A stretch of DNA of 64,000 nucleotides from an uncultured Hyphomicrobiales bacterium (lineage in GTDB: Bacteria > Pseudomonadota > Alphaproteobacteria > Rhizobiales > Xanthobacteraceae), in contig CAIRGJ010000064.1 of the NCBI GenBank assembly GCA_903878085.1, positions 62,001 through 126,000 on the forward strand, given 5' to 3'. A program made the translations under genes and the position numbers. Shown in pieces: positions 1 to 64,000 of this stretch. Within the stretch, counting starts at the first letter, position 1, and the number at the start of each line of letters is the position of its first letter. The notes beneath the pieces are model-generated. The model made no database searches. It was not told where the DNA came from and was given only the letters and a program-made list of their open reading frames with translations.

Positions 1-124
1 TCCGGAAGCGCTCGAGGAGCAGGCCGAAGACGAAGAGCCGGCAGCCGAAGCGGTTGAAGCCGACGCCGAGAAGAAGCCGGCCAAGGCCAAAAAAGCCAAG
101 AAGAAAGACGACGCCGAGGCCTAA
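1..124 (+). CDS. rplI: 50S ribosomal protein L9, C-terminal end (partial)
   Basis: Only the last 40 codons are in the window; the gene runs off the left edge. The visible part is a Glu/Ala/Lys-rich low-complexity tail ending KKAKKKDDAEA, followed by TAA and a strong hairpin terminator. L9 of Rhizobiales carries such an acidic then basic C-terminal extension, and rplI normally sits just upstream of dnaB, which follows at 2450. No part of the folded L9 domain is visible, so the call rests on tail composition and gene order. Another protein with a charged tail cannot be excluded. Confidence 0.55.
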   Translation, partial: PEALEEQAEDEEPAAEAVEADAEKKPAKAKKAKKKDDAEA

Positions 125-141
125 TCGAAGACCCGACAGTC

Positions 142-181
142 AACCCGCCCTTAGTCCGCTTTCGGGCTTTGGGCGGGTTTT
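142..181. terminator. Rho-independent terminator between converging genes
   Basis: A 9-bp inverted repeat AACCCGCCC / GGGCGGGTT with a loop of about 20 bases is followed by TTTTG on the plus strand. It lies 17 bases after the rplI stop. The loop contains the stop codon of the minus-strand cytochrome gene, so the hairpin probably serves the plus-strand transcript, and possibly both. Confidence 0.75.
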
Positions 182-702
182 GATTCCGACGGCTCGGACG
201 GCTTTGCTTCGACAGGCTTTGCTTCAACAGGCTTGGATTCGGCAGGCTTGGATTCAGTGGGTTTGGCTTCTGCTGCCGGTTTTGACTCGGACGCTTTGCT
301 ATCGGACGGCTTGCTATCGCCCGGCAGCGTGACGCCAGCCCCCGGCTTCTTCGCGCCGGGTTTGCCTTTTTGATCGCCCTTTTCGTCGCCTTTGGCGGTG
401 CTCTTGGCGGTCTTTTTCGCCGGCGCGGCCGGCGCGTTACCGGCGGCCTCCAGATATTTCGCGATCGCGGCCGCCGATTCGCGGCTCGCCGTGTAATGCG
501 AGCGCAAGAAGGTTTCGACGCCGAACAGCCCGCCGGATTTGGCCAGCCCTTGCGGCGACTTATGGCAAATGGCGCAGTCGGAGGCGAACAGCTGGGCGGG
601 CGTCTTGCCCTGATCCAGGTTTTCCTGGGCGCCCGCGGCCCCGGCCAAACACAGCGCACAAGCGCCAAGCGCCAAAGCGATACCGCGACTAAAGACCGTC
701 AT
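151..702 (-). CDS. Secreted cytochrome c-like protein with Ser/Lys/Pro-rich tail
   Basis: A 183-aa protein. Residues 1 to about 25 form a Sec signal peptide ending AGAAGAQ. One covalent heme motif, CAICH, follows near residue 45, then a short helical segment with FLRSHYTASRES. The last 110 residues are a low-complexity tail rich in Lys, Pro, Ser, Glu and Ala, encoded partly by 15-bp tandem repeats. The ATG at 702 is chosen because AAAGG lies about 9 bases upstream and the signal peptide starts there; the longer ORF has no support. The mature part contains no Met, so the usual distal Met ligand is absent; the His of FLRSHYT is a candidate. A small periplasmic heme protein is likely; redox partner unknown. 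Confidence 0.72.
   Translation of the reverse strand: MTVFSRGIALALGACALCLAGAAGAQENLDQGKTPAQLFASDCAICHKSPQGLAKSGGLFGVETFLRSHYTASRESAAAIAKYLEAAGNAPAAPAKKTAKSTAKGDEKGDQKGKPGAKKPGAGVTLPGDSKPSDSKASESKPAAEAKPTESKPAESKPVEAKPVEAKPSEPSESKPAQSPKAD
200..274. repeat. Five 15-bp tandem repeats inside the cytochrome-like gene
   Basis: Units such as GGCTTTGCTTCGACA, GGCTTTGCTTCAACA and GGCTTGGATTCGGCA run head to tail. On the minus strand they encode the SKPxE/AKPVE pentapeptides of the low-complexity tail. The first pair of units differs at one base, consistent with recent slippage; the last unit is the most diverged. Confidence 0.8.
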
Positions 703-1007
703 TGCCGTCAACCTTTCGAAAGCGTCGCCCGCCACAATATTCATGAGTCGGCACCTTGATAGCCGATTATTGGCAGATTGTGACCCTCGCCCCGGTTTGA
801 GCATTTTTGGCTGCGGCGCGGCCGCGCCGCCCAAAAAACAGTCTTGCCGATTTCGCAGAAGCGCGATTAAATACCTAAAAAGGGAACCATGGACCTCCCC
901 CGCATTCGGCTTGGGGCGAACCGCAAATTGATCCAGATCACGACGGGCGGCGGTAATTGCGTAACGATGCAACTTGAGCGTTAATCGACAGAGTAACGGT
1001 GGCTGGC
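703..1007. other. Divergent intergenic region, no gene seen
   Basis: These 305 bases separate the minus-strand cytochrome-like gene from the plus-strand methyltransferase gene and must hold both promoters. A GC-rich palindrome, GGCGCGGCCGCGCC, is visible near 814-827. A GGAAC near 883 has no matching CGTT at the EcfG spacing. No supported ORF or RNA is seen. Confidence 0.6.
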
Positions 1008-2288
1008 ATGGACCGGTTGCTTCGTTTTCTGCTCAAGACCTTTGTCCGGCGTGGGACATTCCAGGTCACCACGTCACGCGGCACGGTCTTAAACTTCGGC
1101 GACGGCACGGGACAACCCGTCGCGGTACGTTTCGCCACCCGCGCTTCCGAATGGGGCATTCTGCTCGACCCCGAACTTAAATTCGGCGAAGCCTACATGG
1201 ATGGCGAATTCCTGGTCGAGCAAGGCTCGATCGCGGACGTGCTCGCGATCATGCTCGGACAGAACACCGAGGTGCCGCATTGGGCGCGGCTGCAAAGTGG
1301 ATTGCGCTTTCTCTACCGCCGTCTGAGCCAATACAATCCGCGTACGCGTTCGCGGCGCAATGTGGCGCATCACTACGATCTCGACGGCAGGCTCTATTCG
1401 CTCTTCCTCGACGCCGACCGGCAATATAGCTGCGCCTATTTCGAGAAACCCGGTCAGTCGCTCGACGATGCGCAACTCGCCAAGAAGCGTCATCTGGCGG
1501 CGAAACTCTATCTCGCGCCGGACAAACCCGCTCAAGGCAAGTTCGATCAAACTTTGCGCGTGCTCGACATCGGCTGCGGCTGGGGCGGGCTTGGTCTCTA
1601 TCTCGCCGAATTCGCCGGCGCCGACGTCACCGGCGTCACGCTGTCGCAGGAGCAGCACGCGGTCGCCAACGGACGCGCCGCCGAAAAGGGCCTTGCCAAG
1701 CAAGCGCGTTTTAATTTGCAAGACTATCGCGACGTTGACAGCAGCTTCGATCGCATCGTCTCGGTCGGCATGTTCGAGCACGTTGGCGTAAACCATTACG
1801 ATGGCTTCTTCCGCAAGAGCGCGCAGCTGCTCGACCGCGACGGCGTGATGCTGCTGCATTCGATCGGCCGTTCGGAAGGCCCGAGCAGCACCAGCCCGTG
1901 GATCGCCAAATACATTTTCCCCGGCGGCTATATCCCGTCGCTGTCGGAGGTGCTGCCGTCGATCGAGAGAGCCGGATTGCTGGTGACCGATATCGAGATT
2001 TTGCGGCTGCACTACGCCGAAACGCTGAAGGCCTGGCGCGAGCGGTTCCTGGCGCATCTCGAGGAAGTCGAGCGCATCTATGACAAGCGGTTCGAGCGGA
2101 TGTGGGAGTTCTATCTGGCGGCGGCCGAGATGTCGTTCCGCGAGCAGAACCTGATGGTGTTCCAGATCCAACTGACCAAGCGCCAGGGGGTCGTGCCAAT
2201 GACGCGCGACTACATCATGCGTGAGGAGCAGCGGCTGCGCACCATAGAGGCCAAAGGCTGGCCGCCGTTGCGGCTGGCGGGCGAATAG
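1008..2288 (+). CDS. cfa: Cyclopropane-fatty-acyl-phospholipid synthase-family methyltransferase
   Basis: A 426-aa SAM-dependent methyltransferase of the CFA/mycolic acid cyclopropane synthase family, expected to transfer a methylene group to unsaturated phospholipid acyl chains at the inner face of the cytoplasmic membrane. The SAM motif I is VLDIGCGWGGLGLYLAE near residue 187, and FDRIVSVGMFEHVGVNHY is the typical post-motif segment. The family N-terminal domain (FGEAYMDGEFLVEQGSIADV) is present and the length is usual. Start: the ORF opens with GTG at 999, but ATG at 1008 (MDRLLRFLL) matches the usual family N-terminus; neither has a clear ribosome binding site. Product specificity (cyclopropane or methyl-branched) cannot be read from sequence. 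Confidence 0.88.
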   Translation: MDRLLRFLLKTFVRRGTFQVTTSRGTVLNFGDGTGQPVAVRFATRASEWGILLDPELKFGEAYMDGEFLVEQGSIADVLAIMLGQNTEVPHWARLQSGLRFLYRRLSQYNPRTRSRRNVAHHYDLDGRLYSLFLDADRQYSCAYFEKPGQSLDDAQLAKKRHLAAKLYLAPDKPAQGKFDQTLRVLDIGCGWGGLGLYLAEFAGADVTGVTLSQEQHAVANGRAAEKGLAKQARFNLQDYRDVDSSFDRIVSVGMFEHVGVNHYDGFFRKSAQLLDRDGVMLLHSIGRSEGPSSTSPWIAKYIFPGGYIPSLSEVLPSIERAGLLVTDIEILRLHYAETLKAWRERFLAHLEEVERIYDKRFERMWEFYLAAAEMSFREQNLMVFQIQLTKRQGVVPMTRDYIMREEQRLRTIEAKGWPPLRLAGE

Positions 2289-2449
2289 CGCGCGCGAACC
2301 GATCGTCAAGCGGTAGCGATACGCCACGCGCAGCTATTTTTTTGCGGTGAAGTACTGTGGACAGCGCATTCCTTTGTCGCGCTCTCGCTCTCACCTCGGT
2401 AAGCCAACGTCCAACAAAGTTTCGTCAAATTGGCGGAACAAGGATCACC

Positions 2450-3952
2450 ATGGCTCCAGCCGAATCAGCACTCCGCAAACAACTCGAAGAAGCCGCGCCG
2501 CTTTTCCGTTCCGCACCGCACAATATCGAGGCGGAACAGGGCCTGTTGGGCGCGATCCTCGTCAATAACGAGGCGTTCTACCGCGTTTCGGATTTCCTCA
2601 ACCCGGAACACTTCTTCGAGCCGATCCACCAGAAGGTCTATCAGGTCGCGCGCGACCTGGTCCGCGCCGGCAAGATCGCGACCCCGGTGACGCTCAAGAC
2701 CTTTCTCGACGCCTCGATCGACATCGGCGGCATGACGCTGGGGCAATATCTGGCGCGGCTGGCCGCCGAAGCTACTACCATCATCAATGCCGAAGACTAC
2801 GGCCATACCATCTACGACCTGTCGATCCGCCGCGCGCTGATCCTGGTCGGCGAGGACATGGTCAATGTCGCCTTCGACGCGCCGGTCGATTTCTCGCCGC
2901 GCAACCAGATCGAGGACGCCGAACGCAAACTGTACGAACTGGCTGAGACCGGCCGTTACGACGGCGGCTTCCAGATGTTCTCGCAGGCGCTGACCACCGC
3001 CGTCGACATGGCGGCGAAAGCCTACCAGCGCGACGGCAAACTCTCCGGCATCGCCACCGGCCTCGACGATCTCGACCGCATGATGGGCGGCTTGCAGCCG
3101 TCGGATTTGATCATCGTCGCCGGCCGTCCCGGCATGGGCAAGACCGCGCTCGCCACCAACATCGCCTACAACGTCGCCCGCGCCTGGCGCGGCGAAGTGA
3201 AACCCGACGGCCATACGGTGACCGTCAATGGCGGCATCGTCGGCTTCTTCTCGCTGGAAATGTCGGCCGAGCAGCTCGCCACCCGTATCATCGCCGAGCA
3301 GACCGGCATTCCGTCGAACCAGATCCGGCGCGGCGCCATCAACGAGGCCGATTTCGAGAAGATCAAGGATCACTCGATCGAACTGCAGAACCTGCCGCTG
3401 TTCGTCGACGAGACCGGCGGTCTGGCGGTGGCGCAGCTCGCGGCACGCGCGCGGCGGCTCAAGCGCCAGCGCGGGCTCGATCTCTTGGTGATCGACTACT
3501 TGCAGCTGCTGTCGGGTTCGACCAAGCGCTCTTCAGAAAACCGCGTGCAGGAAATCACCGAGATCACCACCAAGCTCAAGGCGCTGGCCAAGGAGCTGCA
3601 AGTGCCGGTGATGGCGCTATCGCAATTGTCGCGTCAGGTCGAAAGCCGCGAAGACAAGCATCCGCAATTGTCGGACTTGCGTGAATCGGGATCGATCGAG
3701 CAGGACGCCGACGTGGTGCTGTTCGTCTATCGCGAAGAATATTACCACGTCATGCGCAAGCCGCTGGAATCCGACCGCGAGAAATTCGCCACCTGGATGG
3801 CGGACGCCGAGAAATACAGCGGCAAGGCCGAAGTCATCATCGGCAAGCAGCGCCACGGCCCGACCGGCACGGTCGAACTGGCCTTCGACGGCACCATCAC
3901 CAAGTTCTCGTCATTGGCGCGGTCGGATCATATGCCGGAGCGGATCGGCTAA
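2450..3952 (+). CDS. dnaB: Replicative DNA helicase DnaB
   Basis: A 500-aa hexameric 5'-3' helicase that unwinds the replication fork and contacts primase. The N-terminal collar domain begins at NIEAEQGLLGAIL. The RecA-like motor has Walker A GRPGMGKT near residue 225, Walker B LLVIDYLQLLS, and DLRESGSIEQDADVV, all typical of DnaB. Start at ATG 2450 has AAGGA 7 bases upstream; the ORF-track start at 2357 would add a basic extension not seen in DnaB. No intein is present. The stop overlaps that of the convergent chemoreceptor gene. Confidence 0.97.
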   Translation: MAPAESALRKQLEEAAPLFRSAPHNIEAEQGLLGAILVNNEAFYRVSDFLNPEHFFEPIHQKVYQVARDLVRAGKIATPVTLKTFLDASIDIGGMTLGQYLARLAAEATTIINAEDYGHTIYDLSIRRALILVGEDMVNVAFDAPVDFSPRNQIEDAERKLYELAETGRYDGGFQMFSQALTTAVDMAAKAYQRDGKLSGIATGLDDLDRMMGGLQPSDLIIVAGRPGMGKTALATNIAYNVARAWRGEVKPDGHTVTVNGGIVGFFSLEMSAEQLATRIIAEQTGIPSNQIRRGAINEADFEKIKDHSIELQNLPLFVDETGGLAVAQLAARARRLKRQRGLDLLVIDYLQLLSGSTKRSSENRVQEITEITTKLKALAKELQVPVMALSQLSRQVESREDKHPQLSDLRESGSIEQDADVVLFVYREEYYHVMRKPLESDREKFATWMADAEKYSGKAEVIIGKQRHGPTGTVELAFDGTITKFSSLARSDHMPERIG

Positions 3953-5541
3953 GCGGCCGCGCGCCTGGCCACCGGCGCAACGGTCTCACGGCGTGCGACG
4001 TTGTCAATCTGGAAGAAGCCGACCTGATCGTCCATGGCTTGGGCTTGAAACTCCAGAGTCCTGGCCGTCGCGGCATTTTCCTCGACCAGCGCCGAGTTCT
4101 GCTGCGTCACCTCATCCATCTGAGTGATTGCCTTGTTGATCTGATCGAGACCGGTGGACTGCTCGGCACTCATTGCGGCGATGTCGGAAACCGATTGTGC
4201 TACCGACTGAATCGAGACCATGACCTCGGTGAGGATCGTCCCCGCCTGATTGACCAGTTCGACCCCGTCTTTCACCTGGGCGTTGCTGTTGGCGATAAGC
4301 CCATTGATATCTTTGGCCGCCTGCGCGGAACGCTGCGCCAGACTGCGCACTTCCGACGCGACCACGGCAAAACCGCGGCCGGCTTCGCCGGCGCGAGCGG
4401 CTTCGACCGCCGCATTGAGAGCGAGCAAATTGGTCTGGCGCGCAATCTCGTCGATCACGCCGATGATGTCGGCGATTTTGTGCGAAGAATCCTCGATCTT
4501 GGCCATGGCGCTGATCGCCTTGGCGACAACTTTGCCGCCGCGGCTGGCGACATCGCGGGTGGCGGCCGCCGATTGATTGGCGTGCTGGGCATGCTCGGCA
4601 TTCTGCTTCACCGTCGCCGATATCTGTTCCATCGAGGCCGAGGTCTGCTCCAAACTTGCGGCCTGCTCCTCAGTGCGTTGCGACAGATCGGTGGTGCTGG
4701 TTGAAATCTCGGCGGAAACATTGGTGATCTCGTTTGACGCGTTCTTGATGCTGCCGATCGCCGATCCCACTTTTTGCACCATCATCTCGGCAGCGTCAGC
4801 CATCTGGCCTATCTCATCGTCACGATTTCGGCCGGCCGACCGGCCGCTGAAATTGCCGCGGGCCAGTTCAAGCATGGTCGATCGCAGCCCCGACAGGCGT
4901 TTGACGATGTCGCGAATGAAGAAGGTCGAGACGCCGCCGACTAGAATGAGCATGAGCAGCCCGGCGATGCCGCCGGCGGTCACCGCGCGGTTGCGGTCGG
5001 TCACGAGATCGTCGTTGTAAACGCCGGTGCCGAGAACCCAGCCCCAAGGCTCGAACAAGGCGACGTAAGATATCTTTTCAACGGGATCGGTCGAGCCCGG
5101 CCTCGGCCACATGTATTCGACGAAACCGCTGCCGCTGGTTTTGGCGATTTTGGCGAACTCGACAAAGATGGCGAGGCCGTTGGGATCTTTGTTGTTGGTG
5201 AGGTCCTTGCCGACCAAATCGGGCACGGTCGGATGCATCAGCATCTTGGGGGAGAGATCGTTGATCCAGAAGTAATTGTTGCCCTGGTAGCGAAGCTTTG
5301 AGACCAGATCGAGCGCGCGGGCCTTGGCTTCGGTCTCGGTCGCCTGTCCGGACTTTATCGCCGCATGCTGCGCGGCAATCAAACTCATCGCCGTTTCGTT
5401 TAATCCTTTGAGCTCCTGATGGCGCCGCGCGGACACCGCGCTGGTTTGCATCTGGACCAAGATCACCGATACCGTGACCAATGCGAGAGCAAAGAGTCCC
5501 ACCACGCTGTACAGCCTGGCGCGGATATCGAATTTAATCAT
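3949..5541 (-). CDS. Methyl-accepting chemotaxis protein with periplasmic Cache sensor
   Basis: A 530-aa chemoreceptor: TM1 about residues 11-31, a periplasmic single-Cache sensor (FWINDLSPKMLMHPTVPDLVGKD region) to about 185, TM2 about 187-208, HAMP about 210-262, then a cytoplasmic coiled-coil signalling domain. The hairpin tip that contacts CheA/CheW is visible as DEIARQTNLLALNAAVEA. There is no C-terminal CheR/CheB pentapeptide; the protein ends ARRAAA. The sensor has the FW..D pattern of sCache_2 receptors, which often bind small carboxylates, but the ligand is not predictable here. No chemotaxis genes are nearby. The stop overlaps the dnaB stop by 2 bases, antiparallel. Confidence 0.93.
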   Translation of the reverse strand: MIKFDIRARLYSVVGLFALALVTVSVILVQMQTSAVSARRHQELKGLNETAMSLIAAQHAAIKSGQATETEAKARALDLVSKLRYQGNNYFWINDLSPKMLMHPTVPDLVGKDLTNNKDPNGLAIFVEFAKIAKTSGSGFVEYMWPRPGSTDPVEKISYVALFEPWGWVLGTGVYNDDLVTDRNRAVTAGGIAGLLMLILVGGVSTFFIRDIVKRLSGLRSTMLELARGNFSGRSAGRNRDDEIGQMADAAEMMVQKVGSAIGSIKNASNEITNVSAEISTSTTDLSQRTEEQAASLEQTSASMEQISATVKQNAEHAQHANQSAAATRDVASRGGKVVAKAISAMAKIEDSSHKIADIIGVIDEIARQTNLLALNAAVEAARAGEAGRGFAVVASEVRSLAQRSAQAAKDINGLIANSNAQVKDGVELVNQAGTILTEVMVSIQSVAQSVSDIAAMSAEQSTGLDQINKAITQMDEVTQQNSALVEENAATARTLEFQAQAMDDQVGFFQIDNVARRETVAPVARRAAA

Positions 5542-5710
5542 TGGGCAATTCCTTACCGAGACCGCTGCAGCGCGATCCCTTGCAAAGGACGCGCTGAAAG
5601 GTGCGTATATATCGGATGCATTTGTTAATTAAGCCGAACGGTATTCGCGGATGGGGCTACGTAGGACTACGTAGGCCCGCATGGACGAGCCGCGCCTGGC
5701 CCGCTAAACC

Positions 5711-6901
5711 ATGACCATGTCGATCGCCGAATCCGAAAGTTCGCAGACCCTCGCCGCATCGGAAATTCCGGAGGCAGCAGACGTTACCGAAGGCCCGCCG
5801 GCCGCGGAGGCGGGCGGCATTCTGACCGTCGATCTGGCCGCGCTCGAAGCCAACTGGCGCGCGCTCGGCCGCCGCGTCATGCCGTCGGAATGCTCGGCCG
5901 TCATCAAGGCCGACGCCTATGGCTGCGGCATCGAGCCGGTGGCGGCGCGGCTTGCCAAAGCCGGCTGCAAGACCTTCTTCGTCGCCGACCTCAACGAAGC
6001 CCGCCGTGCCCGTAGCGCCGCGCCCGACACCGCGATCTATGTGCTCAATGGCCTCTTGCCCGGCACGGCGGCGACCTTCGCCGATCTGCGCGCGCGGCCG
6101 GTGATCGGCAGCATGGTCGAACTCGCCGAATGGGACGCCTTCTGCACTGGCCAGCAATGGCAAGGGGGCGCTGCGCTCCATGTCGACACCGGCATGAACC
6201 GGCTCGGCATCACCGCCAACGAAGCTGCAGCGCTAGCGCCGCGCATCCGGTCTGAAAATCACGGCATCACGCTGCTGCTGAGCCATCTCGCCTGCTCCGA
6301 AGTGCAGGATCATCCGCTCAACGAGCGCCAGATCAGTCTGTTCCGCGAAGTACGCATTCTGTATCGCGGCATCACCTCGTCGCTGGCCAACTCATCCGGC
6401 ATCTTTCTCGGCAATGCCGCGCATTGCGACTTGGTGCGGCCCGGCGTCGCGCTCTACGGCGTCAACCCGACACCGGGACGCAGCAACCCGATGCGGCCGG
6501 TCATCGAGCTGCAGGCGCGCATCGTGCAGATCCGCACCGTGCCGAAGGGCGACACCGTCGGCTATGACGCCGGCTGGACCGCCAAGCGCGTCACCAGGCT
6601 CGCCGTGGTCGCGGTCGGCTATGCCGACGGCTATCTGCGCTCGGCCGGCGCCTCCGACGACGCGCCGGGCGCCGACGCCATCGTCGCCGGCAAGCGCTGC
6701 CCGATCGCAGGGCGCATCTCGATGGACCTGATCGCCATCGACATCACCGACCTGCCCGACGCCGGCGCGCGGCGCGGCGATCTGGTCAAACTGATCGGCG
6801 ACGAAATCAGCGTCGATGACGTGGCCACCGCCGCCGGCACCATCGGCTACGAGGTGCTCACGAGCCTCGGGCGGCGGTATCACCGGGTTTATCGGGGATG
6901 A
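5711..6901 (+). CDS. alr: Alanine racemase
   Basis: A 396-aa PLP-dependent fold-type III enzyme that interconverts L- and D-alanine for peptidoglycan. The PLP lysine is Lys66 in AVIKADAYGCG, and the second catalytic base is Tyr285 in VGYDAGWTA. The beta-barrel C-domain with GRISMDLIAIDIT is intact. An N-terminal extension of about 35 residues precedes the family core, and a second ATG two codons in (MSIAES) is equally possible; no good ribosome binding site marks either. The order dnaB - alr - radA is conserved in relatives. The stop overlaps the next start as ATGA. Confidence 0.95.
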   Translation: MTMSIAESESSQTLAASEIPEAADVTEGPPAAEAGGILTVDLAALEANWRALGRRVMPSECSAVIKADAYGCGIEPVAARLAKAGCKTFFVADLNEARRARSAAPDTAIYVLNGLLPGTAATFADLRARPVIGSMVELAEWDAFCTGQQWQGGAALHVDTGMNRLGITANEAAALAPRIRSENHGITLLLSHLACSEVQDHPLNERQISLFREVRILYRGITSSLANSSGIFLGNAAHCDLVRPGVALYGVNPTPGRSNPMRPVIELQARIVQIRTVPKGDTVGYDAGWTAKRVTRLAVVAVGYADGYLRSAGASDDAPGADAIVAGKRCPIAGRISMDLIAIDITDLPDAGARRGDLVKLIGDEISVDDVATAAGTIGYEVLTSLGRRYHRVYRG

Positions 6902-7380
6902 AGCGGTCGCGTATCACGCGTTCGGGCCAAACCCGGGGACGCTTCATCATGCGCGGTGCCTTGCGTTTGATCGTCCTGCCGCTGCTGGCTGCTCTTGGTG
7001 GTTGTCGCGATACCAAGTACGAGGGAAACATGCTGTTGACCGACCCTAACAGCCTGTCCGCACGCCTTGTTCCCGGTGTCACGCGCGAGGAAGACGTAAG
7101 AACGTTGCTCGGCAGTTCGGAATCAGGCCACCACACCTACGGCGTCATCCGCCCGAACGGACAATTCGCGGGTTGCGAGCATGATGACCAACACGCCTCG
7201 GAGGCTTGTCCGTTCGTGGAACGGCAATACATCACTCTCCGGAAACGAACGGGCTGGTTCTTGATCCCAGATCAGACAGACGCCTGGAGGGCTTCTCTCG
7301 TGTTCGATGGCACGGGCGTTCTGCGAACCACGCGTCAGGAATACTTCGAAGGCAGATGGATCTGGCTCGTAATTAAATAG
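6898..7380 (+). CDS. Small predicted lipoprotein, possibly SmpA/BamE-like fold
   Basis: A 160-aa protein with a lipobox LLAALGGC, so likely acylated and membrane anchored. The segment LVPGVTREEDVRTLLG resembles the PG.T..DV...LG motif of BamE/SmpA-type lipoproteins, which is only a weak indication. The ATG at 6898 overlaps the alr stop (ATGA), suggesting translational coupling; ATG at 6949 (MRGALRLIVL) would give a more standard signal peptide and is a real alternative. Four Cys remain after the lipobox region or near it, including CEHDDQHASEAC, which could form a disulfide. No specific function is recognised. Confidence 0.65.
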   Translation: MKRSRITRSGQTRGRFIMRGALRLIVLPLLAALGGCRDTKYEGNMLLTDPNSLSARLVPGVTREEDVRTLLGSSESGHHTYGVIRPNGQFAGCEHDDQHASEACPFVERQYITLRKRTGWFLIPDQTDAWRASLVFDGTGVLRTTRQEYFEGRWIWLVIK

Positions 7381-7489
7381 TCGACGTCTCATCATCAATG
7401 GATAGAACGTTAATTGTCTCGCCCTCCTTGACCTTGCGCATCGAGGTCCACTGCGTCCAGATTCCGGCGAACACCGCGAGCGCAGGAAC
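7373..7489 (-). pseudogene. Remnant of an SOS-response-associated peptidase (SRAP/YedK-type) gene
   Basis: Minus-strand translation of this otherwise empty gap reads VPALAVFAGIWTQWTSM then RKVKEGET, followed by a short divergent run and TAA. FAGIW.xWTS.RKVKEGE is, from memory, a hallmark of the central part of Rhizobiales YedK/HMCES-type proteins, which crosslink abasic sites through an N-terminal Cys. Only about 38 codons survive. The Cys2 N-terminus and the catalytic C-terminal part are both missing, and the frame ends early. It overlaps the last bases of the lipoprotein gene. A translated search against SRAP (PF02586) would decide. Confidence 0.5.
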
Positions 7490-7591
7490 CATAGGACGCC
7501 GCCGACAATGAGTAAGACCGGTTTAACAATGTTCTTGTAATGTTCTCATGGACGCTTTAGCGTCCTGAGCAGCAATTACAGGCGATTCCCC

Positions 7592-9013
7592 ATGTCCAAA
7601 CGGTCTTTGAGCTTCATTTGCCAGAACTGCGGCGCGGCCTCGCACCGCTGGCAGGGCAAATGCGAAGCCTGCGGCGAATGGAATTCGCTGGCCGAGGAAG
7701 GCGCCGAGCGGCCGGCCGGCCCCGGCCGTAAAGCCCCCAAGGGCCGGCTGTTCGCGCTCGAGGGGCTATCCGGCGAGGCGCATGACGCGCCGCGGCTGGC
7801 GTCGGGGGTGGCCGAGTTGGACCGCGTCACTGGCGGCGGCTTCGTGCGCGGCTCGGTGCTGCTGATGGCGGGCGACCCCGGCATCGGCAAATCGACGCTG
7901 CTGATCCAGGCCACCGCCGCGCTGGCGCGGGCCGGTCACCGCGCCGTCTATATTTCCGGCGAAGAGGCGGTCGCCCAGGTGCGCCTGCGCGCCGAACGGC
8001 TGGGCCTGCGCGATGCGCCGGTCGAGCTCGCCGCCGAGACCTCGGTCGAAGACATCATCGCCACGCTGTCGGAGGGCAAGACCCCTCGCCTCATCGTCAT
8101 CGACTCGATCCAGACCATGTGGACCGACCTGGTGGAATCCGCGCCCGGCACGGTCACGCAAGTGCGCGGCTCGGCGCAGGCGCTGATCCGTTACGCCAAG
8201 CGCTCCGGAGCCGCCATCATCCTGGTCGGCCACGTCACCAAAGACGGCCAGATCGCCGGTCCCCGCGTGGTCGAGCATATGGTCGACGCCGTGCTGTCGT
8301 TCGAGGGCGACGGCACGCATCAGTTCCGCATTCTGCGCGCGGTGAAGAACCGCTTCGGCCCGACCGACGAGATCGGCGTGTTCGAAATGACCGGGGCGGG
8401 GCTCGCCGAAGTCGCCAACCCGTCCGAGCTGTTTTTGTCGGAGCGCGATCTCGGCCAGCCCGGCACCGCGGTGTTCGCCGGCATGGAAGGCACACGGCCG
8501 ATTTTGGTGGAAATCCAGGCGCTGGTGGCGCCGACGTCTTTGGGCACGCCGCGCCGCGCGGTGGTCGGCTGGGACACCAGCCGGCTGGCGATGGTGCTGG
8601 CGGTGCTGGAAGCGCATTGCGGCGTCAAGCTCGGCGGCCACGACGTCTATCTCAACGTCGCCGGCGGCATGCGCATCAACGAACCGGCGGCCGATCTGGC
8701 CGCCGCAGCAGCCCTGGTGTCGTCGCTGGCCAATGCAGCCCTGCCGGCGGACGCGGTCTATTTCGGCGAGGTTTCGTTGTCGGGCGCCATACGTCGGGTG
8801 TCGCATGGCGCGGCGCGGCTCAAAGAAGCCGCAAAGCTCGGCTTTACCCGCGCCGTCATGCCGGAGGCCGCCAAATCTGAAGCTGCCATGGCGGAATCCG
8901 GCGATCCGGGGCTGAGGGCGTCCACCGTGGGCAATCTGACCCATCTGGTCGCCGACATCGCCGCTTTGGGCAAGCCCGGGAAAGCAGCGAAAACCCGTGG
9001 ACAAGACGGGTGA
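7592..9013 (+). CDS. radA: DNA repair protein RadA
   Basis: A 473-aa RecA-related ATPase that promotes branch migration during recombinational repair. The N-terminal C4 zinc finger (CQNCGAASHRWQGKCEACGEW) is intact. Walker A is GDPGIGKSTL near residue 94, the RadA-specific KNRFG motif is near residue 251, and the Lon-protease-like C-terminal domain contains LNVAGGMRINEPAADLA. The length is normal for the family. It is followed by 215 bases with a hairpin (GACGCCCCGCT/AGCGGGCGTC near 9023-9048) that lacks a T-run. Confidence 0.96.
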   Translation: MSKRSLSFICQNCGAASHRWQGKCEACGEWNSLAEEGAERPAGPGRKAPKGRLFALEGLSGEAHDAPRLASGVAELDRVTGGGFVRGSVLLMAGDPGIGKSTLLIQATAALARAGHRAVYISGEEAVAQVRLRAERLGLRDAPVELAAETSVEDIIATLSEGKTPRLIVIDSIQTMWTDLVESAPGTVTQVRGSAQALIRYAKRSGAAIILVGHVTKDGQIAGPRVVEHMVDAVLSFEGDGTHQFRILRAVKNRFGPTDEIGVFEMTGAGLAEVANPSELFLSERDLGQPGTAVFAGMEGTRPILVEIQALVAPTSLGTPRRAVVGWDTSRLAMVLAVLEAHCGVKLGGHDVYLNVAGGMRINEPAADLAAAAALVSSLANAALPADAVYFGEVSLSGAIRRVSHGAARLKEAAKLGFTRAVMPEAAKSEAAMAESGDPGLRASTVGNLTHLVADIAALGKPGKAAKTRGQDG

Positions 9014-9228
9014 CGGCACGATGACGCCCCGCTATACAGCGGGCGTCGAACGGCTGATCCCGGACTTGTGACGCGCCCGCGCACGCGAGCAGAAATGGGC
9101 TTAAAATTAAGCACTTAAGGCCGACCTCGCCGCCCTATTCCGGAGCCCCTCGGGCGTTGCCGGATTCGCTGCGCCGGCTTGACCGGCGCTTTGTTTATCG
9201 CGTCTTTCTGCGGAGCGCCTGAGCCCCG

Positions 9229-9861
9229 ATGCCGATCACTCTGCTCGACATTCTCCTGCTCGTGGTCATGCTGGTCTCCGGCCTCTTGGCCATGATCCGC
9301 GGCTTCATGCGCGAGATCCTCTCGATCGGCGCCTGGGGCGTCGCCGCGCTGGCCACGCTGTGGGCCTATACCCGCGTGCTACCGATCGCGAAGGGCTACT
9401 TCTCCAGCGACATGGTGGCGGCCGGCGTCACCGTCGGCGGCGTGTTCCTGCTGACGCTCTTGGTGGTGTCGATCATCACCGTGCGCATCTCCGACATGGT
9501 GCTCGACAGCCGCGTCGGCGCGCTCGACCGCACGCTCGGCTTTCTGTTCGGTCTCGGCCGCGGCCTGGTGATCGTGGTCGTCGCCTTCCTGTTTTTCGCA
9601 TGGCTGGTACCCGAACGCAGCCAGCCAACATGGGTTAGCGGCGCCAAATCGAAGGTCGTGCTGCAAAGTACGGGACAATGGCTCATGTCCATGTTGCCGG
9701 AAGACCCCGAGAGCACCATCTTAAAGAGACTGAAGAAGCCGAAACCGGACGACCAGGATGCACCGCCGGATGCCGCTCCTGGTCAGAAGTCGGAACTGCC
9801 GCTGACGCAGGCGCGCCTTGCCGACAAAGGCTTTTTTGAACAAGGCATGGGAACACGATAG
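9229..9861 (+). CDS. cvpA: CvpA family membrane protein
   Basis: A 210-aa inner-membrane protein with four predicted membrane segments, starting MPITLLDILLLVVMLVSG, and a charged cytoplasmic tail. CvpA was first linked to colicin V export and lies upstream of purF in many proteobacteria, as here, with only 2 bases between its stop and the purF start. The molecular role is unsettled. The Rhizobiales-type C-terminal extension is Pro/Asp/Lys rich. The tight spacing implies a cvpA-purF transcript. Confidence 0.92.
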   Translation: MPITLLDILLLVVMLVSGLLAMIRGFMREILSIGAWGVAALATLWAYTRVLPIAKGYFSSDMVAAGVTVGGVFLLTLLVVSIITVRISDMVLDSRVGALDRTLGFLFGLGRGLVIVVVAFLFFAWLVPERSQPTWVSGAKSKVVLQSTGQWLMSMLPEDPESTILKRLKKPKPDDQDAPPDAAPGQKSELPLTQARLADKGFFEQGMGTR

Positions 9862-9863
9862 CG

Positions 9864-11348
<1,485 letters not shown>

Positions 11349-11369
11349 CGCAAGCGACGTCCGCACATT

Positions 11370-12110
11370 ATGTCGAAGCCCCTCACCGATCGTATCGCGC
11401 TGGTCACCGGCGCCTCGCGCGGCATTGGCGCGGCGCTGGCGCTGCAACTGGCGCAAGCAGGCGCCCATGTCGTGGCGGTCGCGCGCACCGTCGGCGGGCT
11501 GGAAGAGCTCGACGACAAGATCAAGGCCATCGGCGGTTCGGCCACTTTGGTGCCGGTCGATATGAAGGACATGGACGGCATCGCCCGGCTGGCGCTGGCG
11601 CTGCACGAGCGCTACGGCCGCCTCGACGTGCTGATCGGCAATGCCGGCGTGCTGGGGCCGCTGTCGCCGCTCGGCCATGTCGAGCCCAGGGACTGGGACA
11701 ACCTTGTCGCGGTCAATATCACTGCCAACTGGCAACTGATCCGCACCATGGACCCGCTGCTCAAAGCAGCGCCCGCCGGCCGCGCGGTGTTCATCTCATC
11801 GGCGCTGGCCTTTCTCGGCCGCGCCTATACCGGGCCTTATGCCGCGTCCAAAGCGGCGCTCAACGCGCTGGTACAGGTCTATGCCGCCGAAAACGCGACC
11901 ACGCGCGTGAAAGTGAACGCGTTCAATCCGGGTCCGACGCGCACCAAGATGTATGCCAGCGGCTGGCCCGGCGTCGATCCGGAGACGCTGCCGCCGCCGG
12001 AAGACGTCGCCAAGGCAATCGTGCCGTTGTGCCTTGCCGACTGCGCCGAGAGCGGCAAGCTCTACGACTTCCGCCAGGCCAAGTTCCTGGAATTCAGAGC
12101 GCCGGCTTAG
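11370..12110 (+). CDS. Short-chain dehydrogenase/reductase
   Basis: A 246-aa classical SDR with Rossmann motif TGASRGIG at the N-terminus, the NAG motif in IGNAGVLG, a catalytic Ser in ISSALA and YAASK as the active-site Tyr/Lys. The Arg in TGASRG and VAR at the end of beta-2 suggest NADP(H) preference, which is an inference. It starts 21 bases after the purF stop, so it is probably co-transcribed with cvpA-purF. The gene is commonly found behind purF in Bradyrhizobium-type genomes, but the substrate is unknown. Confidence 0.88.
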   Translation: MSKPLTDRIALVTGASRGIGAALALQLAQAGAHVVAVARTVGGLEELDDKIKAIGGSATLVPVDMKDMDGIARLALALHERYGRLDVLIGNAGVLGPLSPLGHVEPRDWDNLVAVNITANWQLIRTMDPLLKAAPAGRAVFISSALAFLGRAYTGPYAASKAALNALVQVYAAENATTRVKVNAFNPGPTRTKMYASGWPGVDPETLPPPEDVAKAIVPLCLADCAESGKLYDFRQAKFLEFRAPA

Positions 12111-12146
12111 CTCCTTTTCCCCGCGTGCGGGGAGAAGTGAAAGGCC

Positions 12147-13511
12147 TCAATGCTTGTGCTTCGCCTTACCCTTGAAGGGATTCTCCTTCTCGCGCAGCAT
12201 CAGGCGTATTGGTGTTCCCGGTAAATCAAAATTCTCGCGCAATGAATTGATGAGATAGCGCTTGTAGGCTTCCGGCAACGCGTCGGCGCGGGTGCAGAAC
12301 AGCACGAAGCTCGGCGGTCGCGTCTTGGCCTGCGTGATGTAGTTCAGCCGCAGCCGGCGGCCCGACACCGCCGGCGGCGGATGCGCCTCGATAGTGGCCT
12401 CGAACCAGCGATTGAGCGCACTGGTTGGGATGCGCTTGTTCCAGACTTCGAAGGCGCCGACGATCGCTTCCATCAGGCGATCGACGCCCTCGCCGGTGAT
12501 GGCCGATAGCGCCACCAGCGGCACGCCCTTCATCTGCCGCAGCTTTTCATCGCACTCGACGCGCAATTTGCCGATCTCGCCCGCGGTCTGCTCTTTCAAA
12601 TCCCATTTGTTGACGCCAATGACGATGGCGCGGCCTTCCTGCTCGACCATGTCGGCGATGCGCTGATCCTGCTCCTCGAAGGCGCTGCCGACATCGAGCA
12701 GCACGACGACGACCTCGGCAAAGCGAATGGCGTTGAGCGCATCGGCGACCGACAGCTTTTCCAGCTTCTCGTCGATGCGCGAACGGCGGCGCAAGCCTGC
12801 GGTATCGTGGATGCGGAATTTCTGACCGTGCCATTCCAGATCGACGGCGATGGCGTCGCGTGTGGTGCCGGCTTCCGCCGAAGTGAGCAGACGCTCCTCG
12901 CCGAGCAAGTGATTGACCAGCGTCGACTTGCCGGCGTTCGGACGTCCGACAATGGCGACGCGGATCGCTTTTTCTTCTTCCGGTTTATCCACGGCTTCGA
13001 TCTGCTCGGCGGTGCGTTGCGGCAATGCCGCGCGCAGCGCGTCGTAGAGATCGGCCATGCCTTCATTGTGTTCGGCGGAAATTCCGACCGGATCGCCAAG
13101 CCCCAGCGCGTAAGCGTCATAGCGCCCCGGCTCGCCGGCGGTGCCTTCCATCTTGTTGGCGATCAGCACGGTCGGCTTGCCGGATTTGCGCGCCAATTCG
13201 GCGAAAGCGCGGTCGTCCGGCGTCGGCCCGATGCGCGCGTCGATCATGAAGAAAATGGCGTCGGCCTGCGCGATCGCGGTTTCGGTCTGCGCCCGCATGC
13301 GGCCCGACAAAGTTTCCGGCGCCGACTCTTCGAGGCCCGCGGTGTCGATCACGGTGAATTCGAGATCGCCGAGCGAGGCCTCGCCTTCGCGGCGGTCGCG
13401 GGTCACGCCCGGGCGGTCGTCGACCAGCGCGACGCGCCGCCCCACCAGCCGATTGAACAGCGTCGATTTTCCGACATTGGGCCGGCCGACGATAGCGACG
13501 GTGAAGGTCAT
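12147..13511 (-). CDS. der: Ribosome-associated GTPase Der (EngA)
   Basis: A 454-aa tandem GTPase needed for 50S subunit maturation. The first G domain opens with [20 protein letters not shown] and the second has [20 protein letters not shown] near residue 190. NKWD- and NKME-type G4 motifs are present, and a C-terminal KH-like domain ends in a Lys-rich tail. The ATG at 13511 is chosen because MTFTVAIVG is the standard N-terminus; the ORF-track start 13 codons earlier is unlikely. It ends a minus-strand cluster YfgM-like - lipoprotein - der, equivalent in position to yfgM-bamB-der of other proteobacteria. Confidence 0.96.
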
Positions 13512-13556
13512 AATTTTTTTCTTTCCCGTCTCCGCAAATGGAGAGGGCAAATGAGG

Positions 13557-14033
13557 TCAGCGCGAGAACGTTCCGGGCGCCGGCGTGGATGGCCACAGCG
13601 CCGGCTGCTGGGCGGCCGGTGCGGGACGATCGAACGCCGGGTCGGGCGCGCTTTGCACCGGCTGCGTCGGCGCAGCCGTCGTGGTGCGCGGCTTCGGCTT
13701 GCGCTTGATCTTGGGCTTGTCCGGATCGACCGCGGCGGTCTTCTTGGCGGCGGGCTTTTCCGGCTCGGGCGGAATGGATTGCGCGGTGTCCGGAGCCGGC
13801 TGATTGCCCTTGATGAATTCCGGCGGAATGCCCTGGCTGACGCCGGGCACGCCTTCCGGGAACACCGCCTTGCGGTCGCCCGGCAGCTTTTTCTTATCGT
13901 TGAGGCCGAAGATATCGAGCTTATCGGGATCGAAATCGGCGCAACCGGACAGCGCCGGCAAGGCCGCAGCCAGCGTGATCAGAAACACGATGCGGTGGAT
14001 GCGGCGCATAACCCGTTTCTCAACTCTCAACAT
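13557..14033 (-). CDS. Proline-rich lipoprotein between YfgM-like gene and der
   Basis: A 158-aa protein with a lipoprotein signal ending LPALSGC, then a predicted disordered Pro/Ala/Lys-rich sequence with a basic stretch KPKIKRKPKPR. The start overlaps the stop of the upstream gene (TGATG), which supports ATG 14033; ATG 14009 (MRRIHRI) is an alternative. In many proteobacteria this slot between yfgM and der is held by bamB, a 380-aa beta-propeller lipoprotein of the BAM complex. This protein has no propeller repeat. Its role is unknown; the position only hints at an envelope function. Confidence 0.75.
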   Translation of the reverse strand: MLRVEKRVMRRIHRIVFLITLAAALPALSGCADFDPDKLDIFGLNDKKKLPGDRKAVFPEGVPGVSQGIPPEFIKGNQPAPDTAQSIPPEPEKPAAKKTAAVDPDKPKIKRKPKPRTTTAAPTQPVQSAPDPAFDRPAPAAQQPALWPSTPAPGTFSR

Positions 14034-14686
14034 CAGCTTTTGCCATCGTTGCCGATCAGCGCCGACAGCACATCGATGCGCGCGCGGGCGCCGGGCGGCG
14101 TTTCGCCGTCGCCGGCGATCATATCGATATAGCGGCGCGCGGTGGCGGCATCGTGATTGCGCCAGGCCGACAGCGCCAGCAATTCGCGCGCGGTATGGCG
14201 GAAGGTCCGGCCAGGCTCGGCGAGCGGATCGAGCCTACGGCGCAGATCGGCGAGCGGCGCGGTATCGACCAGCAGCAATCCGGCGCGCACGCCGGCGAGA
14301 TCCTGCCAAGTCTGGCCGACCGACTTGTCGGCGGCGATGTCGTCATAGGCCTTCACCGCGTCGGCGGGCTTAACTTGTGCGAGCGCTGCGGCGGCACGGA
14401 AGCGCGCCAGCACGCGGTAGCCGTCCGGCGCTTGCGCTACGACCTTGGCGAAAGCGGATTCCGCCTCGGCGTGTTTGCCCTGCTCGCTCAGCGTGACCGC
14501 GGATTCGAACGCGGCGCCGGCGGCCGCCGCTTGCTTGGCAACGTAATATTCGTAGCCGCGCCAGCCGCCGATCCCGGCAACGATCAGAACCGCCACCGCG
14601 ATGATGAAGATGCTGTAGCGCTCCCACAGCTTCTTGAGCTGATCGCGCCGGACTTCCTCGTCTACTTCGTGAAAAATATCGGCCAC
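14033..14686 (-). CDS. YfgM-like tetratricopeptide membrane protein
   Basis: A 217-aa protein with a short cytoplasmic N-terminus (MADIFHEVDEEVRRDQLKKLW), one membrane segment (about residues 24-45, IFIIAVAVLIVAGIGGW) and a periplasmic TPR-like helical domain. This is the architecture of the YfgM/TPR_21 (DUF2133-class) family. E. coli YfgM is an ancillary SecYEG subunit that works with periplasmic chaperones. The downstream lipoprotein start overlaps its stop, so the genes are translationally coupled. Assignment is by architecture and synteny. Confidence 0.85.
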   Translation of the reverse strand: MADIFHEVDEEVRRDQLKKLWERYSIFIIAVAVLIVAGIGGWRGYEYYVAKQAAAAGAAFESAVTLSEQGKHAEAESAFAKVVAQAPDGYRVLARFRAAAALAQVKPADAVKAYDDIAADKSVGQTWQDLAGVRAGLLLVDTAPLADLRRRLDPLAEPGRTFRHTARELLALSAWRNHDAATARRYIDMIAGDGETPPGARARIDVLSALIGNDGKS

Positions 14687-14928
14687 AATAGCTCCAAATC
14701 CGCGTGAATATGGCCTCGGAACCGGCCCCGGGGCGAATTGCGGCGTAACCTAACGATGTGGCGCGCCTAAGGCAAAGCGCGCGCGGAAAATCGTTAATAT
14801 TCAGCGCTTTAGCACAATTTTGCAAAATAGCCAGCAGGCCGCTTGCCCCGATCCGGGGACTTCACCTGCGCCGGCAAGCTGATACCATCCCACGGTTGTC
14901 ATGTGCTCTCTTGCAAGGACACCGGCCG

Positions 14929-16161
14929 ATGATTGCGCCACCGCCGAATGCAACCCGCCTGCAGGCCGCGTTGCACGATGCCACCCTTCACTATCAGGCG
15001 GGACGTCTGGCAGAGGCGGAAAATATCTGCCGCCTCATCTTGCGGGAGCATCCCAACAGCCCGGAAACCAACATGTCGCTCGCCATCGTCCTCAAAGACC
15101 AGGGCAAGCTGGCCGACGCCGAGATTTATTTCCGGAAAGTCGTGGATCTCGTGCCGGGCGCGGCGGCCACGCACAACAATCTCGGCAACATTCTTTTCGC
15201 CCAAGACAAGTTTGAAGAGGCCGAAGCCTGTTACCGGCGCGCGCTGGCGCTACAGCCGGACCTCGCCGATGCGATCAACAACCTTGCGCTGGTTACCGTC
15301 GATCGCGGCGGCGCGACGGAAAGCGTGCCGCTGTTCAGGCGCTACGCCGCCTTGGCCTATGGCGGCGGCGGCGACTTCGGCCGCGAGCAGATCCTGCCGC
15401 ACAAGCTGCAGCACGATGAGGAGCAGCGCGCCTATGTGAGCGGCGGCAACGGCGCCGGCGCGCCGAAATTCCATCTCGAGGAAGGCGCGCGTATGGACGG
15501 CCGCGCGCTCAACCCCGATCCGTCAAACGGCGAGATCGCGGCGAATTGGGAAAACGTGTCGCCGCAGGTCGCCGTGCTCGACAATCTGCTGACGCCCGAA
15601 GCGCTCGAACGGATGCGGCAATATTGCTGGCGCTCGACGATGTGGCACAAGTCTTATCCGAACGGCTATGTCGGCGCGATGCCGGAACACGGCTTTGCCT
15701 GTCCGCTGCTGGCGCAAATCGCCGACGAGCTGCGCGAGACCTATCCGGCCATTATCGGCGATCATCCGCTGCTGCGTTGGTGGGGATTCAAATACACCAG
15801 CCAGCGCAAGGGCATCAACATTCACGCCGACTTCGCCGCGGTGAACGTCAATTTCTGGATCACGCCGGACGAGGCCAATCTCGATCCGGAAAGCGGCGGG
15901 CTGATCATCTGGGACAAGCCGGCGCCGCTGGAATGGACCTTCGCGCAATACAACAATCCGAACGCCGGCGAGACCATCCGTAAATTCCTCGCCGACAGCG
16001 GGGCGAAGGCAATCACCGTGCCGCATCGCGCCAACCGCGCGGTTATTTTCGACTCAGATTTGTTCCACCAGACCGACCAGATCAATTTCAAGGAAGGCTA
16101 TCTCAACCGCCGCATCAACATCACGATGCTGTACGGGAGACGCGAGGCGGCGGCGTCCTAG
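14929..16161 (+). CDS. TPR protein fused to a 2OG-Fe(II) oxygenase domain
   Basis: A 410-aa protein. Residues about 10-125 are three TPR units ([19 protein letters not shown], then [18 protein letters not shown], then [19 protein letters not shown]). Residues about 200-405 look like a 2-oxoglutarate/Fe(II) dioxygenase: iron ligands His299 and Asp301 in [11 protein letters not shown], distal His380 in DLFHQTDQ, and Arg in YLNRRINIT for 2OG binding. ATG 14929 has AAGGA about 9 bases upstream. No signal peptide. Such fusions probably hydroxylate a protein or sugar substrate bound by the TPRs, but the target is unknown. Its stop overlaps the panB stop, antiparallel. Confidence 0.82.
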
Positions 16162-16982
16162 ACCTTCTTCTTCATCGGGTAGACGTGCTCGGGCCCCGGG
16201 AAGGTGCGCGCGCGCACGTCCGCCGCATAATCGGCAATCGCCTTGTCGATGCCGGGGCCGAGGTCGCCGTAGCGCTTGACGAATTTCGGCACCCGCGGCG
16301 ACAGGCCGAGCATGTCCTCCATCACCAGCACCTGGCCGTCGCAGGCGACGCTGGCGCCGATGCCGATGGTCGGGATCGCGATCTGCGCGGTGATCTTGCG
16401 CGCCAATGGCTCGGCCACCGCTTCGATCACCACCGAGAACGCGCCGGCTTCCGCCACTGCCAGTGCATCGGCCTCAATGCGGCCCCAGTCGGCTTCCTCG
16501 CGGCCCTGCGCACGGAACGAGCCGATGGTGTTGATCGACTGCGGCGTCAGGCCGACATGCGCCATCACCGGCACGCCGCGCTCGACCAGAAAGCGAATGG
16601 TGTCGGCCATGCGCACGCCGCCTTCGAGCTTGATCGCGCCGCAGCCGGTTTCCTTCAGCACGCGCGCCGCGCTCATGAAGGCCTGCTCCTTCGACGCCTC
16701 GTAAGAGCCGAACGGCATGTCGATCACGACCAGCGCGCGCGCCGAGCCGCGCATCACCGCGTGACCTTGCAGGATCATCATGTCGAGCGTGACTGGCACC
16801 GTGGTCTCGAAACCGTGCATCACCATGCCGAGCGAGTCGCCGACCAGGATGACGTCGCAATGCTTATCGGCCAGCCGCGCGGTGTGGGCGTGATACGACG
16901 TCAGCATGACGATCGGCTCGCCGCCCTTGCGCGCGAAGATATCCGGCGCGGTCAACCGCTTGACGTCACTCTGGACCGACAT
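16158..16982 (-). CDS. panB: 3-methyl-2-oxobutanoate hydroxymethyltransferase
   Basis: A 274-aa TIM-barrel enzyme that transfers the hydroxymethyl group from 5,10-methylene-THF to ketoisovalerate, giving ketopantoate for pantothenate and CoA. The family signatures are present: [25 protein letters not shown] with the Mg-binding Asp, GAIKLEGG and the catalytic Glu in [14 protein letters not shown] 16982 has GGGAG upstream; the longer ORF is out of register with the family. No panC is adjacent. NnrU is directly upstream with 2 bases between. Confidence 0.96.
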
Positions 16983-16984
16983 AA

Positions 16985-17566
16985 CTATCTCCCGAAAACA
17001 GGGACGCCAATGACGATCGGATGGAAGGCGTAACCGAGCGCCAGATAGATGACGATGCCGACGGCGACCACGATGAGATCGTTGGTCCAACCGGCCGGCG
17101 CGGCCGCGACGACAAAATCGGTGCGGCGCTTGGCGGCGATGCGGGCATAGACCGCCCACGCCAGAAACGTGCCGAACAACAAAATCGAGCCGAGATCGCC
17201 ATTCGACAGCAGATGCGCCAGCGCCCAGGTTTTGACCGCGGCGAGCATCGGGTGCTTGGCCTTCGCCTTGATGTGGCTCGGGATGAAGGTGGCGGTGAAC
17301 AGCAGCACCGCGATCAGCATCAGGCCGACGGTGATGTGGCGCATGAAAACCGGCGGCAACCAGACATCGATCCAGCCATGAGCGCGGTATTCCGCAAAGC
17401 CCCAGACGATCAGCGCCAGACCGGCGATGGAAACCAGCCCAAAGGCCACGCGATAGGTGGCAAGCCCGAGGCGGGCGATGGCGGCGGCGCGCGCATCGCG
17501 GCGCGTGACGAACAGATGCGTGGCGAGAAACACCGCCAGCCCGAGAACGAGAACGGCCAGTCCCAT
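16985..17566 (-). CDS. nnrU: NnrU family membrane protein
   Basis: A 193-aa integral membrane protein with five or six predicted membrane segments, beginning [24 protein letters not shown]. NnrU was named in denitrifiers but the family is widespread in alphaproteobacteria without denitrification, and no nitrite or nitric oxide reductase gene is in this window. The motifs [15 protein letters not shown] and [16 protein letters not shown] are typical. ATG 17566 has GAGGG about 6 bases upstream. It is 2 bases from panB and likely in the same transcript. The biochemical role is unknown. Confidence 0.88.
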
Positions 17567-17669
17567 GCTACCCTCTATATTCCACTTGCGTACGTCCGTC
17601 ACATTGCGCAGAAGCGCAGTAGAGGAACGGCGCGGCCGATGCAAGCCGCCCCCGCATAGGTTATCGTCA

Positions 17670-18665
17670 ATGACCCCAACCCTGCGCTCTCTGCCGATCA
17701 AACGCGTCATGATGGCGCTGGTGCTGCTGTTCGCGGCCTTCACGCCAGGAATGGCGCAGACGCCGGTATGGCCTGCCAAAACCGTGCGCATCCTGGTGCC
17801 GTTCGGTCCCGGCTCCACCCCCGACATCGTGGCGCGGCTGGTCGCCGACGGCCTGGCGAAGAAATATCCCGACAGCGTCTTCCTGGTCGAGAACAAGCCC
17901 GGCGCCAGCGGCAACCTCGCCACCGACGCGGTGGCCAAGGCTACGCCCGACGGCACCACGCTCGGCATCAGCATCGGCGGGCCGCTCGCCATCAACACGC
18001 TGCTGTTTTCGCAATTGCCCTATGACCCCCGCAAGGACATCGCGCCGATCACGCAACTGGTCTCGCAGCCGAGCGCGCTGGCGGTGAATCCTGCGCTCGG
18101 GGTCAACACGGTGGCCGACCTGGTGGCGCTGCTCAAACGGAACCCCGGAAAATATAATTTCAGTTCGATCGGCAATGGCTCGGTGTCGCACCTCGCCATG
18201 GAAGCCATCGCGCAGAAGGCCGGCGTGCAACTGGTGCATCTGCCCTACCCCGGCTCGCCGCAAGCCATCACCGCAGTGATCCGCAATGACGCGCAGATGG
18301 CCTGTCTGCCCGCGATTTCCGTGACACCGCACGCGGCGGCGGGGACAGTGAAACTTCTCGCGGTCACGACGGCCAAACGCTCGCCGTTCCTGCCCGACGT
18401 GCCGACTTTGATGGAGTCCGGCATCGACGTCGACGCCGACGCCTGGAACGGGCTGATCGCGCCCGGCGGCACGCCTGCCGCCATCATCGCGCAGATCAAC
18501 AAGGACGTGGTCGAGATTATCAAGCAGCCGACCGTGCGCGATAAGCTCGCCGGGCAATTGATGGAAGTGATCGGCGGTTCGCCGCAGCAATTCCGCGCCT
18601 TGATCGACAGAGAAATCGCGCGCTGGGCGCCGGTGATCAAGGCGGCGGATATCAAGATCAACTAG
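17670..18665 (+). CDS. Bug-type tripartite tricarboxylate transporter solute receptor
   Basis: A 331-aa periplasmic binding protein with a Sec signal peptide (MMALVLLFAAFTPGMAQ), followed by the Bug family opening WPAKTVRILVPFGPGSTPDIVAR and VENKPGASGN. These receptors bind small carboxylates or related compounds for TctAB-type carriers, but no TctA or TctB is nearby, so it is an orphan receptor as is common for this family. ATG 17670 is chosen to begin the signal peptide. It is divergent from nnrU-panB and ends next to a palindromic repeat. Confidence 0.88.
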   Translation: MTPTLRSLPIKRVMMALVLLFAAFTPGMAQTPVWPAKTVRILVPFGPGSTPDIVARLVADGLAKKYPDSVFLVENKPGASGNLATDAVAKATPDGTTLGISIGGPLAINTLLFSQLPYDPRKDIAPITQLVSQPSALAVNPALGVNTVADLVALLKRNPGKYNFSSIGNGSVSHLAMEAIAQKAGVQLVHLPYPGSPQAITAVIRNDAQMACLPAISVTPHAAAGTVKLLAVTTAKRSPFLPDVPTLMESGIDVDADAWNGLIAPGGTPAAIIAQINKDVVEIIKQPTVRDKLAGQLMEVIGGSPQQFRALIDREIARWAPVIKAADIKIN

Positions 18666-18675
18666 ATTTTTATTT

Positions 18676-18724
18676 GCGCATGATCTTGTCCGAAAACCGG
18701 TGCCCACTTTTCGGGATCATGCGC
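18676..18724. repeat. 49-bp palindromic repeat, copy 1 (overlaps prfC end)
   Basis: GCGCATGATC at the left and GATCATGCGC at the right flank an inner inverted pair (TCCGAAAAC / CTTTTCGGGA). A second, inverted copy lies at 45539-45587. I recall such GCATGATC...GATCATGC palindromes as dispersed intergenic elements in Bradyrhizobium-like genomes. Read on the minus strand, AGC GCA TGA inside the element provides the last two sense codons and the stop of prfC. Confidence 0.85.
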
Positions 18725-20345
18725 TCTTGTTCTTCACATCCTTGATGTCGGTAAACACCATGCCCGGCGCGCGTTCGCGGGTGTAATCGAGAATGAACTG
18801 GTTGCGCGCCATGAACACGCGGTCGCCGTCGAGATCGTCGGCGACGCTGGAATAATTGGCCGAGACGAACTCGTCGAGCTTCTTATGATCGGGATGCGAG
18901 ATCCAGCGCGCCAGCTGGAATTCCGGCGTCTCGAAACCGATCTCAAGGCCGTATTCGGCGTCGAGCCTCGTCTTGAGCACGTCGAGCTGGAGAGGGCCAA
19001 CGACGCCAACCAGTGCCGGCGCGCCGTCGAGCGGACGAAACACCTGCACCACGCCCTCTTCCGCCATCTGCTGCAGCGCTTCCTTCAGCTTCTTGGCCTT
19101 CATCGGATCGCCAAGCTTCACGCGGCGCAGGATTTCCGGCGCGAAATTCGGCACGCCGAGAAATTCGATTTCCTCGCCCTCGGTGAAAGTATCGCCGATG
19201 CGCAGCGTGCCGTGGTTCGGGATGCCGACCACGTCGCCGGCATAGGCCTCGTCCGCCACCGAGCGGTCCTGCGCGAAGAAGAATTGCGGCGCCGACAGCG
19301 TCATCGGCTTGCCGGTGCGCACGAGCTTCGCCTTCATGCCGCGGCGCAGCTTGCCCGAGCACAGCCGGGCAAAGGCGATGCGGTCGCGGTGGTTGGGATC
19401 CATGTTGGCTTGAATCTTGAACACGAAGGCGGTCATGCCGTCTTCGTCCGGCTTGACCTGGCGCGTGTTGGCGGTCTGCGGCCGCGGCGGCGGCGCGAAA
19501 CTCGCCAGCGCGTCGAGCAGATCCTCGACGCCGAAATTCTTGATCGCCGAACCGAAATAGACCGGCGTCAGATGGCCCTCGCGGAACGCGGCGAAGTCGA
19601 ACGGCCGGCAGGCGTCCTTCACCAGCGCCAGCTCCTCAGAGATCGCCTTGACGTCCAGCATGGCATTCTTGGCGTGCAGCGATGCCAGATCGAGCGGCTG
19701 CGGCACCGCCGCGCGGCCGTCTTCATTTAAGAGCCGCATGTCGCCGGTGGCGAGTTCATAGGTGCCGACGAAATCGCGGCCGCGGCCAATCGGCCAGTTC
19801 ATCGGCGTGGTGTCGAGCGCCAACGTCTTCTCGATCTCGTCCAAGAGTTCGAACGGGTCGCGGGTCTCGCGATCCATCTTGTTGATGAACGTGATGATCG
19901 GGATGTCGCGCAGGCGGCAGACTTCGAACAGCTTGCGGGTCCGCGCCTCGATGCCCTTGGCGCCGTCGATCACCATCACCGCCGAGTCGACCGCGGTCAG
20001 CGTCCGGTAGGTGTCCTCGGAGAAGTCTTCATGGCCCGGCGTGTCAAGCAGATTGAAGACGCGGCCGTCATAGTCGAAGGTCATCACCGAGGTAACCACG
20101 GAAATGCCGCGCTCGCGCTCGATCGCCATCCAATCGGAGCGGGTCGAGCGGCGGTCGCGCTTGGCCTTGACCTGGCCGGCCAGATTGATGGCGCCGCCGA
20201 ACAGCAGCAGCTTCTCGGTCAGCGTGGTCTTGCCGGCGTCCGGGTGCGAAATAATCGCGAAAGTACGCCGGCGCTCGACCTCGGCGGTGAGCGGCCTAAA
20301 CTGGATCGAATCGGACGGGACGAGCGCCTTGTTCATGGGCGGCAT
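18717..20345 (-). CDS. prfC: Peptide chain release factor 3
   Basis: A 542-aa translational GTPase that recycles RF1/RF2 after termination. The G1 motif is SHPDAGKTTLTEKLL, switch II gives DTPGHEDFSEDTYR, and G4 is NKMDR. EF-G-like domains follow, with the RF3-type end FMARNQFILDYTRERAPGMVF. Start may be ATG 20345 or ATG 20336 (MNKALV); neither has a clear ribosome binding site. The final codons and stop lie in a palindromic repeat, so the C-terminal end KNKSA may differ from relatives. Length is normal for RF3. Confidence 0.96.
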   Translation of the reverse strand: MPPMNKALVPSDSIQFRPLTAEVERRRTFAIISHPDAGKTTLTEKLLLFGGAINLAGQVKAKRDRRSTRSDWMAIERERGISVVTSVMTFDYDGRVFNLLDTPGHEDFSEDTYRTLTAVDSAVMVIDGAKGIEARTRKLFEVCRLRDIPIITFINKMDRETRDPFELLDEIEKTLALDTTPMNWPIGRGRDFVGTYELATGDMRLLNEDGRAAVPQPLDLASLHAKNAMLDVKAISEELALVKDACRPFDFAAFREGHLTPVYFGSAIKNFGVEDLLDALASFAPPPRPQTANTRQVKPDEDGMTAFVFKIQANMDPNHRDRIAFARLCSGKLRRGMKAKLVRTGKPMTLSAPQFFFAQDRSVADEAYAGDVVGIPNHGTLRIGDTFTEGEEIEFLGVPNFAPEILRRVKLGDPMKAKKLKEALQQMAEEGVVQVFRPLDGAPALVGVVGPLQLDVLKTRLDAEYGLEIGFETPEFQLARWISHPDHKKLDEFVSANYSSVADDLDGDRVFMARNQFILDYTRERAPGMVFTDIKDVKNKSA

Positions 20346-20472
20346 GTGGCAGGGAAACCGTGCCGGTTCAAGGGGGCCGGGCCGGCACGTTCCGAATTGA
20401 TCTTAAGCAAAGCCGGCCAAGGCAGATTTGCTACAGATTCCGCAGCATCGACCAGGGCACCAAAGGCGCACC

Positions 20473-21303
20473 ATGCTGACCTTACATTCGATCGTCCATC
20501 CGACCGACTTCTCCGACGCCAGCGCCGACGCCCTCACCCATGCGCTGCGCATCGCGATAGCGGCGAAAGCCGAACTGCACATTCTGCACGTGCCCACGGC
20601 GCCGGCGGATGAGGACTGGATGTCGTTCCCGCATGTGCCCGAAATACTGATGCGGTGGGGCTTCCTCAATGCGGGCGAGCCGGCCGCCGCGATCCATAGC
20701 AGGCTCGGCATCGCGATCCGCAAGGTCGAACTGCCGCAGCAATCGCCAATTGCCGGCATCCAGGAGTTTCTCGACCAGCACCCGGCCGATCTGATCGTAC
20801 TCGGCATCGAAGGCCGGCATGGCGCCGCGCGCTGGCTGCACGGCCCGGACGCCGAGAAGCTTGCCCGCGATGCCCGAACGCCGACCTTGTTCGTGCCGAT
20901 TCACCGGCGCAACTTCGTCGACCACGCGCGCGGCGAGATGACGTTGCGGCGCGTGCTGATCCCGGTCGATCGTGAACCAGGACCGACCGCAGCCATCGAC
21001 ACCATTATGGCATTTGCCCATGCCATCGGCGGCGATGCCGTGGAAGAGCGCCTGCTGCATGTCGGCCGCAATCCGCCGAAGGTGCCGCGTCCGGGCAATC
21101 CGCAGCAGGCAATCCCGGTCGCCACCCGTGACGGCGACGTGGTCGAAACCATTGTCGAAACCGCCACCGGCTGGCAGGCCGACCTGATCGGCATGCCGAC
21201 CGCCGGGCGCGATGGCTTCATCGACGCGCTGCGCGGCAGCACCACCGAGCGCGTGCTGCGGCAGGCGCCCTGCTCGGTGCTGGCGGTGCCGGTGCAGGCT
21301 TAA
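20473..21303 (+). CDS. Tandem universal stress protein (UspA) family protein
   Basis: A 276-aa cytosolic protein made of two Usp domains. Domain 1 opens with SIVHPTDFSDASADALTHAL; domain 2 with RRVLIPVDREPGPTAAIDT and ends LRQAPCSVLAVPV. A degenerate ATP-binding motif, GMPTAGRDGFIDALRGSTTERVLRQAP, matches the G2xG9G(S/T) pattern in part, so at least the second domain may bind nucleotide. ATG 20473 has AAAGG about 8 bases upstream. It is a single gene divergent from prfC. No EcfG-type promoter was found in front of it. Confidence 0.87.
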   Translation: MLTLHSIVHPTDFSDASADALTHALRIAIAAKAELHILHVPTAPADEDWMSFPHVPEILMRWGFLNAGEPAAAIHSRLGIAIRKVELPQQSPIAGIQEFLDQHPADLIVLGIEGRHGAARWLHGPDAEKLARDARTPTLFVPIHRRNFVDHARGEMTLRRVLIPVDREPGPTAAIDTIMAFAHAIGGDAVEERLLHVGRNPPKVPRPGNPQQAIPVATRDGDVVETIVETATGWQADLIGMPTAGRDGFIDALRGSTTERVLRQAPCSVLAVPVQA

Positions 21304-21398
21304 GCGCCCGGCGGCAGAACATCTCCGGCCGGAACAAGCGGCGCCGGCGGTCGATACCACAGGCTAGCCAACACGCTGCGCCAGTTCGTTCGGCGCGC

Positions 21399-21749
21399 TC
21401 ACAGGGCGGCGCTATACTGTTCCGGCTTGAAGCCCACCAGTAATTTGCCGCCGCCCAAATTCAGCACCGGACGCTTGATCATCGAGGGCTGCGCCAGCAT
21501 CAGCGCGATGGCCTTCTTTTCGGTGAGGCCTTCTTTGTCCTTGTCGGGCAGTTTCTTGAACGTGGTGCCGGCGCGGTTGAGCAGCGTCTCCCAGCCGACT
21601 TTCTTGGCCCAGCGCTCCAGGCGCTCGCGCTCGATGCCGGCGGTCTTGTAGTCGTGGAAGGTGTAGTCGACGCCCTGCTTGTCGAGGAAGGCGCGCGCCT
21701 TCTTCATGGTGTCGCAGTTCTTGATGCCGTAAATCGTGACCGTTTTCAT
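21399..21749 (-). CDS. ArsC/Spx/YffB family thioredoxin-fold protein
   Basis: A 116-aa protein of the arsenate reductase-like family. The N-terminus MKTVTIYGIKNCDTMKKARAFLD has a single Cys (KNCDTMKKA) as in YffB/Spx rather than the CX3C or CX2C redox pair. The Arg of SMIKRPVL, conserved in ArsC, is kept. YffB-like members behave as GSH-dependent thiol reductases; an arsenate role is unlikely without ars genes nearby. The gene stands alone, with the divergent IPNS-like oxygenase upstream. Confidence 0.88.
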   Translation of the reverse strand: MKTVTIYGIKNCDTMKKARAFLDKQGVDYTFHDYKTAGIERERLERWAKKVGWETLLNRAGTTFKKLPDKDKEGLTEKKAIALMLAQPSMIKRPVLNLGGGKLLVGFKPEQYSAAL

Positions 21750-21955
21750 CGCGGATTGCCTAACTTATTGGCTTGCCTCTTAGCACAAGTTTTGATTCAT
21801 TGGCTGAGAGTAGAAGCGGTCAGGGTCTTATCGGTCCCAGGACATTGCTCGGCAAAGATCGAACGTTTCGTTCTGCGGCCGGCATCGACCTTCACTCACT
21901 CCCGGCTTCCAGCACCGTTCGATCGTTGTCCCCGCGATCATCGATGGAGACGATC

Positions 21956-22939
21956 ATGAACACAGTCTACGGCCTCGCCGAACTCAAGAAAGAGCAGACC
22001 ATCGGCGGTATCGGCACGACTAAAGCCCGCGACGTTCCGCGCATCGATCTCGCCAACTTCGAGGCCCGCAAGACCGAGATCGCCGATCAGCTCTGGAAAG
22101 CGTCGACCGAGATCGGCTTCTTCCAACTGATCAATCACGGCATTCCGCAGGAACAGGTCGACGAAGCCTTCGACATGACGGCGAAGTTCTTCGACCTACC
22201 GCACGACACCAAAGGCAAGATGCCGCTCGGCAAGGGCACCAACACCGGCTGGGAATACAAAGCCCAAGTGCGGCCTTCGACCGGCGCCGCCGATCAGAAA
22301 GAGTCCTATCAGATCACCGTGCCGCGCATGGCCGGCCTCTGGCCCAACGGCAACGAACTGCCGGGCTTCAAGGCCGTCATGCTCGCGTTCGAACGCGCCA
22401 ACTGGGCGGTCGGCATGAAGGTGCTGTCGTGCTTTGCGTTGAAGCTCGGCTTCGCGCCGGATTTTTTCACCGACTGCCACGATCCAATCTCACCGGAGTA
22501 TCAGAGCACGCTGCGGCTGCTGCACTACCTGCCGATGGTCAACGCCAAGCCGGAAGACTTCACCGGCTGGCGCGCCGGCGCGCACACCGACTTCGATTGC
22601 CTGACGCTGCTGCATCAGCGCACCGGCCAGGGCGGCCTGCAGCTCTGCCCGGGCAAGGAATCCGGCGAACTGGCGTGGACCGATGTGCCGCCCGCCCCGG
22701 GCGTCATCACCTGCAACATCGGCGACATGCTGATGCGCTGGAGCGACGACAAACTGCTGTCGACGCTGCACCGCGTGCGCATGCCGCGGCAGGACGAGTA
22801 TCTCGGGCCGCGCTATTCGCTGCCGTTTTTCTGCCAGGCCAACAAGGACGCCATCATCCAGGGACCGGGCAAGCTCTACGACCCGATCACGGCGCACGAC
22901 TATCTGCAACAGCGCATCGCGGCGAATTTTGCGAAATAG
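21956..22939 (+). CDS. Isopenicillin N synthase-like 2OG-Fe(II) oxygenase
   Basis: A 327-aa cytosolic dioxygenase of the IPNS/DIOX family. The N-terminal non-haem dioxygenase domain starts VPRIDLANF and has TEIGFFQLINHGIP. Iron ligands are His210 and Asp212 (GAHTDFDCLTLL) and His272 (LHRVRMP); Arg286 in RYSLPFF is the 2OG-binding R-x-S motif. ATG 21956 has GGAGA 5 bases upstream, which rejects the 61-codon extension in the ORF track. There is no biosynthetic cluster around it, so antibiotic synthesis is not implied; substrate unknown. A clear terminator follows. Confidence 0.88.
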   Translation: MNTVYGLAELKKEQTIGGIGTTKARDVPRIDLANFEARKTEIADQLWKASTEIGFFQLINHGIPQEQVDEAFDMTAKFFDLPHDTKGKMPLGKGTNTGWEYKAQVRPSTGAADQKESYQITVPRMAGLWPNGNELPGFKAVMLAFERANWAVGMKVLSCFALKLGFAPDFFTDCHDPISPEYQSTLRLLHYLPMVNAKPEDFTGWRAGAHTDFDCLTLLHQRTGQGGLQLCPGKESGELAWTDVPPAPGVITCNIGDMLMRWSDDKLLSTLHRVRMPRQDEYLGPRYSLPFFCQANKDAIIQGPGKLYDPITAHDYLQQRIAANFAK

Positions 22940-22955
22940 ACTGACAAACCGAAAA

Positions 22956-22986
22956 CGCAGCCGGTTCACACCGGCTGCGCCTTTGT
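22956..22986 (+). terminator. Rho-independent terminator after the IPNS-like gene
   Basis: CGCAGCCGG / CCGGCTGCG form a 9-bp perfect stem with a 6-base loop, followed by CCTTTGTTTT. It starts 17 bases after the stop codon. Confidence 0.88.
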
Positions 22987-23023
22987 TTTCGGCTCCTTCT
23001 GAGAGCGGACGCGGAGAGCCCCC

Positions 23024-23473
23024 TCACTTCGACATGTTCAGCGCCACGGCGGCGCGGATGAGCGCCTTCAACGCCTTCTCATTGATCGTGTCGCCCTCAT
23101 GAATATCGATGGCACGCCGCATGTTGCCCTCAAGGCTGGAATTGAAGAGACGCGATGGATCAGCCAACGACGCCCCCTTGGCGAAGGTCATCTTCACGAC
23201 GGCTTTGTAGGTCTCGCCGGTACAGATAATGCCGGCGTGCTCCCACACCGGGACGCCGCGCCACTTCACCTCCTCCACCACATCAGGATCGGCCTGCTTG
23301 ATGATCGATCGTACGCGCGCAAGCGTCTCGCCGCGCCAATCCCCCAACTCCTTGATTTTCGCGTCAATCAGCCGCGACGGAGAATCTCCACTCGTGGCCG
23401 GCTTTGCAGCCTTCGCGGCCACCCCCTTGGGGGCGGCCTTCGCAGGCTTTTGAGACGTCGTCTTTTTGCTCAT
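23024..23473 (-). CDS. DUF1801 domain protein with Lys/Ala-rich N-terminus
   Basis: A 149-aa cytosolic protein. Residues 1-35 are a basic low-complexity tail (SQKPAKAAPKGVAAKAAKPA); residues 40-149 are a DUF1801 (YdhG-like) domain with VEEVKWRGVPVWEHAGIICTGETYKAVVKMTF and the terminal region LKALIRAAVALN. The domain resembles an alpha/beta fold related to frataxin-like proteins; its biochemical role is unknown. ATG 23473 has AGGA about 8 bases upstream and is preferred over the ORF-track start. It is divergent from yghU. Confidence 0.85.
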   Translation of the reverse strand: MSKKTTSQKPAKAAPKGVAAKAAKPATSGDSPSRLIDAKIKELGDWRGETLARVRSIIKQADPDVVEEVKWRGVPVWEHAGIICTGETYKAVVKMTFAKGASLADPSRLFNSSLEGNMRRAIDIHEGDTINEKALKALIRAAVALNMSK

Positions 23474-23677
23474 GGCGCGATCCTGTCGAACATTTGCTTT
23501 CCAACGCCAAAGTTGAACGCCCACGCCTGTCTAGGCAAGGCCGTCTTCGAGATGGTGAAATCGTCATGCCGTGACCTGCAATGCGGAATACAGAGTTGCC
23601 CGAAACGCACGAACGTTTATGTATGGCAGCCGCCTCGAAAGCCGTCGCACATTCACGTTGATCGCAAGGGACTGAAC

Positions 23678-24553
23678 ATGACCGACACGCCCGACTACAC
23701 GCCGCCAAAGGTCTGGACCTGGAACAAGCCCAACGGCGGCAAGTTCGCCAGCATCAACCGGCCGATTTCGGGCGCAACGCATGACAAGGAACTGCCGGTT
23801 GGGCGTCATCCTTTGCAACTGTACTCGCTGGCCACGCCGAACGGCCAGAAGGTCACGATCCTGCTGGAAGAATTGCTGGCGCTGGGCCACAAGGGCGCGG
23901 AATACGACGCCTGGCTGATCAAGATCGCCGACGGCGAACAGTTCGGCTCCGGCTTCGTCGGGGTGAACCCCAATTCCAAGATCCCGGCGCTGATGGACCG
24001 CAGCGGCCCAAAGCCGATCCGCGTATTCGAGTCCGGTGCGATTCTGATGTATCTCGCGGATAAATTCGGCGCCTTTATGCCGAGCGAGCCCGCGCAGCGC
24101 GCCGAATGCCTGTCGTGGCTGTTCTGGCAGATGGGCAGCGCGCCCTATCTCGGCGGCGGCTTCGGCCATTTCTATGCCTATGCGCCGACCAAGATCGAAT
24201 ACGCCATCGATCGCTTCGCCATGGAGGCCAAGCGCGAGATGGACGTGCTCGACCGCCGGCTGGCGCAGAGTGAATACATCGCGGGCGACAGCTACACCAT
24301 CGCCGACATGGCGATTTTCCCGTGGTACGGCGGGCTGGCGAAAGGCTGGCAGTACGACGCGGCTGAATTCCTCAGCGTCCATGAATACAAGAACGTCTTG
24401 CGATGGGCCGACCAATTGCTGACGCGCCCGGCGGTCAAGCGCGGCCGCATGGTCAACCGCATCCGCGGCGAGCTATCGATGCAGTTGCACGAACGCCATG
24501 AGGCGAGCGACTTCGATACGAAGACGCAGGATAAGGTGGCGACGGCGGGGTGA
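23678..24553 (+). CDS. yghU: Glutathione-dependent disulfide-bond oxidoreductase YghU
   Basis: A 291-aa GST of the Nu class. The N-terminal extension YTPPKVWTWNKPNGGKFASINRP and the core GRHPLQLYSLATPNGQKVTILLEEL are diagnostic; TPN holds the Thr/Asn that bind two GSH in Nu-class enzymes, which reduce disulfides and organic hydroperoxides. The C-terminal all-helical domain (LSWLFWQMGSAPYLGGGFGHFY) is complete. ATG 23678 has AAGGGA 6 bases upstream. Its stop lies only 3 bases from the convergent hicB stop. Confidence 0.94.
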   Translation: MTDTPDYTPPKVWTWNKPNGGKFASINRPISGATHDKELPVGRHPLQLYSLATPNGQKVTILLEELLALGHKGAEYDAWLIKIADGEQFGSGFVGVNPNSKIPALMDRSGPKPIRVFESGAILMYLADKFGAFMPSEPAQRAECLSWLFWQMGSAPYLGGGFGHFYAYAPTKIEYAIDRFAMEAKREMDVLDRRLAQSEYIAGDSYTIADMAIFPWYGGLAKGWQYDAAEFLSVHEYKNVLRWADQLLTRPAVKRGRMVNRIRGELSMQLHERHEASDFDTKTQDKVATAG

Positions 24554-24556
24554 GCG

Positions 24557-24775
24557 TTATTCGGCTGCGGCCGTCGCTGGCCGAAATCTCGGTTCGGGGA
24601 TTGGCAGCCCGTTTTTGCGGGCGACGTCGAGCCATGCTTGCATCGCGACGCCCAACTCTGCGACTGCCGCCTCTCGCGTCTCGCCATGCGCAGAACAAGG
24701 CTCAAGGTCCGGCGCTTCCGCGATCCAGACCGAATCTTCGTCAGACCAATAAACGATGATGGCGTAATTCTTCAT
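24557..24775 (-). CDS. hicB: HicB family antitoxin
   Basis: A 72-aa protein with the partial RNase H-like HicB fold: YAIIVYWSDEDSVWIAEAPDLEPCSAHGETREAAVAEL. It is the short HicB form without a C-terminal DNA-binding domain. In HicAB modules HicB neutralises the HicA RNase. Its start overlaps the stop of the upstream hicA by 4 bases (ATGA), giving toxin-first order and translational coupling. The short form suggests that autoregulation, if any, needs another factor. Confidence 0.88.
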   Translation of the reverse strand: MKNYAIIVYWSDEDSVWIAEAPDLEPCSAHGETREAAVAELGVAMQAWLDVARKNGLPIPEPRFRPATAAAE

Positions 24776-25029
24776 GGGTTCGAGCCGAGCGTTAGCCGGT
24801 GTTTTTGTATTATATCGCGGAGTTGCCGGATTTGGTACCGCTTTGCATCCTTGCCGTCGGGCTGGACGGGAAACGGCCGTCCGACTGCGGGATGGAGGTA
24901 GATGTGGTGGCTCCCGCTGACCCGTACCAGACGGAAACCGAGGTTAAGCAATAGCCGCTCCAGATCGCGAAAGCTGACCGTTCCCCGACCGGCCATGACT
25001 GCGTCGAACGTCTTCTCGTCGCTCGCCAT
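24772..25029 (-). CDS. hicA: HicA family toxin (predicted mRNA interferase)
   Basis: An 85-aa double-stranded-RNA-binding-like protein with the conserved catalytic His motif SGSHHIYLHP and the end DIIQKHRLTL. HicA toxins cleave mRNA. Residues 1-20 (MASDEKTFDAVMAGRGTVSF) form the extension common in Rhizobiales HicA, ahead of DLERLLLNLGFRLVR. Key residues appear intact, so the toxin is likely functional. It is followed by hicB with a 4-base overlap. The gene opens a small accessory patch between yghU and guaA. Confidence 0.88.
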   Translation of the reverse strand: MASDEKTFDAVMAGRGTVSFRDLERLLLNLGFRLVRVSGSHHIYLHPAVGRPFPVQPDGKDAKRYQIRQLRDIIQKHRLTLGSNP

Positions 25030-25074
25030 GGCGCCCCAAAATCTCAGGCGGTTATGAGAATGGAAAGTCTAGCG

Positions 25075-25151
25075 TGTAGGACGCAATAGCGCAGCGTATT
25101 GCGCCGCCTGCACGCGAGACGGCGGAATACGCTGGGCTATTCCGCCCTACA
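25075..25151. repeat. Imperfect palindromic repeat element of about 77 bp
   Basis: The arms TGTAGGACGCAATAGCGCAGCGTATTGCGCC and GGCGGAATACGCTGGGCTATTCCGCCCTACA are inverted copies with a few paired differences, around a central GCCTGCACGCGAGAC. Such TGTAGGGCG...CGCCCTACA elements are common intergenic repeats in Rhizobiales, by recollection. The right end overlaps the stop codon of the HEPN-like gene. Confidence 0.8.
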
Positions 25152-25758
25152 GGCCTGGATTTAATATCCGAGCGAAAGGAAGCTTAAGAGCATCGCCCGT
25201 AAATTTGACGCTTATTTGGTCCACCTCGTTAAAAAGAATTACAAACAATTCGTCCATCTGCGCTCGTTTGAGCTCAACCGGCTCGCCCATTTTCACAAAT
25301 GGCAGAATGATCGGCTTCTTACCGAGCACACTATTATTGTGAGCTATCGCATTTCTATAATTTCGGAGATCTCCGAAAACATCGGAGACGATATCATTTT
25401 GCACTCGGCTAATGGCTTCTGCGTACAATGGACGCACCGTTTCCCAGATTGAATAGATAAAAACTATGCAGGATCGCGAAAGCAGCAATTGGTTTGGGCC
25501 GTCGTGCGCATTCCGACTAATTAAATCACCAATTTTCACCGCATGATTGTAAGTGGCATCCGAACTATTTGGATCGTCACCATGAAGAAAAAATATTGCT
25601 TTATCGGGAGGAGCAGGCAGCGCCTTGATATTCTGGGCGAATAGGTCGATTCCGGCGCAGGAGTCTGAATACATCCCGTAGATGCCGTCCAGAAATTTTA
25701 GAAAATTCCATAATAAAATAGAGGCAGGATTCGTGAATGGAGGAGCAGCAATTGCCAT
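25147..25758 (-). CDS. HEPN-like protein immediately downstream of guaA
   Basis: A 203-aa, mostly alpha-helical protein, not recognised as a named family. Near residue 135 it has DLRNYRNAIAHNN, matching the R-x4-6-H active motif of HEPN ribonuclease domains. It has no signal peptide. GC content is visibly lower than in its neighbours, suggesting recent acquisition. It starts 3 bases after the guaA stop (TGA GGA ATG) with a purine-rich stretch at the end of guaA as ribosome binding site, so it would be translated from the guaA message. Its TAG stop lies in a palindromic repeat. HEPN proteins are often toxins or defence RNases, but no partner antitoxin or sensor is fused here. Confidence 0.65.
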   Translation of the reverse strand: MAIAAPPFTNPASILLWNFLKFLDGIYGMYSDSCAGIDLFAQNIKALPAPPDKAIFFLHGDDPNSSDATYNHAVKIGDLISRNAHDGPNQLLLSRSCIVFIYSIWETVRPLYAEAISRVQNDIVSDVFGDLRNYRNAIAHNNSVLGKKPIILPFVKMGEPVELKRAQMDELFVILFNEVDQISVKFTGDALKLPFARILNPGL

Positions 25759-25761
25759 TCC

Positions 25762-27384
25762 TCACTCCCACTCAATCGTCCCGGGTGGCTTGCTGGTCAC
25801 GTCATACACCACGCGGTTGACGCCTTTGACCTCGTTGATGATCCGCGTCGCGACATGCCCTAAGAATTTCATGTCGAAGGAATAGAAATCGGCGGTCATG
25901 CCGTCGACCGACGTCACCGCGCGCAAGCCGATGACGTATTCATACGTGCGGCTATCGCCCATGACGCCGACGGTCTTGACCGGCAGCAGCACGGCGAAGG
26001 CCTGCCAGATGTCGTCGTACTGCCCGCTGCGGCGGATTTCCTCGATGTAGATTTCGTCCGCGAGCCGCAGGATATCGCATTTCTCTTTGGTGACGGCGCC
26101 GGGAATGCGGATCGCCAGACCCGGACCCGGGAACGGATGGCGGCCGACGAAAGCTTCCGGCAGGCCGAGTTCGCGGCCGAGCGCCCGCACTTCATCCTTG
26201 AACAATTCGCGCAACGGCTCGACCAGCTTCATCTTCATGCGGTCGGGCAGACCGCCGACATTGTGATGCGACTTGATGGTGACCGACGGCCCGCCGGTGA
26301 ACGACACACTTTCGATCACATCGGGATAGAGCGTGCCCTGCGCCAGGAAATCGGCGCCGCCTATTTTCTTGGCCTCGGCGTCGAATACGTCGATGAACAA
26401 GCCGCCGATGATCTTGCGCTTCTTTTCCGGATCGTCAACGCCGGCCAGCGCAGAAAGAAAGAGGCCTTCGGCCTGCACGTGCACCAGCGGAATGTTGTAG
26501 CTGTCGCGGAACAGCGCCGCGACCTTCGCCCCTTCGGCGAGCCGCAGCAGACCGTGATCGACGAACACGCAGGTGAGCTGATCGCCGATGGCTTCGTGAA
26601 TGAGAACCGCGGCCACCGCCGAGTCGACGCCGCCCGAGAGGCCGCAGATCACCTTGCCTTTGCCGACCTGTTTGCGGATTTTCTCGATCGCCTCGTCCTT
26701 GAAGGCGCGCATGGTCCAGTCGCCGGTCAGCCCTGCGATGTTGCGCACGAAATTGCGGATGAGCGCCGCGCCGTGCGGCGTGTGCATCACCTCGAGATGG
26801 AATTGCGTGGCGTAGAATTTGCGCTTGTCGTCGCCGATGATCGAAATCGGCGAGTTCGGCGCTTGCCCCAGCACGCGGAAGCCCGGCGGCAATTCGGTGA
26901 CGCGGTCGCCGTGGCTCATCCAGACCGGGTATTTCTCGCCCTTGACCCAGACGCCCGCAAAGATCGGGCTGTCGGCGATGATCTCGACCTCGGCGCGGCC
27001 GAATTCGCGGTGGTGGCCGGCTTCGACCTTGCCGCCGAGCTGAGCCGCCATGGCCTGCTCGCCGTAGCAGATGCCGAGCACCGGCACGCCGGCCTCATAG
27101 ATCGCCTTGGGCGCCAGCGGCGCGTCCTTGTCCAGCACCGAGGCAGGCCCGCCGGACAGGATCACCGCCTTGGGCTTCATCCTCCGGAAGGCTTCCTCGG
27201 CCTTCTGATAGGGCACGATCTCGCAATAGACCTTCTCCTCCCGGACCCGGCGCGCGATGAGCTGGGTGACCTGGGAGCCGAAATCGACGATCAGAATCTT
27301 GTCATGCATTGCCAAATGGCTTTCGGGGCGGCCCGAAACGGGCGCATCTGCGGGCCTTGTGGGGTCGAGCGCGCTTTGGGTCAA
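25762..27384 (-). CDS. guaA: GMP synthase (glutamine-hydrolysing)
   Basis: A 540-aa two-domain enzyme converting XMP to GMP. The class I amidotransferase has Cys106 in GICYGEQ and its His in FHLEVMHTP; the synthetase domain has P-loop [10 protein letters not shown] and ends KPPGTIEWE, the conserved GuaA terminus. The ORF starts 25 residues before [13 protein letters not shown]; relatives have N-terminal extensions of 10-20 residues, so the exact start is uncertain (27384 or 27309). guaB lies 5 kb away on the same strand. A HEPN-like gene is coupled to its 3' end. Confidence 0.96.
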
Positions 27385-27525
27385 GGCGGCGTCAGGCTCC
27401 GGTTAACTACACCCGATTTCGAGCCTTTCAGATAACCCTCCATTAGCCGCGGCGTGAGACATAGAGGTCAAGATTTTCGCCATTTCCACACTTTAAGGGG
27501 TCCCTTGGCCACTCACGCCGACCAT

Positions 27526-28479
27526 ATGACGCTTTCTGCGCCAAATGGCAGCGCTGGCGACCGCCGCGCCGCCCTCTTCCGCGAAAGCGCGGCCGATATG
27601 GCGAAGCGCTGGGTGCTGGCGGGTGCCCGGGCGCTCAAGCCCTCGCGGCTCGGCGCCCTGCCCGGCTTTGCCAAAATCTATTTCGAGGAACTGCTGGCGC
27701 CGAATTACGCCCTGCCCGACCCCGAGCGCGGGCTCCACAATCCGCCCGGCCTCGCCGGTCTGGTGCATGACCTGACGCTGCCGACGCTGCTCGCCGGTTA
27801 CCGGCGCGGGCTTTATCCGCTGGCGCATGTCGCGCCGCTGAAATGGTGGTCGCCGCCGCAGCGTTCGGTGCTGCTGTTTGCGGACATGCATATCTCCAAG
27901 AACCTCGGCAAGACGATGCGCCAGCACCGTTACACCGTGACCTTCGACCGCGACATAGAGCGCGTGATCGCCGCTTGCGCCGGACGCCGCAAGGGCCGCT
28001 GGCATCTGACCTGGATCACGCCACCGATGATGCATCTCTACGCGGAAGCCTACGATGCCGGTCACGTGCACAGCTACGAAGTCTGGAACGAACGCGGCGA
28101 GTTGGCCGGCGGCGGCTATGGCATCGGCTACGGCATGGGCTTCACGTCTGAATCTCAATTTACAAATGAGTCGAATGCCGCGCGCATCGGCATGACGGTG
28201 CTCAATTGGCATCTCGCCAAATGGGGCTATCGCTTCAACGACGGCAAGCTGACGGGACCGTTGTGGCAGGCGATGGGCTTCCACGACATGCCGCGCGCCG
28301 AGTTTCTCACGCGCGTTGAAGAAGCATCGCGGGCGCCGGGCAAGACCGGGCGCTGGCAGGTCGAGGACGATATCGACACGATCTCACACTGGCGGCGCGG
28401 CGAGCATCCGACCAGTCCGTTACCGGTCGAGCGCGCGGTTCACGAACGGAATATGCGAGATCAACGCGCCGATGCGTGA
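27526..28479 (+). CDS. Divergent leucyl/phenylalanyl-tRNA-protein transferase-like protein
   Basis: A 317-aa protein related to Aat, which adds Leu/Phe to proteins with N-terminal Arg or Lys. It keeps LPDPERGLHNPPGLAG, YRRGLYPL and WWSPPQRSVLLF, but the later motif usually written GESMFS reads SESQFTNES, and the end LTGPLWQAMGFHDMPRAEF differs from the typical HL..LGA..I.R..F. It also has about 50 extra N-terminal residues and 55 extra C-terminal ones. Start is uncertain: ATG 27526 is given, but an in-frame TTG at 27505 follows AAGGGG closely. The 3' 60 bases overlap the convergent EPKA-repeat gene. It may be a GNAT-fold transferase with another substrate. Confidence 0.72.
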   Translation: MTLSAPNGSAGDRRAALFRESAADMAKRWVLAGARALKPSRLGALPGFAKIYFEELLAPNYALPDPERGLHNPPGLAGLVHDLTLPTLLAGYRRGLYPLAHVAPLKWWSPPQRSVLLFADMHISKNLGKTMRQHRYTVTFDRDIERVIAACAGRRKGRWHLTWITPPMMHLYAEAYDAGHVHSYEVWNERGELAGGGYGIGYGMGFTSESQFTNESNAARIGMTVLNWHLAKWGYRFNDGKLTGPLWQAMGFHDMPRAEFLTRVEEASRAPGKTGRWQVEDDIDTISHWRRGEHPTSPLPVERAVHERNMRDQRADA

Positions 28480-29391
28480 GCGGTTTTCCGGCGGCGTTAT
28501 GTCCGTCGGCGGCGGATCGGGGATGGCGCCCGGCGGCACCGGGTGGTCGTCGGCTTGCGGCGACGGCACGCTGGCAACTGACGTTGGCGGCGGCAAAGCC
28601 GGCGCGACAGGCACAACGGCAGGCTCGACCCACGCGCTCTGCGGCATCGGCGGCTGAGCATCCCGCACCGCCGGGCGAAGCACCGGCGCAGCCATCGCGG
28701 CCTTAGGTTCCGCAGACTTGGGTTCGGCAGACTTGGGTTCGGCAGCCGGCGCGGCAACGCTTTCGGCCGGCACCGCTTCCGGCGTGTGATTGATCAAAGC
28801 GCCGCGCACCGCCTCGAGCCAGGCGGCGTCGGACGTGGCGGGATCGCGCGGCACCGGGACCGCGACAACGGCCACTGGCTTGGCAGCAGCCTGCTTTGTC
28901 TCGGCCTTAGGTTCGGCCTTGGGTTCGGCCTTGGGTTCGGCCTTGGGTTCGGCCTTCGCCTCAACCTTGCGCTCGATCGGCTTGGCCGACGTGTCGATGC
29001 GGCGAACCGGCATTGCCGCCGCTGGCGCCACGGTCTTGTCGACTGCGAGCAAGGCCTTGAACGCCGCCGCGGCGTCCGGATCGACATTGCCGCAGGTGTG
29101 CTCGAAAGCCTCGACGTCGCGGCGCACCAGCATGTGGCGCGCGCTGGCGTCGACGCTCTTGTCCAGGATGAGGATGATGTTGGAGCGCAGGCTCTGGCAC
29201 GACGCCTCCGCCGAGAAATTCGCCTTATACATCGAATAGGCGCTGCCGAGGCCGACCGGAATGGCGAGCACCGTGCCGATGACCTGCAACGCGGTCATGG
29301 TGCGCGCGAACCGCGAGCCGCCGCCCGGGCCCGGCGCCGATGTGGGCTCGTTCGATCCGGAATGATGGGGATCGCGGGTAGCCACCAGCAT
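28420..29391 (-). CDS. Membrane-anchored protein with EPKA repeats, function unknown
   Basis: A 323-aa protein: short cytoplasmic N-terminus, one membrane segment (ALQVIGTVLAIPVGLGSAYSMY, about residues 34-55), then a helical domain with Cys in EASCQSLRSNIILILDKSV and FEHTCGNVD, which may form a disulfide outside the membrane, then a long Pro/Ala/Glu/Lys-rich region with AEPK tandem repeats. ATG 29391 is used; the ORF-track start at 29433 is a GTG with no ribosome binding site. It follows rsmB on the same strand. No family is recognised. Confidence 0.65.
   Translation of the reverse strand: MLVATRDPHHSGSNEPTSAPGPGGGSRFARTMTALQVIGTVLAIPVGLGSAYSMYKANFSAEASCQSLRSNIILILDKSVDASARHMLVRRDVEAFEHTCGNVDPDAAAAFKALLAVDKTVAPAAAMPVRRIDTSAKPIERKVEAKAEPKAEPKAEPKAEPKAETKQAAAKPVAVVAVPVPRDPATSDAAWLEAVRGALINHTPEAVPAESVAAPAAEPKSAEPKSAEPKAAMAAPVLRPAVRDAQPPMPQSAWVEPAVVPVAPALPPPTSVASVPSPQADDHPVPPGAIPDPPPTDITPPENRSRIGALISHIPFVNRALDR
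28901..28956. repeat. 12-bp tandem repeats encoding AEPK
   Basis: GGTTCGGCCTTG is repeated head to tail four to five times with almost no divergence. On the minus strand this encodes (AEPK)n. A shorter pair of CAGACTTGGGTTCGG units at about 28715-28745 encodes SAEPK. The near-identity suggests copy number varies between strains. Confidence 0.85.
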
Positions 29392-29509
29392 GTGGGGAGG
29401 ACCTCGGCTCGGGAAATTCGTGGTTCCAGTCACGAAATCTTCGGGGAGATTCTTGGCCGGGATTGCGGCGCAATCTAGGTATTCGCGTATCGGAAGCGTT
29501 AACGCGGCG

Positions 29510-30808
29510 TCAGCTTCGCCTTAGAACGCTGACAAAGAAGCCGTCGGTGCCGGTGGTGCGCGGCGTCATCAGGATGCCTTCGTCCGACAGCCGCGCGGCT
29601 TTTGCAAAGTCGGCAGCACGGTCGCCGAGCGCCTTGGCCACCTCGGCCGGCGGCTGCACCGAGAACTCCGGATGGCGGGCGACAAAGCCGCGCACCTGCG
29701 CGCCGTTTTCCTCGTCGAGCACCGAGCAGGTGATGTAGGCGATGCGTCCACCGGCCTTGAGCAGCGCCGCGGCGCGATCGAGGATTTCGGCCTGTTCCTT
29801 CTGCCGCTGTTCCAGCGCGCCCGGCCTGATACGCCATTTGGCGTCCGGATTGCGCCGCCAGGAGCCGGTGCCGGTGCAAGGCGCATCGATCAGCACCAGG
29901 TCGCAGCGTCCGGCCAGATCGTCGATCTCGCCGCCGATGGACTTTGGCGTACGGACCTGAACGTTGCGGGCTCCCGAGCGCGTCAGCCGGTCATGAATCG
30001 GCGCCAAGCGACGCTTGTCGTCGTCGGTGGCGAATACCTGACCCTTGTTCTGCATCATGGCGGCGAGCGCCAGCGTCTTGCCGCCGGCGCCGGCGCAGAG
30101 ATCGACCACCTGTTCGCCGGGCTTGGCGCCGGACAACAGCGCCGCCAGTTGCGAGCCTTCGTCCTGCACCTCGATCATGCCCTTAAGGAAAGCCGGCTCG
30201 GCGTGGATCGCCGGGCTCTTGGCATCGGCGCCGAGGTGGATGCGCAAAGCCCAGGGCGACCAGTGGCCTTCCTCGGGCTTGAGATCGGACAGCGATGCCT
30301 CGGCTTTGAAGATATCGCCCTTGAGCGTGTTGACGCGCAGATCGAGCGGCGCGCGCGACGCCAGCGCCGCGCCCTCCGCGGCGCGATCGTCGCCGAACAC
30401 GCGTTCGAAATACGGATCGAGCCATTCCGGATAATCGCCGGCCACATGCGCCGGCGCGTTTGCCATATCGGCGGCATCGAGCCGCTGGCGTTCGTCATCG
30501 GTGAGCGCCGCGGGACCATAGCCGGCGCCGTCGGCGAGCTTGGCGATGGCGTCGGTGTCGAGGCTGCGCTCGCGCTTGAGCATGCCGAGCAGAATGGCGC
30601 GCGGCGTCTCCGCACCCATGAGCCAGGCGCTCGAGGCGCGGCGGCGCAACGCGTCGTACACCAGGCCGGCGATACCGGCGCGGTCGCCCGAGCCGGCGAA
30701 GCGATGCGCCAGGCCCCAGGCCTTGAGCGCGTCATTGGCCGGGCGGCGGTCGCTTTCCAGATTTCCTAAAACTTCGATAGCGGCAGCCAGCTTTGCTGCG
30801 GGTGTCAT
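29510..30808 (-). CDS. RsmB/NOP family RNA m5C methyltransferase
   Basis: A 432-aa SAM-dependent RNA methyltransferase. The N-terminal NusB-like region is partly recognisable; the catalytic domain has motif I VVDLCAGAGGKTLALAA, DAPCTGTGSWRRNPDAKW with the first catalytic Cys, and ITCSVLDEEN with the second. The target (16S rRNA C967 or another site) cannot be fixed from sequence. ATG 30808 overlaps the MAPEG stop (ATGA). guaB, MAPEG and rsmB-like run in this order on one strand, probably as one unit. Confidence 0.92.
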   Translation of the reverse strand: MTPAAKLAAAIEVLGNLESDRRPANDALKAWGLAHRFAGSGDRAGIAGLVYDALRRRASSAWLMGAETPRAILLGMLKRERSLDTDAIAKLADGAGYGPAALTDDERQRLDAADMANAPAHVAGDYPEWLDPYFERVFGDDRAAEGAALASRAPLDLRVNTLKGDIFKAEASLSDLKPEEGHWSPWALRIHLGADAKSPAIHAEPAFLKGMIEVQDEGSQLAALLSGAKPGEQVVDLCAGAGGKTLALAAMMQNKGQVFATDDDKRRLAPIHDRLTRSGARNVQVRTPKSIGGEIDDLAGRCDLVLIDAPCTGTGSWRRNPDAKWRIRPGALEQRQKEQAEILDRAAALLKAGGRIAYITCSVLDEENGAQVRGFVARHPEFSVQPPAEVAKALGDRAADFAKAARLSDEGILMTPRTTGTDGFFVSVLRRS

Positions 30809-31230
30809 GGCAGTCCTAACAGGATGCGGACCGCGAAGATGATCCACATCGCCAACAGAATGAAAACGCCGACCGCGAAGGCATTGAAGCGATGCCGAAC
30901 ATAATTGCTGCCGGTATGAATGTAGGCGTGAACCAGGCGTGTCAGCACAAACAGCCAGGCCATCACCACGAACAGAAAATCCGCGTGCCGCGTTATGATC
31001 ACGAGGATCGTCAGCACATAGAACAGCAGCGGCAACTGGAACTGGTTTTGGTAGCAATTGCTGATCTGCTGGACGCGCGGCGGCCAGTTCAACTGGCCGA
31101 GCGCGGTGTCGGCGAGCGTCGTCTCGCGGCGCTTGAGCGCGCCGATGCGCGCGCGCGCCATCCATAGCAACAGCACGAAGGTCAGCCCGACCTCGACGAA
31201 CAATGGCAACAGGACGAACTGGATCGGCAT
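30805..31230 (-). CDS. MAPEG family membrane protein
   Basis: A 141-aa protein with four predicted membrane segments and the MAPEG-type loop ISNCYQNQFQLPLLFYVL followed by LTRLVHAYIHTGSNYVRHRFNAFAVG. Bacterial MAPEG proteins are relatives of microsomal glutathione transferases; activity here is not established. It lies between guaB (71 bases upstream) and the RsmB-like gene, whose start overlaps its stop. This order is conserved in related genomes as far as I recall. Confidence 0.88.
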   Translation of the reverse strand: MPIQFVLLPLFVEVGLTFVLLLWMARARIGALKRRETTLADTALGQLNWPPRVQQISNCYQNQFQLPLLFYVLTILVIITRHADFLFVVMAWLFVLTRLVHAYIHTGSNYVRHRFNAFAVGVFILLAMWIIFAVRILLGLP

Positions 31231-31300
31231 CGTGTTTCCTCAACGCAACATAGACAGGAGCAGCGTTCTATGCCGCGCGAAATGTACTCGTAACTATAGC

Positions 31301-32839
<1,539 letters not shown>

Positions 32840-33039
32840 TTACAAAAAGCCTGTCGCGAGGGGTGTCCCCGCGTCGTCACGGCCCGCTTTTGGGTTGGCG
32901 TGGGTCGTTAGCATGGGAAGACCGCGATTCCTAGGCTATTCGCGGGTAGCTGTTATGAACACCCACAGCCTAGAGGCCTTCCTCCCGGCCGGGCTTTGTT
33001 GTTCAAGACCGGTGGGGCTTTACCGGGAAAAAGAAAAAA

Positions 33040-34458
33040 ATGCGCCGTGACCGCATCATTCCGCTGATTATCGCGGTCGCGCTGTTCATGGAGAACATGG
33101 ACTCCACGGTGATCGCCACCTCGCTGCCGGCGATCGCCACCGATATCGGCACCAATCCGCTGGCGCTCAAGCTCGCCGTCACCTCCTATTTGCTGTCGCT
33201 CGCGATCTTCATTCCGGCCAGCGGCTGGACCGCCGACCGCTTCGGCGCCCGCACCGTGTTCCGCGCGGCCATCGCGGTCTTCATCCTCGGCTCGATCGGC
33301 TGTGCGCTGTCCGGTTCGCTGACCGATTTCGTCATCGCCCGCATCGTCCAGGGCATGGGCGGCGCCATGATGACGCCGGTCGGCCGCATGGTGTTGGTGC
33401 GCTCGATCAGCAAGCGCGACCTGGTCAACGCCATGGCCTGGGTGACGACGCCGGCGCTGATCGGGCCGGTTCTGGGGCCGCCGGTGGGCGGCTTCATCAC
33501 CACTTACGCCACCTGGCACTGGATTTTCATCATCAACGTGCCGATCGGCCTCCTCGGCATCGTGCTGGCCACGCGCTACATCGACGACATCCGCGCCGAG
33601 GTCCGCGAGACCTTCGATATGTCCGGCATGGTGCTGGCCGGCCTCGGCATTGCCGGGGTCGCCTTCGGCCTGTCGATCCTCGGCCTGAACTTCCTGCCCT
33701 GGACGGTGGTCGCGGCGCTGGTGGTGGCCGGCATATGCTTCATCGCGGCCTATCTGGTGCACGCCCGCCGCACGCCGAACCCGGCGCTCGATCTCACGCT
33801 ATTCCGGTTGCCGACGTTTTTTGCCAGCGTCACCGGCGGTTTCGTGTTCCGGCTGGGGCTGGGCGCGCTGCCCTTCCTTCTGCCGCTGATGCTGCAGGTC
33901 GGCTTCGGACTGTCGCCGTTCCAGTCCGGCATGATCACCTTCGCTACAGCGCTTGGCGCCATGGGCATGAAATGGGCGACGGTGCACATCCTGCGGCGGT
34001 TCGGCTTCCGCAATATCCTCGTCTACAACGGCCTGATCAGCGCGGCCTTCCTGGCGGTCTGCGCCTGGTTCACGGCCAGCACGCCGCTGACGATCATGCT
34101 GGGATTGCTGTTCGTCGGCGGCTTCTTCCGCTCGCTGCAATTCACCAGCATCAACACCATCGCCTATGCCGAGGTCGAGCACGCCCGGGTCAGCCGGGCC
34201 ACGGCCCTGGTCAGTGTCGCCCAGCAACTGGCGGTCTCGACCGGGGTGGCGGTCGGTGCCCTGGCGGTGGAGCTTTCCTTGCAGTTTAGGGGTGACGGCG
34301 TGCTTCAGGCTGCGGACTTTCCGCCCGCTTTTCTCGCCGTGGCGGCAATTTCCGCGCTTTCCGTCTTCATTTTCATGCGTTTGCCCCACGATGCCGGGGC
34401 CGAAATGGCCAACCGCCTGCCCGCCCCGACCGAGGGCACCGACCAGCGCGGCGGCTGA
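33040..34458 (+). CDS. DHA2-type MFS drug/proton antiporter
   Basis: A 472-aa polytopic membrane protein with about 14 predicted segments. It has motif A-like SGWTADRFGARTVFRAA and motif C-like PALIGPVLGPPVGG, typical of the DHA2 multidrug efflux family, with membrane motif D1 at MENMDSTVIATSLPAIATDIG. No membrane-fusion or outer-membrane partner lies nearby, so it would export to the periplasm by itself. The substrate is unknown. The divergent gene is guaB. Confidence 0.9.
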   Translation: MRRDRIIPLIIAVALFMENMDSTVIATSLPAIATDIGTNPLALKLAVTSYLLSLAIFIPASGWTADRFGARTVFRAAIAVFILGSIGCALSGSLTDFVIARIVQGMGGAMMTPVGRMVLVRSISKRDLVNAMAWVTTPALIGPVLGPPVGGFITTYATWHWIFIINVPIGLLGIVLATRYIDDIRAEVRETFDMSGMVLAGLGIAGVAFGLSILGLNFLPWTVVAALVVAGICFIAAYLVHARRTPNPALDLTLFRLPTFFASVTGGFVFRLGLGALPFLLPLMLQVGFGLSPFQSGMITFATALGAMGMKWATVHILRRFGFRNILVYNGLISAAFLAVCAWFTASTPLTIMLGLLFVGGFFRSLQFTSINTIAYAEVEHARVSRATALVSVAQQLAVSTGVAVGALAVELSLQFRGDGVLQAADFPPAFLAVAAISALSVFIFMRLPHDAGAEMANRLPAPTEGTDQRGG

Positions 34459-34585
34459 GGCCAGAGTTCCCCGTTAACCATAATGAGAAGTTAACACCTG
34501 TAACCGGGACCTAAAGCAATGGACAAGTCTTTGGTTTACCGGGTATTTTCCGGTCAGGTTATGGTTAATAAGTAGGGTCCAGCGT

Positions 34586-36898
34586 ATGCGTGGCGTCCAG
34601 CCAAATTGGCTGATCCGGGCCTTCGGGCTCGCGGGGCTTGCCGTCGCGGCCGCGTGGCCGCTGGCCGCCCAGGCGCAGGTCCGCGAAGCCCGCACCTGCT
34701 CCGACCAGACCGAAGCGCTCGCCACCGAACGGATTGCCGCCTGCGCGCGCCTGCTGGAATCCGGCCGCCTCAAGGGCAAACCGCTCGGCGTCGCCTACGG
34801 TCTGCGCGGGCTTGCGTTCCTCGACCGCGGCGACATTCCGCACGCCATCGCCGATCTCAATCGCGCGGTCGATCTCGCCCCCGACTTTGCCCCGGCCTAT
34901 CAGAACCGCGGCAACGCCTGGTTCGCCCGCGGCAATTACGGCCAGGCCATCGCCGATTACGAAACCACCATCCGCCTCGACCCAACCTCGCCCTCGCCTT
35001 ACGTGAACCGCGCCACCCTGCGCCGCGACCTCGGTTTCATCGACGGCGCGCTGGAGGATTACCAGAAGGCCATCAGCCTCGGCGCCGACCGCGCCACGCC
35101 GTACAGCGGCCGCGGCCAGATCTATTTGCGCCAGAAGGACTACGCCCGCGCCAGCGCCGATTTCGACCGCGCCGTGCGGTTCGATCCTAACCTCGGCAAT
35201 TACCTGCTGCGCGGCCAGGCGCGCGAAGGCGCCAACGACCTCGACCGTGCCCTCAGCGATTACCAGGAAGCCTCGCGGATCGATCCGAAAAACATCGTCG
35301 CCTTGACGTCGCAGGCCGCGATCTGGCGCAAGAAAGGCGACTTCGACCGCTCGGTCGCGATTTACGATCGCGCCGTGATGGCCGACCAGAACGTGGCCAC
35401 GACCTACAGATTGCGCGCCGAAGCCTTAGCCGCCAAAGGCGATCGCAAGCGCGCGATGGCCGATATCAACCGCGCGCTGAAGTTCGCCTGGGATCCGAGT
35501 TTCATCAAGGTCCGCGGCGCGCTTCGGCTCGATGACGGCGACCTCGACGGCGTTCTGCACGATGTCGATGCCATCCTGAAACTCGAACCGGGGAGCACGT
35601 CGGCACTGGCGCTGCGCGGCGCGGCCTACGCGCGCAAGAAGGATTACAGCCGCGCTTTGCCCGATCTCGACAAAGCGGCCAGCGGCGACGCCGCCGATGC
35701 GCTGGCCTACAGCGAGCGCGGCCAGATCTACCTCGCAAGAAATGACAATGATCGCGCGCTGGCCGACTTCAATCGCGCCATCGAGCTCGGCAGCATCAGC
35801 GCGACGCCGTATCGCGCCCGGGCCGCGATCTACAAAGCCAAAGGTGACAGCGACAAGGCGCTAGCCGATTTCAGCCAGGCGATCCGCCGCGATCCACGGC
35901 CGGCCGATCTGTATTTCGAGCGCGCCGCGCTGCGCAAAGCCAAAGGCGACAACGATCTGGCGCTGGCCGACCTCGACGACGGTCTCAGCCGTCAGCCGGA
36001 CAATATCGGCGCGATGCTGACGCGCGGTCAGATCAAGAAAGGCAAAGGCGACACCGTCGGCGCCATCGCCGATTACGACGCGGTTCTGGCGCGCCAGCCC
36101 GACAATGCCGGCGTGCTGCGCAGCCGCGCCGCGGCGCTGCTCGAAGCCAAGAACTTTGCCAAGGCCGCCGACGATTTCGACCGCATCATCAAGTTCGATC
36201 CGAAAAATGCCCAGGCATATTATCAGCGCGGCCTTGCGCGCGAGCAGGACGGCAAACGCGACCTCGCGATTGCCGATTACAAGCTGGCCTTGGCCCGCGA
36301 CCGCAACATGAGCGAGCCGCGTCAGGCGCTGGCGCGGCTTGAGGCCGCTGACGCGCGCCAGCGCAAGCTTGCTGAAGAACAACGCGAGCGCGAAAAGCCC
36401 GGCAAGAAATCGCAGGCGGCGCGCGACGTCCCAAAGATTGCGCCTGAGACGCCGGTCGCGGTCGCAAAGCCGGCCTTGGATAACGCGAAGCCAGCCTTGA
36501 AAAACGACAAAGCGGGCGAGCCTGCCGTCACCGCCAGCATCGCGCCGGTGCAGACGCAAACGCAAACGAATGAGCGGGCCGCGCCGACGCCGCCGCAGCG
36601 TCCACAAACGGAGAGCAATAGCCGCGACCGCAGCGAACCGAAAAATCGCGACCGTGAGCGCGCCGAACGCAATGTGCCGGAACGTAAGACCGTGTCCGCA
36701 GCGAACAAGCGGCGCGAGGCGGAGGACAAGAAGCGCGAGAAGGAAGCGCGGGCGCGCAAGGAACGGCAACAGGCGGCGCGCATATCGGACCGGCGCAATT
36801 CGAATTCGCAGCCGGAGGTCCGCTATTACCGCGCCGGCTCCGAATCGACCCGCGGCGCGCGCTTCACCGACGCCTTCAGCGACAACCCGCGGCGCTAG
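34586..36898 (+). CDS. Large secreted TPR protein with charged C-terminal tail
   Basis: A 770-aa protein with an N-terminal signal peptide ([17 protein letters not shown]) and about 15 tetratricopeptide units across residues 65-590, recognisable by repeating DxxxAxxDxxxAIxLDP blocks. The last 180 residues are low-complexity, rich in Lys, Arg, Glu, Ala and Pro ([23 protein letters not shown]). It is probably a periplasmic scaffold. Start ATG 34586 has AGTAGGG about 8 bases upstream. The stop overlaps the rlmE stop in antiparallel. No partner is suggested by the neighbours. Confidence 0.82.
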
Positions 36899-37590
36899 TC
36901 GCCGCCGCCACCGCGAAAACCCGTCGCGAGCAGATAAAGCTCGGCTGAATCCGAACGGCTCGCCGCCGGCTTGATGTGCTTCACGGTCGTGAAATCGCGC
37001 TTGAGTAGCGTCAGCAGTGTGGCCTCGGTACCGCCTTGCAGCACCTTGGCGAGAAACGCGCCGCCGGGCGCCAGCACTTCGCGGGCGAATTCGACGGCGA
37101 CTTCTACCAGCGCGATGATTTTGATGTGGTCGGTCTTGCGATGGCCGGTGGCGTTCGCTGCCATATCCGACAGCACCACATCGGCGCGGCCGCCGAGCAT
37201 GGCTTTGAGTTTATCCGGCGCCGACGGATCGAGAAAATCGAGTTGCATGAATTCGACGCCAGGCAGCGGATCTATCGCCAACAAATCGATGGCGACCACG
37301 CGGCCCTGTTGCGGCGCGCCGACCCGTTTGGCGGCGACCTGGCTCCAGCCGCCGGGCGCGGCGCCGAGATCGATCACGCGGCCGCCCTTCTTGAGAAAAT
37401 GCGCCTTGTCGTCGATCTCCGATAATTTGTAGGCGGCGCGCGAGCGCATGCCCTCGCGCTTGGCACGCGCGACGTAAGGATCGTTGAGCTGGCGATCGAG
37501 CCACAGTTTGGACGACAGCTTGCGTTTCTTGCCGGTCTTGACGTGGACCTTCAGTTCGCGCGCGCCGCTGCCTTTGCCCGGCATATTCAT
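36895..37590 (-). CDS. rlmE: 23S rRNA (uridine-2'-O)-methyltransferase RlmE
   Basis: A 231-aa FtsJ/RrmJ-type enzyme that methylates U2552 of 23S rRNA late in 50S assembly. The SAM site is [20 protein letters not shown]; the catalytic Lys-Asp-Lys-Glu set is represented by [22 protein letters not shown] and [10 protein letters not shown] basic N-terminal extension ([17 protein letters not shown]) is typical of Rhizobiales RlmE. Start ATG 37590 overlaps the stop of the Ppx/GppA gene (ATGA), so the two are coupled. Confidence 0.95.
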
Positions 37591-38732
37591 GACGCCGCCA
37601 CCTGGTTGTTGCCGCCCGAATTGCCATCGCCCCAAGCGCCATCGTCGCGCATCATCTGCACCAGCATGCCTTCGCGCAGACCGCGGTCGGCGACGCGCAG
37701 GCGCGGGCATGGGAAGGCGCGGCGGATCGCTTCGAGGATGGCGCAACCGGCCAGAACCAGATCGGCGCGCTCGGGACCGATGCACGGGCTCGCCACCCGG
37801 TCTTCGTAACTCATGCTCAGCAGTCTCTCGAGTACCGCGTCAATTTGATCGTCGTTCATCCAGCAGCCATCGACGCGGTTGCGGTCGTAGCGCTTGAGAT
37901 CGAGATGGACGCCGGCGATGGTGGTCACAGTGCCGGACGTACCGAGCATATGGACGCCGCGCAAGCCGTCGCTGCCATGCTCGCGCGCGAAGGGCGCGAT
38001 CTGCGCCGACACTTCGGCCACCATATTCTCGTAAATCTCGCGGGTGACGTTGAGGCCGCCATGACGTTCGGCCAAGGTGACGACGCCATTCGCCAGCGAA
38101 ATCCAGCCGCGCATCTGCGGTACCGGCGGACCGCGTAAAGTCTTGTGGGAGCGATCGAGCCGCACCAGCTCGGACGAGCCACCGCCGATATCGAACAGCA
38201 CCACGCCGTCGGCCTGCGGATCCATCAAGGGCGTGCAGCCGGTGGCGGCCAGCGTCGCCTCGGTCTCGCGATCGATGACTTCAAGTTCCAGGCCCAATTC
38301 GTCGGCGACGCGGGCGAGGAATTCGTCGCCATTGCCGGCGGCGCGGCAGGCTTCGGTGGCAATCAGCCGGGTGCGGGTGACGCCGCGGTTTTTCATCTTG
38401 TTGCGGCAGATGGCGAGCGCCTCGACGGCGCGCTCGATCGCCGCGTCGCTCAGCCGGCCGGACGCCGAGACGCCCTCGCCGAGCCTGATAATGCGGGAAA
38501 AGGCATCGACCACCCGGAAACCGTCGCCGGCCGGCCGCGCCACCAGCAGACGGCAATTATTGGTGCCGAGATCGAGCGCCGCATAGGTCGGCCCGCCCCG
38601 ATCGCTGCCGAAACCGGCATCGGGGCGTCCAGACGACCGCCGACCCCAAGTTCCGGCCATTGGGGGCCGCACTGGCGACACCCGATCGACAAGGGGGTCG
38701 AGGCCTGGGGTGTCCCCGGCCTCGCCGCTCAT
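37587..38732 (-). CDS. Ppx/GppA family phosphatase
   Basis: A 381-aa actin-like ATPase-fold enzyme of the exopolyphosphatase / pppGpp phosphatase family. The N-terminal P-loop-like motif is [14 protein letters not shown] and the second phosphate motif is [15 protein letters not shown]; catalytic Glu candidates lie in [10 protein letters not shown] and DRETEA. It is the short form without the HD-like C-terminal domain of E. coli Ppx, so polyphosphate versus pppGpp specificity cannot be told. About 48 residues precede the core, with AAGG 7 bases before ATG 38732. It is coupled to rlmE. Confidence 0.92.
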
Positions 38733-38895
38733 AGCTGCAACCTTCCTGCCGCCCTTAGGCTCGCCTCTTAGCGCTCCGGCGGGGCGGCATGTTTCACGTT
38801 CCGGAAAAGTGTAACAGCGCCTCCGCTTCGCGCAACCCTCGGCCGTAAAAGCTATTCTTGTCGAAGCGGCGCTGCTGCTCTATTTGGTGCATCCC

Positions 38896-41265
38896 ATGGA
38901 CGATAGAACCACCGAAGCCGCGCTTTCTTTGACCAAATTCGGCGTCGGGCAGCCCGTCCGCCGCAGCGAAGATCCCAAACTGGTGCGCGGCGAAGGCCGC
39001 TACACCGACGATATCAGCCGCACCAGCCAGGCCTACGCCGCGATCGTGCGCTCGCGCGACGCCCACGGCATCATCCGCAGCATCGACACCGCCGCCGCCA
39101 AGGCGATGCCGGGCGTGCTGGCGGTCTATACCGCCGCCGACCTGACCGGCTACGGCCCACTCAAATGCGGCATGCCGCTCAAGAACCGCGACGGCTCAGG
39201 CCTGCATTATACGCCGCGGCCGGCGCTGTCGGGCGAACGCGTGCGTTTTGTCGGCGATCCGGTCGCCTGCGTGATTGCCGAAACCGTGGCGCAGGCCAAA
39301 GACGCCGCCGAAGCGGTCGTGCTCGACATCGAGCCGTTGCCGGTCGCCATCGGCGCCGCCAATGCGGTGAAGCCCGGCGCGCCGCAGCTTTACGACAGCG
39401 CGCCGAACAACATCGCGCTCGATTTTCATTTTGGCGACGCCGAAAAAGTCGCCGCCGCCTTCGCCAAAGCCAAGCACGTCACGCGGCTTGAGACGTCAAA
39501 CCAGCGCATGGTGGTCAACGCCATGGAGCCGCGGGTGGCGATCGGCGAGTTCGATGCCGCCACCGGCAAATGGACGCTGCATTCGGCGAGCCAGGGCGTC
39601 ACCGGCATGAAGACGTCGCTGATGGATATCCTCGGCGCGCCCGCCGACAAAGTACGCGTCGTCACCGGCCAGGTCGGCGGCTCGTTCGGCATGAAGGCCA
39701 CCGTCTATCCGGAATACGTCTGCATCCTGCATGGCGCCCGCGCGCTCGGCCGCCCGGTGAAATGGACCGACGAACGTTCCGGCAGTTTCGTGTCCGATCA
39801 TCACGGCCGCGCCCAGGACATGGTCGTCGAGATCGCTTTCGACGAGAACGCGCATATCCTTGCCGTACGCACGACCGGCTACGGCGACATGGGCGGCTAC
39901 CTGTCGAATTTTGGCCCGCTGCTGCCGACCGTCAATCAGGTCAAGAACGTCGCCAGCCTGTACCGCACGCCGCTGCTCGAAGTGTCGACCAAGTGCGTGT
40001 TCACCAACACCACACATGTCTCGGCCTATCGCGGCGCCGGCCGGCCGGAAGGCAATTACTATATGGAGCGCACGCTCGATGTCGCCGCCGCCGAGCTCGG
40101 CATCGACCGCATCGAACTGCGCAAGCGCAACATGATCAAGCCGCGCGATCTGCCGTTCAAGGCCGCCTCCGACATGACCTATGACTGCGGCGATTTCCCC
40201 GCCGTGCTCAAGCAGGCGCTGGAGATGGCCGACTATGTCGGCTTCAAAAAGCGCAAACGCGAGAGCAAGAAGCGCGGCATGCTGCGCGGCTTCGGCATCG
40301 GCTGCTATCTCGAAGTGACCGCCGGAGGCGGCAAGGAACTGGGCGGCATCCGCTTCGACGCCGATGGCGGCGTCACCATCGTCGCCGGTACGCTCGATTA
40401 CGGCCAGGGCCACGCCACCGCTTACGCGCAGGTGCTCAACGACACGCTCGGCATTCCGTTCGACCGCATCCGGCTCGTCGAAGGCGACAGCGACGACCTG
40501 CGCTACGGCGGCGGCAGCGGCGGCTCACGCTCGATCATGAACGCGGGTGCCGCGGTGATCGAATCGTCGAAGCTGGTCATCGAGAAGGGCAAACAGATCG
40601 CCTCGCATCTGCTGGAAGCCTCTGCCAGCGATATCGAATTCAAGACCGGCCGCTTTGTCATTGCCGGCACCGACAGATCGATCGGCATTCTTGAATTGGC
40701 TGAGCGTCTGCGCTCCGGCCTCAAGCTGCCGGACGGCGTGCCGACCTCGCTCGATGTCGATCATGTGCTCGACGAGGCGCTGCCCTCCGCCTTCCCCAAC
40801 GGCTGTCACATCGCCGAAGTGGAAGTCGATCCCGAAACCGGCGCCGCGCGTGTCATCAAATACTCCGCCGTCAACGATCTCGGCACTATCGTCAATCCGC
40901 TGCTGGTCGAAGGCCAGATCCAGGGCGGCGTGATGCAGGGTCTGGGTCAGGTGCTGCTGGAACAAGCGGTCTACGATGCCGACGGCCAGTTGGTCACCGG
41001 CTCGTTTATGGATTACGCCATGCCGCGCGCGCACGACGCGCCGATGATCGATGTTGCCAGCCATCCGGTGCCGACCAAGAGCAATCCGCTTGGCGCCAAA
41101 GGCTGCGGCGAAGCCGGCACCACCGGCGGGCTTTGCGCGGTTGCCAACGCCGTGGTCGATGCGCTGTCCGATTACGGCATCCGGCATCTGGAAATGCCGA
41201 TGACGCCGTCGCGCGTCTGGCACGCGATCGAGGCCGCCAAAGCCAAACAGCCGAAGGCGTCCTAA
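38896..41265 (+). CDS. Xanthine dehydrogenase-family molybdopterin-binding subunit (CoxL-like)
   Basis: A 789-aa catalytic subunit of the molybdenum hydroxylase superfamily. It opens with [24 protein letters not shown], has the loop [11 protein letters not shown], which matches form II/non-CO type enzymes rather than the AYXCSFR of true CO dehydrogenase, and the active-site Glu739 in [11 protein letters not shown]. No small iron-sulfur subunit, FAD subunit or Moco insertase lies beside it. ATG 38896 is chosen over a TTG four codons earlier. The next gene, an MFS carrier, starts 2 bases after the stop, suggesting co-transcription and a carrier for the substrate or product. Confidence 0.9.
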
Positions 41266-41267
41266 CA

Positions 41268-42476
41268 ATGACCCAGGCGACTCTGGTCGAGAACCGGCTG
41301 TCGCATATCCGCCTGATCTCGGTGATCAGCGCGGCGCATTTCGTGTCGCATTATTACATTCTGATCCTGGCGCCGCTGCTGCCCTTCGTGCGCGACGCTT
41401 ACGGCGTGAGCTACACCGAAATCGGGCTGGCGTTGACCGCGTTCAACGTCGTGACCGGCGCGTTGCAGACCCCGGCCGGGTTCCTGGTCGATTGGCTGGG
41501 CGCACGCGTTATCCTCATTATCGGCCTGCTGATCGGCGCGGTCGCCTTTGTCGTCGTCGGCCTGGTGGATTCGTTCTGGGTGATGGTGGCGATGTTCGGC
41601 CTCGCCGGCGTCGGCAACACCGTCTATCACCCGGCCGATTACGCGCTGCTGTCGCAACACGTGCCGGCCGACCGCATCGGCCAGGCGTTTTCGATCCATA
41701 CCTTTGCCGGCATGATGGGCTCGGCCTTTGCGCCGGCGAGCCTGCTGATGATGCAGAGCGTGTGGGGCTGGCGCGGCGCCTTCATCGGCGCCGGGCTGTT
41801 CGGCTTTGCGGTGGCGGCGATCCTGCTGATGGTGCGCGACAGCGCGCCGGCGCATGTCGCCGCACCGCCGCCGCCGCGCGCCGGCGCGGACAAACCCGCC
41901 GAAGGCTGGCGCCTGCTGATGTCGGCGCCGATCCTGATGAATCTGTTCTTCTTCGTGGTGATCGCCCTGATCAGTAGCGGCATGTTCAATTATTCCGTGG
42001 TCGCGCTCGGCGCCCTCTACGGCACGGACGTGGCGGTAGCCAACAGCGCGCTGTCCAGCCTGCTGCTGTTTTCGGCGTTCGGCGTGCTGGTCGGCGGTGT
42101 GATCGCCACGCGCGTCTCGCGCCACGCCTGGGTGGCGGCACTGGGACTGGCCACAATGGCGTTGACCGCCGCCCTGGTCGCGCAGTTCGACCTCGGCACC
42201 GTGCTGCTGATCGCGGTCATGACGGCCTTTGGCTTCTTCTACGGCGTGATCATGCCGTCGCGCGACATGATCGTGCGCGACGTCACCCCGCCCGGCTCGT
42301 TCGGCAAGGTGTTCGGTTTCGTCACCACCGGGTTTAATATCGGCGGCATCGTCTCGCCGCTGATTTTCGGCGCCATCATGGACCACGGCAGCCCGCGGCT
42401 GGTGTTCGTGGCGGTGGCGGCCTTCGCCCTGCTGTCGGTCTTCACCGTCATCAGCCTGCCCCGCAGGGCCGCCTGA
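41268..42476 (+). CDS. MFS transporter linked to the molybdenum hydroxylase subunit
   Basis: A 402-aa, 12-segment membrane protein. It starts MTQATLVENRLSHIRLISVISAAHFVSHYYILILAPLLPFVRDAYG, typical of FsR/NarK-like single-polypeptide MFS carriers in Rhizobiales, and has motif A-like LVDWLGARVILIIG. The ATG begins 2 bases after the upstream stop (TAACAATG), so it depends on the molybdoenzyme transcript. Direction and substrate are not evident. It is followed by a non-coding stretch and tRNA-Gln. Confidence 0.87.
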   Translation: MTQATLVENRLSHIRLISVISAAHFVSHYYILILAPLLPFVRDAYGVSYTEIGLALTAFNVVTGALQTPAGFLVDWLGARVILIIGLLIGAVAFVVVGLVDSFWVMVAMFGLAGVGNTVYHPADYALLSQHVPADRIGQAFSIHTFAGMMGSAFAPASLLMMQSVWGWRGAFIGAGLFGFAVAAILLMVRDSAPAHVAAPPPPRAGADKPAEGWRLLMSAPILMNLFFFVVIALISSGMFNYSVVALGALYGTDVAVANSALSSLLLFSAFGVLVGGVIATRVSRHAWVAALGLATMALTAALVAQFDLGTVLLIAVMTAFGFFYGVIMPSRDMIVRDVTPPGSFGKVFGFVTTGFNIGGIVSPLIFGAIMDHGSPRLVFVAVAAFALLSVFTVISLPRRAA

Positions 42477-42613
42477 TCCGGCGGTTTGGACCGGGAACCG
42501 GCCCGCTCCCGGCTCCGCCGGGACGGACTTGTCAAATCAATCGAATTGCCGCATGTCAGGGGCCTTCGGGTAGCTTGGTGGCGTCGTTTTCGTTTGCCAC
42601 CGGCCCGATCCGT

Positions 42614-42687
42614 TGGGGGATAGTTCAACGGTAGAACTGCGGACTCTGACTCCGTCAATCTAGGTTCGAATCCTAGTCCCCCAGCCA
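42614..42687 (+). tRNA. tRNA-Gln (anticodon CTG)
   Basis: The acceptor stem TGGGGGA/TCCCCCA pairs perfectly, discriminator G is followed by an encoded CCA, the D-arm reads AGTTCAACGGTAGAACT, and the anticodon arm GCGGA-CTCTGAC-TCCGT gives anticodon CTG. The T-arm is CTAGGTTCGAATCCTAG. No integrase or duplicated tRNA 3' end is seen nearby, so there is no sign that it serves as an attachment site. Confidence 0.97.
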
Positions 42688-42854
42688 TCCCCATCCACGC
42701 ATTTTCACCAATCGAAATCGAGAGCGTTTCCCGCCGAGATTCCGCGGGGCTGCGCCCAATTTGGGCTGGCCAACGGCCGATTTGTGGATCATCTTTCCGG
42801 CCGAGAGCACGACGCTGAGTCGCGCCACAAGAAACGAAATCAGGGGAGAACGCC

Positions 42855-44204
42855 GTGGCTCAATCAATCGAGGCATTCGTCGGTACTGCGCTGGACGACG
42901 CGAAAATATCGCCGCTGCATCGGCGCGTTATTGCGCTGATCGCCGCAGGATATTTCTTCGACGTCATCGACTTCGCCATCCTGGGCGCGCTGATCCCATT
43001 CATCCTTCAGTCCGGCTTTGCGACGCCGGCCGAAGCTGCCGCGATCGGCAGTTCCGCCATTTTCGGCATGTTCATCGGCACCGCCGGCCAGGGCGAATTC
43101 AGCGACCGGTTCGGCCGCAAGAACATCTACCAATTCAATCTGCTGCTATTCGGCATCTTCACGATCCTCGGCGCCTTCGCCCCGAGCGTCACACTGCTGG
43201 TCGCCTGCCGGTTCATCGCCGGCATCGGCCTCGGCGCCGAACAGCCGCTGGCCTTCGCTTATGCCGGCGAATATTCGCCCAAGCGCATTCGCGGCCGCAT
43301 CCTGGCGATCGTGCACTTCATCGGCGGCGCCTGCGTATGGCCCATCGGCACGGCGCTGGCGCTTGGCGTCGGCGGCATTGCTCCTTCGCCCGAATATGCC
43401 TGGCGCGGCATTTGGCTGCTGATCGGCGCCGGCGCGCTGATCGTTTGGGTGTTCCGCTTCACGCTGCCGGAGTCGCCGCGTTTTCTCGCGACCCACGGCC
43501 GCGGCGATGAAGCTCTCGCGGTGCTGACCAAGCTCGGCATCGCCGGGCCGACCGAGAAGCTCACCACCGACGTGGCGAGCGACACCAAGAGCGATCCGTT
43601 CGGCGTCGTGTTCCGGATGTTCCCGAAGCGCGTCATCGCCGGCATGATCTGCTTCTCGGCGTTCTTCGGCATCGCCATCGGGCTCGGCGCCTGGCTGCCG
43701 AATATCATGAACTCTAAGGGCTTCTCCATCACCAAGTCGCTGCAATATACCTTGGCGATGAACTTCGCGGTGCCCTGCGCCAGCCTGTTCATGATGTACG
43801 CGCTCGACAAATTCGGCCGTAAGCCGACGGCGGTCTGCGCCTTCATCGGCGCCGGCATCATGGCGATGGTGTTCGCCAGCGCCGGCACCGCGACCGAGTT
43901 GATCGTGGCCGGCTTCGTCATGATCTTCTTCGTCCAGGTCGCCGGCAACTCGATGCAGATCTTCGCGTCGGAGGTGTTCCCCACCAACGCACGCGCGTCC
44001 GGGTTCGGTTGGGCCGCGGGCGTCGGCCGGCTGTCGACCGCGTTCATCATGCCCATGATCCTGTGGGTGCAGGGCGGCTATGGCCTGACGACGGTGTTCG
44101 TCTGCCTCGCCACCTTCTTGGTGATCGCCGCCGGTGCAGTAACCCAGCTCGGCCCGGAGTCGCGTCAGAAGGGCCTCGATGAGGTCGCTGCGCCGACCGG
44201 CTGA
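42855..44204 (+). CDS. MFS metabolite:proton symporter (sugar/aromatic-acid type)
   Basis: A 449-aa, 12-segment carrier. It has the motif pair GEFSDRFGRKNIYQFNLLLFG and RFIAGIGLGAEQPLAFAYAGEYSPKRIRGR, typical of the sugar porter / AAHS / MHS branches of MFS, so it is probably an importer. GTG 42855 is chosen because AGGGGAG lies 6 bases upstream. It leads a same-strand group with the LVIVD protein, isomerase-like protein and Kelch protein, and the cluster suggests uptake of an organic acid, sugar or sugar acid. The 91-base gap to the next gene may contain a separate promoter. Confidence 0.87.
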   Translation: MAQSIEAFVGTALDDAKISPLHRRVIALIAAGYFFDVIDFAILGALIPFILQSGFATPAEAAAIGSSAIFGMFIGTAGQGEFSDRFGRKNIYQFNLLLFGIFTILGAFAPSVTLLVACRFIAGIGLGAEQPLAFAYAGEYSPKRIRGRILAIVHFIGGACVWPIGTALALGVGGIAPSPEYAWRGIWLLIGAGALIVWVFRFTLPESPRFLATHGRGDEALAVLTKLGIAGPTEKLTTDVASDTKSDPFGVVFRMFPKRVIAGMICFSAFFGIAIGLGAWLPNIMNSKGFSITKSLQYTLAMNFAVPCASLFMMYALDKFGRKPTAVCAFIGAGIMAMVFASAGTATELIVAGFVMIFFVQVAGNSMQIFASEVFPTNARASGFGWAAGVGRLSTAFIMPMILWVQGGYGLTTVFVCLATFLVIAAGAVTQLGPESRQKGLDEVAAPTG

Positions 44205-44295
44205 TCGGCATACGGGTAAGCTGCGAGGCCCGGTTCGGCGCCATGCCGGGCCGGGCCTCGCCAATTCTAACGGGCCCTTGGGTAGTCTTCAGACC

Positions 44296-45537
44296 ATGAC
44301 CACATCCGATTCAGGCGCGACCAGCAAGAACGTCCGGTTCGTTTCGCGCTGCGACCAAGGCGGCCGCTCCGACGGCGTGCAGGTCATCGTCGAAAAAGGC
44401 CACGCTTATATCGGCCACATGTTCAGCGACGGCTTTTCCGTCGTCGACGTGCGCGATGCACTCAAGCCCAAGACGGTCGCCTTCGTCGCAGCCCCCCCCA
44501 ACACGCGCTCGCATCACCTGCAAATCCACGGCGACCTGCTGCTGTGCGTGAACGGCCCGAATATCTGGGCGATGCAGCAATACGCCACGCAAGCCGATTA
44601 TTACGCCAAGTCGCTCGCCGACTCGTTCAAGAACCGCGAGCAGCCTTTCGGGGCGGGCTTACGCGTGTTCGATATTTCAAATCCCGCGTCGCCGCGCGAA
44701 ATCGCCTTCCTGCACATGCCCGGCTTCGGCGCGCACCGCATCTGGTGGGTCGGCGGGCGTTACGCTTATGTCTCGGTGCATCTCGAAGGTTTCATCGATC
44801 ACGTGCTTGCGATCGTCGATCTCGCCGATCCCACCAAGCCGATGCTGGCCGGTCACTGGTGGCTGCCCGGCATGTGGCGCGCCGGCGGCGAGACGCCGCC
44901 AGCTTCGTTCGGCAAGCGCACCGCGCTGCATCACATGATCACCGCCGGTAACCTCGGCTATTCAGCGTGGCGCGACGGCGGCTACACCATTCACGACCTC
45001 AGCGATCCGGTTCATCCGAAACTTTTGTCCCACCGCAACTATGCCCCGCCCTTCGGCGGCGGCGCGCATACGCCGCTGCCGCTGCCGGGCCGCAAGTTGC
45101 TGCTGCTGGCCGACGAAGCCACCGCAGCGAACTGCGCCAATGGGCTGGCCTATACCTGGGTGATCGACGTGCGCGCGCCGGACAATCCGGTCTCGATCGC
45201 GACCCTGCCGACGCCCGCCGAGGAAGATTTCTGCGCCAAGGGCGCCAAGTTTGGGCCGCATAATCTGCATGAGAACCGGCCCGGCTCGCTGCAGACCGAA
45301 AACACGATTTTCGCCACCTATCACAATGCCGGCCTGCGGATCTATGACATCCGCGACGCATTCCAGCCTACGGAAGTCGGCTATTTCGTACCCCCGCCAC
45401 CGGAAAAGATCGTCGACCAGCGGCCGAACCCGACCAAGATCATCCAATCCTGCGACGTCTACGTCGACCCCACCGGCCTGATGTATCTCACCGACACCAA
45501 TGCAGGGCTCTACATCCTGCAATACGAAGGACACTAA
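44296..45537 (+). CDS. LVIVD-repeat beta-propeller protein with one His cluster per blade
   Basis: A 413-aa protein with blades of the LVIVD type: GLRVFDISNPASPREIAF, VLAIVDLADPTKPMLAGH, GYTIHDLSDPVHPKLLSH and GLRIYDIRDAFQPTEVGY. There is no signal peptide, unlike many LVIVD proteins, so it is probably cytosolic. Near the start of successive blades are SHHLQIHG (about residue 72), GAHRIWW (144), ALHHMIT (210), GAHTPLP (255) and GPHNLHEN (320). This regular His pattern resembles metal-lined propellers such as selenium-binding protein/methanethiol oxidase; that is inference. Enzyme activity in a catabolic step with the neighbouring isomerase is plausible. A palindromic repeat follows the stop. 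Confidence 0.82.
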   Translation: MTTSDSGATSKNVRFVSRCDQGGRSDGVQVIVEKGHAYIGHMFSDGFSVVDVRDALKPKTVAFVAAPPNTRSHHLQIHGDLLLCVNGPNIWAMQQYATQADYYAKSLADSFKNREQPFGAGLRVFDISNPASPREIAFLHMPGFGAHRIWWVGGRYAYVSVHLEGFIDHVLAIVDLADPTKPMLAGHWWLPGMWRAGGETPPASFGKRTALHHMITAGNLGYSAWRDGGYTIHDLSDPVHPKLLSHRNYAPPFGGGAHTPLPLPGRKLLLLADEATAANCANGLAYTWVIDVRAPDNPVSIATLPTPAEEDFCAKGAKFGPHNLHENRPGSLQTENTIFATYHNAGLRIYDIRDAFQPTEVGYFVPPPPEKIVDQRPNPTKIIQSCDVYVDPTGLMYLTDTNAGLYILQYEGH

Positions 45538-45538
45538 C

Positions 45539-45587
45539 GCGCATGATCCCGAAAAGTGCGAACCGGTTTTCGGATGAGATCATGCGC
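45539..45587. repeat. 49-bp palindromic repeat, copy 2
   Basis: GCGCATGATCCCGAAAAGTGCGAACCGGTTTTCGG... ending GATCATGCGC is the inverted counterpart of the element at 18676-18724, with the same length and a few substitutions. It lies between the LVIVD gene stop and the ribosome binding site of the isomerase-like gene, so a transcript spanning both would carry the hairpin. Confidence 0.87.
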
Positions 45588-45604
45588 AATAAAGGAAATT
45601 GATA

Positions 45605-46444
45605 ATGGCGGAAAAATTCGGGCGCCTCGCCCTTCATATGTGGACCATCGACACCACGCCGCTGGCCACCGCGCTCGATGCCGCCAAGCAGGCCGGTTAT
45701 GACGCGGTCGAACTGCGCCGCACCGATTTTAAGCGCTGCTTCGACGCCGGCATGACCAACGCGCAGGTGCTCGACATCGTCAAGAAGAGCGGCATTCCGT
45801 GCGGCGTGCTCGGCGTCGAATACGGCTGGCTATTCGCCACCGGCGACGAGAGTAAGCGGCTGTTCGATGTGTTCCGCGAATCTTGCGAGAACGCGGTGGC
45901 GATGGGCTGCGACATGCTGATGAGCGCGCCGGGTCAGGTGCAAGGCTCGATCAAGGACGCCATCGGCTACCTCAAGCGCGCCGGCGATATCGCCGCCGAA
46001 TACAAGCTCAGGCTCGCCATCGAATTCAACTCGCAGCATGACGTGCTCAACAGCCTTCCGGTGCTGACCGAACTCATCACCGGCGCCAACAAGCCGAATT
46101 GCGGCTATCTGGTCGACGCCTATCACTTCACCCGCAGCGGCGCCGGCGGCCGCGGCTTCGCGCCGATCCCCGCCGAGCAGATCTTCTGCTTCCAATATAG
46201 CGATCTGTCACCAACCCCAGTGACCGGCGTTAAGCGGCCGACCGATCGCCTGCCGCCCGGCAAAGGCGTGGTGCAATGGCGCGAGATGCTCGGCCTGCTC
46301 GCCGAAAAAGGCTACACCGGCTACCTGAGCTACGAAGCGCCCAACCCCGACCAATGGGCGCGCTCGCCTTATGACGTCGCACGCGAGGGCGTCGAGCTGA
46401 CGCGCAAGCTGCTCACCGATTACGTTCCCTCCTACAAAGCCTGA
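45605..46444 (+). CDS. Sugar phosphate isomerase/epimerase-like TIM barrel protein
   Basis: A 279-aa AP-endonuclease-2/xylose-isomerase-like TIM barrel protein. Likely metal ligands are Glu in LAIEFNSQHD, Asp/His in YLVDAYHFTRSG, Gln/Asp in IFCFQYSDLS and Glu in GYLSYEAPNP, as in the IolE/IolI/hydroxypyruvate isomerase group. It is cytosolic. ATG 45605 has AAAGGA 8 bases upstream. Only 8 bases separate it from the Kelch gene. The fold covers isomerases, epimerases and dehydratases, so the exact reaction is open. Confidence 0.87.
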   Translation: MAEKFGRLALHMWTIDTTPLATALDAAKQAGYDAVELRRTDFKRCFDAGMTNAQVLDIVKKSGIPCGVLGVEYGWLFATGDESKRLFDVFRESCENAVAMGCDMLMSAPGQVQGSIKDAIGYLKRAGDIAAEYKLRLAIEFNSQHDVLNSLPVLTELITGANKPNCGYLVDAYHFTRSGAGGRGFAPIPAEQIFCFQYSDLSPTPVTGVKRPTDRLPPGKGVVQWREMLGLLAEKGYTGYLSYEAPNPDQWARSPYDVAREGVELTRKLLTDYVPSYKA

Positions 46445-46452
46445 GGCATCCT

Positions 46453-47481
46453 ATGACCGACGCAGCCACCACCGATCCGCTGTTCGCGGGCCTGAACGAC
46501 AAGACGATCACCGCCATCCCGGCGACCGTGGAGAAGCAGCGCTACCTCACCAGCGTCGCACCCAAGGCCGCCAATTCCGGCAAATGGGTGGAGATGCCGC
46601 GGCTGCCGATTGCGACCGGCGAGCATGCCGTGATCGAGTGCCAGGGCAACATTCACGTCATCGCCGGTTACGCGCGCCATCGCGTCGACGGCAATTTCCA
46701 TCAAGTCTACGATGGCAAGGCGAAGACCTGGTCGCTGAAGGCCGAATTCCCAATCCGCTGCAATCACGTCGCCGGCGTGTCGATCGGTTCGAAGGTCTAT
46801 ACCTTCGGCGGCTTCATCGAGCAGAACCGCTGCCCGCATTCCAAGTGCTACATTTACGACACCGCGACCGACCAATGGTCGCCGATCGCTGGCCTGGCGC
46901 GGCCGCGCGGCGCGATTTCCGCGATCGTGCTCGACGGCAAGATTCATCTGCTCGGCGGCCGCGACGTGCGCTCGGTCGAGTGGCACGAGATCTACGATCC
47001 GGCGACCGACAAATACACCATCCTCGGCGGCATGCGCGGCTCGACCGGCACGCAGCCTTTCGTCGGCCAGCGCGATCATATGGGCGTCGCCGTGGTCGAC
47101 GGAAAAATCCACGCCATCGCCGGCCGCATGGACTCATACGATTTCAACACTGGCTTGAACGCGGTCTACGATCCCAAGACCGACGGCTGGACCTTCCGCG
47201 CACCATTGCCGACGCCGCGTAGCGGGCCGTCATGCGTCTATATCAACGGCAAGATCGTGGTGTTCGGCGGCGAAGCCACCGGCAAGGTGTTCGGCACCAA
47301 CGAATCCTACGATCCCAAGACCGATAGTTGGGAGCAACTGGCGCCGATGGCAATCCCGCGTCATGGCCTGCATGGAGCTACCTGCGCCGTGATCGGCAAC
47401 ATGGTGCATGTGCCCGGCGGTGGTCCGGTGCCCGGCGGCCAAGTGCAAGGCGCCTACCACGACGCCTTCACGTTCGGCTGA
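46453..47481 (+). CDS. Kelch-repeat beta-propeller protein
   Basis: A 342-aa protein with Kelch blades: IHVIAGYARHRVDGNFHQVYDGKAKTWSL, VYTFGGFIEQNR, IHLLGGRDVRSVEWHEIYDPATDKYT, IHAIAGRMDSYDFNTGLNAVYDPKTDGWT and IVVFGGEATGKVFGTNESYDPKTDSWE. No signal peptide is seen. Some Kelch propellers are sugar-acid mutarotases or epimerases (NanM type) or lactone-acting enzymes, which would fit next to an isomerase-like protein and a carrier, but this is inference. It ends the cluster at a strong bidirectional terminator. Confidence 0.88.
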   Translation: MTDAATTDPLFAGLNDKTITAIPATVEKQRYLTSVAPKAANSGKWVEMPRLPIATGEHAVIECQGNIHVIAGYARHRVDGNFHQVYDGKAKTWSLKAEFPIRCNHVAGVSIGSKVYTFGGFIEQNRCPHSKCYIYDTATDQWSPIAGLARPRGAISAIVLDGKIHLLGGRDVRSVEWHEIYDPATDKYTILGGMRGSTGTQPFVGQRDHMGVAVVDGKIHAIAGRMDSYDFNTGLNAVYDPKTDGWTFRAPLPTPRSGPSCVYINGKIVVFGGEATGKVFGTNESYDPKTDSWEQLAPMAIPRHGLHGATCAVIGNMVHVPGGGPVPGGQVQGAYHDAFTFG

Positions 47482-47498
47482 GGCGAGCCAATTTGCAT

Positions 47499-47535
47499 AA
47501 AAAAAACGGCCGCCCCATCGGCGGCCGTTTTCTTT
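47499..47535. terminator. Bidirectional Rho-independent terminator
   Basis: ACGGCCGCC / GGCGGCCGT form a 9-bp stem with a short CCATC loop. It has an A-run on the left and TTTTCTTTTG on the right, so it can end both the Kelch transcript (plus) and the DUF992 transcript (minus). Confidence 0.92.
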
Positions 47536-47557
47536 TGTCGCCGGTCAGACCGGGCGC

Positions 47558-48043
47558 TTACTGCGCCGGACGAAGCAGAAGTTCGGAGACGCCGACCGCA
47601 AGGTTGAGGCCCGTCTGCCCCTGCACCGATACCGGCTGCAAGGCGACGGTGCGGTTCGAGCCGCCGACCAGCACGTTGGCGCCGAGGCCTGCGCCGACCG
47701 TCACTTCGGCGCTGCCGCCGGCGTAATTACCGGCCAGCGCGCCGAAATGCTTGTTGCTGGGCGCAAACACCGACCAGATCATCTCGCCGCCTGAAGTGGC
47801 GCCGACATCGAGGCCGAATTTGCTGATCGCGCCGGTATAGACCTCGCGCGGGCCGGGCTGCGCCGGGGTGAACATGCAAGCTATGGCTTTCTTCGACGTG
47901 ATGATCAGGCCGATGCCGCCGGAAATGTCGCAGGTCAGTGTACCGACTTTGGCGCGGTTCGGAGCCTGCGCCATGCTCGCGGCCGGCAGAAAAACTGCGG
48001 CAGCAACCGCCACGACAGCGAATGCGGTCAAAGTCCTACGCAT
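47558..48043 (-). CDS. DUF992 family secreted protein
   Basis: A 161-aa protein with a signal peptide (VVAVAAAVFLPAASMAQ) and a DUF992 domain: VGTLTCDISGGIGLIITSKKAIACMFTP, with two Cys that may form a disulfide, and YTGAISKFGLDVGATSGGEMIWSVFAP. It is a periplasmic or outer-surface beta-rich protein common in Rhizobiales; the function is unknown. ATG 48043 opens the signal peptide. A terminator follows the gene. No EcfG motif is seen in front of it. Confidence 0.9.
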   Translation of the reverse strand: MRRTLTAFAVVAVAAAVFLPAASMAQAPNRAKVGTLTCDISGGIGLIITSKKAIACMFTPAQPGPREVYTGAISKFGLDVGATSGGEMIWSVFAPSNKHFGALAGNYAGGSAEVTVGAGLGANVLVGGSNRTVALQPVSVQGQTGLNLAVGVSELLLRPAQ

Positions 48044-48130
48044 GAAACACTCCTAATTCGCCGAATAATTGCCAAATAACGCCGCCCCGCACAACGGGGT
48101 TCTCGTGGCGGCCCTGCCCTAAAGGCGTAT

Positions 48131-48433
48131 TCAGCCGACGCAGCTGCGGGCGAAATTGGCGCGTGCTGAAGCCGCCAAGGGGCTAAACGCCGGCTCGCAA
48201 CCGGTCAACACAGTGGGACCGCGCGGCGGCTCGGGCTGGCGCTTGCCGATTGTCGTGACGGGAATCCGGTCGCCTTTATTCGTGCGATTGACCGACTGAA
48301 GGGCCGCGTCGCCATTAAATACCGCCGGCGACGCACCAACCCGCGCAAAGCCAAGCAGGATCGGGGCCGAAACCATATCCAAGGCAAGCACCACCAGGAG
48401 GCCTGCCATGAGATATGACGCAAAGCCGCGCAT
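48131..48433 (-). CDS. Small exported protein of unknown function, EcfG-promoter driven
   Basis: A 100-aa protein with an N-terminal hydrophobic segment (YLMAGLLVVLALDMVSA), probably a signal anchor or signal peptide, and a C-terminal module LTGCEPAFSPLAASARANFARSCVG with two Cys. I recall similar CEPAFSP...ARAN..RC ends in small Bradyrhizobium-type proteins of unknown function. GGAG lies about 8 bases before the ATG, and an exact general stress promoter motif lies 27 bases before it, so it is probably induced by stress. It is downstream of the HWE kinase on the same strand. Confidence 0.75.
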   Translation of the reverse strand: MRGFASYLMAGLLVVLALDMVSAPILLGFARVGASPAVFNGDAALQSVNRTNKGDRIPVTTIGKRQPEPPRGPTVLTGCEPAFSPLAASARANFARSCVG

Positions 48434-48460
48434 CGCCCGTCTCCGTGGATACGAGGAGGA

Positions 48461-48485
48461 AACGGCGAAAAGCGATATTAGTTCC
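48461..48485 (-). promoter_or_regulatory. EcfG-type general stress promoter for the 100-aa protein
   Basis: Read on the minus strand the sequence is GGAAC-N16-CGTT (plus strand AACG at 48461, GTTCC at 48481). This matches the EcfG/RpoE2 consensus exactly. It lies in the short gap between the HWE kinase stop and the small gene, with the -10 element 27 bases from the ATG. Confidence 0.85.
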
Positions 48486-48493
48486 TCACACCT

Positions 48494-49588
48494 TCAGGGG
48501 GTCGCAAGTATCTGGCTTGCAGGAATGACGACCCGGCAATGAAGCCCTTCGGGTTCGAACGCCAAATTCACCTCGGCATCGAGTGCGTGGGCGAGGTTGC
48601 GCTCAATCACCATGCTGCCGAAGCCGGTCTTGCGCCGCGCCTTCACTTTGGGGCCGCCTTGCTCGCGCCAATCCAGTTCGACCGCGGGACCGTCGGCGGT
48701 TTCGCGTTGGCCCCAGGTGATCGAGACGCGGCCTGTCGGCACCGACAGCGCACCGAACTTCTCGGCATTGACGGCCAGTTCATGCAACGCCAGACCGAGA
48801 TTTTGCGCAGCTTCCGGCTTGAGTGCGATGGATGGTCCTTCGATCGCCACCTGCTCGGCGCCGGGTTCGATATGGCCGGCGAGTTGCGACCGGATCAGTT
48901 CGCCCAATGATGCGCCATGCCAACTCTCGCGCACCAGCAAATCGTGCGATGCGGCCAACGCCTGCAAACGCGCACCGAACTGGGTAAGAAAGGCCTCGAC
49001 CGAGCCGGCGTGTCTCGCCGTCTGCCGCGCCATGCCCTGGATCACCGCCAGCAGATTTTTCGAGCGGTGCGTGAGTTCCCGCAGCAACAGACGCAGATGC
49101 GCCTCGCCCTCTTTGCGCTCTGTCACGTCAATCGACGCGCAGGTAATACCGACGATATCGCCAGATTCGCTCCGCAACGGCTCGACATGCAGGTCGCACC
49201 ACCGCGCGTGATGCGGACCGTCAGCGCCGTCAAAACAGACCTCGGCGCGCGTCGGATGTCCGGCCGAAAGCGCCTCACGCTTGAGCGCGATGATGGTGGC
49301 GCCGCTGTCGGACGCGAATAACTCTTCGTCTGTGCGTCCGAGAATTTCGTCGATCGAGCGGCCGAACATCGGATTACTCAAGGACGTGTAACGGAGATCG
49401 CGGTCCTGCGTATAAACGGTCACTTTTGAACCGCGTAGCGCGGTCTCGTAGCGCGCAAACCGCGCGCGCAACAAATTCAGCTCCCACGCTTGCGCGTTCA
49501 GCTGGCCTTCGAGCCACCGGCATTCTTCTTGGGCGTTATCGTACGCGACTTGAAGCTTTGCCGCCTCTGGATCGTCTTTGTCCGGCAT
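48494..49588 (-). CDS. PAS-HWE sensor histidine kinase, cytosolic
   Basis: A 364-aa kinase with no membrane segment. Residues 1-48 are a probable coiled coil, about 50-160 a PAS domain (VYTQDRDLRYTSLSNPMFG) with a PAC end VTERK, and about 165-364 the HWE kinase. The phosphoacceptor is His174 in ELTHRSKNLLAVIQGMARQT. The HWE hallmarks are the His in LHELAVNAEKFGAL and WRE in ELDWREQGGP. ATG 49588 has TAGGA about 8 bases upstream. HWE kinases commonly feed PhyR in alphaproteobacteria. This one lies between two EcfG-promoter units and 4.5 kb from phyR, and no other response regulator is adjacent. Confidence 0.92.
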   Translation of the reverse strand: MPDKDDPEAAKLQVAYDNAQEECRWLEGQLNAQAWELNLLRARFARYETALRGSKVTVYTQDRDLRYTSLSNPMFGRSIDEILGRTDEELFASDSGATIIALKREALSAGHPTRAEVCFDGADGPHHARWCDLHVEPLRSESGDIVGITCASIDVTERKEGEAHLRLLLRELTHRSKNLLAVIQGMARQTARHAGSVEAFLTQFGARLQALAASHDLLVRESWHGASLGELIRSQLAGHIEPGAEQVAIEGPSIALKPEAAQNLGLALHELAVNAEKFGALSVPTGRVSITWGQRETADGPAVELDWREQGGPKVKARRKTGFGSMVIERNLAHALDAEVNLAFEPEGLHCRVVIPASQILATP

Positions 49589-49685
49589 GTCGCATCCTAC
49601 GGCAGTGCAGCGATAAAGCGGGGTTCTTGACGCGGCCCGGAGCGTTCGCTGCGGCGACATAATTCATATGGCTGCAGAATGGCTT

Positions 49686-49710
49686 AACGCGGCCCGCGAT
49701 GATCCGTTCA
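49686..49710 (-). promoter_or_regulatory. Near-consensus EcfG promoter in front of the HWE kinase gene
   Basis: On the minus strand it reads TGAAC-N16-CGTT, one base from the EcfG consensus, with correct spacing, about 98 bases upstream of the kinase ATG. It is weaker evidence than the exact sites. Confidence 0.4.
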
Positions 49711-49735
49711 TCCGGTACCGCATTCTCTTACGATT

Positions 49736-49760
49736 GGAACTTTTGTCGCCAGGGCACGTT
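49736..49760 (+). promoter_or_regulatory. EcfG-type general stress promoter for the DUF883 pair
   Basis: GGAAC at 49736, 16 bases, then CGTT at 49757: an exact consensus. It lies 45 bases before the ATG of the DUF883-like gene and faces away from the HWE kinase. Confidence 0.87.
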
Positions 49761-49805
49761 GCCGAATGAGCTTTTATAGCAAAATCCAAGGCTCAAGGGA
49801 GATTC

Positions 49806-50153
49806 ATGGCCACGCGCAGTGCTAAATCCGCGGCCGCCGACGAAATCGCGGCGATCGAAGACCTGATGAGCGATCTGGAGAAACGGCTGCGCCGGCTATC
49901 CGGTAGCGCCAAGCGCGAGGCATCGGGCGCAAGCGGAGACGTCGGTGACTTCGTCAGCGAGGCGCTCGCCCGCATCATGGCACGCGTGCGCGATAGCGCG
50001 TCGGATACCACCGAATCCGTCGCGGATGACATGGCAGGTTATGGCATCGACGCGATCAAGAAACTGACCCGCGAGGTCGAACAGCGCCCGCTGATGATGC
50101 TGGGTATCGCCGCCGGGATTGGGTTTCTCGCGGCCATGTTGAACAAGAAGTAG
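49806..50153 (+). CDS. DUF883/ElaB-YqjD-like membrane-anchored protein
   Basis: A 115-aa protein with an amphipathic helical N-terminal part (IAAIEDLMSDLEKRLRRL) and a C-terminal membrane anchor MMLGIAAGIGFLAAMLNKK, the layout of ElaB/YqjD proteins, which associate with ribosomes at the inner membrane in stationary-phase E. coli. An exact EcfG promoter motif precedes it, so stress or stationary induction is likely. The next gene begins 4 bases after its stop and is probably co-expressed. Confidence 0.83.
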   Translation: MATRSAKSAAADEIAAIEDLMSDLEKRLRRLSGSAKREASGASGDVGDFVSEALARIMARVRDSASDTTESVADDMAGYGIDAIKKLTREVEQRPLMMLGIAAGIGFLAAMLNKK

Positions 50154-50157
50154 CGCC

Positions 50158-50517
50158 ATGAGCCTCGCCAACATGGCCGCATTGGCAACCGAGCGTCTGG
50201 TCGGCGTGCTGTTGTGGCGCGTGCTGCTCGCGCTTCTGACGGCGCTGTTCGCCCTTGCCGCGCTCTACCATTTCACCGTTGCCGGCACGCTGGCGCTCGA
50301 ATTGCAATTCGGTGCGCTTTATGCCCGCCTGATCGTCGGCGAGATTTACGCCGCGCTGATGTTCATGAGTTTCGGCGTGTTATGGGCGATGGGCCGCAAG
50401 ACCGCTCCGGCAGCGCCGGACGCAACGCCCTCCGGACGCGCCATGCAGCTTGCGGCGCTGATCGAAGCCGTGATGCTGGGCTATTCGCTGTCCCGCAAAG
50501 GCGACAAAGCCTCGTAA
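50158..50517 (+). CDS. Small inner-membrane protein paired with the DUF883 protein
   Basis: A 119-aa protein with two strong membrane segments (VLLALLTALFALAALYHFTV and LIVGEIYAALMFMSFGVLWAM) and a short C-terminal soluble part (MQLAALIEAVMLGYSLSRKG). The gene starts 4 bases after the DUF883 stop, so it belongs to the EcfG-driven unit. E. coli pairs YqjD with membrane protein YqjE in a comparable way, but sequence relation is not claimed. Function unknown. Confidence 0.75.
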   Translation: MSLANMAALATERLVGVLLWRVLLALLTALFALAALYHFTVAGTLALELQFGALYARLIVGEIYAALMFMSFGVLWAMGRKTAPAAPDATPSGRAMQLAALIEAVMLGYSLSRKGDKAS

Positions 50518-50614
50518 TTCGCTCGTCTTCTCATTTACCGCCCGCCTGTCTTTCTCTACCCTGCCCGTAACAAGGCCCGCCGCTTAAGGCGCGGCTCGTT
50601 CTGGGGAGAGAACC

Positions 50615-51631
50615 ATGAATTACGGCCTCGGCGTCTATGCGCCCGCATTGGCAATCAGCCTGGCGCTTGCAACGGGATCCGCGCGCCCAGCCCGCGCCGA
50701 GGTAAACGAAATCGTCGTCGCCCAGCAATATGGCGTCAGCTTCATCCCGTTGATGCTGATGGAAAAGGAGAGCCTGGTCGAAAAGCACGCCGCGCAGGCG
50801 GGCTTGACCGGATTGAAGGTGACCTGGGCCAAGGTAGCCGGTCCGAGCGTCATGAACGACGGCCTGATCGCCAACGCCATCCACTTCGCGGCACAAGGTG
50901 CGCCGTCGCTGATCACGCTATGGGACAAGACCCACGGCCAGATCAAAGGCGTCTCAGCGATGACGACTTATCCGCTCTATCTCGTCACCCGCGACCCTGC
51001 CGTTAAATCCATCGCCGATTTCAGCGACAAGGATAAAATCGCCGTACCCTCGGTGAAAATTTCGACCCAGGCCATCATGCTGCAGATGGCGGCGGCCAAG
51101 GCCTTCGGCGAGAAGGACTACGCGAAACTCGATCCGCTGACGATCTCGCTGTCGCACCCGGACGCGACGCTGGCCTTCATCGGCAACACCGCGGGCGTCA
51201 ATGCGCATTTCTCGACCTCGCCGTTCTACGAACAGGAAATCAAGGTGCCGGGCGCACACCTGATCACCACCAGTTATGAAATCCTCGGCGGCCCGGCGAC
51301 CGCGCTGGTGCTGACGGCGAGCACCAAATTTCGCGAGGCCAATCCCAAAGCTTACAAAGCGCTTTACGATGCGCTCGGCGAGGCGATCGCGACGGTCAAC
51401 AAGGACAAGCGCACCGCGGCGAAGCTGTATCTCGAGGTCGCGAGAGACACCAAGAACTCGGTGGACGACATTCTGGCCGTTATCAGCGACAAGGATTATG
51501 CCTTCACCTTGCAGCCGCAAAAAGTATTGGCGACCGCGCAGTTCATGGCCAAGATCGGCTCGATCAAACAGGCCCCGGCGTCGATCGACGACTTGTTCTT
51601 CCCCGAGGGCAAAGGGCTGAACGGCGATTGA
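50615..51631 (+). CDS. ABC transporter substrate-binding protein (NMT1/SsuA-like)
   Basis: A 338-aa periplasmic protein with a signal peptide ending SARPARAE, then VNEIVVAQQYGVSFIPLMLMEKESLVEKHA, the opening of nitrate/sulfonate/taurine-type binding proteins (NMT1-like). VPSVKISTQAIMLQMAAAK and AHFSTSPFYEQEIK belong to the ligand cleft. No permease or ATPase is present in the window. GGGGAGAG is 5 bases before the ATG. It leads a three-gene unit with the AtuA-type genes, suggesting uptake of a substrate handled by them. Confidence 0.88.
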   Translation: MNYGLGVYAPALAISLALATGSARPARAEVNEIVVAQQYGVSFIPLMLMEKESLVEKHAAQAGLTGLKVTWAKVAGPSVMNDGLIANAIHFAAQGAPSLITLWDKTHGQIKGVSAMTTYPLYLVTRDPAVKSIADFSDKDKIAVPSVKISTQAIMLQMAAAKAFGEKDYAKLDPLTISLSHPDATLAFIGNTAGVNAHFSTSPFYEQEIKVPGAHLITTSYEILGGPATALVLTASTKFREANPKAYKALYDALGEAIATVNKDKRTAAKLYLEVARDTKNSVDDILAVISDKDYAFTLQPQKVLATAQFMAKIGSIKQAPASIDDLFFPEGKGLNGD

Positions 51632-51655
51632 GCACGGCCCCTGGGACCCATCGCT

Positions 51656-52990
51656 ATGAACAAGCCAGCGTTTCGCATCGGCACCGGCGCCGGCTTTTCC
51701 GCCGACCGTCTTGAACCGGCGGTCGACCTCGCCAAACGGGGCGCGCTCGACGTGCTGGTGCTGGAATGTCTTGGCGAGCGCACCGTGGCCTTCGCGCATC
51801 GCGATCGCATGGCAGACCCGCGCCGCGGCTATAATTCGCTGCTCGAGCGGCGCATGCGGGCGCTGCTGCCCGCCTGCCGCGCCGCCGGCACCACAATCAT
51901 CACCAACATGGGTGCGGCCAACCCGCGCGCCGCCGCCGAACGCACGCTGGCGATTGCCCGCGAGCTCGGCCTTACCGGACTGAAGATCGCCTGCATCGAG
52001 GGCGACGACCTCACCGCAACCGGCCCGCGTGACGCGGCGATGATGGACGAACCGGGCCGGCTCAGTGACGTCGATATGCCGATTGTCGGCATGAACGTCT
52101 ATCTCGGCGTCGACGCCATCCTCCCTGCCCTGCAGGCCGGCGCCGACGTCATCATCGGCGGGCGGCTGGCCGATCCATCGATGTATCTGGCGCCGCTGAT
52201 GCACCGCTTCGGTTGGGTCGACACCGCCCTGCTCGGCGCCGGTTCGCTGGTCGGTCATCTAATGGAATGCGGCATGCAGATCACCGGCGGTTATTTCGCC
52301 GACCCGGGCGTCAAGGATGTGCCCGATCTGGCCAATTGCGGTTATCCCATTGCCGAGGTTGCGGCCGACGGCAGCGCGGTCATCACCAAGCTTCCCGGCA
52401 CCGGCGGCTGCGTGACGACGGCGACGGTGAAAGAGCAGTTGCTCTACGAGGTGCACGATCCGGCGGCGTACCTCACGCCCGACGTGACTGCGGATTTCAG
52501 CGGCGTGAACGTCGAAAGCGTAGGACCGGACCGTGTTCGCGTCTCGAACGCGAGCGGCCGTGCTCGCCCGGAGCGGCTAAAGGTCACGGTTGGATTTGAC
52601 GCAGGTTTTCACGCCGAAGCCGGCGTCAGCTACGCAGGACCTACGGCGATCGAACGCGGACGGCTGGCCTGCGATATCGTGCGGCAGCGGCTCGAGCAGG
52701 TCCACGGCATAGCCGATGGTCTTCGTGTCGATTTGATCGGCGCCAGTTCGCTGTTTGCGACCGCTCGCCAATATCCGGCCGATACCCAGGATGTGCGCGT
52801 CCATGTCGCGCTGCGAGCACGCAATAAGAGCGTGGCGGAAACGATGCTGTGGGAAGTGGAATCGCTGCTCTGCTGCGGTCCCGCCGGCGGTGGCGGTTTT
52901 CGCGGCGCCATCACGCCCGCCGTGATGACGAAATCGATCCTGATCGACCGCGAGCATGTCACGCCCCACGTTGAGGTGCTAATCGCATGA
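51656..52990 (+). CDS. AtuA family (DUF1446) protein, main domain
   Basis: A 444-aa cytosolic protein with FRIGTGAGFSADRLEPAVDLAKRGALDVLVLECLGERT at the N-terminus, ITNMGAANPRAAAE and GGRLADPSMYLAPL, all typical of the AtuA/DUF1446 family named after acyclic terpene utilisation in Pseudomonas. There the protein acts with acyl-CoA enzymes on citronellol/geraniol breakdown, but the family is broad. No other atu genes (carboxylase, acyl-CoA dehydrogenase) are nearby. The C-terminal partner domain is encoded by the next gene, which overlaps by 4 bases. Confidence 0.87.
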   Translation: MNKPAFRIGTGAGFSADRLEPAVDLAKRGALDVLVLECLGERTVAFAHRDRMADPRRGYNSLLERRMRALLPACRAAGTTIITNMGAANPRAAAERTLAIARELGLTGLKIACIEGDDLTATGPRDAAMMDEPGRLSDVDMPIVGMNVYLGVDAILPALQAGADVIIGGRLADPSMYLAPLMHRFGWVDTALLGAGSLVGHLMECGMQITGGYFADPGVKDVPDLANCGYPIAEVAADGSAVITKLPGTGGCVTTATVKEQLLYEVHDPAAYLTPDVTADFSGVNVESVGPDRVRVSNASGRARPERLKVTVGFDAGFHAEAGVSYAGPTAIERGRLACDIVRQRLEQVHGIADGLRVDLIGASSLFATARQYPADTQDVRVHVALRARNKSVAETMLWEVESLLCCGPAGGGGFRGAITPAVMTKSILIDREHVTPHVEVLIA

Positions 52991-53331
52991 CGATGCCAAG
53001 ACACAACGAGCAACGAATTGTGCGCGATATCGCCCACGCGCGGGCCGGCGACAAAGGCAATACTTCGAACGTCAACGTCTGGGTCTATGACCAGGCCGAC
53101 TTTGACCTATTGAAGCGCAGCCTGACCGCCGAGCGCGTCAAGCAGGCGTTCCCCACACTCATTCAAGGCGAGGTAACGCGATACGCCCTCGACCATCTCG
53201 GCGGATTGAATTTCGTTTTGCGCGACGCGCTCGAAGGCGGCGTCAACTCATCGCTCAATCTGGACTCGCACGGCAAGTCGTGGAGCTATTTGATTTTGGG
53301 AGTGGCGTTGGTTGAAGGCGATGAGAGATAG
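52987..53331 (+). CDS. AtuA C-terminal-type domain protein (separate subunit)
   Basis: A 114-aa protein corresponding to the C-terminal domain of AtuA: IVRDIAHARAGDKGNTSNVNVWVYD and ALEGGVNSSLNLDSHGKSWSYLIL. The ATG overlaps the stop of the main-domain gene (GCATGA), so the two are produced together and probably form a complex. A split AtuA is seen in many bacteria. It likely ends the operon; no terminator is obvious in the 205 bases that follow. Confidence 0.87.
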   Translation: MTMPRHNEQRIVRDIAHARAGDKGNTSNVNVWVYDQADFDLLKRSLTAERVKQAFPTLIQGEVTRYALDHLGGLNFVLRDALEGGVNSSLNLDSHGKSWSYLILGVALVEGDER

Positions 53332-53536
53332 ACCAAACAGTAGCGCTCGCATGTATGCTGAACAATATCGATAAGATTGGCAACGTTATAATCACGCCAG
53401 ACTTTGCATCGATCGGTACGGTCGTGAGGTCGCCGACACCGGCCTGCACAAGCGAACTATCCGTTAACGCTGGCGGCCTAAGTATCGGCATGGTGGCCTT
53501 TCAATTTTACGCGGGCCTCCCCCTAAAGCGAGCACC

Positions 53537-53947
53537 ATGGCCTCTCGCCTATCAAACCGCCGCTGGCTCCTGCGCGACATCCCGCGAACCGGTGTCCTGT
53601 TCGTCTGGACGGCGTTCGCCGTCAGTATTCTGATTTATTTCGTCGATTTGGCGCCGGTCTGGCGCGACATAATGGCGAGGTTACACTTGGGCGGCGTAGT
53701 AAGCCGCGCGGCGATCGCCGCACCCGATTCTGGCAATGATAAACTTTATACGGGCTCGATTATCTTCGTTCCCTCGCGCGGCGACCGATGCCAGGAATGG
53801 GCTATCGACAATCGCACCGGAGGGATGTCGGACAGGGGCTACGTCAGTTGCTACGGCGTGGCGGCCACGGCGAATTTGCCGGACGGAGGAGTCGGTGCTC
53901 AACGGATGCGGGCCATCGGCAAGGCCTTTCTCCACGAAAAGGATTGA
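53537..53947 (+). CDS. Small membrane-anchored protein, function unknown
   Basis: A 136-aa protein with one membrane segment (TGVLFVWTAFAVSILIYFVDLAPVW, about residues 18-42) and a soluble part with GSIIFVPSRGDRCQEWAIDNRTGGMSDRGYVSCY. The short beta-rich module with the CxxW..DN.TG pattern looks familiar from small Rhizobiales membrane proteins of unknown function. The start at ATG 53537 has only a weak ribosome binding site. It is convergent with phyR, whose terminator lies between them. Confidence 0.6.
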   Translation: MASRLSNRRWLLRDIPRTGVLFVWTAFAVSILIYFVDLAPVWRDIMARLHLGGVVSRAAIAAPDSGNDKLYTGSIIFVPSRGDRCQEWAIDNRTGGMSDRGYVSCYGVAATANLPDGGVGAQRMRAIGKAFLHEKD

Positions 53948-54002
53948 CGGACTCAAACGCATTTCCTGCGGCGTCAGGGATTAATATTTCGTCGCCGCTA
54001 AC

Positions 54003-54030
54003 AAAAAAGGGCCGCGCTCGCGCACGGCCC
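54003..54030 (-). terminator. Rho-independent terminator of phyR
   Basis: On the minus strand GGGCCG...CGGCCC with a GC-rich loop is followed by TTTTTTG. It begins 28 bases after the phyR stop. Confidence 0.9.
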
Positions 54031-54057
54031 CATGGCTTCGATTCAAATTTTAATCAA

Positions 54058-54858
54058 TCAGCTCGCCCTTCGCTCGCGCCGCTTGGCGTTACGTTCGAAG
54101 AACAACGCCTGGCTCAGCACCGCCGACACCGTCGCCGGCTGGAACGGTTTGGCGATCAGGAAGGCGGGCTCCGGCCGCTCGCCGGTGAGGAAGCGTTCCG
54201 GATAGGCGGTGATGAAGATCACCGGCACCTCGAAAGTGCGTAGCATCTCGTTCACCGCGTCGAGGCCCGAACTGCCGTCGGCCAATTGAATGTCGGCCAG
54301 GATAATCCCCGGCCGCTTCACCTTGGACAACGCAATTGCCTCAGCGTGGGTGCGCGCCACGCCGAGCACCTTGTGGCCGAGACCTTCCACCAAGCCCTCG
54401 AGATCGAGCGCGATGAAAGTCTCGTCCTCGATGATCAGCACGTCGGTGGCAATCTCGGCGGCGAGTTCGCGGCCCGACTGCTCGACCAGGTTGCGCAGTT
54501 TCGGAACGTCGATATCGAGTACTTTGGCGGCGTCGTCCTCCGACAGCCCCTCCAGCGCGACGAGCAGGAAGGCCTGCCGGGGTAGCGGCGCGATCTGAGC
54601 CAGATGCCGCTCAACCGGCTGGTTCGGGTCAAGATCGCCAGCCTTGTTGTTCACGGCCACCGAATTCCAGATCTTGGTGAACAGTTGATACAGGCCGATC
54701 CGGGTCGAAGAGGTGCTGTCGAGGACCTTGGGGTCCTGGATCAGGGCCTCCAACGTGGCCGCCACGTAGGCGTCGCCAGAGGCCTGGCTGCCCGAAAGCG
54801 CCCGCGCGTAGCGGCGCAAGTACGGCAGATGTTGCGCAACTGATTGAGATGTCGACAA
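54058..54858 (-). CDS. phyR: General stress response regulator PhyR (anti-anti-sigma factor)
   Basis: A 266-aa protein with an ECF sigma-like N-terminal domain (about 1-130, VAQHLPYLRRYARALSGSQ ...) and a C-terminal receiver domain with phosphoacceptor Asp189 in IILADIQLADGSSG. When phosphorylated, PhyR exposes its sigma-like part, binds NepR and frees EcfG. The start is a TTG at 54858: GGGAGG lies a few bases upstream and translation gives M-STSQSVAQHLPYL, the N-terminus known for PhyR; the only upstream ATG-type start in the ORF track would add 78 unrelated residues. It diverges from nepR-ecfG and has its own exact EcfG promoter. Confidence 0.95.
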   Translation of the reverse strand: MSTSQSVAQHLPYLRRYARALSGSQASGDAYVAATLEALIQDPKVLDSTSSTRIGLYQLFTKIWNSVAVNNKAGDLDPNQPVERHLAQIAPLPRQAFLLVALEGLSEDDAAKVLDIDVPKLRNLVEQSGRELAAEIATDVLIIEDETFIALDLEGLVEGLGHKVLGVARTHAEAIALSKVKRPGIILADIQLADGSSGLDAVNEMLRTFEVPVIFITAYPERFLTGERPEPAFLIAKPFQPATVSAVLSQALFFERNAKRRERRAS

Positions 54859-54937
54859 AATTCCCTCCCGAACGAATGGCCCAAAGCTTTTTGGGTTGGG
54901 CCCCCTAAGGTCCATTTTGAACCTCACTCGCGGACCT

Positions 54938-54962
54938 AACGTGGCTCCGGGAAAAAAGTTCC
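54938..54962 (-). promoter_or_regulatory. EcfG-type promoter of phyR
   Basis: On the minus strand: GGAAC, 16 bases, CGTT (plus strand AACG at 54938 and GTTCC at 54958). The match is exact. The -10 element is 79 bases before the TTG start, which makes phyR a target of the sigma factor it activates. Confidence 0.88.
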
Positions 54963-54970
54963 CTATCTGT

Positions 54971-54995
54971 GGAACCATCTGCCACCCCAACGGTT
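54971..54995 (+). promoter_or_regulatory. EcfG-type promoter of nepR-ecfG (one mismatch)
   Basis: GGAAC at 54971, 16 bases, then GGTT instead of CGTT. It points toward nepR, with 60 bases from the -10 element to the ATG. It lies 8 bases from the phyR -35 element, back to back. Autoregulation of this operon is usual in the family. Confidence 0.7.
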
Positions 54996-55055
54996 TTGTC
55001 TCCACGTATCTAGGGGGAACTGCCGCCAAGCGCGGCAGAATTTCGGGGTCAAACG

Positions 55056-55280
55056 ATGAACGAACGCAAACCCGTCGGACAAGAAAAACCAATGGAAACC
55101 CCGGAAACGACCAACAAAAAAGGCGACGCCAAGCCGGGCAAGCTAGGGCGCGATGTCCAGGCCCGCCTCGGCCAGCAACTCCGCGCCATGTACGACGACG
55201 TCGTCAATCAGGGCGTTCCAGACCGGTTTGCCGAACTGCTCAATCGTCTCGAAAACAATGGGAACAAGGACAAACACTAA
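55056..55280 (+). CDS. nepR: NepR anti-sigma factor
   Basis: A 74-aa protein whose core LGQQLRAMYDDVVNQGVPDRFAELLNRLE is the conserved two-helix NepR segment; the N-terminal 40 residues are disordered and Lys-rich. NepR binds EcfG and is titrated by phosphorylated PhyR. The ATG at 55056 lacks a strong ribosome binding site; a second Met lies at codon 13. Its stop overlaps the ecfG start (TAATG), so sigma and anti-sigma are translationally coupled. Confidence 0.93.
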   Translation: MNERKPVGQEKPMETPETTNKKGDAKPGKLGRDVQARLGQQLRAMYDDVVNQGVPDRFAELLNRLENNGNKDKH

Positions 55281-55828
55281 TGCCCATGGACGAGTCGGTA
55301 CGCAAAGCGATCCTGGGTGCCGTACCCAGTCTCCGCGCTTTCGCAATCTCGCTGTGCGGGAACGTGGATCGTGCTGACGACCTGGTACAGGAGACGATGT
55401 TACGTGCACTCGCCAATATCGACTCGTTCCAGCCCGGCACCAATATGCCGGCATGGCTGTTCACCATCCTGCGCAACCATTTCCGCTCGGAGTATCGCAA
55501 ACGCCGGCGCGAGGTCGAGGATACTGACGGTCATTATGCTGACTCGCTGAAGTCGCAACCCGAGCAGCACGGCCAAGTTGAATTCCGTGAATTCAAGGAA
55601 GCACTGACGCATTTGCCATCGGACCAGCGTGAGGCGCTCATCCTGGTCGGGGCGTCCGGCTTCTCCTACGAAGAAGCGGCCAATATTTGCGGCTGCGCTG
55701 TCGGCACCATTAAATCGCGCGTCAATCGCGCGCGCACCAGGCTTGCCGAATTGCTCTCGATTGACGGTGTCAACGACTTCGGCCCCGACGAGCAAACCCG
55801 CGCGGTGTTGGCGGGCGGCGGGGAATAA
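55280..55828 (+). CDS. ecfG: General stress ECF sigma factor EcfG
   Basis: A 182-aa ECF15-type sigma factor. Region 2 has LRAFAISLCGNVDRADDLVQETMLRAL and FQPGTNMPAWLFTILRNHFRSEYRKR; region 4 has LPSDQREALILVGASGFSYEEAANICGCAVGTIKSRVNRAR. It directs transcription from GGAAC-N16-CGTT promoters. ATG 55280 shares its A with the nepR stop and has AAGGA about 9 bases upstream; a second ATG two codons in is possible. The NepR-EcfG-PhyR set is complete and apparently intact. Confidence 0.96.
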   Translation: MPMDESVRKAILGAVPSLRAFAISLCGNVDRADDLVQETMLRALANIDSFQPGTNMPAWLFTILRNHFRSEYRKRRREVEDTDGHYADSLKSQPEQHGQVEFREFKEALTHLPSDQREALILVGASGFSYEEAANICGCAVGTIKSRVNRARTRLAELLSIDGVNDFGPDEQTRAVLAGGGE

Positions 55829-55922
55829 GTCCCTTGCCCATAAGATAATCTTTGTTTATGCGGCGATAACGCACCGCTTGAGGCCAGTGGCTTTTTGCCA
55901 GGCCCCGCCTCATAATTCAGCG

Positions 55923-56816
55923 ATGGAAATCCGCCACCTCCGTTATTTCACGGCTGTCGCGTCCGAACTCCATTTCGCGCGCGCCGCAGAGCGTTTGAAC
56001 ATCGCGCCACCGACACTGAGCCACCAGATTAAATGGCTTGAATCGTACCTCGGCGTCACGCTTTTCCTTCGCAAGGGCACAAGAAGGGTGGAACTGACAT
56101 TCGCCGGCCAGCAATTTCAAAAACGGGCCCTGGCCTTGATCGAGAGCTTCGACCAGGCCGAGCGTTTCGTGCGGGAAGCGGCGCGCGGCGAGGTTGGCGA
56201 CGTTCGGCTGGGGTATGTCCTTTCGTCGGCCGCGGCGGGCTACATCAAACGAATTATCGAACTGTCGCGCGCCGCGTCGCCGAATATCTTGGTCAATATT
56301 CAAAAGATGGAAACTATTCCGCAAATCAAGGCAATTAACGCTGGCAGCCTCGATATAGGATTCATGCGAAGCGTGGACATTCTTCCAGCGGGCATGGAGG
56401 CTTTTGCCCTACCCCCTCAGCGCTTATGCCTGGCGATCCACCAAGATCACTGCCTCGCCACGAAAAGAAAAATCACGGCGACAGCCTTGGCTAAGGAAAG
56501 TTTCGTGGCCTATGAGCTAGACGCAGAGGTCGGATTTTGGCGAAACATTGCAGCTGTTCTCCCGCGCGGCGCGATCCCAAAAATCGTTCAGCGTGCACCC
56601 GATGCAAATTCATTGCTGACTTTGGTGAGCGCCAATATCGGAATAGCCGTTATGCCGGAGACCTTCAATAACATCATCCGCGCACCGGTCGTCATGCGGA
56701 ATATCGCGGGCCCACCGATATATTCATCAAACGCCGTAGCTTACCGGGCAAATGAACGATCACCGGCGGTGCGCGCCGTTCTTAAAACCATCCGCACAGA
56801 ATTTGCTTCGTCGTAG
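55923..56816 (+). CDS. LysR family transcriptional regulator
   Basis: A 297-aa regulator: N-terminal winged helix (MEIRHLRYFTAVASELHFARAAERLNIAPPTLSHQIKWLE, residues 1-60) and a periplasmic-binding-like effector domain from about 90. LysR proteins usually control a divergent or adjacent operon; here the neighbour is a convergent Bug-type receptor gene, so the target is not obvious. ATG 55923 is the standard LysR start; the long ORF-track extension is a shadow of the sigma gene region. The effector is unknown. Confidence 0.92.
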   Translation: MEIRHLRYFTAVASELHFARAAERLNIAPPTLSHQIKWLESYLGVTLFLRKGTRRVELTFAGQQFQKRALALIESFDQAERFVREAARGEVGDVRLGYVLSSAAAGYIKRIIELSRAASPNILVNIQKMETIPQIKAINAGSLDIGFMRSVDILPAGMEAFALPPQRLCLAIHQDHCLATKRKITATALAKESFVAYELDAEVGFWRNIAAVLPRGAIPKIVQRAPDANSLLTLVSANIGIAVMPETFNNIIRAPVVMRNIAGPPIYSSNAVAYRANERSPAVRAVLKTIRTEFASS

Positions 56817-56837
56817 CCGGCCGCTCGACCAGCGCTG

Positions 56838-57806
56838 TCATTTCTGATCGTCCATTTTTACATGGGCGTCATTGATGACTTTGGACCACAAAATCTTGTC
56901 CTCGGCCATTTTCTTTGTCAGGCCCTCGGGTGGACCGCCAAGCGCTTGAACGCCGAGCCCAGGAAACCGACTTCGCGCCTCATCGCTTTGCAGGAAGCTG
57001 TTCATGGCAGCATTGAGCTTCGTAACAATCGCCGCCGGCATATTGGGCGGCCCGTATACGCCATACCATGTCGATGCAATGACGCTGGGAAAGCCCGCCT
57101 CGCGCATCGACGGCACTCCGGGCAGAAAATCCACCGGTTCGGCCGTCATAACCGCCAGGATGTGCGACGATTTGAACGGCGGCGCATAGGCTGCGCAGCC
57201 GACGTCGATCTGGCCTCCGAGCAGATCCGGCAGCATGTGCCCACAACTGCGATAAGCGATATACGTGCCCGTTATGCCGGCCTTACTCCCTAGCAACAAA
57301 GCGCCTAGGTGCCCCATCGTGCCAGGACCCGGGTGCCCGACGGTCAGGCGACCGGGGTTTTTCTTCGCCCAGTCGACCAGTTCCTGCAGCGAACGCGCCG
57401 GGAATTTTGATCCGCCCAGGATGACGTTTGGGGTCTCGGAAAGAAGTCCGATCGCCGACAGATCCCGTTCGGAATCGTATCCAACAGATGGATCCATGAG
57501 TGGCCGCAAGATCGCCGGCCCAATGGCCTGCACCAGGATCGTGTAGCCGTCGGGTGCGGCCTTTGCGACGCCTATGGCCGCCACGATGCCGCCGCCGCCA
57601 GGACGATTTTCGACAATAACGGGTTGGCCGAGTTCTCTCGCCAGAAATTCGGCAAAGATTCTGGCGGTTATGTCACCGTTTCCGCCGGCGCCGAATCCGA
57701 CCACCAGATTAATCGGCCGCGTCGGCCAAGTTTGCGCCTTGACGGAAAGGCCGGAGGCCAAACAAAGACAAAAGGCTATCAGCAATCGAGGCAGTACAAT
57801 TCTCAT
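56838..57806 (-). CDS. Bug-type tripartite tricarboxylate transporter solute receptor
   Basis: A 322-aa periplasmic receptor with a signal peptide (LLIAFCLCLASGLSVKAQ) and the Bug opening WPTRPINLVVGFGAGGNGDITAR, then VIVENRPGGGGIVAA. VGHPGPGTMGHLGALLLG and PPNMPAAIVTKLNAAM are family-typical. It is the second orphan Bug protein in the window and shares little beyond the family motifs with the one at 17670. No TctA/TctB genes are present. It converges with the LysR gene, 21 bases apart. Confidence 0.9.
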   Translation of the reverse strand: MRIVLPRLLIAFCLCLASGLSVKAQTWPTRPINLVVGFGAGGNGDITARIFAEFLARELGQPVIVENRPGGGGIVAAIGVAKAAPDGYTILVQAIGPAILRPLMDPSVGYDSERDLSAIGLLSETPNVILGGSKFPARSLQELVDWAKKNPGRLTVGHPGPGTMGHLGALLLGSKAGITGTYIAYRSCGHMLPDLLGGQIDVGCAAYAPPFKSSHILAVMTAEPVDFLPGVPSMREAGFPSVIASTWYGVYGPPNMPAAIVTKLNAAMNSFLQSDEARSRFPGLGVQALGGPPEGLTKKMAEDKILWSKVINDAHVKMDDQK

Positions 57807-57880
57807 GACACCACGCCCTGCAATTCCGGCCGCCCGATTAGACCGGCTCGCGTGGTATCGGTCAACCATCGGTTGCAATA

Positions 57881-57928
57881 AACAAAAGCACATAGCCCCG
57901 CGCAGCCGAAAGCCGCACGGGGCTATGG
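57881..57928 (-). terminator. Rho-independent terminator after the DUF3309 gene
   Basis: On the minus strand CATAGCCCCG...CGGGGCTATG forms a 10-bp stem followed by TGCTTTTGTTT. It lies 27 bases after the DUF3309 stop. The stem lies within the divergent gap upstream of the Bug gene. Confidence 0.85.
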
Positions 57929-57955
57929 GATAACCGGTAGCGGAAAATCGGGGGG

Positions 57956-58120
57956 TCAGATCCGTCCCAGCAGCATCAAGATCACAATGATGATCAGGAT
58001 GGTGCCGATCAGGCCGACGCCGCCATGGCCGTAACCGTAGCCATAGCCGCCGAAGCGGCCGCTAAAGCCGCCGAGCAAAAAGATGATGAGCAGGACGATA
58101 AGGATCAGGCCGATAGACAT
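57956..58120 (-). CDS. DUF3309 family small hydrophobic protein
   Basis: A 54-aa protein with two hydrophobic stretches (IGLILIVLLIIFLLGG and GLIGTILIIIVILMLLG) joined by a Gly/Tyr-rich loop (FGGYGYGYGHGG), the DUF3309 pattern. These small membrane proteins are common in proteobacteria and have no known function. ATG 58120 has a perfect GGAGGT 5 bases upstream; the ORF track merged it with a long upstream extension. It is 31 bases behind a 47-aa membrane protein gene and ends at a terminator. Confidence 0.88.
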   Translation of the reverse strand: MSIGLILIVLLIIFLLGGFSGRFGGYGYGYGHGGVGLIGTILIIIVILMLLGRI

Positions 58121-58151
58121 GATGACCTCCAATGGTCGTGAGTTGATGCCG

Positions 58152-58295
58152 CTATTTCTGTTCGATCGAAATGCCGCGGTTGCCGATGCTGATCTCAACG
58201 CCGCTTTTGTGCCGCTCCTGATAAAGCTGGTAGCCGAGAACAACGACCGCAACGGCGAGCACCGCGACGACAAGCGTAATGACGTTACGATTCAT
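58152..58295 (-). CDS. 47-aa single-span membrane protein (missed by the ORF track)
   Basis: The minus-strand frame translates MNRNVITLVVAVLAVAVVVL then GYQLYQERHKSGVEISIGNR, ending IEQK-stop. One N-terminal membrane segment is followed by a basic, then beta-like tail. AAGGGA lies about 6 bases before the ATG. It is too short for the ORF track. It precedes the DUF3309 gene by 31 bases and probably shares its transcript. I believe similar mini-proteins occur in Bradyrhizobium genomes. Function unknown. Confidence 0.75.
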   Translation of the reverse strand: MNRNVITLVVAVLAVAVVVLGYQLYQERHKSGVEISIGNRGISIEQK

Positions 58296-58313
58296 GGTGT
58301 TCCCTTACGGACG

Positions 58314-58348
58314 AAAAACAAAACCCCGGCCAGTGAAACCGGCCGGGG
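58314..58348 (-). terminator. Rho-independent terminator upstream of the 47-aa gene
   Basis: On the minus strand CCCCGGCC / GGCCGGGG pairs around GGTTTCACT and is followed by TTTTGTTTTTC. It would end the glycine-zipper transcript after a 3' region of about 160 bases and isolate the 47-aa/DUF3309 unit. Confidence 0.8.
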
Positions 58349-58511
58349 TATGTATCCAGACGCTGGCATCAATGGGGGGCATTGAGGTCGTCCAGATTAA
58401 TGAGACTAGGCAGCCGCCGGATGGCGCGTCTGAGCAAAATTGAGCATCGTGGCGCGCCATCAACTGACTTTCCAGAAGTGCGAGCGAGGCTGGCAACCTG
58501 CCTATCGGCGC

Positions 58512-58754
58512 TTAATAGCTACAACGGCGGTTGCCGTAGCGGTTGATCCAGCAATGGCGATGGCCGCGGCGGACAATATTCGGGCCGCCGACCACGCCGC
58601 CGATGACGCCGCCAACGACAGCACCGGGAGGACCGGCGACAACGGCGCCCGTACCCGCGCCGATCGCAACGCCTTCCAGCGTTCCAGCCTGCGCCACGAA
58701 CGGCAGCGCGGCCAAAGTGAGTACAAGCAGCCCGGTCTTGATAAGTGAGCGCAT
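58512..58754 (-). CDS. Secreted glycine-zipper protein under an EcfG promoter
   Basis: An 80-aa protein with a signal peptide (MRSLIKTGLLVLTLAALPFVAQA) and a glycine-zipper segment GAGTGAVVAGPPGAVVGGVIGGVVGG, then a short basic end RRGHRHCWINRYGNRRCSY with two Cys. Glycine zippers insert in or pack against membranes. ATG 58754 has a perfect AAGGAGG about 6 bases upstream. An exact general stress promoter motif lies 82 bases before the start, so it is likely a stress-induced envelope protein. Confidence 0.86.
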   Translation of the reverse strand: MRSLIKTGLLVLTLAALPFVAQAGTLEGVAIGAGTGAVVAGPPGAVVGGVIGGVVGGPNIVRRGHRHCWINRYGNRRCSY

Positions 58755-58836
58755 AGCAATCCTCCTTGTGGACGATGAACGCTCGGCTGTCGCTCCTTGG
58801 CAGATCAACCGGCGGCATAATTAGGTATCGCGGGTC

Positions 58837-58861
58837 AACGGCTGGAACCCGCAAATGTTCC
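58837..58861 (-). promoter_or_regulatory. EcfG-type general stress promoter of the glycine-zipper gene
   Basis: On the minus strand: GGAAC, 16 bases, CGTT (plus strand AACG at 58837, GTTCC at 58857). It is an exact match, 82 bases before the ATG. A plus-strand GGAAC overlaps it but has GTT one base too close, so it is not called. Confidence 0.87.
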
Positions 58862-59074
58862 AATGTTCACCGAGCGATATCGCCCGCTTGAGAAATGAAA
58901 CGTCCCTTCCCTCTGGAAAAGGAACCGGGCCATACTGGAAGAGCCACCGTCCGTGTGTGCATTGCGCCGGAGCGCCAAAGCGGAGCCAAGCGCGCCCGCG
59001 GCCAAGCGCAAGCGTGCCGCACATCGCAAACGTGCGCCCACGCGGCGCTAGGTGAGGAAGGCGAGTTAGCGCGG

Positions 59075-59803
59075 ATGGCGTCGAGCCTGAAGACCTATCG
59101 CGGCAAACGCCGGTTCGACGTCACCGCCGAACCGAAGGGCGCGGTCACGGCAAAACGCGGCCACGCCTTTGTCATTCAGAAACACGCCGCGCGCCGTCTG
59201 CACTACGATCTCCGTCTCGAACTCGACGGCGTCATGAAAAGCTGGGCGGTGACGCGCGGCCCCAGTCTGGTCCCAGGCGAAAAGCGGTTGGCGGTGCAGG
59301 TCGAGAACCATCCAATCGAGTACAACAAGTTCGAAGGTGCCATCCCGCAAGGCCAATATGGCGGCGGCACCGTCATGATCTGGGACCGCGGCACCTGGAA
59401 GCCCGAGCACGACGCGCGTCACGCCCTGACCAAAGGCCACCTCTCCTTCACACTGCATGGCAAGAAGCTTCATGGCGGCTGGCATCTGGTGCGCATGCAC
59501 CGGCGCCCCGGCGAGAAGCGCGACAATTGGCTACTGATCAAACAGCAGGATGACGCAGCGCGGCGGCCGCGCGACAAAGACATTCTCGAAGAGCAGCAGC
59601 TTTCGGTAAAGACCGGCCGCTCGATGGACGAAATCGCCAAAGCCGCTAAGCGGAAGTCCATCGCGAAAAAAGCCGCGCCGCGGAAAACGACCGGTCGTAA
59701 GAAAGCCGGCAAGAAAACTGGCAAGAAAACCAAGAAGACCACCGCGAAGCGCAAATCCAAACGCAAGCGTGCTGGCGACGCGGCCGGCCATCAACTTGCC
59801 TGA
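59075..59803 (+). CDS. Stand-alone LigD-type DNA 3'-phosphoesterase domain protein
   Basis: A 242-aa protein consisting of the LigD phosphoesterase (PE) domain: FVIQKHAARRLHYDLRLELDGVMKSWAVTRGPS, with the His/Asp metal site, then EYNKFEGAIPQGQYGGGTVMIWDRGTW. PE domains trim 3' phosphates and ribonucleotides before non-homologous end joining. The ligase and polymerase domains of LigD are absent and no Ku gene is in the window. The last 55 residues are a Lys/Arg-rich tail (KKAGKKTGKKTKKTTAKRK) likely to bind DNA. The start at ATG 59075 has only a distant GGAAGG. It could support end processing for a LigD encoded elsewhere. Confidence 0.88.
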   Translation: MASSLKTYRGKRRFDVTAEPKGAVTAKRGHAFVIQKHAARRLHYDLRLELDGVMKSWAVTRGPSLVPGEKRLAVQVENHPIEYNKFEGAIPQGQYGGGTVMIWDRGTWKPEHDARHALTKGHLSFTLHGKKLHGGWHLVRMHRRPGEKRDNWLLIKQQDDAARRPRDKDILEEQQLSVKTGRSMDEIAKAAKRKSIAKKAAPRKTTGRKKAGKKTGKKTKKTTAKRKSKRKRAGDAAGHQLA

Positions 59804-59848
59804 TTTTCCTGTTGCCTGGGCGTGACCACAAACGTTACAGGACGGTCA

Positions 59849-60214
59849 ATGCGTCTATGGATTTCAATCGGTGCGGGCTTGGCCATCGCAAGTGGTTTTG
59901 CGATCGGCGCAGCATCGGCACAAGGGCCGCGACAATTTGCCGGCCTCGCCTCTTATTACGACAAGAATTATCAGGGCAAAACCGCGTCCGGCGACCGTTA
60001 CGATTCCGCTAAATTCACTGCCGCGCATCGTAGTTTGCCGTTCGGCACGCGGCTGAGCGTCACCGACCCGCGCAGCCACCGCGTGGTGACGGTGGTGGTC
60101 AACGACCGCGGGCCCTTCATTAAAGGCCGCGTGCTCGATCTGTCGTTCTCAGCGGCGCAGGCCCTGCACATGACCGGTCGCGGCGTCGTGAAAGTGACGG
60201 CAGCCGTCGATTAG
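59849..60214 (+). CDS. RlpA-like septal ring lytic transglycosylase domain protein
   Basis: A 121-aa exported protein: signal peptide (WISIGAGLAIASGFAIGAASAQG) and a double-psi beta-barrel with GLASYYDKNYQGKTASGDRYD, AAHRSLPFGTRLSVT and VNDRGPFIKGRVLDLSFSAAQAL, the last holding the catalytic Asp of RlpA. It lacks a lipobox and a SPOR domain, so it is a minimal periplasmic form. ATG 59849 has AGGA 6 bases upstream. RlpA cleaves peptidoglycan strands lacking stem peptides. Confidence 0.9.
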   Translation: MRLWISIGAGLAIASGFAIGAASAQGPRQFAGLASYYDKNYQGKTASGDRYDSAKFTAAHRSLPFGTRLSVTDPRSHRVVTVVVNDRGPFIKGRVLDLSFSAAQALHMTGRGVVKVTAAVD

Positions 60215-60322
60215 GCGGCGGCGGGATCCCGGGTCTCACCCCGGGACGGGCGTTCCCCATACCCCCGGGACTGTGATAACCGAAGTTCCCCGAGCCCCTT
60301 CCCGCCATAAGGACCTAGACCC

Positions 60323-60907
60323 ATGCCCGCCAAGCGCCCGGCGCCACGCCTCGCCGTGATCGACGAACCGCAGATGAACGAAGCCCAACGCGCGCTCATG
60401 GAGGCGATCCGCTCGGGCCCGCGTGGCGCATCCATCACCCCGCGCGGACCCTTCGCGGTCTGGCTGCATGCGCCGGAATTCGGACAATTGGCGCAGGCGC
60501 TCGGCGGCCATTGCCGCTACAAAACGTCGCTGGAGCCGCGGCAGTCCGAATTTGCGATTTTATGCACGGCCCGCCTGTGGCGCGCCCAATATGAATGGTT
60601 CGCACATGAGCCGATGGCGGCAAAAGCCGGCGTGAAGCCGCAGACCATCAAGGATCTGCGCGCCGGCCGCCTGCCGAAATCGGCGCCCAAGGATGAGCGC
60701 GCGATCTACGACTTCATCCAAGAACTCTACAAGACCAAGCGCGTCAGCGATCGCAACCACAAGCGCGTACACGCCGTTCTCGGCGATGCCGGCACGGTCG
60801 AACTGGTCGGCATCCTCGGTTACTACGTGATGATCTCGATGACGCTCAACGTCTTCCGCATGATGCCGCCAGCGGACGCGAAATTGGCTTTCACCGAGCC
60901 GAAGTAA
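60323..60907 (+). CDS. Carboxymuconolactone decarboxylase family protein
   Basis: A 194-aa all-helical protein with the CMD-like core RQSEFAILCTARLWRAQYEWFAHEPMAAKAGV. The AhpD-type CxxC redox pair is absent; there is a single Cys in this helix and the His of WFAHEP. Members without CxxC may be true decarboxylases or uncharacterised. No protocatechuate pathway genes are nearby. ATG 60323 opens a short basic N-terminus. A perfect terminator follows at 60924. Confidence 0.88.
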   Translation: MPAKRPAPRLAVIDEPQMNEAQRALMEAIRSGPRGASITPRGPFAVWLHAPEFGQLAQALGGHCRYKTSLEPRQSEFAILCTARLWRAQYEWFAHEPMAAKAGVKPQTIKDLRAGRLPKSAPKDERAIYDFIQELYKTKRVSDRNHKRVHAVLGDAGTVELVGILGYYVMISMTLNVFRMMPPADAKLAFTEPK

Positions 60908-60922
60908 AACGACGCGCAAACG

Positions 60923-60960
60923 AAAATCCCGGCGCACCAAATGCGCCGGGATTTCTTGTT
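60923..60960. terminator. Rho-independent terminator between converging genes
   Basis: AAATCCCGGCGCA / TGCGCCGGGATTT form a 13-bp perfect stem with a 5-base loop, with TTCTTGTT on the right and an A-rich left flank (CGAAAA). It ends the decarboxylase-like gene and probably also the minus-strand gene that stops at 60981. Confidence 0.92.
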
Positions 60961-60980
60961 CTACGAAGCGCGAAGTCGAA

Positions 60981-61217
60981 TTAGCAAACCCGGCGCGTAC
61001 GAACGATCACACGACCGTTGTCCAGCCGCGTGCGGACGCGAATTTCGCGGCAATCGGCGTGGTGACGACGCCAGCCTTCGTGACGGCCATTGTCCATGTG
61101 CTCGCGCACAACAACGCGATCACGATCGCCACGCTCTTGAACGACGATTTGCGCGGAAGCCGGCATGGCTCCCATCACGGTAGCGGCAAGCACAGCGCCT
61201 AATACAAGCAATCTCAT
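60981..61217 (-). CDS. Small secreted basic protein, function unknown
   Basis: A 78-aa protein with a signal peptide (LLVLGAVLAATVMGAMPASAQ) and a mature part of about 55 residues rich in Arg, Val, Asp and His (RDRVVVREHMDNGRHEGWRRHH), with two Cys that could form a disulfide. ATG 61217 has GGAG 7 bases upstream and begins the signal peptide, unlike the longer ORF-track start. It is not recognised as a named family. It looks like one of the small exported alphaproteobacterial proteins of the periplasm. Confidence 0.72.
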   Translation of the reverse strand: MRLLVLGAVLAATVMGAMPASAQIVVQERGDRDRVVVREHMDNGRHEGWRRHHADCREIRVRTRLDNGRVIVRTRRVC

Positions 61218-61376
61218 TTTCAAACTCCATTGTTCCTCTGGTGGGTAGGAACGCCGGAGCATCGAAATGGTTCGAATATTTCTTTAGAATTGGCACGCGC
61301 ACAATGAATAACCGTTCATATCGCGTCTCGTATCCTCAATGCGTCACTTTATGCGGGAGATGGCGCGATCAGGCGC

Positions 61377-63152
61377 TCAGGCCGATGCCGGATAGCGCCG
61401 GATCAGCTTGTTCTGCCGGAACAGGCTGCCGACAAAATCGCCGGCCGGCGTGGGCTGAAAGCCGCGCGCGCGGTTACGGTCGCCGATCAGGAACAGCAAG
61501 CGCTGTTGTTCGGCCAGCCGCCGGTAGCATTCGGTCACCGGCAGCCGCGGGTCCCAGCAATCGATCGCTTCGCCGCCGATGCCGTTGATCTCCAGAATCG
61601 AGAAGCTCTCCCCGCGCATCAGCGCTTCGACGCTCTCGAACCGCAGATCGAAACGTCCGTAATGGAATTCGGTCATGCCGCGGGCGATCTGGTCGAAGCG
61701 GTCGTCGAGCGCCGCGGTGATGTGGCGGCGGCCGTCGCGATACAGCGCACCGGCGCGTTGATTGCCGATCAAGGCAATACGCACCACTTCGCCCTCGCCC
61801 GCAACGCGATCGAGATCGAGCGGATCGACGCCGCGATGCGTCGGGTCGATACCCAGATGCAGCGCCGACTTCCATTGTGCGCGCGCGTTGCCGGCGATGA
61901 GCTGGCGCACGGTGCTGCGGCCGTCGCCGAGCACCTGCGGGAAATAGCGCAAGGTCAGGGAGATGACGCGGCCGCTGGCTTCGCCGGGCAGCCGCGCATA
62001 GAGCACCGCCGCCTCGCCGGGGTAAGGCACATAACGCTGCAGCATCAGCGTGTTGGATTCCGGGAAATTCGCGAGATAACTCTCAAGCGCGACTGGCGTG
62101 TCGATCCGCCGCACGCCGTGGCCGTGCCAACCGATATCGGGCTTGGCGATCAGCGGAAATTCCAGACCGGCGTCAACGAGCGCACGATTGGCGCGTTCGA
62201 TATCGCCGGCGAGACTTGCCGCACCAGGATTGCGTTTGACCACCACGAAGTCGGCGATCCACTTGCGTTCGCTGAGCGCGACGTCAAAGAAATACGAACT
62301 CTTCGATTCACCCCACATCCCGCCATTGAAGATCGCCGGGTTGGCCGCGGTCGGCAATGTCAGCGAGCGATGGCGAATGCCGAGCCGGATCCAGTTGAAC
62401 ACTAGCGGCAGATAGAACAGCGCCGGCGGAATCCGCTCGGCCATGGCGACCTTGTGATCGCCGCGCGCCAGCGGCGGCATGCCGCGACAGGATTCGGTCA
62501 GCGTCGTATCGGCGGCCATATCCGGCAGCACGGCCTTGCGGAACGCAAACACCCGCTTGCGGGCGAAACTGGTGGCAGCGATGGCCACGAACAGCATTGG
62601 CCAGGCCCAGAAGCCGATGCTGTCGTCGAGCGCGTCGCCGAACACGATGACGAGATACAGCATCAGCGGCAGATACAGCGCCGAAACGATCAGGCTAGCG
62701 GCGGTGAAACGAAGCAGCGACACCCGCGCCCAGCCGCAGGCCACGAAGGCCACGAAGACAATTCCCGGCACCACGCGGCACAAGGCCACCAGCCCGAAAA
62801 CATTATGCTTGAGCGTGTCGCCGAAACGGCGCACCCGGTCGTCCACCGCGTAGCGCGACAGCCACGGCACATGGCGCGCGGCATAGCCAAGCCCGTAAAG
62901 CGCGAAATCGCTGGCGACGATGCCGCCATAGATGCTCAAGGCCACCAGACTGACCGGCATCAAATCGTTCACAATGATGTAGCCGCCGAGGATGATCGCA
63001 AGATCCTCGTGCGCGAACGGCAGCACCAGCAGCGAGGTGACTTTGGCAAACCCGGACAGATCGATCGACGCAATCTGCCCAAGCAACGTTATCGATTGAA
63101 ACAAGCGCGTCCCCGATCCCCACCAGTCTTTCCGGCTATGCGGAAAGACCAA
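61377..63152 (-). CDS. DedA/VTT membrane domain fused to an ATP-grasp domain
   Basis: A 591-aa ORF. Residues about 20-200 match a DedA/SNARE-associated (VTT) membrane domain: LPFAHEDLAIILGGYIIVNDLMP, YGLGYAARHVPW and a re-entrant-type segment AFVACGWARVSLLRF. Residues about 240-575 look like an ATP-grasp carboxylate ligase: FPLIAKPDIGWHGHGVRRI for nucleotide binding and FSILEINGIGGEAIDCWDP with the metal-binding Glu/Asn. The start is uncertain: TTG 63152 opens the ORF, and a TTG at 63104 follows GGGG. DedA proteins help recycle lipid carriers; the fusion suggests a membrane-coupled ligase. The substrate is unknown. Confidence 0.78.
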   Translation of the reverse strand: MVFPHSRKDWWGSGTRLFQSITLLGQIASIDLSGFAKVTSLLVLPFAHEDLAIILGGYIIVNDLMPVSLVALSIYGGIVASDFALYGLGYAARHVPWLSRYAVDDRVRRFGDTLKHNVFGLVALCRVVPGIVFVAFVACGWARVSLLRFTAASLIVSALYLPLMLYLVIVFGDALDDSIGFWAWPMLFVAIAATSFARKRVFAFRKAVLPDMAADTTLTESCRGMPPLARGDHKVAMAERIPPALFYLPLVFNWIRLGIRHRSLTLPTAANPAIFNGGMWGESKSSYFFDVALSERKWIADFVVVKRNPGAASLAGDIERANRALVDAGLEFPLIAKPDIGWHGHGVRRIDTPVALESYLANFPESNTLMLQRYVPYPGEAAVLYARLPGEASGRVISLTLRYFPQVLGDGRSTVRQLIAGNARAQWKSALHLGIDPTHRGVDPLDLDRVAGEGEVVRIALIGNQRAGALYRDGRRHITAALDDRFDQIARGMTEFHYGRFDLRFESVEALMRGESFSILEINGIGGEAIDCWDPRLPVTECYRRLAEQQRLLFLIGDRNRARGFQPTPAGDFVGSLFRQNKLIRRYPASA

Positions 63153-63505
63153 AAACCTTTCGAGCCCGACGCCGGCATCTTCGCCGCTATCGCAATATGG
63201 CCCGGGAGTGACATCCCGATGAAAGGCAAAGCCTTGTTGTTTCTTTTATGCCTCCGGCTTCAATAGTTATTTTGACGTAATGCGCCGCGAGGAACAAGAA
63301 GCTTCGCCGGCCAGGCCACCGGTTAGCCGCCCCGGATCGGCGTGTTCGCCCGACCGTGACATAGGGGCAACAGCGCCCCGAAGCGATTCGCGGCGATTGG
63401 GGCGTTCTGCCCTCATAAACGCAATCCCCAGCAGCGGCTGGTAATTAGGCACAACCGGCGGCAATGCTCGAAGCGCTGCCGCAGCCATGGTAGGCTTGTG
63501 ACATC
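63153..63505. other. Divergent intergenic region, no gene seen
   Basis: These 353 bases hold the promoters of the DedA/ATP-grasp gene (minus) and the small membrane protein gene (plus). A 15-codon ORF at about 63221 is not credible. A GGAAC near 63292 lacks a CGTT at EcfG spacing. Nothing else is recognised. Confidence 0.6.
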
Positions 63506-63814
63506 ATGAGCGATCAACACTCCTCTTCCGGCGATGACGGGCGCGTGGTGAGCTTCCGGAGCGGCCGGCCGGTCACAAGGCCGCCTGAGTCGCCGGCGGT
63601 CGAAGATCTCGCCAAATATCACGGCAAAGAGAGCAAAGAAGAGTATCGCGAGCGGATGATCGTGAATTTAGCGGCATTCGCGTTCATCGTTGTTTTGGTC
63701 GCCGCGGGGTGGTGGCTGGCTGGCACCATGGCGCAGATGCGTAAAAACGAGGACTGTGCCGCCTCCGGACGCCGCAATTGCGTCCCCATCGAGTACAATA
63801 AGCAGCGCTGGTGA
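63506..63814 (+). CDS. Small single-span membrane protein, function unknown
   Basis: A 102-aa protein with a disordered N-terminus (about 35 residues), a charged segment DLAKYHGKESKEEYRERM and one membrane segment (NLAAFAFIVVLVAAGWWLAGTM), then a short outer tail with CAASGRRNC, which could form a disulfide. I recall the tail pattern EDCAxSGRRNC from small conserved Bradyrhizobium-type proteins of unknown role. ATG 63506 lacks a strong ribosome binding site (TTGTGACATCATG). The 186 bases after it show no further gene. Confidence 0.75.
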   Translation: MSDQHSSSGDDGRVVSFRSGRPVTRPPESPAVEDLAKYHGKESKEEYRERMIVNLAAFAFIVVLVAAGWWLAGTMAQMRKNEDCAASGRRNCVPIEYNKQRW

Positions 63815-64000
63815 GGTTTCCGGAAGCCGGCAGCCGCCTATCCCGGCGATTTTGGCTCATTCGGGCGGTCAATACCCTCGCCATTGAACTTGAGGCTCTG
63901 CTTCGCTATACGGGCTGCTTGCCACCGGCCGGGGCAGCTTGCTGCCTATGGCTTTTGCGCGGCATCGCATACCTCGGCTGGAATTGTCAGAACTCTAAAT

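Follow-up and report, generated by a model that had tools for sequence, protein, structure and literature searches.

The kinase locus and its neighbours

The window analysed here, a stretch of 64,000 nucleotides, carries a gene for a histidine kinase set among small exported and membrane proteins, and, on the far side of an inserted metabolic block, the genes of a PhyR-NepR-EcfG switch. The features on which our argument draws are given below, the promoters being predictions.

47558..48043, minus strand: DUF992 exported protein, the next gene of the module (PF06186, 171 bits)
48078..48103, minus strand: degenerate EcfG site before DUF992, AGAAC-N17-CGTT
48131..48433, minus strand: 100-aa exported protein, an open reading frame conserved in 10 genomes of the genus
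48461..48485, minus strand: exact GGAAC-N16-CGTT, promoter of the 100-aa exported protein (GGAACTAATATCGCTTTTCGCCGTT), 28 nt before the ATG at 48433
48494..49588, minus strand: PAS-HWE histidine kinase, 364 aa, cytosolic
49686..49710, minus strand: TGAAC-N16-CGTT, EcfG-like kinase promoter with a sub-consensus -35 (TGAACGGATCATCGCGGGCCGCGTT)
49736..49760, plus strand: exact GGAAC-N16-CGTT, promoter of the DUF883-like pair (GGAACTTTTGTCGCCAGGGCACGTT), before the ATG at 49806
49806..50153, plus strand: DUF883-like glycine-zipper membrane protein, assigned by a weak PF19029 match and by orthologs
50158..50517, plus strand: 119-aa membrane protein, second of the pair, with orthologs 40-55% identical
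50615..53947, plus strand: inserted block encoding an NMT1-like binding protein, AtuA, an AtuA ferredoxin-like protein and a 136-aa protein
54058..54858, minus strand: PhyR, with a TTG start (NF006623, 364 bits; PF22029; PF22233; Response_reg)
54938..54962, minus strand: exact GGAAC-N16-CGTT, phyR promoter
54971..54995, plus strand: GGAAC-N16-GGTT, nepR-ecfG promoter, read from the sequence
55056..55280, plus strand: NepR anti-sigma factor (PF18557, 58 bits)
55280..55828, plus strand: EcfG sigma factor (NF009192)

The cytosolic PAS-HWE kinase recognised at 48494-49588 in a first-pass annotation was borne out by profile searches, in which the product scored 94.3 bits against PF07536 (HWE_HK), above the curated cut-off of 22.8, and revealed one Pfam PAS_4 domain (50 bits). 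Its H-box, RELTHRSKNLLAVIQG, contains HRSKN, as befits an HRXXN kinase, and the residues which define the HWE class, namely the histidine of the N-box (LALHELAVNA) and the W-x-E of LDWREQGGP, are kept across orthologs, which are 54-80% identical within the genus. The N- and G-boxes are intact both in the ortholog alignment and in alignment to Brucella LovHK (PDB 6ph4, 5epv), the closest solved structure to the DHp and catalytic domains (E 1e-40). A blue-light (LOV) histidine kinase was rejected, as the product reaches 178 bits against the model NF052306, for which the cut-off is 450, and the NCRFLQ motif is absent from its sequence. Nor does the protein show the membrane anchor and degenerate ATPase domain of PhyP/PhyT-type phosphatases: by inspection, it has no evident transmembrane segment and retains intact ATPase motifs.

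The flanking proteins are less readily classified. The 100-aa exported protein, marked by the motif V-D/N-RT-x-KGDR ... GCD/E-P-x-FS ... RC, matched no family in the profile search and is present in single copy, with no paralogs in the genome; going by sequence, it is a candidate output of the general stress response (GSR). Of what had been described as a DUF883 membrane pair, the first member bears a weak, sub-threshold resemblance to PF19029 (19.1 bits against a cut-off of 27, E=0.001), and the profile search assigned no family to the 119-aa second member. A search of the literature returned nothing tying DUF883 to PhyR or EcfG and, for DUF992, one unrelated paper only.

EcfG is the only one of its type in the genome: a second was considered and rejected, the next ECF sigma factor being of a different type, 40% identical and located beside a different, anti-sigma-like gene. 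The genome further encodes four other HWE kinases and one protein with a HisKA_2-only match. An orphan response regulator made up of a single domain and carrying the motif PFVFVSGYG (L131, 1489-1857, minus strand; G000 C33) is the genome's nearest relative of the PhyR receiver, at 31% identity, and is a candidate MrrA/SdrG-like relay protein.

EcfG-type sites and their conservation

The first-pass annotation had placed exact GGAAC-N16-CGTT sites on both flanks of the kinase and a TGAAC-N16-CGTT in front of it, and all three are present at the positions listed above; the -10 of the kinase site lies about 98 nt before the ATG at 49588. To these we add the nepR-ecfG site, DUF992 as a further member and an ancestral adjacency to phyR, discussed below. 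The kinase site fits the published EcfG consensus, GAAC-N16,17-C/GGTT (PMC4814048). Elsewhere in the window, the gene for a small, glycine-zipper-like exported protein has a further exact GGAAC-N16-CGTT (58837-58861, minus strand) about 83 bp ahead of its ATG (about 58754), and genes for a 47-aa membrane protein and a DUF3309-like peptide are nearby; these genes are possible further EcfG targets.

Motif counts were rejected as stand-alone evidence because, over the whole window and the whole genome, they are barely or not above chance. The window holds 5 exact matches against 2.2 expected, a number reached in 9 of 100 shuffles, and the genome holds 62 matches against 130 for a reversed control pattern. 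The three exact N16 matches within 8 kb, where 0.07 are expected, correspond to a Poisson p of about 5e-5. Positional conservation in relatives is the strong and deciding evidence for the sites. An exact site occurs at the same place before the exported protein in 9 of the 10 genomes holding the gene, before the DUF883-like gene in 7 of 9 (with at most one mismatch in 9 of 9), before phyR in 15 of 16 and before DUF992 in 17 of 23, while GGAAC-N16-(G/A)GTT precedes nepR in 15 of 15. Shuffled sequences yielded mean counts of exact sites of 0.01-0.04 for the exported protein, DUF883 and phyR, and of 0.01-0.08 over all. The units flanking the kinase accordingly have, at a conserved upstream distance, the GAAC/GGAAC-N16,17-(C/G)GTT of EcfG regulon members. 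In other genera of the family, an exact site lies within 200 bp past the kinase stop in 13 of 19 loci.

The kinase itself follows a different pattern. An N16 site one base off GGAAC/CGTT precedes it in 15 of 25 genus genomes (500 shuffles: mean 0.87, maximum 5), with no near-consensus site in the other 10 and a perfect GGAAC in none of the 25. CGTT is always kept in the near-consensus sites, and the mismatch invariably falls within the leading GG, save at one extra site in L040, giving TGAAC, CGAAC, GCAAC and GAAAC across the genus. The sites of 7 of the 25 genomes, that of the window included, match the published GAAC consensus in full. Perfect sites precede 48 of 58 outputs versus no kinases, a contrast which the Fisher p of about 2e-9 overstates because the genomes are related. 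Outside the genus, a perfect GGAAC-N17-CGTT precedes the phyR-locus kinases of L143 (G092, another genus of the family) and L108 (G059, another family of the order), and several others have one mismatch. At L039, L040, L041 and L043, a conserved TTGACA...GTTCAT-like pair is situated downstream of the EcfG-like site and may constitute a second, housekeeping promoter of the kinase.

Linkage to phyR and the role of the kinase

That no response regulator adjoins the kinase and that phyR lies 4.5 kb away, as the first-pass annotation had it, is accurate for the window, in which 4.47 kb separate the kinase start from phyR. This gap is secondary, because it reflects the inserted AtuA-type block, 3.3 kb in length, which stands between the two genes only here and in the closest relative (G009/L073). 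As reconstructed from 1.5 kb flanks and longer stretches around the kinase, the order in the genus, which is probably Pseudolabrys, is EcfG-NepR, PhyR, (119-aa and DUF883-like proteins, divergent), kinase, (100-aa exported protein), DUF992; some lineages are without the DUF883 pair and the exported protein, and phyR and the kinase are then directly adjacent. A check for conservation in related genomes, which had been proposed alongside the annotation, found phyR beside the kinase, in the same orientation, in 24 of 25 genus genomes (22 with phyR next to it or with the DUF883 pair alone between, 2 with the AtuA block) and, where the family's other genera offered enough sequence, in 17 of 18 loci, G088 being the exception. 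Within the family, 76 of 299 genomes and 13 of 41 genera have an ortholog of the kinase, and HWE kinases are often encoded close to phyR in several other families of the order. The kinase is without phyR in the stretch covered in G011 (L066/L074) and G088 (L132); in the former, the match to the DUF883-like gene is confined to its first 32 residues. The genomic linkage that marks HRXXN kinases controlling PhyR is hence present, interrupted in the window by the inserted block. In a tree of 36 kinase cores, the window kinase does not group with the four further HWE kinases of its genome, and its own group (support 95/89) comprises 22 rows, of which 19 have phyR as a neighbour; adjacency to phyR requires seven changes on this tree and is therefore not the property of one clade.

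Given the adjacency to phyR, the conserved sites, the tree and the likeness to LovHK, which phosphorylates PhyR in vitro (PMC4438053), sequence comparison makes it highly probable that this is the phyR-locus HWE (HRXXN) kinase of its lineage, controlling PhyR from inside the regulon which it triggers. Adjacency, sites and tree thus support the earlier proposal of a general-stress input kinase embedded in its own output. Several findings count against this reading: 10 of 25 genomes are without a near-consensus kinase site, the kinase -35 departs from GGAAC, no phyR accompanies the kinase in the stretches covered in G011 and G088, and the four other HWE kinases, the HisKA_2-only match and the orphan regulator could form a relay. 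By analogy, moreover, 'input kinase' may not be the sole possible role, as phyR-locus HWE proteins elsewhere are a phosphotransferase or proposed phosphatases.

Under the preferred reading, the PAS domain would sense a cytosolic cue and control phosphorylation of PhyR; PhyR~P, as is established for the family, binds NepR and frees EcfG (PMC8103513; PMC5898713). EcfG would in turn transcribe phyR, nepR-ecfG, the DUF883-like pair, the 100-aa exported protein and usually DUF992, as well as, via a weaker site, the kinase, whose place inside the regulon would produce positive feedback. The sense of this loop is the weakest step, because PhyK is a phosphotransferase, PhyP is a proposed phosphatase and an orphan single-domain regulator is present here.

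In a rival reading, with Sphingomonas PhyP or S. meliloti RsiC as the model, the protein would serve mainly as a PhyR phosphatase or as a bifunctional brake. Induction by EcfG would then amount to negative feedback, and a position inside the regulon suits a brake too. A study by Sauviac and Bruand from 2014 is said to assign such a phosphatase or bifunctional role to a phyR-locus HRXXN protein. Both roles have been proposed for proteins of this kind, Sphingomonas PhyP among the presumed phosphatases (PMC5898713). PhyP, however, is membrane-anchored with a degenerate ATPase domain, whereas the window kinase is soluble, and its N-box (LHELAVNA) and G-boxes are intact across orthologs and align with those of the active LovHK, so that we judge a brake rather unlikely.

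Alternatively, signals from other HWE/HisKA_2 kinases could pass through the single-domain regulator to the kinase, acting as a phosphotransferase, and on to PhyR, as in the MrrA-PhyK-PhyR relay of Caulobacter, where PhyK serves as phosphotransferase for MrrA despite a conserved CA domain (PMC5964349). The genome offers the parts for such a relay in the L131 regulator and several other HWE/HisKA_2 kinases. The sensor of PhyK is putatively periplasmic, though, while the PAS domain of the window kinase is cytosolic, as in direct kinases such as LovHK, and the modest identity of the L131 regulator to the PhyR receiver also weighs against a relay, which seems to us improbable.

Returning to the kinase as the regulon-embedded controller of PhyR, we tentatively suggest, as a possibility we hold to be doubtful, that its EcfG promoter is deliberately weak, with the -10 and spacing kept as at the outputs and the GG of the -35 always broken. 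Feedback would then be limited through the sensor and strong through phyR and nepR-ecfG. If this holds, a weak kinase promoter would count as a design rule conserved among general-stress switches. This systematic weakening is the sole mildly new point of our analysis, not found in the open papers searched. The same -35, never GGAAC in 25 genomes, could instead signify that another ECF sigma factor, of which the genome has further examples, reads the TGAAC, CGAAC or GCAAC-N16-CGTT before the kinase, placing it outside its own output. This too is unlikely, since 7 of the 25 sites fit the EcfG consensus fully, the spacing and -10 are those of EcfG sites, and perfect sites do precede two kinases beyond the genus. 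That the kinase is an ordinary orphan sensor, among EcfG targets by accident and partnered with another regulator, draws on the lack of an adjacent regulator in the window alone and on motif counts near chance, and is very improbable in view of phyR adjacency in 41 of 43 testable family loci, the tree placement and the conserved sites.

Relation to known general-stress systems

A general-stress input is thereby probably fixed for a genus, likely Pseudolabrys, on which our search found no general-stress paper, and four candidate output genes are named, all without known function. The promoter strengths of the sensor and the switch genes offer a clean comparative case for limits on positive feedback in a sigma-factor partner switch. 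Systems of this kind are not new, a regulon-embedded phyR-locus kinase having a precedent in Caulobacter. HRXXN kinases are usually found near phyR-nepR-ecfG, the switch genes of which are autoregulated (review PMC8103513), and the present locus resembles alphaproteobacterial loci of this kind in that nepR-ecfG diverges from phyR, both have EcfG-type promoters and an HRXXN kinase is nearby. What sets it apart from typical phyR loci is the metabolic block inserted in the window, together with a conserved block that also takes in DUF992, the 100-aa exported protein and the DUF883-like pair, all with EcfG sites of their own.

With Brucella LovHK, the window kinase shares a cytosolic PAS-type sensor and related DHp and catalytic domains but not the LOV photosensor, and lovhk, unlike the window kinase as predicted here, is reportedly not regulated by the sigma factor (PMC4438053). 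Sphingomonas PhyP and PhyT are likewise HRXXN proteins at the phyR locus, yet they are membrane-anchored with a degenerate ATPase domain, where the window kinase is soluble and intact. A regulatory parallel is offered by Caulobacter phyK and lovK, general-stress kinase-family genes upregulated by the EcfG-type sigma factor (PMC5964349), as is predicted for the window kinase; PhyK and LovK act as phosphotransferases, a role which for the window kinase figures only among the rival readings.
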